DNA from: a virus
DNA: 28,785 nucleotides
Virus record (IMG/VR): IMGVR_UViG_3300009413_003176
Span: 1-28,785 of that record
Strand: one strand, 5' to 3'
In this document: in pieces, positions 1 to 28,785 of the stretch
How positions within the stretch are numbered: position 1 is the stretch's first letter
Layout of the letters: each line of letters begins with the position of its first letter
Notes under the pieces: generated by a model
The model's input: only the letters and a program-made list of their open reading frames with translations
Told to the model about the DNA's origin: nothing
Database searches by the model: none
Program-made: the position numbers and the translations under genes

Positions 1-2
1 CA

Positions 3-50
3 TTCACACCCGCCGCCGCTTCGCCTTCGCCAAACGCCGCCGCAGGATAG
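3..50 (+). other. Possible 3' end of an upstream gene (fragment)
   Basis: A short open frame enters from the left edge and stops at a TAG at 48-50, five bases before the gpV start. It would encode an alanine- and proline-rich tail of about 15 residues. In P2-like phages the gene before V is usually a tail-completion or virion-morphogenesis gene, but the fragment is too short to recognise. The frame that runs into gpV is also open over these bases, so the reading is uncertain. Confidence 0.2.
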
Positions 51-55
51 CGGCT

Positions 56-595
56 ATGAACATTCCCGAACTCCTCCGCCTGCTGCACAACCTGATCCGC
101 CTCGGCACCATCGCCGAGGTGGATCACGGCGATGCTGAAGCCGATCCGCCGCGACCGCCCCGCGTGCGCGTCAAAACCGGCGAGCTGTTAACGGGCTGGC
201 TGCCGTGGATCGAAGGCCGCGCAGGCACCACGCGGGACTGGGACCCGCCCACCCAGGGCGAGCAAGTGATCATCTTCTCCCCCGGTGGCGACCCCACCGC
301 CGGTGTGGTGCTCACCGGCATTGTCAGTGATGCCCGCCCAGCGCCCTCCAGCGATCCCAACGTGATTGGGCGATGGCTGCCCGATGGCACGCGCATTGAG
401 TACGACCACAGCAAAAACCGACTCTTCATCGATTGCGTAGGGCCTATCGAGGTGAAGGCCACTGGCGAGGTCACGGTCGATGCTCCCTTGATCAAACACA
501 ACCAGGGCACTGGCGTGGTGACTCAGCAACACATCTGCCACTTCACCGGCAATCCCCATGGCGACGGTAGCAGCACCGTTAAGGCAGGCAAGTAA
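56..595 (+). CDS. V: Baseplate assembly protein V (tail spike)
   Basis: This 179-residue protein is the P2 gpV-type baseplate spike, which sits at the tail tip and pierces the outer membrane on contraction. Residues 35-90 form an OB-fold-like region (VRVKTGELLTGWLPW, then GEQVIIFSPGGDPTAGVVLTGI) typical of the family. Residues 105-145 are short beta-rich repeats that would build the trimeric beta-helix. The last 25 residues are rich in His and Cys (QHICHFTGNPHGDG), as expected for a metal-binding spike apex. It is a little shorter than P2 gpV (about 210). Its stop overlaps the next start (TAATG), so it is translationally coupled in the baseplate operon with W, J and I. The family assignment is firm; the metal site is inferred. 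Confidence 0.9.
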   Translation: MNIPELLRLLHNLIRLGTIAEVDHGDAEADPPRPPRVRVKTGELLTGWLPWIEGRAGTTRDWDPPTQGEQVIIFSPGGDPTAGVVLTGIVSDARPAPSSDPNVIGRWLPDGTRIEYDHSKNRLFIDCVGPIEVKATGEVTVDAPLIKHNQGTGVVTQQHICHFTGNPHGDGSSTVKAGK

Positions 596-792
596 TGGCC
601 CTGAGCAAAGCCCAGCTTAAAAACCGAATCATCAGCGAGATGCAGAGCCAAGGGGCCACTGCCACGGGTGAACACAGCTGGGTAACGCGCATGGCCGAAG
701 CGATCGCCAACGCGGTGGTGGATGAAGTACAGGCCAATGCTGAAGTGCCCGTTACCGGCGGCTCAAGCGCTGGCCAATACAAGGTGAAATGA
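595..792 (+). CDS. Small conserved-type protein between V and W
   Basis: This 65-residue protein starts on the ATG that overlaps the gpV stop and ends one base before the gpW start region. It is mostly helical at the N-terminus (ALSKAQLKNRIISEM) with a flexible Gly/Ser end (PVTGGSSAGQYKVK). P2 itself has no gene here. The tight coupling on both sides suggests a baseplate or tail-assembly role, possibly linked to the gpV spike. I do not recognise a domain and assign no function. Confidence 0.7.
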   Translation: MALSKAQLKNRIISEMQSQGATATGEHSWVTRMAEAIANAVVDEVQANAEVPVTGGSSAGQYKVK

Positions 793-793
793 C

Positions 794-1144
794 ATGCCAG
801 GTATGAACGCACACACCGGCCGCCGGCTAGAGTCACTGGCCCATATCCAGCAATCAGTGGCGGACATTCTCACCACGCCCATCGGCTCCCGCGTGATGCG
901 CCGGGAGTACGGCTCGCTGCTGCCGGAACTAATCGACCAGCCCTTGAACGGCCCCACCGCCCTGCGCGCCTACGCCGCCACGGTGGTGGCCCTAATGAAG
1001 TGGGAACCGCGCATTCGCGTGCAGCAAGTCACCCGGCAGGTCTCTACCCAGCGCCCTGGCCGGTTCAATCTCATCATCACCGCCCGCCGGGTGGATAACG
1101 GGGAAAGCGTCAGCCTGGCCGTGCCGCTAAGGGGGAACCTGTGA
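794..1144 (+). CDS. W: Baseplate wedge protein W (gp25-like)
   Basis: This 116-residue protein belongs to the GpW/gp25 family of baseplate wedge proteins, which anchor the first sheath ring. The signature is clear: LESLAHIQQSVADILTTPIGSRVMRREYGSLL at residues 12-43, then LIDQPLNG and the beta-rich C-terminal part. The length equals that of P2 gpW (about 115). The start at 794 has AAGGTGA upstream; a second in-frame ATG at 803 is possible. It lies between V and J in the canonical order and its stop overlaps the GTG start of J. Confidence 0.93.
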   Translation: MPGMNAHTGRRLESLAHIQQSVADILTTPIGSRVMRREYGSLLPELIDQPLNGPTALRAYAATVVALMKWEPRIRVQQVTRQVSTQRPGRFNLIITARRVDNGESVSLAVPLRGNL

Positions 1145-2037
1145 ACAGCCCTATCGATCTTTCACGACTGCCCGCCCCGGCGGTGATTGAACCGCTCGAC
1201 TTCGAGACCATCCTTGCCGAGCTGACCACCGACCTTATCAGTCGCGACCCAGAACTGGCCGACACCCTCACCCTGGAGAGCGAGCCGCTCACCAAGCTGT
1301 TAGAGGTGGCCGCCTACCGTGAGCTGTTGCTACGCCAACGCATCAACGAAGCCGCCAAAGCGGTGATGCTCGCCTACGCCCAAGATGAGGATCTTGAACA
1401 CCTCGCTGCGCTGTTCGATGTTGAACGGCTGGAAATAGACCCCGGCGACCCAGACGCCACCCCGCCGGTAGCCCCTACGTTCGAAAGAAACGACGCCCTG
1501 CGCCGCCGCGTGCTGTTATCGCTGGATGGTCTTAGCACCGCCGGACCAGAACGCGCCTACGTGTATCACGCACTCAGTGCCAGCGGCGATGTCAAAGACG
1601 CCGATGCCTTCAGCGAAGCCCCCGGCGAAGTCACCGTGGTGGTGCTGTCGCAAGTGGATAACGGCGAAGCACCGGCCGAGCTACTCAGTACCGTCAGCGC
1701 CGCCGTGAACGCTGAAGACACCCGCCCACTGACCGACCACCCCACCGCCGTGAGCGCAGAGATTGTCGGCTACGCCATCCGCGCGATACTGCACATTTTG
1801 CCGGGGCCGGAAGCCGCCGTGGTTCGTGACAACGCCCTGGCGGCAGCGGAATCCTACACCCAGGAACAGCACCGCATCGGTGCCCAGGTCACGCTATCCG
1901 GCGTGTATGCCGCGCTCCACCAGCCCGGTGTGCAGCGGGTGGAGCTGCTCAGCCCCACGGCCACCCTGACCACCACCCGCAAGCAAGCGCCCTACTGCGA
2001 CGCCATTGAGCTGGAAAGTGAGGTGGTCAATGGCTAA
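1141..2037 (+). CDS. J: Baseplate assembly protein J
   Basis: This 298-residue protein is a P2 gpJ-type baseplate wedge protein (P2 gpJ is about 300). It begins with GTG overlapping the W stop. The N-terminal part (residues 1-80) contains the family pattern DFETILAELTTDLISRDPE followed by LLEVAAYRELLLRQRINEAAKAVMLAYA. The middle has GPERAYVYHALSASGDVKDA, typical of baseplate J proteins. It joins W and I to make the wedges that hold the spike and fibres. It overlaps the start of I by eight bases. Confidence 0.93.
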   Translation: MNSPIDLSRLPAPAVIEPLDFETILAELTTDLISRDPELADTLTLESEPLTKLLEVAAYRELLLRQRINEAAKAVMLAYAQDEDLEHLAALFDVERLEIDPGDPDATPPVAPTFERNDALRRRVLLSLDGLSTAGPERAYVYHALSASGDVKDADAFSEAPGEVTVVVLSQVDNGEAPAELLSTVSAAVNAEDTRPLTDHPTAVSAEIVGYAIRAILHILPGPEAAVVRDNALAAAESYTQEQHRIGAQVTLSGVYAALHQPGVQRVELLSPTATLTTTRKQAPYCDAIELESEVVNG

Positions 2038-2803
2038 TCACCTGCTACCGCCCAACGCCACTCCCCAAGAGCGCGCCGTTAGCGAAACGCTCAGCCGCAC
2101 CGACACTATTAATGTGCCCATTCGCGCCTTGTGGCGGCCAAACGATTGTCCTGCCCACTTACTCCCCTGGCTGGCCTGGGCGCTCTCGGTGGATGAGTGG
2201 GATGAACAGTGGAGTGAGCAGCAAAAGCGCGAGGCCATTGCCACGGCGGTCTACCTGCACCGGCACAAGGGCACGAAAGCCGCCGTGCAGCGAGCGATGC
2301 AGGCCATCGGGCACGACGCGCATATCAGCGAATGGTTTGAATACACCGGCCGTCCCTACACCTACCGGTTGGAAATGGCCTCGCCATTTGTCAGTCAGGC
2401 CGACTTCAACCGCCTGATTCGGCATATCACCACCGCAGCCAACGCACGCTCCTGGCTGGAAGTGATTACCCAACGCCACACACTTTCACAACGGTTGACG
2501 CTCGCCACAGTAACGCAGCAGGCACAACGCACCACCTTCAGCCTACCGCCGCCCCGTTTCCACCTTGCGGAAAGCCACACCTATGCCGCCAGCGCGGTGC
2601 ACAGCGCCCATGTGGCCACCTTGGGGCTACCCGCCTGGGCAATCGCCGATCAACAGCACGCCATCCACTGGCGCGGGGCTTACCACACCGCTCGACAAAC
2701 CAGCATCCGCCTAGACATTCAGGTCGCGCTAACACCGCAGCCGTTGCGGCACGCCTGTATTCACCAAACAGCCACCACGACCACCATTAAAGAGGAACCC
2801 TAA
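2030..2803 (+). CDS. I: Tail protein I
   Basis: The product is about 257 residues from the ATG at 2030, chosen because MANHLLPPNATPQERAVSE is the usual beginning and GTGAGG lies just upstream; an earlier in-frame ATG at 2006 lies deep inside J. Residues 1-170 match the P2 gpI tail-protein family (NVPIRALWRPNDCPAHLLPWLAWALSVDEW, then HRHKGTKAAVQRAMQAIG). gpI connects the baseplate to the tail fibres. It is about 80 residues longer than P2 gpI (about 176), with a His-rich beta-type C-terminal extension that may match the unusual fibre encoded next. Its stop overlaps the fibre start. Confidence 0.9.
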   Translation: MANHLLPPNATPQERAVSETLSRTDTINVPIRALWRPNDCPAHLLPWLAWALSVDEWDEQWSEQQKREAIATAVYLHRHKGTKAAVQRAMQAIGHDAHISEWFEYTGRPYTYRLEMASPFVSQADFNRLIRHITTAANARSWLEVITQRHTLSQRLTLATVTQQAQRTTFSLPPPRFHLAESHTYAASAVHSAHVATLGLPAWAIADQQHAIHWRGAYHTARQTSIRLDIQVALTPQPLRHACIHQTATTTTIKEEP

Positions 2804-5451
2804 TGGCTGACTTCCCCGGACTAAAACTCACCGATGCAGGGCGAGAGCTGCAAGCCAAAGCCCAAACCGGCCAACGCCTGGTGTTTACCCGCGTGGGCTT
2901 GGGCGATGGCGCCGCCCCTGAATCCCTCGGGCCACTCACCACGCTGATCAACGAACGGCAATCCCTCTCCATTCAGCACCAGGAAGCCCCAGGCGATGGC
3001 ACCGCCACGTTGCGGGTTATCCTCACCAATGAGGGCCTGGAAACCGGCTTCTTTATGCGTGAAATGGGCGTCTACGCCGAAGACCCCGATACCCAAGAAG
3101 AAATCCTCTACAGCTACACCAACGCAGGCGAGCACCCGGATTTTCTCCCCGCCTCGGGCGGTGCCACCCTGGTGGAGCAAATCTTTAACCTGGTCACCAT
3201 CGTGGGGGATGCCGAGAACGTCACGGCAAAAATTGACGACTACATCACCATTGCCCTGAAATCTGAAGTCGACGCCCTAGCACCCTACGTACTGCCCAAG
3301 GCGGGCAATGTGGGGCAGATGGTGCGCAAGGCCAGTAATGCCGAGGGTGACACCGAATGGTTCGACCCCGAGCTAGACAACTTCGACGTCCGCCTCACCA
3401 GCATTGAAGAGCCACGCACGGCGGTCGCCAATCAACGCACCTTCACCCTGCAAAAAACGCTGACCAACGGCCTCGCGGTGTACATCAACGGCGAGCGTAT
3501 TTCGCGTGAACGCTGGGCCGCGATTTCAGCGACCCAGCTGCAGCTTAATGATGCGCTCGAAGCGGGCACGCGGGTGCTGTTCGTCAACAACGAAGAAGCG
3601 GGACCCGGTCGAGCGCTGAATGTCTCGCTCAACGGCCCCACGCTGGTGTTCCCTGGGCAATCCAACACCTACACACTCAGCGACTACGATGCCTTTGCGG
3701 TCTACACCCTGACTACAACCGTGGGCACGGTTAGCCGCGACGGCGCAACCATCACGCTGACGGTGCCCAGCGAGGCAACTGACGAAACGCTCGACCTATC
3801 GGTGACCCGTGACAACGTCCGCGCCGTGTTTCGCGTCGCGGTGGGCGATGCCGCGATCGCCACGCCAGAGATCACTTACCCGGCCAACGCCGCGACCGGG
3901 GTCGACTTTGAGCCGGATTTATCAGCGACGTCGTTCCTCGCTTACCCCGATGAGTATGACAGCCACGTCAACACCCAATGGCAGGTGGCCACGGATAGCG
4001 GCTTTACAAACATCGTGTTCGATAGCGGCGACGACACCGCCAGCCTCAACGCCATCAATCTCGGTGCACAGGGCATCCGCCTGGAAAGCGCTACGCGCTA
4101 CTATGTGCGTGTGCGCTACAAAGGCGCAACGCTAACGTCAGAATGGTCGGATGTTATCTACTTCAACACCGCGCTGATCTACGTGCGACAGCCGCGCATC
4201 ACCGCGCCGCAGGACGGCGAAGCGGGCATTGTTGAGCAGCCAACATTCCAGAGCGATGCCTTCAGCGTTTACGGTGCCAGCGATACGCAGGTAGCAGCAG
4301 ATTGGCGGCTGCTCGATGCCAGCGGCAACACCGTGTGGGAATCGCTCAATGATGCCGAGAACCTGACCAGCATCACACCGCCCAAGGGCGTACTGCAGCC
4401 AGGCGAGATCACCTACCAGATCAAGGTACGCTATCACGGCGCCGAATACGGCAGTTCGGAATGGTCGCCGGCGATCACGTTCGTTACCGCCGCATCATTC
4501 GTTTTCGCTGGCGGCCTGGCCTATGTGTCGAGTGATTCGCCCTTCCTAGAGGTTGTGGATGACACGCTGGGCGGAACCGTTACGTCAGCAATCCAGTACC
4601 CGCCGAATTTTGATTCAAGGGCCGTCGCGTTTTCGCCGTCTGCCAAGCTTCTTGCCGTGGCGACCCGTGGTGCAGCCGCAGATTCCCAGGTCATGGTTTA
4701 TAACACAGTGACCTGGGAGCGTGTTTTTCATGACACCTATGCAATGGATCACATCCAGGGAATAAAGTTTTCGCCTGACGAGAAGTATTTGGCTTATATC
4801 AGCGGGGTAAATAATGTCGGCGAGTTCCGGGTCATCAAGACTGCTGATTTCCCAAGTCTGAGAACCGCCTATTCATCAGACACTCTGATCGCTGAAGAGA
4901 TTTACAGCTTAGCGTGGTCGCCGGACGGCCAGTATTTAGCGTTTGGTCATGAGGGTGATCCAGGACTGACAGTTTTAAACACATCAGACTGGTCTGTTGT
5001 TTCAGGAACCCCTGCGCTACCTATGGCCGCCTTCGCCGTTATCGTCCAGGGCCTGGAATTCTCGCCGGACGGACAGTATCTGGCTGTCGGCTATGATCAG
5101 GACAAGTGCTTTGTACTTATCGATGTTGCAACATGGACGATTGTTTCTGGCACGCCAGATCTTAGTGCCAGCTATATGGTGCGGGAGCTAGCATGGTCAC
5201 CTGACTCTTCGCAGATAGCCATGCACACCAATAGCACTTTCGCTGTTTACAATATCAGCGACTGGTCTATCGAATATGAGGATAGCAACGGTGGTTATGG
5301 TGTTGGCTATTCACCGGATGGGAATTACCTAGCATATGGTTCATATAACCCATTTTTGAAGATTCTTAATATTGCCGATTGGACGTTAGTTCCCGGGACA
5401 TATACCCCGAGCTACTACGTTAGCGATTTGCAATGGTCACCTGTCAGCTAA
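2803..5451 (+). CDS. H: Tail fibre protein with WD40-like propeller tip
   Basis: This 882-residue protein is in the P2 H position. Residues 1-150 are the baseplate-binding tail-collar fibre domain (MADFPGLKLTDAGRELQAKA, then GFFMREMGVYAED). Residues 150-350 hold linker and beta-structured segments. Residues 353-562 are two fibronectin-III-like repeats of about 105 residues each, both ending in a WSD/WSP...F(N/V)T pattern. Residues 567-882 carry seven SP-motif strands (Ser at 611, 657, 706, 754, 799, 837, 879), spaced 38-49 residues apart and mostly followed by [DS]xxxLA. This is what a seven-bladed WD40-like propeller shows, closed by pairing the final strand with residues 570-585. Typical P2-like fibres do not end this way. 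The DNA becomes less GC-rich in the propeller, which suggests a swapped receptor-binding tip. The fibre role is firm; the propeller is read from sequence only. Confidence 0.88.
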   Translation: MADFPGLKLTDAGRELQAKAQTGQRLVFTRVGLGDGAAPESLGPLTTLINERQSLSIQHQEAPGDGTATLRVILTNEGLETGFFMREMGVYAEDPDTQEEILYSYTNAGEHPDFLPASGGATLVEQIFNLVTIVGDAENVTAKIDDYITIALKSEVDALAPYVLPKAGNVGQMVRKASNAEGDTEWFDPELDNFDVRLTSIEEPRTAVANQRTFTLQKTLTNGLAVYINGERISRERWAAISATQLQLNDALEAGTRVLFVNNEEAGPGRALNVSLNGPTLVFPGQSNTYTLSDYDAFAVYTLTTTVGTVSRDGATITLTVPSEATDETLDLSVTRDNVRAVFRVAVGDAAIATPEITYPANAATGVDFEPDLSATSFLAYPDEYDSHVNTQWQVATDSGFTNIVFDSGDDTASLNAINLGAQGIRLESATRYYVRVRYKGATLTSEWSDVIYFNTALIYVRQPRITAPQDGEAGIVEQPTFQSDAFSVYGASDTQVAADWRLLDASGNTVWESLNDAENLTSITPPKGVLQPGEITYQIKVRYHGAEYGSSEWSPAITFVTAASFVFAGGLAYVSSDSPFLEVVDDTLGGTVTSAIQYPPNFDSRAVAFSPSAKLLAVATRGAAADSQVMVYNTVTWERVFHDTYAMDHIQGIKFSPDEKYLAYISGVNNVGEFRVIKTADFPSLRTAYSSDTLIAEEIYSLAWSPDGQYLAFGHEGDPGLTVLNTSDWSVVSGTPALPMAAFAVIVQGLEFSPDGQYLAVGYDQDKCFVLIDVATWTIVSGTPDLSASYMVRELAWSPDSSQIAMHTNSTFAVYNISDWSIEYEDSNGGYGVGYSPDGNYLAYGSYNPFLKILNIADWTLVPGTYTPSYYVSDLQWSPVS

Positions 5452-5463
5452 CGGAGGATAGTC

Positions 5464-6045
5464 ATGCACGCAGCAATTATTGACGGTTCGCCGCGGTTTT
5501 ATCCACGGCTGCCGAAACGTTTGGAACATGAAGTGGGGGAGACGATTTTCCCTGCGACGGTCACCGGTTGGCAGTATGACCAGCGACTGACAGAGCGCCT
5601 GGCACCAACATGGCAGCTTGACGATGGCGTCCTGCATATCGCATACCAGCACCGGCAACGACCTTTAAAAGAGGTTCGCGAGACACTGCTCGCCAATCTC
5701 GCCGACCACCGCTGGCGAATCGAAACCGGCGGCGTCGAGCTACCCAACGGCGCTCGCATACTCACGGATCGGGAAAGCCAGGCGCAGCTCACTAGCGCTT
5801 ATCAATCGCTCAGCATGCCGTTTGTAGAGTCGATTGATTGGAAAGCCGCCGATGGCTGGGTCACCGTCACCGAAGCCGAGCTGCGCCCCATCGCCCAGGC
5901 GGTGGCGCAGCATGTGCAAGGCTGCTTTAAAGCCGAGCGCCAAGTCAGCGAACAGATCGCAGCGGCGGAGAGTGCTGAGGCCTTGTATGGGATAGATATT
6001 GCTGGAAAGTTTGAGGAAGCGCTAAGGGATATCAAAAACGTCTGA
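5464..6045 (+). CDS. Putative tail fibre assembly protein (DUF4376-like)
   Basis: This 193-residue protein lies 12 bases after the fibre gene behind a strong GGAGGA site, in the position of P2 gene G (fibre assembly chaperone). Residues 75-115 read RWRIETGGVELPNGARILTDRESQAQLTSAY, the pattern of DUF4376, a domain common in fibre-associated proteins. The C-terminal 50 residues are helical and may be a coiled coil. Such proteins are thought to help fold or attach the fibre tip. It is not a clear gpG homologue, so the chaperone role is inferred from position and domain. The last 24 bases overlap the end of the convergent membrane-protein gene. Confidence 0.75.
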   Translation: MHAAIIDGSPRFYPRLPKRLEHEVGETIFPATVTGWQYDQRLTERLAPTWQLDDGVLHIAYQHRQRPLKEVRETLLANLADHRWRIETGGVELPNGARILTDRESQAQLTSAYQSLSMPFVESIDWKAADGWVTVTEAELRPIAQAVAQHVQGCFKAERQVSEQIAAAESAEALYGIDIAGKFEEALRDIKNV

Positions 6046-6927
6046 TTCTCCAGCAGTCCGCTCATTTGCGGGCTGCTCGCGTGCACCAAAAAGCTTACCA
6101 AGCTCATAAAACCCTAATTTCCTCTCATCTTGACTGTACTTAACTGCTTTACTTACCCTAAGCAAACGGTGAGCATTATGCACAGTATCGTTAACGCCTT
6201 TACCAATAAGAAAAGCTAAAAAGCACTCAACGTAAAACCAATAGGTTTCCCCGTCCACATTTGCCTTATTTGAAAGCTGCGCATCAACAAAAGCGAATAA
6301 TTTTTGATCTATACTTAGCTGATCCATCAAAAATGAAATCAAGTTTCCTGACTGCCCAAAAACTCTATTTACATAGTTTTTTAAATCATCACAACATCCA
6401 GGGTTTTTATTTAAAAAGACAATCACTCTACTTGGATGCTGATAAAAAGAGCCACATGAAAAAACATTTGAAGAGCTATAGCTCTCAATCATAAAATCGC
6501 CTAAAACATCACTTTCATAAGGATGCACATCCTCATTAAGACTTCTTGAAAAAGACTGAAGCAATAGAGGTAAGACATCTTTTAAATTGAGATATGCTTG
6601 CTGAACATCATTTCCTTTCTCAGTCAAACGTAGCTGCTCTTTTGCTACTGACAACTGCTCTCTTTGCTCTTCAAGCATTTCATCTTGGCTGATAAGAAGT
6701 TTCTGTTGTTGACGCAATGTAATCACAAAAGCTATCAATGTCGCTACCACCGCAGCCACACCCACAGTACCTGAAAGATAGGTCGCAAAATCTGCCCACT
6801 TTCCTGTGTCATTTGAAATAGGCAGCTCCCTAAAATTCCAAGCATAAGCCCCTACTGCGAGAATCGCCACTATCAGTACTACAAAACCCAACATCCCAAA
6901 ACTATGCTTTTTAATCAAATAAATCAT
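6022..6927 (-). CDS. Membrane protein with coiled coil, AbiC-like layout
   Basis: This 301-residue protein starts at 6927 behind TAAGGG. Residues 10-30 and 47-71 are strong membrane segments, joined by a short periplasmic loop. Residues 72-105 are a charged, Gln-rich coiled coil (RQQQKLLISQDEMLEEQREQ). The remaining 195 residues are a soluble cytoplasmic domain. The order W-x-D-F-x-x-Y-x-x-G, second membrane helix, then Q-rich coiled coil resembles putative phage abortive-infection (AbiC-type) proteins; that is a resemblance, not a proven match. It is AT-rich, reads against the tail operon, and follows another membrane-protein gene by 41 bases, so the two probably form an operon. The position equals the P2 Z/fun accessory site. 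Likely job: superinfection exclusion or abortive infection. Confidence 0.72.
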   Translation of the reverse strand: MIYLIKKHSFGMLGFVVLIVAILAVGAYAWNFRELPISNDTGKWADFATYLSGTVGVAAVVATLIAFVITLRQQQKLLISQDEMLEEQREQLSVAKEQLRLTEKGNDVQQAYLNLKDVLPLLLQSFSRSLNEDVHPYESDVLGDFMIESYSSSNVFSCGSFYQHPSRVIVFLNKNPGCCDDLKNYVNRVFGQSGNLISFLMDQLSIDQKLFAFVDAQLSNKANVDGETYWFYVECFLAFLIGKGVNDTVHNAHRLLRVSKAVKYSQDERKLGFYELGKLFGAREQPANERTAGESDVFDIP

Positions 6928-6968
6928 ACCAAAAACCCTTACGATAATTTAAAAAACCACATAAACTC

Positions 6969-7496
6969 TCAACTGTAATTATCTCGAAATTTTTTAACTG
7001 CTGACTCAGCCTCCCCTCGTTGCACCGTGCATCTTAGAAGCTCATGCCCGTCTTTATTATTAACAATAGCATCTATATGCCTATTAACGCTCCTCATTAC
7101 ATCATATACACCCAAGTCAATACTTGCCACTTCATACCCATACTGCTCCCAGCACCTTATATCTAAACTACTTACATAGGCGTTATGAAGACCGACATTA
7201 ATACTTATGTTTCCATTAACAGGCTGACTGGCTCCCTTATCAATTAAATTCTCTAAAATAACCACATTCGACTTCATTTCATTCTCGATAGCTGCTTGCA
7301 TATTTTTTAGCCTTTTCCACTTACTGGCCATTGGATATAAAAGTGCAACAGCTACAGCTAATAGTGATCCTAATGCCTGAAACCATGCTGCACTCCATTG
7401 TGAGTAGTGCCAGTGGCTAGTCTCTGGTGCAAAAATCGATAAAGAGATCAAGCAAGGTACACCACCTACTAACGCAAATTTCACCCAATTATTCAT
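6969..7496 (-). CDS. Small membrane protein, partner of the AbiC-like gene
   Basis: This 175-residue protein is the first gene of the leftward pair. Residues 5-24 and 36-56 are predicted membrane helices; the second (AAWFQALGSLLAVAVALLYPM) is followed by a basic stretch and then a soluble domain of about 115 residues. No known domain is recognised. AT content is much higher than in the flanking tail genes, which suggests recent gain. Both proteins of the pair have an N-terminal double membrane helix and a cytoplasmic C-terminal domain, so they may form one membrane complex. Function is inferred only from position at a phage accessory-gene site. Confidence 0.7.
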   Translation of the reverse strand: MNNWVKFALVGGVPCLISLSIFAPETSHWHYSQWSAAWFQALGSLLAVAVALLYPMASKWKRLKNMQAAIENEMKSNVVILENLIDKGASQPVNGNISINVGLHNAYVSSLDIRCWEQYGYEVASIDLGVYDVMRSVNRHIDAIVNNKDGHELLRCTVQRGEAESAVKKFRDNYS

Positions 7497-7545
7497 CCCA
7501 ACATTCCCTTAGCAGTCATTTCCTCGCACCTTACCACACCCACCA

Positions 7546-7565
7546 TGTAAACCACCCCACTTACA
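7546..7565. promoter_or_regulatory. Candidate late-activator site before the sheath operon
   Basis: A perfect dyad, TGTAA-N10-TTACA, lies 97 bases before the sheath start in the only large gap of the tail region. P2 late promoters bind Ogr at a TGT-N12-ACA dyad about 55 bases before the transcript start. This one has the same ends but N14, two bases longer. Position fits; spacing does not match exactly, so the call is tentative. Confidence 0.35.
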
Positions 7566-7662
7566 CCCAGCACCGCTACCACCCTCCACCTAGCCCCCGC
7601 ACGATACCTGCGTGAATTCACCCTTTTCGTTACTCGAACAGTGAACCTGCGCAGGAGCCACC

Positions 7663-8847
7663 ATGGCACTCGATCAATACCACCACGGCGTGCGCGTTGC
7701 GGAAGTCAACGACGGCACGCGTACCATCCGCACCGTCTCCACCGCCGTGATTGGCGTGGTCTGCACCGCGCCGGATGCAGACGCCACCACCTTCCCCCTT
7801 AACCAGCCCGCGCTGGTCACCAATGTGGATACCGCCATTGGCAAAGCGGGCACCCAAGGCACGCTGAAAGACACCCTCACCGCCATTGGCCAGCAGGCCA
7901 AGCCGATCATCGTCGTGGTGCGCGTGGATGAAGGCATCGACGCCGATGAAACCACCGCCAACGTGATTGGCACCACCACGGAGCTAGGCCAGCGCACCGG
8001 GCTGCAGGCGCTACTCACCGCCAAGCAGAAGCTGGGCGTCACGCCGCGCATTATTGGTGTGCCTAACCTGGATACCCAGCCGGTGGCCACCGCCATGGTC
8101 GCGGTGCTGCAGCAGCTGCGCGCCTTCGGTTACGTGTATGCCCACGGCTGCGAGACCATCACCGAGGTCACCGCCTACCGCGACCAGTTCGGTGCCCGTG
8201 AGCTGATGGTGATCTGGCCCCAGTGGCAGGCGTTTGATACCGACGACGCGCAAACGCTGGATATCAGCCCCGTGGCCATCGCCCTCGGCCTGCGCGCCAA
8301 ACTCGACCAAACCGTGGGCTGGCACAAAACCCTGAGTAACGTGGCGGTGAACGGCGTCACCGGCATCAGCAAAGACGTGTTCTGGGATCTGCAGAGCCCC
8401 AACACCGATACCGGGCTGCTCAACGCCGCCGATGTCACCACGCTAGTGAATCAGAACGGCTATCGCTTCTGGGGCTCGCGCACCTGCGCCGGGCCAGAAA
8501 GCCTCTTCCCGTTCGAGAATTACACCCGCACCGCCCAGATCCTCGCCGACACCGTGGCCGAAGCGCACCTGTGGGCGGTGGATTTGCCCCTGCACGCTTC
8601 CCTTGCGCGAGACATCATCGAAGGCTTGAACGCCAAGTTCCGCGAGCTGAAAACCCTGGGGCTGATTGTCGATGGCAGCGCCTGGCTGAACGAGGAGCTC
8701 AACACCCAGACCTCCCTCAAGGGCGGCAAGCTGCGCATCGACTACGACTACACGCCGGTACCGCCGCTGGAAGACCTCGGTTTCCAGCAGCGCATCACCG
8801 ACTCCTACCTGGCCGACTTCGCCGAGCGCGTCGCGGCCACCGCCTGA
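7663..8847 (+). CDS. FI: Major tail sheath protein FI
   Basis: This 394-residue protein is the contractile sheath subunit, almost the same length as P2 FI (about 396). The beginning, DQYHHGVRVAEVNDGTRTIRTVSTAVIGVVCTAPDAD, is the classic sheath start. Residues 255-300 contain GYRFWGSRTCAGPES, the conserved core motif of sheath proteins, and the C-terminus carries DYDYTPVPPLEDLGFQQRI. A strong AGGAG lies upstream of the ATG. It is the first gene of the FI-D operon after the leftward cargo pair. Confidence 0.96.
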   Translation: MALDQYHHGVRVAEVNDGTRTIRTVSTAVIGVVCTAPDADATTFPLNQPALVTNVDTAIGKAGTQGTLKDTLTAIGQQAKPIIVVVRVDEGIDADETTANVIGTTTELGQRTGLQALLTAKQKLGVTPRIIGVPNLDTQPVATAMVAVLQQLRAFGYVYAHGCETITEVTAYRDQFGARELMVIWPQWQAFDTDDAQTLDISPVAIALGLRAKLDQTVGWHKTLSNVAVNGVTGISKDVFWDLQSPNTDTGLLNAADVTTLVNQNGYRFWGSRTCAGPESLFPFENYTRTAQILADTVAEAHLWAVDLPLHASLARDIIEGLNAKFRELKTLGLIVDGSAWLNEELNTQTSLKGGKLRIDYDYTPVPPLEDLGFQQRITDSYLADFAERVAATA

Positions 8848-8867
8848 ACTGACTAGCGAGAGACTCC

Positions 8868-9380
8868 ATGGCACTCCCCAAAAAGCTCAAAGACCTCAAC
8901 CTGTTCAGCAACGGCGAAAGCTGGCAGGGCATCGTCCAGTCGATCACCTTGCCCACCCTCACCCGCAAGATCGAAGAGTGGCGCGGCGGCGGCATGGATG
9001 GCGCAGTGGGTATCGATATGGGCCAAGACGGCCTGCTCACCGTGCAATGGACGGTAGGCGGGCTGGTAGAAAGTCTGTTCGACAACTTCGGCACTGCCCG
9101 CATCGACGCCGACATGCTGCGCATGACCGGCAGCTATGAACGCGACGACATCGACGACGCCTCCTCGGTCGAGGTGGTCATGCGCGGCCGCCACACCGAG
9201 ATCGATATGGGCGATGCCCAAACCGGCGAGAACACCGAGCACCAGGTCACCAGCACGCTCAGCTACTACAAGCTCACCATCGACGGCACCGAGAAAATCG
9301 AGATCGACCTGGTGAACGGCGTGTTCAAGGTCAACGGCGTCGACCGTTTGGCAGGCCGCCGCCAGCGCCTGGGTATTTAA
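8868..9380 (+). CDS. FII: Major tail tube protein FII
   Basis: This 170-residue protein is the inner tail tube subunit (P2 FII is about 172). It starts with the family pattern LPKKLKDLNLFSNGESWQG and contains KIEEWRGGGMDGAVGIDMG. The C-terminal half has the expected beta-rich region with TSTLSYYKLTIDGTEKIEIDLVN. It follows the sheath gene by 20 bases. The tube is polymerised along the tape measure encoded downstream. Confidence 0.95.
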   Translation: MALPKKLKDLNLFSNGESWQGIVQSITLPTLTRKIEEWRGGGMDGAVGIDMGQDGLLTVQWTVGGLVESLFDNFGTARIDADMLRMTGSYERDDIDDASSVEVVMRGRHTEIDMGDAQTGENTEHQVTSTLSYYKLTIDGTEKIEIDLVNGVFKVNGVDRLAGRRQRLGI

Positions 9381-9421
9381 CCCGCCCCTTTTCCCCTTAA
9401 CCCAACACTAGGAACACCACC

Positions 9422-9730
9422 ATGACCAAAGCTGCCACCACCCAAGCCATCGCTGCGACTATCACCCTGGATACCCCGCTCACCCGGGGCGAGACCGAGA
9501 TCACCGAGCTACGCCTGCGCAAACCTACCTCTGGCGAGCTGCGCGGCGTCTCGCTGGCCGATGTGCTGCAGATGCAAACCGACGCGCTGATCACCCTGAT
9601 CCCGCGCCTCTCCAACCCCTCGCTCACCGCCACCGAGGTACGCCAAATGGACCCGGCGGATCTCGTTCAATGCGGCGGTGAAATCGCCGGTTTTTTGCTG
9701 ACGAAGCGGGCCAAGGGCGAGAGCGAATAA
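9422..9730 (+). CDS. E: Tail assembly chaperone E
   Basis: This 102-residue protein is the short form of the tail assembly chaperone (P2 E is about 91). It carries TPLTRGETEITELRLRKPTSGELRG, the usual motif of the family. Chaperones of this type coat the tape measure during tube assembly and do not stay in the virion. Near its end it reads through T TTT TTG (9691-9697), the same slippery heptamer used by P2, which yields the longer E+E' product. The gene starts at an ATG with AGGAA upstream. Confidence 0.92.
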   Translation: MTKAATTQAIAATITLDTPLTRGETEITELRLRKPTSGELRGVSLADVLQMQTDALITLIPRLSNPSLTATEVRQMDPADLVQCGGEIAGFLLTKRAKGESE

Positions 9731-9894
9731 ACCTTCCCAACCAGGTAGAAGACGCGATGGCGGATCTCGCCATCGTCTTCCACTGGACCCCGCAAGACTG
9801 CGCCGCCTTCACCCTGCGCGAACTCATGGCCTGGCGAGAACGAGCGCGCAAACGCAGCACCACCACTGACACCAGGAGCCAGCGTGGCCGGTAA
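9422..9894 (+). CDS. E': E+E' frameshift product of the tail chaperone
   Basis: Slippage by -1 at 9691-9697 after codon 92 of E moves the ribosome into a frame open to the TAA at 9892. This adds 65 residues (ADEAGQGRERINLPNQ..., ending TRSQRGR) for a total of about 157, close to the P2 E+E' product (about 142). The E' part contains VFHWTPQDCAAFTLRELMAWRERA, a pattern typical of the second chaperone domain. E' could also start alone at an ATG at 9757, but no good ribosome site precedes it. The frameshift is established for P2; here it rests on the conserved heptamer and the in-phase open frame. Confidence 0.88.
9691..9697 (+). promoter_or_regulatory. -1 ribosomal frameshift slippery site in gene E
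   Basis: The heptamer T TTT TTG is in the correct phase (GGT TTT TTG in the E frame) 34 bases before the E stop. Slipping one base back enters the E' frame, which stays open for 65 codons. The same heptamer is used in P2. Confidence 0.9.
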
Positions 9895-12466
9895 CAACCT
9901 CAAGCTGCAGGTCATTTTAAACGCCGTGGATAGGGCTACCCGCCCGCTGCGGGCCATCGACCGTGCCAGCCAGGCCGCGTCTCAGGCCATGCGTGAAAAC
10001 CGCGACCGCTTAAAGCAGCTGCAGGCCACGCAGAAGAACGTCAGCTCCTTTCGTACCCTCACCCGGCAATCCACGGAAACCGCAACCGCCCTGCGGGAAC
10101 AGCAAGAGCGCATTCGCCGCCTCTCGCAGCAAATGCACACCCACCAGGGCGACACCGCCGCCCTGCGCGCCGAACGTCAAAAGGCCATTACCCAAGCGCG
10201 CAGGCTCAGCCAGCGGGTGGATGAAGAACGCCAGCAGCTTCAGCGGCTGCGCAGCACCCTAAACGAAAACGGCGTCAGCACCGCCCACCTCTCCCGCGAT
10301 CAACGCCGGCTTTCCAGCGAGATCCAGCAGGCCAATACCGCCGTGGAAGAGCAGCGGCAGCGGCTAAAACGGCTGGCCGAACAGCAGCGCAACGCCGCCC
10401 AGGCGCGCAGCCGCTACGACCGCGCCATGAGCCTACGCAGCAGCATGGCCGGTACCGGCGCAGGCATGGTCGCCAGCGGCGGTGCCGCGCTGTATGCCGG
10501 GGCACGGCTGCTGGCCCCCGGTGTTGAATACGGGGAATCCATGTCGCGGGTGCAGGCGCTCACACGCCTGGAAGGAGACGACGAACGCCTGGCAGCGCTT
10601 CGCCAGCAAGCGCGGGAGCTAGGGGCCACCACCGCCTTTAGCGCCGGGCAATCCGCCGATGCCCAAGGCTACCTGGCCATGGCCGGTTTCGACCCCGCCG
10701 CCATTCAAGCGGCCATGCCGGATATGCTCAACCTGGCACTGGCCAACCAAACGGATCTCGCCCGCACGGCGGATATCTCCTCCAACATCCTCTCCGGCTT
10801 CGGGTTAGACCCCGCCGAGATGGGCCGCGTGGGCGATGTGCTCACCGCCACCACCACGCGGGCCAACGTCGATTTAGAGATGCTCGGCGAATCGATGAAG
10901 TACGTCGCCCCGCAAGCGCGGGCGATGAATATGTCGCTGGAGCAATCCGCCGCCATGGCCGGGCTGCTGGGCAACGTGGGTATTCAGGGTAGCCAGGCAG
11001 GCACCACCCTGCGCGCCATGGTCACCCGCTTGGCCGCGCCCACCGGAGCCGCCGCCGGGGCGCTGGCCGACCTCGGCGTGAACGCCAAAGACGCCGAAGG
11101 CAACCTGCGCGACATTCCCCGTATTCTCACTGATGTGGCAAGAGCCACCGAAGCGATGGGCAACGCCGACCGCGCCGCCTACCTGAAAGACATCTTTGGC
11201 GAAGAACCCGGCGCAGGCATGGCCGAACTGATCGCCCAGCAAGGCAGCGAAGGCATCGAGGCGTTTGTCGAGATCCTCGCCAACGCCGCCGGTGAAAACG
11301 CCCGGGTGGCGAAAACCATGGCCGACAACATCGGCGGCGACCTCAAATCGCTCAAATCGGCCTGGGATGAAGTGGGCATCTCGATCACCGAGACTAACAA
11401 CGGCGCGCTGCGCGGCCTGATTCAGAACGTCACCGCCATTACTCGTGGCATCGGCCAATGGATCAACGAAAACCCCAAGCTGGCAGGCACCCTCGCCAAA
11501 GCCGCCGCCCTGGTGGCGGTGCTGGTGGCAGCAGGCGGCGCGCTTACGCTGATGCTCGCCTCCATCCTCGGCCCCTTCGCCATGGTGCGCTTTGGCATGG
11601 CAATGCTTGGCCCGCAAGCGCTCATGGTGGGTAAAGCGCTTACCTGGTTAGGCGGAGTGATTCGCACCGTGGGCATGCTGGCCGTCGCCAACCCCATTGG
11701 TGCCGCGGTGGCCGCCATCGCCGCTGCGGCGTATCTCATCTACCGCTACTGGGAACCCATCAAAGCCTTCTTCCAAGGCCTGTGGCAGCAGGTGAAAACC
11801 GCGTTTGATGGCGGGCTGGGGGCAGTCGCGCAGCTGCTGATGAACTGGTCACCGTTAGGGCTGCTGTACCGGGGCATCACCACCGCGCTTTCCGCGCTGG
11901 GCGTCGAGATCCCCGAACAATTCCGCTCGCTGGGCAGCGCCATTGTGGATGGCCTGATGAGCGGGCTAACCGGCAAACTCGCCGACCTGCGCGACCGCGT
12001 GGTGGGCATGGCAGGCAACGTGCGTAGCTGGTTTGCCAACGTCCTGGATATCAACAGCCCCTCCCGCGTGTTCACCCAGCTAGGCGGCTACACGGTGGAC
12101 GGCCTAAACCAAGGGCTGGATGCCCAGCGGGACGAACCCGCTAGGCGCATTCAAGAGATCGCCCGGCGCGTCACCCGTGCCGGTGCCGGGCTGGCACTCG
12201 GGGCGGCCGCCCTGCCCGCCGTGGCGATGCCCAGCATTGAGCAGCAAACGCCGATTCAGTTCGATAACCGGCCGCCGCTCACCACCGCCAGCTCCCAGGC
12301 CAGCGGTTTCTCAATGGGCGATATCAACATCAACGTCACCCCCGCCCCCGGCATGAACGAACAGCAGCTCGCCCAGTACGTGGCGCAGGAAGTGCAGCGC
12401 GCCTTAACCAACGCCCAGCGCGACGCCCAGGCGCGGCAGCGTTCGTCACTGCGCGACCTCGACTAA
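9884..12466 (+). CDS. T: Tail tape measure protein T
   Basis: This 860-residue protein sets tail length (P2 T is about 815). It starts at a GTG behind AGGAG and overlaps the E' stop by 11 bases. Residues 25-185 are an extended coiled coil rich in Gln, Arg and Glu. Residues 210-400 match the TP901-type tape measure core (GATTAFSAGQSADAQGYLAMAGF, then MKYVAPQARAMNMSLEQSAAMAGLLG). Residues 535-625 contain hydrophobic helices that may enter the host membrane for DNA passage. The region near 720 has SWFANVLDINSPSRVFTQLGG, conserved in many tape measures. Confidence is high. Confidence 0.95.
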   Translation: MAGNNLKLQVILNAVDRATRPLRAIDRASQAASQAMRENRDRLKQLQATQKNVSSFRTLTRQSTETATALREQQERIRRLSQQMHTHQGDTAALRAERQKAITQARRLSQRVDEERQQLQRLRSTLNENGVSTAHLSRDQRRLSSEIQQANTAVEEQRQRLKRLAEQQRNAAQARSRYDRAMSLRSSMAGTGAGMVASGGAALYAGARLLAPGVEYGESMSRVQALTRLEGDDERLAALRQQARELGATTAFSAGQSADAQGYLAMAGFDPAAIQAAMPDMLNLALANQTDLARTADISSNILSGFGLDPAEMGRVGDVLTATTTRANVDLEMLGESMKYVAPQARAMNMSLEQSAAMAGLLGNVGIQGSQAGTTLRAMVTRLAAPTGAAAGALADLGVNAKDAEGNLRDIPRILTDVARATEAMGNADRAAYLKDIFGEEPGAGMAELIAQQGSEGIEAFVEILANAAGENARVAKTMADNIGGDLKSLKSAWDEVGISITETNNGALRGLIQNVTAITRGIGQWINENPKLAGTLAKAAALVAVLVAAGGALTLMLASILGPFAMVRFGMAMLGPQALMVGKALTWLGGVIRTVGMLAVANPIGAAVAAIAAAAYLIYRYWEPIKAFFQGLWQQVKTAFDGGLGAVAQLLMNWSPLGLLYRGITTALSALGVEIPEQFRSLGSAIVDGLMSGLTGKLADLRDRVVGMAGNVRSWFANVLDINSPSRVFTQLGGYTVDGLNQGLDAQRDEPARRIQEIARRVTRAGAGLALGAAALPAVAMPSIEQQTPIQFDNRPPLTTASSQASGFSMGDININVTPAPGMNEQQLAQYVAQEVQRALTNAQRDAQARQRSSLRDLD

Positions 12467-12478
12467 CAGGAGCCCACC

Positions 12479-12922
12479 ATGCTCATGGCCCTTGGCATGT
12501 TTGTATTTGAGACCCGTAGCGTGCCGTATCAGGAATTAAAGCGCATCACCGAATGGCGGCACCCCAGCCAATCCCGCGTGGGGCAGCGGCCCGCCTACCA
12601 GTTCGCAGGCCCAGGGGCGGATACCATCACCCTCAGCGGCACCTTGCTGCCTACCTTCACCGGTGGGCGCTTTAGCCTAGATGAGATCCGCGAGATGGCC
12701 GACCAAGGCAACGCCTGGCCGCTGGTCGAAGGCACCGGCCGCCAGTACGGCTTATGGGTGGTTACCCGGGTGGAAGAGACCAGCTCGCACTTTTTCCGCG
12801 ATGGCGCGGCGGAGAAAATCGAGTTCAACCTCACGCTGGAACACGTCGATGATGAGCGCACCGACCTGATCGGCCGCTTGGCGCTACCCGCCGTGGCGCG
12901 TTTAGCCGGGGGCTACGTATGA
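12479..12922 (+). CDS. U: Tail protein U
   Basis: This 147-residue protein matches P2 gpU, a tail terminator or completion protein (P2 U is about 159). The start LMALGMFVFETRSVPYQELKRITEWRH is characteristic of the family, as is ADTITLSGTLLP in the middle. An AGGAG site lies just before the ATG. It ends with an ATGA overlap with gene D. Confidence 0.94.
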   Translation: MLMALGMFVFETRSVPYQELKRITEWRHPSQSRVGQRPAYQFAGPGADTITLSGTLLPTFTGGRFSLDEIREMADQGNAWPLVEGTGRQYGLWVVTRVEETSSHFFRDGAAEKIEFNLTLEHVDDERTDLIGRLALPAVARLAGGYV

Positions 12923-13926
12923 ACGCCTACCCTAAGCCCAGCTACCGCATCACCCTGGATGGCACCGACATCACCCCGCGCATCAACGGCCGCCTGATCA
13001 GCCTCTCGCTACGCGAGCAGCGGGGGCTGGAAGCCGACCAACTGGACATCACCCTGGCCGACCACGACGGCCAGCTCGCCATTCCCCCACGCGGGGCAGA
13101 GCTGCAGGTGGCCTTTGGCTGGCAGGAGGAAGGGCTGGTGGACAAGGGCCGCTTTACGGTGGATGAAGTGCAGCACACCGGCACGCCAGACCAGCTCACC
13201 ATCCGCGCCCGCTCGGCGGATATGCGCGGCCAACTGCCCGGCAAGCGCACCCAGAGCTGGCACGATGTCACGCTGGGCGAGATCGTCACCACCATCGCCG
13301 GGCGCAATGCGCTGGAACCAGTGGTGGCCGCCGTGCTCAACGGCATCCGCATTGGCCATATCGACCAAACCGACGAATCCGACCTGAATTTTCTCACCCG
13401 CCTGGGCGAACGGTACGACGCCATTGCCGCCATCAAAGCCGGGCGCATGCTGTTCACCGTGGCAGGCCAAGGGCTCACCGCCAGCGGCCGCGCCATGCCC
13501 GCCATCACCCTCACCCGCCGCGACGGCGACCAGCACCGCTACAGCGTCACCGACCGCGACGCCTACAGCGGGGTAAAAGCCTACTGGAACGACACACGAG
13601 GCGCAGAGCGCCACACCGTACTGGCAGGCACCGACGAAAACGCCAAACAACTACGCCCCACCTACGCCACCGAAGACGACGCCCTAGCCGCCGCCCGCGC
13701 CGAATGGCAACGCATCCAACGCGGCCTGGCAGAGTTTGAGTTAACGTTGGCACTAGGCCGCGCCGACCTGCTGCCCGAAACGCCGCTCACACTCGCGGGC
13801 TTCAAGCCCCAGATCGACGCCACGGCTTGGTTAGTGAGCGAGGTCACGCACGCGATGAATGATGGGGGGTTTACTTCGAGTATAAAGCTGGAAACTCTCT
13901 TGCATTCACGCACGGATGCACGCTAA
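12919..13926 (+). CDS. D: Tail protein D (gp27-like hub)
   Basis: This 335-residue protein is the P2 gpD-type tail hub protein, the platform under the tube that binds the gpV spike. It begins PKPSYRITLDGTDITPRINGRLISLSLRE and contains DQLDITLADHDGQLAIPPRGAELQVAFGW, both typical of the family. It is a little shorter than P2 D (about 387). It closes the tail operon; a strong hairpin follows ten bases after its stop. P2 places ogr next, but here an Ogr-like gene is found at 22018 instead. Confidence 0.94.
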   Translation: MNAYPKPSYRITLDGTDITPRINGRLISLSLREQRGLEADQLDITLADHDGQLAIPPRGAELQVAFGWQEEGLVDKGRFTVDEVQHTGTPDQLTIRARSADMRGQLPGKRTQSWHDVTLGEIVTTIAGRNALEPVVAAVLNGIRIGHIDQTDESDLNFLTRLGERYDAIAAIKAGRMLFTVAGQGLTASGRAMPAITLTRRDGDQHRYSVTDRDAYSGVKAYWNDTRGAERHTVLAGTDENAKQLRPTYATEDDALAAARAEWQRIQRGLAEFELTLALGRADLLPETPLTLAGFKPQIDATAWLVSEVTHAMNDGGFTSSIKLETLLHSRTDAR

Positions 13927-13936
13927 TTAAGACTAA

Positions 13937-13959
13937 AAAGCCCCATTTATTGGGGCTTT
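13937..13959. terminator. Bidirectional terminator between D and the cargo pair
   Basis: AAAGCCCC (13937-13944) and GGGGCTTT (13952-13959) form a perfect 8-bp stem with a seven-base loop, A-rich before and T-rich after. It lies between convergent genes and includes the stop codon of the leftward one, so it can end both transcripts. Confidence 0.85.
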
Positions 13960-14825
13960 GCTAGTGCAGCACTTTTCTTTTGCTCACGTATTTGATCGCG
14001 TCTGACTTTGTGAGCAATGATCGCATCCACATGCCTGATCAGTCGACCTTGCCATACACCCACACCTCGCATGAAGTGCTCAGGCCAATGAGGTGACTCA
14101 GGTATAGTTGAAAGAAAAGGGTAAATAAGAGAGGGGTACTGCGCTAATACACTCCGTGTATCTTTATGCCTTGATATATCGCGATAAACATACTTTGCAT
14201 AATTAAGGGCAGGCCGCCTAGCATCTGGGTCTGAGAATATTTCAAGTGCCTGATTATGCAGATCTTCACGCACAATTCGGCACAAGACTTCTGTACGTAC
14301 TAGCTCGCGCTTAACAGCGATCGGCCTCATACGCCTGTGTTTCAAATTAGCGATGCGCGTCCATAACAGTGCGGCTGGATTTAAAACATAAAAACGTAGA
14401 ATTTCTTTACCGTCTTGATGTAGATCCCACTCTACAAGCCTTGCCGCAGCGCGCATGCTATCAGCATCAAACCCACCATAAACCTGGTTCATAACGTCTA
14501 CTACGAAATGCCCGTCAGCCAATATTTCTGGGCGGTAGAGCTCTATCAATGCCATGTTGGGTACATGGTCGTCTGGCGTAGGGAAGCGTGGCACTCCTTT
14601 CCACTGATCTGCTAATACCCTGACCCCTTCAATCGTTCCGGCAACAATGTCGAGATCCGATGAAGTCAGCGCAGCGGTGTGTTCTTGATCTAACTGCCCT
14701 TCCAAAAAATAAGCACCCCAAAAAGCAATCGCCTGGCCTCCAATGAGTACCAGGCGTTCTTGATATTCGGGGGGAAGCTCTGCAATAAGTTTTAGAATCG
14801 GCTGTATTGAAAGGCTATCTTCCAT
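13947..14825 (-). CDS. Nucleotidyltransferase-like protein, probable toxin
   Basis: This 292-residue protein carries the minimal nucleotidyltransferase signature: LIGGQAIAFWG with Gly29-Gly30, then SSDLDIV with Asp57 and Asp59. The GG...(S/T)xDxD arrangement is seen in AbiEii- and MenT-type toxins that transfer nucleotides to tRNA or protein. After residue 150 it is mainly helical and basic. It reads against the tail operon and follows a 63-residue gene by 38 bases, an arrangement of antitoxin then toxin. Ribosome site is weak (GTGAG). The fold call is fairly good; the toxin role and target are inferred. A housekeeping nucleotidyltransferase is unlikely inside a prophage. Confidence 0.68.
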   Translation of the reverse strand: MEDSLSIQPILKLIAELPPEYQERLVLIGGQAIAFWGAYFLEGQLDQEHTAALTSSDLDIVAGTIEGVRVLADQWKGVPRFPTPDDHVPNMALIELYRPEILADGHFVVDVMNQVYGGFDADSMRAAARLVEWDLHQDGKEILRFYVLNPAALLWTRIANLKHRRMRPIAVKRELVRTEVLCRIVREDLHNQALEIFSDPDARRPALNYAKYVYRDISRHKDTRSVLAQYPSLIYPFLSTIPESPHWPEHFMRGVGVWQGRLIRHVDAIIAHKVRRDQIREQKKSAALAKPQ

Positions 14826-14863
14826 CCAAACTCACTGCAGACAGGTCACAAAAATAGATAAGC

Positions 14864-15055
14864 TCAGAGCGGCGCAGGAGCCGGAGCACCACGAATAATA
14901 CGGGCATGCTGACGAGCGCCCTTGAACTGAGAAGCACGTTCAATCGCTTCCTGAGAAACAAGCATTTCTGCATATTCTTGGAAACGGTTGCGCTCTTTCT
15001 CTTGAAGACGTAGCACGAAACCATTTTTTTGATTTGCGCTGATATAAGAAACCAT
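14864..15055 (-). CDS. Small basic protein, probable antitoxin
   Basis: This 63-residue protein starts at 15055 behind GGTGAAA; a longer in-frame start at 15106 would run into the hairpin and looks less likely. The sequence reads MVSYISANQKNGFVLRLQEK and then a charged helical part (ERNRFQEYAEMLVSQEAIER). No classical HTH is seen. It precedes the nucleotidyltransferase gene in the same direction, and a perfect palindrome covers its promoter region. Small size, gene order and operator suggest an antitoxin that represses its own operon; this is inference. Confidence 0.6.
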   Translation of the reverse strand: MVSYISANQKNGFVLRLQEKERNRFQEYAEMLVSQEAIERASQFKGARQHARIIRGAPAPAPL

Positions 15056-15079
15056 GATTTTCACCAGTAAAATCAGTTG

Positions 15080-15094
15080 GTTATAGAATATAAC
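15080..15094. promoter_or_regulatory. Palindromic operator before the toxin-antitoxin pair
   Basis: GTTATA-GAA-TATAAC is a perfect 15-bp inverted repeat 25 bases upstream of the small gene. On the leftward strand it includes -10-like bases (TATTCT or TATAAC). This placement fits autoregulation by the upstream protein or the pair. Confidence 0.55.
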
Positions 15095-15097
15095 ACT

Positions 15098-15154
15098 TGG
15101 CACCATGCGAAGCGCTAAGCTTTCTGCGAAAGCTTAGCGCTTCGCATGGTGCCA
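15098..15154. repeat. 57-nt near-perfect hairpin (27-bp arms, 3-nt loop)
   Basis: Arms 15098-15124 and 15128-15154 are exact reverse complements, joined by TGC. The arm begins TGGCACCATGCGAAGCGC. Such a long perfect stem with a triloop is far more than an ordinary terminator and has no T tract. It lies between the promoter of the leftward pair and the end of the UmuD-like gene. Its role is unknown: it could be a structured RNA, a protein-binding cruciform, a mobile-element remnant, or a palindrome made by template switching. Confidence 0.9.
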
Positions 15155-15211
15155 GTCAATAATATTTGTCTATGTTCGTTCATATTAAGCGATATTTCTA
15201 TACTTAGCAAA

Positions 15212-15236
15212 CCCCCAGCCATTCCATGGCCGGGGG
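15212..15236 (-). terminator. Hairpin downstream of the UmuD-like gene
   Basis: CCCCC (15212-15216) plus GCCA (15218-15221) pair with TGGC (15227-15230) plus GGGGG (15232-15236), with one mismatch. Read leftward it ends in GGGGG followed by TTTGCT, a plausible if weak terminator for the leftward gene ending at 15362. Confidence 0.45.
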
Positions 15237-15361
15237 CATCAGTGCCGCAATCTTCTGGCGAGGCGGTTCCGCAACGCGTGCTTTTAGACGACACCATCAC
15301 TATGGCAAATCCGCTCAGGCAATGATGTAAGCCATTGACCATAAAGCTTGTAAGCGATCTC

Positions 15362-15712
15362 TTACAACGCCCAGCACCGCGCCTGCCTGACCACCACCCC
15401 GCGAAACTGCTTCGCGGTGATGAAGCACCCCTCCCCACCCGTGGGCGGCAACAAGCGGCAGCGGCTGCCGACGCGGTGGGTTTTGAATAATCGGTACTCG
15501 CCTTCTACCTCCGCCACCACCAGATCGGCGTGGCCATACGAACGCGCTTCGTCCACCACCAGCACATCGCCCTCCATCCATGGCCCACCGGGGTGCGCCT
15601 CTTCGCTGATCTCCACCAGAAAACAGGTCGGCGGAAATTTTCGCCGGTCCATCTCCGCCACCGCCGGGTGCTTCACTCCCACCACGGCAGGCCCCAAGTA
15701 GGTCACTCGCAT
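15362..15712 (-). CDS. UmuD/LexA-like protein lacking the catalytic serine
   Basis: This protein is about 116 residues from the ATG at 15712, chosen for the AGGG site upstream; an earlier in-frame ATG lies at 15805 inside the SOS box. The C-terminal fold of the S24/UmuD family is recognisable: EGDVLVVDEA, then GHADLVVAEVEGEYRLFKTHRV, and the closing FRGVVVRQAR. In active members a Ser-Met pair lies about eight residues before the GD; here that stretch is HPGGPWME, with no serine. It therefore probably does not cleave itself, and may act as a UmuD'-like partner or a degraded gene. It diverges from a umuC remnant across an SOS box. The family call is moderate; the lack of Ser is seen directly. 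Confidence 0.65.
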   Translation of the reverse strand: MRVTYLGPAVVGVKHPAVAEMDRRKFPPTCFLVEISEEAHPGGPWMEGDVLVVDEARSYGHADLVVAEVEGEYRLFKTHRVGSRCRLLPPTGGEGCFITAKQFRGVVVRQARCWAL

Positions 15713-15784
15713 GCTGTTGCCCTGTGCTAGCTCCATATTCAGCGACGTATATGAGCGTTTGCCTGTCGCCTCCCTAATTTCTAA

Positions 15785-15804
15785 TACTGTATAAACGAAC
15801 AGCA
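15785..15804. promoter_or_regulatory. SOS box (LexA-binding site)
   Basis: TACTGTATAAACGAACAGCA has the CTG-N10-CAG core and closely follows the gammaproteobacterial LexA consensus. It lies between the divergent UmuD-like gene and the umuC remnant, 24 bases before the umuC ATG. It should place both under SOS control and now also reads toward the inserted island. Confidence 0.85.
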
Positions 15805-15828
15805 TTTAACAAGGGTTAAGGAGGCAAC

Positions 15829-15963
15829 ATGATCGGGTTAGTGGACTGCAACAACTTCTACGTGAGCTGCGAGCGCGTGTATAGTACAAACGAATGCTAC
15901 ACCTACGCTTTCGGTGAGGTTCGTACAGTTACAAAGGCGTACCTTGCTTCACGAGCAGGCTAG
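15829..15963 (+). pseudogene. umuC: umuC remnant (first 18 codons, then foreign sequence)
   Basis: Translation from the ATG at 15829 (behind AAGGAGG) gives MIGLVDCNNFYVSCERVY, the invariant start of UmuC-type Y-family polymerases, with Asp6 of the active site and the NNFYVSCE motif. After Tyr18 (about 15882) homology ends and the frame runs into AT-richer sequence and stops at 15961-15963. A full gene would need about 420 codons. The break marks the left edge of the AT-rich island. Either the island was inserted here with loss of the rest of umuC, or a deletion joined the two. Confidence 0.8.
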
Positions 15964-16259
15964 TAAAAAGAGATTTCATGTGGGTTATCAAAGCTAACAA
16001 AGCTCAATGAAAAATGATGCTGCAGTTCGTAATCACAAGCTATGTCAGTGGCACTCATCCGCAAGCAGAAGATTCGTTGTTCCAAACGATTTTTCGCCCG
16101 ATCCAGGTTAGCACTCACTAACAAGCACATTACAAAAAAAAGTAAATATTTGATTTTAATGAACTATTTTCATTTTTCTAACAAAATTCTTAAACAAATG
16201 GATCTAGGATGATCACAATGGTATGATAATGCATATTGAGCATACGCTGGAGAGATAGA
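15960..16259. other. Gap between the umuC remnant and the methyltransferase
   Basis: About 300 bases hold no convincing gene. A leftward 56-codon frame (16130 to 15960) is open but lacks a ribosome site; its product is not recognised. The part from 16131 is very AT-rich. TATGAT at 16222-16227 could be the -10 of a promoter for the methyltransferase operon, with only a poor -35 (TGGATC, 17 bases earlier). Confidence 0.4.
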
Positions 16260-17135
16260 ATGGATTTTTTCATCACTAACGATGATTGCACTAAAACCAT
16301 TAGCAACATCGAAGATGACTCTCTCGATCTGACACTTACTTCTCCGCCATACTGCATAGGTAAAGCTTATGATGTGCACACGACGATCGAGGGATTCAAA
16401 GAAATTAATGAACCTGTTATAGAGGCTATATATAACAAGACAAAGCCTGGCGGAGCAATTTGTTGGCAGGTTGGCCATCATGTAACAAAAGGTGAAATCA
16501 TTCCCCTAGACTTTATAGTGTATGAAATTTTCAAACGAGTTTGCCCAGATGTAAAATTGCGAAACAGAATAGTTTGGCACTTTGAACACGGTGCCAACTG
16601 TAGAAATAGATTTAGTGGACGTCACGAGACAATTCTTTGGTTTACTAAAGGCGAAAATTATTATTTTGATCTAGATTCAGTCAGAGTAAAGCAAAAATAC
16701 CCTGGCAAGAAATATTATAAAGGGTCTAAAAAAGGAGAGTATAGCTGCAACCCTTTAGGTAAAAATCCTGGAGACCTTTGGTCTATACCAAACGTAAAAT
16801 CAAATCATGTGGAAAAAACCGCGCACCCTTGCCAATTTCCAATTGGGTTAGCACAACGCATTATAAGAGCCCTTAGCCCCAAAGGCGGTATGGTTTTTGA
16901 CCCTTTTATGGGTTCTGGTAGCACTGGTGCTGCAGCAATACTCGAAGATCGAAATTTCACTGGTATTGAGCTTGATACAAAATACTTTGAAATCTCAAAG
17001 GAACGATTGACGTTGGCAAAGAAAGGTCTGCTGAGATATCGTGATATCGAAACACCAGTTTTTGATCCCGCAAAGGCTGGATCAGTAGCCAAAGACCCAA
17101 TTAAATTTAAACCTACTCAGGAGCCATCACTATGA
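16260..17135 (+). CDS. DNA methyltransferase, beta class (m4C or m6A)
   Basis: The product is 291 residues from the ATG at 16260, chosen for GGAGAG five bases upstream. The catalytic motif IV is TSPPY at residues 27-31, close to the N-terminus, and the S-adenosylmethionine site FDPFMGSGST is near residues 213-222. The order IV, target-recognition region, I defines the beta class. SPPY is common in N4-cytosine enzymes but also found in N6-adenine ones. LEDRNFTGIELDTKYFEIS follows the AdoMet site as expected. All key residues are present, so it should be active. No restriction enzyme is recognised beside it; instead it overlaps a DGQHR gene by four bases (ATGA). The low GC contrasts with the phage backbone. 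It could be a solitary mask for phage DNA or the marking part of a defence system. Confidence 0.88.
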   Translation: MDFFITNDDCTKTISNIEDDSLDLTLTSPPYCIGKAYDVHTTIEGFKEINEPVIEAIYNKTKPGGAICWQVGHHVTKGEIIPLDFIVYEIFKRVCPDVKLRNRIVWHFEHGANCRNRFSGRHETILWFTKGENYYFDLDSVRVKQKYPGKKYYKGSKKGEYSCNPLGKNPGDLWSIPNVKSNHVEKTAHPCQFPIGLAQRIIRALSPKGGMVFDPFMGSGSTGAAAILEDRNFTGIELDTKYFEISKERLTLAKKGLLRYRDIETPVFDPAKAGSVAKDPIKFKPTQEPSL

Positions 17136-18169
17136 GTAATAACAAACTTCGCGTACCTGCTATTCAGCTAAAGCAAAGTGGCACTAATTTATACGTTTTC
17201 TCAATGCCAGCAAATAAGCTTTGGGACATATGCGAGATCAATGAAAAAACAGAAGACAAGGACGACGGCTATCAACGAGCACTTTCAAACTCACGAGCTA
17301 CCGATATTAAAAGATACATTCTAAAGGGAAATGCTATAGCTCCAGCGATCATCATTTCTTTTAATATTAAAAAAGCAGAATTTGACTCTACAACAAACGA
17401 GTTAATCATAGAAGATACCTCAAATGCTGGCTGGGTGATAGATGGTCAACACCGTCTTAGAGGTGCAGATCTAGCCAGCACTGAAGATACAAATATTGAG
17501 CTTGCGGTCGTGGCTTTTTTAGATTTAAAAATTGAAGAACAAATTCAGCAATTTGTAACGATAAACCGAGAGGCTAAAGGAGTTCCCACATCTTTATATT
17601 ATGATCTTCTCAAGCAGCTACCTATAAAATCTAGCACCGATGTAGCGAAAGAAAAAGCTGCAGCAATTGCTGATGTCCTTAGAAAAGATCCAGAGTCCCC
17701 ATTTTATGAGCGGATTGTGATTGTCACTTCTCCTAAAAAGGGAGAAATTTCGTTGAATAATTTTGTGCGAAAAGTATATCCATTAGTAGCTGATGAAAAA
17801 GGCCTATTCAGCTCTTATTCTCAGAAAGAAGTTACTATTATAATAGATAACTTTTTCCGTGCGCTCAAAAGCGTTTACCCAAACGAATTCAGCCATAATA
17901 AACAACGCTTTTTCCAAACCTTAGGATTTGGAGCAATGTTAAACTCTTTGTACCCAACATTCTCCTTGGTTTTAAAACAAGAACAGGCTTTTAGGATACC
18001 CGATATTGAAAAAGTTTTAAGCAAAATTTCTGACTTCAGCTTTTCGGATTGGGACAGAATTGGCAGTGGCACCCAAGCGGAAAAGCAGGCAGGTAGAGAT
18101 TTTGAGACTACTCTTAAAGCGGCCTGGAGCGATGAAAAGTCACAAGAAGGCAGCTTGAGGTTATTTTGA
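17132..18169 (+). CDS. DGQHR-domain protein (DndB-like)
   Basis: This 345-residue protein contains the diagnostic DGQHR at residues 104-108 in GWVIDGQHRLRGADLA. Such domains occur in DndB (regulator of phosphorothioation genes) and in related proteins of DNA-modification and defence clusters; their biochemical action is not well settled. Residues 45-60 (DGYQRALSNSRATDIKRYI) and IEEQIQQFVTINREAKGV at about 140-158 are further family-like segments. The C-terminal half is helical. It starts inside the stop of the methyltransferase gene behind AGGAG, so the two are co-translated. No dndC/dndD/dndE or other phosphorothioation gene is present, so it works in a different setting here. Confidence 0.82.
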   Translation: MSNNKLRVPAIQLKQSGTNLYVFSMPANKLWDICEINEKTEDKDDGYQRALSNSRATDIKRYILKGNAIAPAIIISFNIKKAEFDSTTNELIIEDTSNAGWVIDGQHRLRGADLASTEDTNIELAVVAFLDLKIEEQIQQFVTINREAKGVPTSLYYDLLKQLPIKSSTDVAKEKAAAIADVLRKDPESPFYERIVIVTSPKKGEISLNNFVRKVYPLVADEKGLFSSYSQKEVTIIIDNFFRALKSVYPNEFSHNKQRFFQTLGFGAMLNSLYPTFSLVLKQEQAFRIPDIEKVLSKISDFSFSDWDRIGSGTQAEKQAGRDFETTLKAAWSDEKSQEGSLRLF

Positions 18170-18170
18170 T

Positions 18171-19055
18171 ATGCTACCCAACACTTTGAAAAGAAGCATA
18201 CCAAGTAGAGACTGGAGTATTCTTAAGAGGGAATGGCGTGCAGCCTTTGTTGACTATCATGACATAGGCGCTTCCCCGAATAGCTCAGTAAAAGATATTG
18301 CGCAAATGAATGAGTCATTGTTAGTTCATTCAAGAACATCGACTCCTATACAGTTCACTGCTGCTAGTCTAAGAACAACTGCTTTGCGAGAAGCAATATT
18401 TTTAAGTCATAAAGCTGGAGCTTTATTACGAAGCTTCAACAGAGACCTGGAAAACAGGGAAACAACTTATCCAGAAATCACAGCCTATACTGCAGCTTAC
18501 TTTCTTTCAAAGTCCATTAGCTTATTATTAGGATTATGGATGGGCTCAAGAAGAATAAATAACCGATTTTGGCTTTTCGACATGGCTGGTCACGGCGCCT
18601 CTAAAGCTGAGGTTTATGGGGTTAATTGTAATACAATAGGCCACGTACATTCTTGGGATTTATGCAAAAAAAGCTTACATGGCCTGACTGCTAGTCCTCT
18701 TGATGGGGGGCTACTATCTTTTTGTGGAGGATTAGCGGCAGAAGACTTTGCAAGATTAAGAAATAGCCTCCAGTATAATAGTCGCGAATGGCTATATGAA
18801 GACCTTCATGCATTTGATTCAGCAGATATTAACTGGCTAACTGACTTCGATAAGAGTATTTATACTAATGCAGATCCCAACGACGAGGCATGTCATTTTG
18901 GTGTATGCATATTTTTAATGTTATTTAGAGCTAATTTTAGCTTGATATCTGACATAGCCAAAGGTATAGACACTCTTGAGGCTGAAGTAGCAAAAATAGC
19001 TGAAAACATACCTCAATGCAATGGCGTAATGAAACTAAACTCCTGGATAAAATAG
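18171..19055 (+). CDS. Unknown helical protein with HEPN-like features
   Basis: This 294-residue protein is the third gene of the operon, starting one base after the DGQHR stop. It is mainly helical. Residues 105-121 (AYTAAYFLSKSISLLLG) resemble the AYYAA...aralLL helix of HEPN domains, and residues 193-203 (FARLRNSLQYN) resemble their LR-x-x-A-x-Y helix. The typical Rx4-6H nuclease motif is not clear: the stretch has R197-N198 and Y202 but no well-placed His. It may therefore be a non-catalytic HEPN, a diverged RNase, or a different fold. No membrane segments or known nuclease motif are seen. Its tight linkage suggests that it is the effector or a structural partner of the system. Confidence 0.75.
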   Translation: MLPNTLKRSIPSRDWSILKREWRAAFVDYHDIGASPNSSVKDIAQMNESLLVHSRTSTPIQFTAASLRTTALREAIFLSHKAGALLRSFNRDLENRETTYPEITAYTAAYFLSKSISLLLGLWMGSRRINNRFWLFDMAGHGASKAEVYGVNCNTIGHVHSWDLCKKSLHGLTASPLDGGLLSFCGGLAAEDFARLRNSLQYNSREWLYEDLHAFDSADINWLTDFDKSIYTNADPNDEACHFGVCIFLMLFRANFSLISDIAKGIDTLEAEVAKIAENIPQCNGVMKLNSWIK

Positions 19056-19653
19056 CAATAAGCAGACATTTACATTGGCTTTTATTTTTCAAGAACAAGC
19101 GGCTATATGCTTTTTAAATCAAGAAAACATATAGCCTATTAGTTACATACCCTCATCGAAAAACAACTAATTTACACTTAATACCATCTCTATGGAAGCT
19201 TTTCCTGAGAGCTTGAATTGCAGCAACTTAATCGCTTTCATCTCTTTTTTATAGCAATTCCCACATTGATTTATTTATATCCTATAGAGAAGTGAGTGGT
19301 AATAGTTTCAAAACGCTCATCAAGCAGCTTATCATTCTCGCTTTGTAACTCAATATCAACATCGAAACCAGGGCTTATTTATTTACAAGATTATTTGATT
19401 TATTTTCTTTTTCCGAAAAATTAAAATTTACCAAACTGTTCTCTTTTCAAGTATATTTTCGGATTTTTCAGAAGTAACCAAATCATCTTGCAATACTTCA
19501 GAAAAATATTTTAGACATTCAACTTCATAACATATTTTATTAATCTAATGTAGATCACTACGTAGTAAAAGATACATATTTAAAAAAGCTTTTATATCAA
19601 AATCTATATCTTTCATTTCCAACCATTTTCTTAAAGTGAATAAAAGGCAAAAA
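19056..19653. other. AT-rich gap between the island operon and cI
   Basis: About 600 bases contain no convincing gene on either strand. A 9-bp inverted repeat, GGCTATATG (19102-19110) with CATATAGCC (19129-19137), lies 47 bases after the operon and may end its transcript, though it has no T tract. I see no rest of umuC here. This appears to be the right part of the inserted island. Confidence 0.6.
19102..19137 (+). terminator. Possible terminator hairpin after the island operon
   Basis: GGCTATATG and CATATAGCC are exact reverse complements with an 18-base loop. It is placed as a terminator would be, but there is no run of T after it, so the function is uncertain. Confidence 0.35.
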
Positions 19654-20319
19654 TCACACCACCCGCCCAATCCGAACCACACACCGCCCCAGAATCTCCA
19701 CATCGTGCATATCCTGCGGCTTGATCATCTCCGGCTGGTAATGCTCGTTATCACTAATTAAGAACAACGCTCCGCCCGCTAGGCGCTGTACCCGCTTGAT
19801 CCGCCTTTCCCCGCTCACCAGCAGCAAGAACACCCCTTCCTGTTTCGGATCGCGGTTGCTCCGATCCACCAGCACCCAATCGCCATCGGCCAGGGTGCCG
19901 TCCATCGAATCGCCACGCACTTTGATGCCCACCACCTGGGCAGGGTCTAGCCCCTGCTCGGCCAGCTCGCTGCTGGGAAAGTGCAGGATGGTTTTGACTG
20001 GCTCGCCTTCAAAGCTGCGCCCTGCCCCAGCGGCGGCTTCGATGTCGTACATCTTTACTGGCGAGAGATCTGGCCCGGGTTCGGTCACCGGCAAGCCTAA
20101 AGGCTGGGACGCTGGTACCGAACGGTTTCCAGTGAGCACGTATTGAACGTCTACTCCCTGAGAAGCAATTGCCGTCAGATAGTCGGCTTTTGGGCTTCTT
20201 TGGTCTCCTTCATAGAGCATCTGCGTCTTCTTAGTTACTTGGGCAAGGTCACCAAACTGGGTTTGTGACATCCCCAGCCGCTCCCTTTCCTCGCGTAGCC
20301 TTTCACCCAATGAAACCAT
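19654..20319 (-). CDS. cI: CI-like repressor, self-cleaving (S24)
   Basis: This 221-residue protein has an N-terminal helix-turn-helix (LGERLREERERLGMSQTQFGDLAQV, residues 4-28) and a C-terminal S24 peptidase domain. Catalytic Ser138 lies in GDSMDG and Lys175 in RRIKRVQR, 37 residues apart as in LexA. The probable cleavage site is Ala-Gly in EAAAGAG (residues 94-100). It should hold the prophage silent and be destroyed after RecA activation. It starts behind GAGG and diverges from the early operon. It was probably convergent with an intact umuC before the island arrived. Confidence 0.93.
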   Translation of the reverse strand: MVSLGERLREERERLGMSQTQFGDLAQVTKKTQMLYEGDQRSPKADYLTAIASQGVDVQYVLTGNRSVPASQPLGLPVTEPGPDLSPVKMYDIEAAAGAGRSFEGEPVKTILHFPSSELAEQGLDPAQVVGIKVRGDSMDGTLADGDWVLVDRSNRDPKQEGVFLLLVSGERRIKRVQRLAGGALFLISDNEHYQPEMIKPQDMHDVEILGRCVVRIGRVV

Positions 20320-20409
20320 TTAGACCTCACAACTCTTGACATGGAAACCATTCGGTACCATTCTGTTTATGTCTTTCACTTCGATACACATGACAAAGGA
20401 ACCACTGCC
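20320..20409. promoter_or_regulatory. cI / early-operon control region
   Basis: This 90-base gap between the divergent repressor and early genes must hold both promoters. It contains a perfect TTGACA (20336-20341) facing right, though no good -10 follows at 17 bases. Next to it is a tandem 10-bp repeat (ACCATTCGGT, ACCATTCTGT, 20347-20366). ATGGAAACC and CGGTACCAT (20341-20361) form an imperfect dyad. These are candidate repressor operators. Confidence 0.5.
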
Positions 20410-20736
20410 ATGGTCACCGTTATTGCCACGATCTTTGTACCGCCCTCCGCTACCACCCTGTTTCGCGGGGTAGAGGTAGAACTGGACCGCTGTTCGCCGC
20501 GTACCCGCCGCACCATTGAAACGGCGCTGCGCCAGGGCACGGAGAAGCCCAACCCGCTGGCCGATCTCGAAGCGCTGGAAGAGCGCACCACCGCAGAAGC
20601 CGTGGGCCAACTCGCTGCCACGATGCTGGCCCAAAACGCGCCATTCGAGCAGGTGGAAGACGCCCTGTGCGAACTGCGCACCTACATGGATGAGCACTTC
20701 CTGCAGCGCAAGCTGGTGCGCTTGTACGAGCGCTAA
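20410..20736 (+). CDS. First early gene, unknown small protein
   Basis: The product is 108 residues from the ATG at 20410, which has AAGGA upstream; a longer frame from 20341 would begin inside the putative operator. It occupies the position where Cro or Cox is expected, but no helix-turn-helix is visible. The first 30 residues are beta-like (MVTVIATIFVPPSATTLFRGVEVELD); the rest is acidic and helical (LADLEALEERTTAEAVGQLAATML). Function is unknown; the place suggests an early regulator. Confidence 0.65.
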   Translation: MVTVIATIFVPPSATTLFRGVEVELDRCSPRTRRTIETALRQGTEKPNPLADLEALEERTTAEAVGQLAATMLAQNAPFEQVEDALCELRTYMDEHFLQRKLVRLYER

Positions 20737-20791
20737 TGCGCTGCGGCCAAAGTCTTTCACTCTCTTACACATCGTTCGGGAAGCCTAACCC

Positions 20792-20998
20792 ATGACCACG
20801 CCCAACGCTATTACCCCAAAGCCAATTTATGCCCCCAAGGGCTGCAACTGCCCAATCATGGCCCACGTGACCGAAGACGAGCGGGAGGAACTCAAGCGCA
20901 TTGCCGAGCTGGAAATGCGCACCCTCTCGGCCACGGCGCGCATGCTCATGCTGCGCGGCATCGCCCAGTACGACCAAGACACGCTCAATGCCGAATAA
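20792..20998 (+). CDS. Small ribbon-helix-helix-like protein
   Basis: This 68-residue protein has the sequence HVTEDEREELKRIAELEMRTLSATARMLMLRGIAQY, which fits an Arc/CopG-type ribbon-helix-helix fold: a short strand and two helices. Such proteins bind DNA as dimers. It lies in the early operon, so it may regulate lysogeny or excision. The fold is inferred from pattern only. Confidence 0.65.
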   Translation: MTTPNAITPKPIYAPKGCNCPIMAHVTEDEREELKRIAELEMRTLSATARMLMLRGIAQYDQDTLNAE

Positions 20999-21008
20999 GG
21001 AGCCAACC

Positions 21009-21554
21009 ATGAACCTCACCACCGAGATGCAGCCGCTCGCCACGCCGTTTCTGTTCCAGCAAGCCGAGGTACGCACCGCTACTGATGAAAAAGGCGAGGC
21101 GTGGTTTTGCGCCAAAGATGTGTTTGATGCCCTCGAAATCACCTGGAGTAACAAGCGAGGGAGCCTTAAAGGAGTGCCTGAAGAGTGGCTTTGCCCCTTA
21201 TATCTCAAGGGGCAAAGGGGTGCAGGAGAGGTGTTATTCATCTCTGAAGCCGCCGTGTATAGGGTGCTCTTCCGTTCTAACAAGCCCCAAGCGGTGGCTT
21301 TTGCCAACTGGGTATGCGGTGAAGTGCTGCCCACGCTGCGCAAGCAAGGCTTCTTTGGGCAGGTGCCTGCGAAAGAGCGGCTGGGCTTTTCCCGCCAGAT
21401 TCTTACCGTGACACGCGAGCTGATGCGCTGCCGCAATGCCTTCCACCAACACATCTTGCTGGATGAGCTACGCGACCTGTATCGCATGGTGGGCAAGCCA
21501 CTGCCCGACTTTAGCGCTGTCAGCCTAAAACCCGACCAAATGCCACTGCTGTGA
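21009..21554 (+). CDS. BRO-N domain protein, antirepressor-like
   Basis: This 181-residue protein starts at 21009 behind AAGGAG. Residues 14-115 match the BRO N-terminal domain: FQQAEVRTATDEKGEAWFCAKDVFDALEI, later FISEAAVYRVLFRSNKPQAVAFANWVCGEVLPTLRKQGFF. BRO-N proteins bind DNA and are common as phage antirepressors. The last 60 residues are helical with no known domain. It may antagonise CI or control early genes; there is a second, unrelated antirepressor-type gene at 26414. Confidence 0.85.
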   Translation: MNLTTEMQPLATPFLFQQAEVRTATDEKGEAWFCAKDVFDALEITWSNKRGSLKGVPEEWLCPLYLKGQRGAGEVLFISEAAVYRVLFRSNKPQAVAFANWVCGEVLPTLRKQGFFGQVPAKERLGFSRQILTVTRELMRCRNAFHQHILLDELRDLYRMVGKPLPDFSAVSLKPDQMPLL

Positions 21555-21589
21555 CCCATTTTGCCTATCGGCTGCATAAGGACTCCACC

Positions 21590-21796
21590 ATGTACCAGGA
21601 CCCAAAGCGCGTTCGCTCCCATAAGGCCACCGTTTATCTGGATGACTATGAGCTTGCCATCATCCAGGCCCATGCCGATTACAACGGCGTGCCCAGGGCC
21701 GAAATCATGCGCCAAATGTTGATGAAGGAAGCCAGCGACGTGCTCGGCGTCGATGTTCCCGGCCGCCTTCACAGCATTACCCAGCGCGCTCAGTGA
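21590..21796 (+). CDS. Small ribbon-helix-helix-like protein
   Basis: The product is 68 residues from the ATG at 21590, chosen for AAGGA upstream; an ATG at 21551 overlaps the previous stop and is also possible. SHKATVYLDDYELAIIQAHADYNGVPRAEIMRQMLMKEA has the strand-helix-helix layout of CopG-like regulators. It is the second such protein in the operon, not clearly a duplicate of the first. Confidence 0.65.
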   Translation: MYQDPKRVRSHKATVYLDDYELAIIQAHADYNGVPRAEIMRQMLMKEASDVLGVDVPGRLHSITQRAQ

Positions 21797-21832
21797 GCCC
21801 AACCCTATATCCACCGTGCATCCGAGGTGCCC

Positions 21833-22018
21833 ATGCCTGAACAATCGCTGGATCTTGATCCGCTCGCTCGCGCCGTACTGGACGCCGTGTGTGAACAGAA
21901 GGGTCTGGCAACCCACGGCCAAGCCATCGAATGGCTATTGCGTCGGCGCATCCGCCGCGGTTCCCAGGAAATCACCGGCCGCGGCCGCGCCCTTTATCCG
22001 GTAGGGAGAAACCATTGA
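21833..22018 (+). CDS. Small hypothetical early protein
   Basis: This 61-residue protein starts at 21833 behind GAGGTG. Residues 8-40 are helical (DPLARAVLDAVCEQKGLATHGQAIEWLLRRRIRRG) and could be another RHH-type or short DNA-binding unit; the C-terminus is basic. It overlaps the start of the Ogr-like gene (TGATG), so the two are coupled. Function unknown. Confidence 0.6.
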   Translation: MPEQSLDLDPLARAVLDAVCEQKGLATHGQAIEWLLRRRIRRGSQEITGRGRALYPVGRNH

Positions 22019-22302
22019 TGTCGACCGCTTCCAAGCACCGTATGCCCTGCCCCCACTGCGGCCACAACATGCGGGTCCGCAACAGCCAGGGGCTAACACC
22101 GGTGTACCGCGAAGCCATCGTGGAGTGCCGCAACGTGGAGTGTGGCTTTCGGGGCAAAGCGGGTATCGAGGTCACCAACACCCTGACCCCCAGCGATATC
22201 CCGAACGTGCGGGTGCACCTGCCCTACGCCCCACGCTTGATTCAGCAGATGCAGTTGGACATCACCCGCCCAGCCGCCAACGACGAATGTTATGAGGGTT
22301 AA
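22018..22302 (+). CDS. ogr: Ogr/Delta-like zinc-finger late activator
   Basis: This 94-residue protein has the Ogr/Delta zinc-binding pattern: CPHC near residues 10-15, then CRNVEC about 25 residues later, with VYREAIVECRNVECGFRGKA as in the family. In P2, Ogr binds late promoters and recruits RNA polymerase through its alpha subunit. P2 ogr follows gene D; here the gene is in the early operon about 8 kb away, which would give early-to-late timing directly. It is slightly longer than P2 Ogr (72). Confidence 0.88.
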   Translation: MSTASKHRMPCPHCGHNMRVRNSQGLTPVYREAIVECRNVECGFRGKAGIEVTNTLTPSDIPNVRVHLPYAPRLIQQMQLDITRPAANDECYEG

Positions 22303-22350
22303 GACGATGCAGAGAGCTGCCCATCCCCCAAGGCCCCCACGGCCACCACG

Positions 22351-22388
22351 CCCCTTTCGGCCTGTGTGTTATGCCCGGCCGAAAGGGG
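22351..22388. repeat. GC-rich hairpin between ogr and the primase gene
   Basis: CCCCTTTCGGCC (22351-22362) and GGCCGAAAGGGG (22377-22388) form a perfect 12-bp stem with a 14-base loop, within a 160-base very GC-rich gap. There is no T tract. It may slow transcription or translation into the primase gene, or be part of an origin; neither is shown. Confidence 0.6.
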
Positions 22389-22463
22389 GCACCCACGGCC
22401 CCGCCGGTGCCGTGATCTAGCCCCAAGCCCAGCCCCATCCATTTGTTAAATAAGGAGGCGAGC

Positions 22464-25130
22464 GTGAATTCATCGCTGCGCCAGGACATTGTTACGCGCT
22501 TGATCAGCGATTTTGAGGCGATTGAGCGCGGCCCCTACCTGCAACGGGTGCGCTGCCCGGAGTGCGGTAAGCGCGAGGCGTACATCAATGCCGACGCGCC
22601 GTGGATGCTGAAGTGCGGGCGGGAAAACAACTGTGGCGCGCAAATCCACATCAAAGCGCTGTTCCCGGATCTGTTCCGCTCCTGGAGCGAGCGCTACAGC
22701 CCGAAAGCCAACGAGAAACCCACTTCCACCACGCCGGTGGCCGATGGCTACCTGCGCGATGGCCGGGGGTTCGAGCTTTCCCGCCTTCAGGGCTGGTACA
22801 CCCAGGAGAGCTACTGGAAGCCGGAGATCGGCGGTACCGCCACCGTGCGCTTTCAGCTTCCCGGCGGCGCTTACTGGGAGCGCCTGCTGGATAACCCGGA
22901 GCGCTTCGGCAAGCAGAAGGCCAATTTCGTTGGCCGCTACAAAGGCCAGTGGTGGTGCCCGCCTGCCCTCACGGCTGCTGATTTAGTAGCGGCTGAGGAA
23001 GTGTGGATTGTAGAAGGCATCTTCGATGCGATCGCCCTTTACCACCACGGCATTGCGGCGGTTTCCGCCATGAGCTGCGCCAACTACCCCGATGAGGCGT
23101 TGAACGCCCTTTCCGATGCTGCACATCAAGCGGGCACCTGCCGCCCTGCCTTGGTGTGGGCGCTGGATAACAACCGCGCCGGCCATAACGCTACCCATAA
23201 GCACGTGAAGCGCGCCCGAGCGGCGGGTTGGGAGTGCCATGCGGCGCAGATCCCCAGCGGTGGCCACGACTGGAACGACGCCCACCAGCGTGGAGAGCTG
23301 ACTGAAAAGCACCAAGAAACCTACCGCTACCACGGCGACCTGCTGTTGGCCCCCACGGCCATGGCGAAGGCGCTGTTGATGTACAAGCGCCGTGAACAGC
23401 GGGAGTTCTGGTTCGAGTTCAAACGCCAGCTCTGGTGGTGGAAGCTGGACATGGATGCCTTCGACCGCGCCCTGCGCGCCGATGGGCTGGATGGCGAAGA
23501 CCAGCGGCAGATCGACCCCGCCCTGCGCGATGCGGCACTGGAGCAATCCGGCAGCGTGAAGCGCATCTGCACCTGTTTCCCCACGGCGCTGTACTACCAG
23601 GCCAACGCGGTGACCGATGAGAGCTGGTACTACTACCGCGTGGAGTTTCCCGACGGTCGCCCGCCCATCAAAAACACCTTCAGCGGCGGCCAGTTGGCCT
23701 CTGCCTCTGAGTACAAAAAGCGCCTGCTGGGCATTGCCCCCGGCGCGGTGTGGACAGGTACCAGCCAGCAGCTCGATAGTCTGCTGCAGGACCAGATCGG
23801 CAACATCAAAACCGTTGAGACCATCGACTTCATCGGCTACAGCAAGGAGCACGGCGCGTATGTGTTCGGCGATCTTGCCGTGGCCGGTGGCAAGGTGGTG
23901 CCCATCAACAGCGAGGACTTTTTCGAGCTTGGCCCCCGCCGCCAGCTGAAAACCCTGAGCCAGTCTGTGGCGCTGCACATCAACCCCGACCGCAAGGCGT
24001 TCAGCACCGAGTGGACGCAGCAGCTCTTGGGCGCGTTTGGCTCCCGGGGCGTGGTGGCCTTGGCTTATTGGATGGGCAGCCTGCTGGCGGAGCAGATCCG
24101 CGCCGAGATGGGTAGCTTCCCGTTTTTGGAGATTGTGGGTGAAGCCGGCGCGGGTAAATCCACGCTGATCGAGTTCCTCTGGAAGCTGTGTGGCCGGCGC
24201 GACTATGAGGGCTTCGACCCCAGCAAGGCCACCATGCCCGCCCGCAGCCGTAACTTTGCCCAGGTGAGCAACCTGCCGGTGGTGCTGATCGAATCCGACC
24301 GCGAGCAGGAAGGCGGCGCCAAGCAGAAGCAGTTCGATTGGGATGAGCTGAAAACTGCCTTTAACGGCCGCTCGATCCGCGCCCGTGGCGTGAAGAACAG
24401 CGGCAACGACACCTACGAGCCACCCTTTCGCGGCAGCATCGTGATTAGCCAGAACGCCCCAGTGCAAGCGGGCGAGGCGATTCAAACCCGTATCTGCCAC
24501 CTGCATTTCACCCGGGAAGGCCAGAACAAAACCACCAAAGCGCTGGCCGAGGCGCTGGAGCGTACCGAGCTAGAGCACGTGAGCCAGTTCGCCCTGGCCG
24601 TGGCCCAGCGGGAAGCCGCACTGCTGGCCACCATCACCCAGCGCGCCCGCTTCTACGCCGACCGCTTGGCCGATGATCCGGATATCAAGGTGCTGCGCAT
24701 CGCCAAGTGCCACGGCCAACTGATGGCGTTGGTGGAGTGCCTGGGGCCGGAGGGCTTGGGGCTGTTCGACCAGCAAATCATCGATATGGCCAACGGCATG
24801 GTGGAGCAGATGGCCCGCGAGCGGCAGCAATCCATCAACGCCGACCACCCGATGGTGGCCGAATTTTGGGAAGCCTTCGACTACATCGAAGGCCTGCGCG
24901 ATGAGCCGCAGCTGAACCACTACGGCAAGGGCAGCGAGCACATCGCCGTGAACCTCAAAGACTTCGAGCGCACCTGCGCCGAGTACAAGCTGCGCACCCC
25001 CGAAATGCGCGAGCTGAAGCGCTATTTGAAGACCAGCAAGACCCGCAAGTTTATCGAATCCAACCGCACCGTGAACTCCCGCGTCCGCCTGCACGGCGGC
25101 AGCGTGAAGTGCTGGGTGTTTCAAGCATGA
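22464..25130 (+). CDS. Primase-helicase (zinc finger, Toprim, P-loop)
   Basis: The product is 888 residues from the GTG at 22464 behind AAGGAGG; a TTG at 22443 is less likely. Residues 31-57 hold a primase-type zinc finger (CPEC...C51...C57). Residues 182-192 (IVEGIFDAIAL, Glu184) begin a Toprim domain, with a second motif LDNNRAG at 234-240 where the usual DxD is D235-N-N237. Residues 558-567 (GEAGAGKST) are a Walker A motif of a helicase-type ATPase. It combines primer synthesis and unwinding at the phage origin, the job of P4 alpha-like proteins, and is the only replication enzyme seen here. P2 uses gene A instead, so replication probably differs from P2. Confidence 0.92.
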   Translation: MNSSLRQDIVTRLISDFEAIERGPYLQRVRCPECGKREAYINADAPWMLKCGRENNCGAQIHIKALFPDLFRSWSERYSPKANEKPTSTTPVADGYLRDGRGFELSRLQGWYTQESYWKPEIGGTATVRFQLPGGAYWERLLDNPERFGKQKANFVGRYKGQWWCPPALTAADLVAAEEVWIVEGIFDAIALYHHGIAAVSAMSCANYPDEALNALSDAAHQAGTCRPALVWALDNNRAGHNATHKHVKRARAAGWECHAAQIPSGGHDWNDAHQRGELTEKHQETYRYHGDLLLAPTAMAKALLMYKRREQREFWFEFKRQLWWWKLDMDAFDRALRADGLDGEDQRQIDPALRDAALEQSGSVKRICTCFPTALYYQANAVTDESWYYYRVEFPDGRPPIKNTFSGGQLASASEYKKRLLGIAPGAVWTGTSQQLDSLLQDQIGNIKTVETIDFIGYSKEHGAYVFGDLAVAGGKVVPINSEDFFELGPRRQLKTLSQSVALHINPDRKAFSTEWTQQLLGAFGSRGVVALAYWMGSLLAEQIRAEMGSFPFLEIVGEAGAGKSTLIEFLWKLCGRRDYEGFDPSKATMPARSRNFAQVSNLPVVLIESDREQEGGAKQKQFDWDELKTAFNGRSIRARGVKNSGNDTYEPPFRGSIVISQNAPVQAGEAIQTRICHLHFTREGQNKTTKALAEALERTELEHVSQFALAVAQREAALLATITQRARFYADRLADDPDIKVLRIAKCHGQLMALVECLGPEGLGLFDQQIIDMANGMVEQMARERQQSINADHPMVAEFWEAFDYIEGLRDEPQLNHYGKGSEHIAVNLKDFERTCAEYKLRTPEMRELKRYLKTSKTRKFIESNRTVNSRVRLHGGSVKCWVFQA

Positions 25131-25141
25131 AGGAGCCTGTG

Positions 25142-25552
25142 ATGACCACTCAATCAAGTATGCCCCGCGTTTCAGAACGACTCAGCCAACGCCTGAGCGA
25201 GCGCGACCATGAAGCCCTGGAAGCACTACTTGCTGACGAGGAAGAGATCAATAAAACGAGCGCCCGCCTCGATGAACAAGGGCCAGACGCCCTGCAGCGG
25301 CTTGTACAGGTCGCCGATGGAGATTCCGGCCAAAGCCACCACTGCCGCCGTGTACTGCTCTCTGTTTACAACGGCACCGCTTGGCCACTCGACCCCACGC
25401 GCCTGCGAGTGATTGACCGCGACTTGCAGGCAGCGGCGCTCACGCTGATCGAATGGAGTATCTACGCCTTCGATGAGCCCCACACCTACCTGAACAACGG
25501 TGAGCAAGTAATGCAGCGCTTTGCCGCCATCGAGCAACAGAAGGAGCAGTAA
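25142..25552 (+). CDS. Hypothetical early protein (DUF7673-like)
   Basis: The product is 136 residues from the ATG at 25142 with AAGGAG upstream. Residues 50-115 (LQRLVQVADGDSGQSHHCRRVLLSVYNG...) resemble a small domain (DUF7673) known from prophages and integrative elements. The N-terminus is a charged helix. Function unknown; it follows the primase gene closely and may be replication-linked. Confidence 0.65.
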   Translation: MTTQSSMPRVSERLSQRLSERDHEALEALLADEEEINKTSARLDEQGPDALQRLVQVADGDSGQSHHCRRVLLSVYNGTAWPLDPTRLRVIDRDLQAAALTLIEWSIYAFDEPHTYLNNGEQVMQRFAAIEQQKEQ

Positions 25553-25554
25553 CC

Positions 25555-25770
25555 ATGGCCGACAACGCCGACATCGCCGCCGACCTGATGGAGCGCCGCA
25601 TGCAAGCCGCCCTCAGCAGCCGCCTCTCCCTGCGCATTCCCAACCCTGACCCAGAGTGCGAGGACTGCGGCCACGAGATCCCCCAAGCCCGCCGCGATGC
25701 CCTGCCCTGGGTGGCCACGTGCATCGAGTGCCAAAGCATCCGCGAACAACGGGGGCGCTATGGCCGCTAA
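25555..25770 (+). CDS. TraR/DksA-type zinc-finger protein
   Basis: This 71-residue protein has the TraR/DksA C4 zinc finger: CEDCG at residues 37-41, then CIECQ about 18 residues later, preceded by IP(Q)ARRDALPWVATC. Short phage members bind the secondary channel of RNA polymerase and change promoter choice. It overlaps the next gene. Strong family match. Confidence 0.88.
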   Translation: MADNADIAADLMERRMQAALSSRLSLRIPNPDPECEDCGHEIPQARRDALPWVATCIECQSIREQRGRYGR

Positions 25771-26053
25771 CGGTACCAAGGGCGGCCAGCTTGCCCGGCA
25801 AGCCGCCATGCTGTGCCAGGACGCGCAGTTTCAGCTCTACCTCGACCGTCGCCGGCGCACCAAGCACGGCATGACCGAGAGCCAACTGCCCGACGGCACC
25901 CACAACACCGAAGACGCCCGCGACTGGCTCTGCGCCGCGTGCCAGATCCAAAGCCGGGCGGAATTAGATCACCACGTCACCGCGGCGGCCACGTTCCGCC
26001 GCATTCGCCAACGCTTCTTCGCTTGGAAGCATCACCAGGGGAGCCCCGCATGA
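25760..26053 (+). CDS. Hypothetical protein with a Cys pair
   Basis: The product is 97 residues from the ATG at 25760, overlapping the end of the TraR-like gene and the start of the next. It is basic, with a WLCAACQIQSRAELDHHVT segment that could bind metal, and a basic C-terminus (FRRIRQRFFAWKHHQ). I do not recognise the family. Confidence 0.6.
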   Translation: MAANGTKGGQLARQAAMLCQDAQFQLYLDRRRRTKHGMTESQLPDGTHNTEDARDWLCAACQIQSRAELDHHVTAAATFRRIRQRFFAWKHHQGSPA

Positions 26054-26307
26054 ACACGTACTTCGGACTACTCGCCGAGTTCAACGGCCGCACCGAGCTA
26101 CCGCTGGAGGAAGTCGCCCCACGCTTCTTCGGCATCAGCCCCCGCACCGCCGCCTTCCGCGCCGGTGCCCAAGCCCTGCCGGTACCGGCTTACCGTGCGG
26201 GGGATTCACAGAAAAGCCCGTGGCTAGTCAGCGCAATCGACCTGGCGCAGTACATTGATAAGAAGCGGGCCGAGGCGCGGGAACAGTGGAAGCTAGTGAA
26301 TGATTGA
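26050..26307 (+). CDS. PrtN-like transcription activator
   Basis: This 85-residue protein resembles PrtN, the activator of pyocin genes: MNTYFGLLAEFNGRTELPLEEVAPRFF, later DSQKSPWLVSAIDLAQYIDKKRAEAREQW. The length and the two conserved blocks fit. In Pseudomonas, PrtN is repressed by the CI-like PrtR and turns on the tail genes after DNA damage. Here it lies in the early operon under the CI-like repressor, with an Ogr-like gene upstream. ATGA overlap with the previous gene. Confidence 0.82.
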   Translation: MNTYFGLLAEFNGRTELPLEEVAPRFFGISPRTAAFRAGAQALPVPAYRAGDSQKSPWLVSAIDLAQYIDKKRAEAREQWKLVND

Positions 26308-26314
26308 GGGTCGC

Positions 26315-26344
26315 GCCGGCTAAACCTGTAGCCGGCTGGCCTTT
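26315..26344 (+). terminator. Probable terminator after the PrtN-like gene
   Basis: GCCGGCTA (26315-26322) and TAGCCGGC (26329-26336) make a perfect 8-bp stem with a six-base loop, eight bases after the stop, followed by TGGCCTTT. The T tract is short. Confidence 0.6.
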
Positions 26345-26413
26345 ACCTCCGACCTACCTGCCTGCACCATTTCCTTAACTTCTCTTCACCCGCATCGCCC
26401 TATGGAGCCAACC

Positions 26414-27067
26414 ATGGACCAGAGCCTTATCCCCGTCTTTCAAGCCAATGATCAGCAGCTTCTTTGCAACGCTCGTGACCTACATGCTTTCCTGGAAGTG
26501 GGCCGACGCTTCACGACCTGGATTAAAGAACGCATCGAACAGTATGAATTTGAAGAAGGTTTAGACTTCATATCGCATAACATGCAGCCTGGAATAGGAC
26601 ATAAAACCGCCTCCCAAAACGGGGAAGCCCTAGAATCAATCACTTACGCTGAAAACTTCGGCCAGCAGGGACGCATTGAGTACCACCTAACTCTCGATAT
26701 GGCCAAAGAGCTGGCCATGATCGAAAACAACACTATGGGTCGCCGGGTGCGCCGCTACTTCATCCAGCGCGAACGCCAGGCTATCGAGCTGCTGCAACAA
26801 CAGGCGGATAGTGTGCGACCATTAGCCGAGGTACGCGCAGAGATCGGCGATACCCCCAAGTTTCGCTATCTGCTGATTTTGCAAGAGCAAAGCCGTTCAT
26901 GTGCCCGCCAGTTAGACCAGGCGCAAGGGCCACATGAGCGCTACACCCTGCACTGTCAGCTACGCCAAATTAACAATGTACTGGGCATTCCCACCCAGCC
27001 GCTCATGCAGAGCGCTGATGGTAACAACGCCCCAATGACACACAAACTGGAGCATTCTCGTGGATAG
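26414..27067 (+). CDS. AntA/AntB-type antirepressor
   Basis: The product is 217 residues from the ATG at 26414 behind GGAG; an in-frame ATG at 26402 is less likely. Residues 16-56 (LLCNARDLHAFLEVGRRFTTWIKERIEQYEFEEGLDF) are the AntA/AntB domain, and EYHLTLDMAKELAMIENNTMGRRVRRYFIQRERQA continues the usual pattern. Such proteins bind and inactivate phage repressors. The C-terminal 80 residues are helical and specific to this gene. Being separated by a terminator suggests its own promoter. Confidence 0.88.
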   Translation: MDQSLIPVFQANDQQLLCNARDLHAFLEVGRRFTTWIKERIEQYEFEEGLDFISHNMQPGIGHKTASQNGEALESITYAENFGQQGRIEYHLTLDMAKELAMIENNTMGRRVRRYFIQRERQAIELLQQQADSVRPLAEVRAEIGDTPKFRYLLILQEQSRSCARQLDQAQGPHERYTLHCQLRQINNVLGIPTQPLMQSADGNNAPMTHKLEHSRG

Positions 27068-27275
27068 CACTATTAAACGGACCCTGGAGGCAGCCAGCGT
27101 ACGCGCGCTCTCCTCTATCGAACTTGAACGGCTGGTTGCCCGCATACGCGCCCTGGAAAGTAACCAAATGCCGCCAGAAGATGTACTGGTCAGGCGCATC
27201 AAGGAGCTGGAAAACCAGTTGACCGACTGCCGCGCTCGGGTGAAAAAGTGCGAGCGCAATGGCTGCCCTGACTAA
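27060..27275 (+). CDS. Small coiled-coil protein
   Basis: This 71-residue protein starts at a GTG at 27060 inside the end of the antirepressor gene. It is almost wholly helical with heptads (LERLVARIRALESN, then LVRRIKELENQLTDC) and ends in a Cys-containing tail (CERNGCPD). Function unknown. The coupling suggests it works with the antirepressor. Confidence 0.55.
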   Translation: MDSTIKRTLEAASVRALSSIELERLVARIRALESNQMPPEDVLVRRIKELENQLTDCRARVKKCERNGCPD

Positions 27276-27279
27276 GCAT

Positions 27280-27297
27280 GCCGCCTTTCGAGGCGGC
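27280..27297 (+). terminator. Terminator ending the early region
   Basis: GCCGCCT (27280-27286), loop TTCG, AGGCGGC (27291-27297): a perfect 7-bp stem with an extra-stable tetraloop, five bases after the last stop. The T tract is weak (TTCGAC). It separates the rightward operon from the leftward integrase gene. Confidence 0.7.
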
Positions 27298-27326
27298 TTC
27301 GACACACCTAAGATAACGGTATAAGA

Positions 27327-28382
27327 CTAGCGTAACTGCAGCCTTTCCGGCCTCAAATGCGTATACCGCTTCAGCACATCCCAGCTCTCGTGGAGCGTGA
27401 ACTGCTGCACCTCCACGATCTCATAGCCCGCCTCGAACAGCCGCGACGTAGCCTCGTGGCGCAAGTCGTGAAAGCGCAGATCCTCGATGCCTTTGGCGGC
27501 CGTCGCGGCCCGAAAGCGAGTGCCTATTGATTTAGGGGCATAGGGGAAAATACGCGGCTCGCTTTTGGCCCTTGGCTGCCGCTGAATGATGGCCATCGCC
27601 TCATGAGTGAGCTTGAAGCGTTTATGGTTGCCCCACTTCTGGCGTGGGTGCTTGGCGTCACGCACCCAGCAGGTCATGGCCGTTTCATCGAGATCATCCC
27701 AGGTAAGTCGGGTGATCTCCTCCTGGCGGCGTGAAGAGGCGATGGCGAAGTCCATAATGTCTTCCATCGGAATGATCGCGCTCGGCCGGATCTTCTGCGA
27801 GCGCTGGAAGTAACCGCGGAGCTGCTCGATTTCTTCCAACGTCGGCCGCCGATCGCGGGATGCTGGGCGGGATATGAGCCCTTTGCTACGCAGCAAAAGC
27901 TTGGCCGACTCGAACTCGTTCAGATCCACCGGCATACGCCAGGCAGCCACCGCTGTTTTTAAGATGATGCCCAGCCAGGTGATATCCTGCGCCGTCGTGG
28001 ATGGCTTTACCCCGCTACGGCGCCGCATTTGTGCATGATCGATGATCTGCTCGCTGCTGAGCTCGGTGATCTTCACCCGAGCGATGGGGAAGCGCCGAAG
28101 CTGCTCGATCGTGGCCCGCTTACTGCGGCCTGCCCCGTCGGCAAACTCATGCAGGTAGCGCTCGATCGCATCGTGTAAAATCACGCCTTTCCACTTAGCG
28201 GTCAGCACGCCACCTGGGGCTGCCAGCTCCAGCTCCCGGCGCTTTGCCCACTCTACGGCCATCGACTTCTTAGGGAATGTTTTAGACTCTGAGTAGTCAG
28301 GTTGACCAGTGCGCGCAATGCGAATACGCGCTAGGTATGAGAAACTGCCGTCCCTTTTCGGACGCTTCACGATCGTCGCCAT
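27327..28382 (-). CDS. int: Tyrosine integrase, dusA-type
   Basis: The product is 351 residues from the ATG at 28382, chosen because MATIVKRPKRDGSFSYLARIRI is the usual beginning and GAGG lies upstream; an open frame continues to 28568 but overlaps dusA. The N-terminal half is an arm- and core-binding region. The catalytic domain has Arg in SSRRQEEITRLTW, Lys in KHPRQKWGNHKRF, His305/Arg308/His309 in HDLRH, Trp334 and the nucleophile Tyr340 in KRYTHL. It lies directly beside the 5' end of dusA in the orientation of the known family of dusA-associated integrases. It should catalyse integration and excision. Confidence 0.93.
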   Translation of the reverse strand: MATIVKRPKRDGSFSYLARIRIARTGQPDYSESKTFPKKSMAVEWAKRRELELAAPGGVLTAKWKGVILHDAIERYLHEFADGAGRSKRATIEQLRRFPIARVKITELSSEQIIDHAQMRRRSGVKPSTTAQDITWLGIILKTAVAAWRMPVDLNEFESAKLLLRSKGLISRPASRDRRPTLEEIEQLRGYFQRSQKIRPSAIIPMEDIMDFAIASSRRQEEITRLTWDDLDETAMTCWVRDAKHPRQKWGNHKRFKLTHEAMAIIQRQPRAKSEPRIFPYAPKSIGTRFRAATAAKGIEDLRFHDLRHEATSRLFEAGYEIVEVQQFTLHESWDVLKRYTHLRPERLQLR

Positions 28383-28396
28383 CACTGCCTCGGAAT

Positions 28397-28459
28397 GTGA
28401 CAAATGAAAGTGCCACGAAGTGCCAAAAATGTGACACCTATTTGCTAAAAACGTGGCAC
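28397..28459. repeat. Phased GTG(A/C)CA repeats, possible integrase arm sites
   Basis: GTGACA (28397), GTGCCAC (28410), GTGCCAA (28420), GTGACAC (28431) and GTGGCAC, inverted (28453), lie between the integrase start and dusA. Three of them are 10-11 bases apart, one helical turn. This is the phage half of the attachment region, so they may be arm-type integrase or excisionase sites. Confidence 0.5.
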
Positions 28460-28482
28460 AACCACTGTAAATATGAACAGTT

Positions 28483-28785
28483 ATGAATGATACCACAAAC
28501 GCGCAAACCCGCATGAAGTCTGGCACCGCACGCCCGGAGCTGGATAGAACTTTCTCCGTCGCCCCCATGATGGATTGGACGACCCGAGATTACCGTGCCT
28601 TCGCACGCACGTTAACCAAGCGGGCGCTGCTATATACCGAGATGGTGACCACCGGTGCGGTACTGCACGGCTCCCCGCGTGAGCGCTTTTTGGGCTATAG
28701 CGAGGTGGAGCATCCGATTGCTTTGCAGTTGGGGGGCAGCGATGCGGGTGAGCTGGCGGAGTGCGCAGCGATTGCGCAGGCGTGG
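28483..28785 (+). CDS. dusA: tRNA-dihydrouridine synthase A, 5' part (host gene)
   Basis: The 101 codons seen run off the right edge. From residue 22 the sequence DRTFSVAPMMDWTTRDYRAFARTLTKRALLYTEMVTTGAVLHG is the DusA flavin-binding start, followed by HPIALQLGGSDAGELAECA. The enzyme reduces U20/U20a in tRNA D-loops. The full protein has about 330 residues. The start may be 28483 or an in-frame ATG at 28513. Because the integrase lies directly upstream, the first codons and the promoter are probably phage-supplied, with the crossover in the conserved stretch around 28549-28580. Confidence 0.92.
   Translation, partial: MNDTTNAQTRMKSGTARPELDRTFSVAPMMDWTTRDYRAFARTLTKRALLYTEMVTTGAVLHGSPRERFLGYSEVEHPIALQLGGSDAGELAECAAIAQAW
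28549..28580. other. Probable attachment site (att) core within dusA
   Basis: In prophages of the dusA-integrase group, recombination happens in the conserved 5' part of dusA that encodes F-S-V-A-P-M-M-D-W. Those codons lie at 28549-28580 here. The matching copy at the other prophage end is outside the window, so the exact core cannot be fixed. Confidence 0.5.

Follow-up and report, generated by a model that had tools for sequence, protein, structure and literature searches.

Variable two-helix membrane proteins as candidate anti-phage cargo in the gpG-FI slot of a P2-like phage

Why should the tail genes of a P2-like phage be interrupted by two leftward, AT-rich genes, and what might their products do? 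We examined this question in a 28,785-base IMG/VR virus record (the window, meaning the whole stretch of DNA analyzed), whose genes follow the P2 order V, W, J, I, H, G, (A, B), FI, FII, E, T, U, D, where A and B denote the two leftward genes. Window genes without a Pfam scan were named by position and size. On the 3' side of D, an AT-rich island is followed by the genes for a repressor of the S24 type, a replication protein with a Toprim domain, and an integrase. Since the nearest relatives of the FI tail sheath protein are encoded in Vreelandella, Halomonas, and Chromohalobacter genomes (86 to 94% identity) and also in a Vreelandella boliviensis phage, we infer a Halomonadaceae host for this P2-like prophage. 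A record labeled "Bacillus phage vB_BpuM-ZY1" (OR820920.1; locus L248) encodes a sheath that shares 96% identity with the one in the window phage, and this host label looks doubtful.

Gene A (positions 6022 to 6927, minus strand, 301 amino acids) and gene B (6969 to 7496, minus strand, 175 amino acids) both start with ATG. They occupy a slot bordered on the left by a gpG-like tail fibre assembly gene (DUF4376; 5464 to 6045, plus strand) and on the right by the FI tail sheath gene (Pfam Phage_sheath; 7663 to 8847, plus strand). An earlier note on this DNA had described two leftward, AT-rich genes between the fibre-assembly gene and FI, a 24-base convergent overlap with the former, and a double membrane helix in both products, and all of these features were recovered. 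The open reading frames are exactly as described, their GC content is 0.37 to 0.40 versus about 0.58 to 0.64 in the flanking tail genes, gpG and A converge with a 24-nt overlap (6022 to 6045), and hydropathy identifies two transmembrane (TM) segments in each protein (residues 9 to 27 and 53 to 71 of A; 5 to 23 and 35 to 53 of B). The gap between B and A is 41 nt (6928 to 6968, minus strand) and ends in an AAGGG ribosome-binding site that closely precedes the start of A; the two genes are probably cotranscribed. Other metagenomic contigs encode near-identical A and B proteins (99 to 100% identity), and in diverged homologues the open reading frame, the N-terminal motif, and the location are retained, so we regard both genes as real.

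The first TM helix of A is followed by a short outer loop with a WADFATY motif, the second TM helix, a coiled coil extending to about residue 117, a variable helical domain (residues 119 to 284), and a tail (284 to 301) read through the gpG terminator hairpin. An AlphaFold model of A (12-sequence alignment, pLDDT 78) comprises TM1, a single long helix from 41 to 117 in which TM2 runs into the coiled coil, and the helical domain from 119 to 284. B consists of TM1, a second TM helix with a WSAAWFQALGS motif, and a variable cytosolic part; its model was poor (pLDDT 49) and too low to use. Basic residues that precede TM1 in A and follow TM2 in B weakly suggest that both ends of the proteins face the cytosol.

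The earlier note had also placed these genes at the Z/fun accessory site of P2, and the P2 record bears this out: fun(Z) lies leftward between G and FI, is followed by the activator site and the start of the F operon, and is annotated as a nonessential lysogenic conversion gene that blocks T5. The note's statement that P2-like phages carry anti-phage genes at such sites agrees with published work, in which the fun locus is named as a second site where defence genes are enriched in the P2-like prophages of E. coli (Vassallo et al. 2022, PMC9519451). To compare the G-FI interval across relatives, FI served as the query for retrieving 80 loci from genomes and 80 from viral contigs, among which 38 distinct loci encoding a closely related sheath were scored for leftward open reading frames of at least 90 amino acids directly left of FI. 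Such cargo was present in 32 of the 38, with a median GC content of 0.46 versus 0.64 for FI (p 1e-13). The slot was empty in three relatives with a 96 to 98% identical sheath (L152, L157, and L158), in which the gpG stop, a hairpin terminator, and the FI leader follow one another. Given that close relatives carry empty or differently filled versions of the slot, A and B are not conserved tail genes. The gpG-FI slot is thus a cargo hotspot that is variable and dispensable among these relatives.

The cargo falls into many unrelated clusters, including singletons. The A family accounts for 12 members (one pair representing the same lineage), a soluble family of ~198 amino acids for 11, the B family for 6 (four of them distinct), and acyltransferase-SGNH proteins for 5. 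The soluble family (e.g., L163:5243-5833 and L047:8568-9164), the second commonest cargo, occurs alone or with A or B and had no Pfam or PADLOC match. An AriA/OLD-like ATPase is a singleton in L025, and L028 carries acyltransferase-SGNH surface modifiers. Since cargo without a recognized link to defence (lipoprotein_16, DUF1508, and sulfatase) is also found in the slot, position alone is no proof of a defence function.

The borders of the slot suggest how its contents could be exchanged. A leader (7497 to 7555, minus strand; about 55 nt leading up to the B start codon) is near-identical ahead of unrelated cargo, namely, B in the window, A-type genes in L135, L137, L142, and L156, and a soluble 196-amino-acid protein in L163. 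A scan of this leader for sigma-70 promoters performed no better than on shuffled sequences, and no convincing promoter was found. Upstream of FI lies a conserved dyad, (A/G)TGTAA-N10-(T/C)(T/C)ACA (7545 to 7565; GTGTAA-N10-TTACAC in the window), and a matching element, GTGT-N14-ACAC, precedes gene V of the other late operon in relatives. Based on a comparison of its position with the P2 pF activator site, the dyad is probably a late-activator (Ogr-type) box. On the opposite side, a terminator-like hairpin behind gpG (6052 to 6077; z = -3.3) lies inside the A reading frame, and an equivalent hairpin stands directly behind gpG in the empty-site relatives. Flanked by a terminator to its left and a candidate late promoter to its right, the cargo would sit between the end of one tail operon and a self-contained start of the next and could be replaced without harm to either. 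The gpG terminator hairpin and the 3' end of gpG encode the last ~18 residues of A in the window, whereas A ends 9 to 67 nt short of gpG in L135, L137, and L141. Because A overruns the hairpin here but stops short of gpG in those loci, the earlier proposal that A joined this site later gains support.

Homologues of A were then sought in 275 Halomonadaceae genomes. Scanning the genome contigs with the single A sequence returned nothing, whereas a profile search did find homologues; strong ones (E below 1e-30) were present in nine genomes, and all directly adjoin FI. A search across the order outside the family gave only weak matches to the N-terminal module. Among 19 A-family sequences, the N-terminal ~90 residues were about 35 to 86% identical in all pairs, whereas for the C-terminal domain many pairs had no detectable similarity, and most of the others were 18 to 35% identical. 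The N-terminal module of the L137 protein, for instance, is 76% identical to that of window A, and the C-terminal domains of the L137 and L142 proteins have no detectable similarity to that of window A. By sequence, A is therefore a family specific to this slot, with a constant two-TM/coiled-coil N-terminal module and a hypervariable, sometimes replaced, C-terminal domain. The B family exhibits the same constant/variable pattern, albeit in a small sample of four.

A near-identical phage in metagenome 3300030392 (L004 and L005) has A split by an insertion sequence with a 418-amino-acid transposase-like open reading frame. We had considered DNA inversion as a switch for the C terminus of A, based on a reversed A fragment in L004, but this insertion sequence explains the fragment better.

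Database searches with A and B yielded no match above cutoff in PADLOC, Pfam, or NCBIfam (best PADLOC E value of 0.013, at 12 to 14 bits), and no SLATT match, indicative of a SLATT-type two-TM effector, was listed for either protein in Pfam or PADLOC. Fold searches with the A model had no PDB or BFVD match at an E value of ≤0.001, and a sequence search of the PDB had no significant match.

The earlier note had further described the larger protein as having an AbiC-like arrangement with a coiled coil. Pfam putAbiC (PF16872) is an 80-residue C-terminal domain, and putAbiC proteins of related bacteria have, in addition, a pair of TM helices at the N terminus. Full-length profile-profile comparison of the A family with putAbiC proteins gave a probability of 97% (E value of 8.5e-11), which raised the possibility that A is a full member of that group. 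When the two halves were tested separately, the signal was confined to the N-terminal module: this module alone matched at 97.7% probability (hhalign, E value of 1.8e-12), versus 0.3% for the C-terminal part, while the controls for the N-terminal comparison scored 0.4 to 6% (reversed) and 0.4% (B family). PF16872 had no Pfam match in A up to an E value of 1, and B compared with putAbiC proteins at 4.2% probability. Thus, the AbiC-like description stands for the N-terminal half with its coiled coil but not for the putAbiC domain, which HMM and profile comparisons did not find in A; at the level of sequence profiles, the N-terminal module of A is homologous to the membrane module of putAbiC proteins, and the defining domain was not detected.

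Some diverged Halomonadaceae proteins with this N-terminal module do carry putAbiC (L122 and L127). Defence genes lie beside such diverged proteins in several loci, namely, HEC-06 (L127), PsyrTA (L128), and retron II-A with PD-T7-5 (L129); since the neighbours scanned were picked as operon-like and AT-rich, this is an association rather than a measured enrichment. In the last case (L129:5738-9774), an A-type N-terminal module protein lies beside the RT and NDT genes of the retron and a PD-T7-5 homologue.

Taken together, these observations lead us to favour, with some confidence, the reading that A and B are accessory lysogenic-conversion genes, most likely encoding anti-phage proteins that the prophage expresses by way of the shared leftward leader. 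An anti-phage role is favoured by the fun(Z) slot and orientation, the defence enrichment of this locus in E. coli, and the replaceable AT-rich nature of the cargo, as well as by the constant/variable architecture, the putAbiC homology of the N-terminal module, and the defence genes beside N-terminal module proteins. That the lysogen expresses these genes, that they protect it, that the C-terminal domain acts as the sensor, and that the effect is exerted at the membrane are our inferences. A would probably be an inner-membrane sensor-effector in which a single rigid helix leads from the TM helices into the cytosolic helical domain. Because the C-terminal domain evolves fast, its partner may itself be changing and could, for example, belong to an incoming phage; binding could then be signaled via the TM2/coiled-coil helix to the membrane, which would be permeabilized, or the cell would be arrested (abortive infection) or entry blocked. 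Since the N-terminal module is homologous to putAbiC-annotated proteins, abortive infection through membrane action is our preferred mechanism, with entry exclusion as its main rival.

Superinfection exclusion at DNA entry would have A and B block genome injection without killing the cell, as Imm- or SieA-type proteins do, with the variable cytosolic end selecting a tail or tape-measure protein. This mechanism would suit small, prophage-borne membrane proteins with variable ends, and it has a parallel in SNIPE, a membrane-anchored system that encounters the tape measure protein while DNA is injected and has a part that varies and probably sets specificity (PMC13190303). However, the homology of A is to proteins annotated for abortive infection rather than to known Sie proteins, and Pfam finds no nuclease domain in A or B, so we rate exclusion as possible but rather unlikely. 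A role in host interaction or surface conversion unrelated to phages, or passive AT-rich cargo, would fit the lipoprotein, DUF1508, and sulfatase genes found in the same slot; given that relatives of the N-terminal module lie in defence islands and that the pairing of a strongly conserved module with a hypervariable domain suggests an arms race, this appears improbable. Despite their place inside the tail gene cluster, A and B are hardly credible as tail or virion assembly genes: they lie on the opposite strand, are missing from close relatives and replaced by unrelated genes in others, and in a near-identical metagenomic contig A is broken by an insertion sequence.

Whether the favoured anti-phage proteins would work as a pair is a related question, as the earlier note had called them a two-gene module. 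The genes are adjacent on one strand with a short gap and a similar two-TM layout, as might be expected of an obligatory two-component system such as a toxin-antitoxin or sensor-effector pair. They occur together only in the window lineage and in L027, however, whereas A without B is its commoner state (e.g., L008, L029, L156, L214, and L137) and B without A is found in three cases (L047/L168, L164, and L132). This distribution argues against an obligatory module, and since each gene occurs without the other, A and B are separate cargo genes that form no fixed module. Where A stands alone, it uses the same leader as B in the window. Nor did profile comparison, which detected no similarity between them, support the two as paralogues. 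A two-component system is accordingly very unlikely, and A and B probably each act alone. More tentatively, and at well under even chances, A may represent a new family of single-gene prophage defence proteins resembling a receptor repertoire, in which a conserved putAbiC-type membrane module is combined with exchangeable cytosolic recognition domains. Recombination within one slot, across the common leader and conserved module, would diversify the family, such that P2-like phages of the Halomonadaceae swap specificities while keeping the effector.

The closest kinds of system are already known. Like the P2 fun(Z) slot (PMC9519451), the window slot lies between G and FI, holds leftward genes upstream of the FI late promoter (a predicted one here), and is variable and dispensable; it differs in its Halomonadaceae host, in its cargo families, and in the common cargo leader and unoccupied sites that we describe. 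The old/tin anti-phage hotspot of P2-like phages is likewise a cargo hotspot but lies elsewhere, cos-proximal between gpA and gpQ (Rousset et al. 2022, PMC9122126). A resembles putAbiC proteins in size (about 280 amino acids) and in its homologous N-terminal module and differs in its hypervariable C-terminal domain. SNIPE resembles A as a membrane-anchored single-gene defence with a variable part, although this part is N-terminal in SNIPE and C-terminal in A, and SNIPE has a DUF4041 DNA-binding domain and a nuclease, neither of which Pfam finds in A or B. A constant-anchor/variable-end family at this slot in Halomonadaceae was not found in the literature searched. With the window slot, the fun/Z defence hotspot would extend from P2 of E. 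coli to P2-like phages of halophilic bacteria. The slot also offers one candidate defence protein in many natural versions, with the same membrane module and leader and different C-terminal domains. This natural domain-swap series could address what putAbiC-type proteins sense and what their membrane module does, subjects on which the literature searched held little.

Two other features of the window deserve mention. The gpH-like tail fibre protein (882 amino acids; 2803 to 5451) ends in a WD40/PD40-type beta-propeller (about residues 600 to 880), a tip that seems unusual for a P2 fibre. The second AT-rich island (13947 to 19055), between gene D and the repressor, encodes an N4/N6 DNA methyltransferase (16236 to 17132, plus strand), a DndB/DpdB-like protein (17132 to 18166, plus strand), an unknown 294-amino-acid protein (18171 to 19052, plus strand), and a 292-amino-acid protein on the minus strand, and is possibly a modification-based defence locus.
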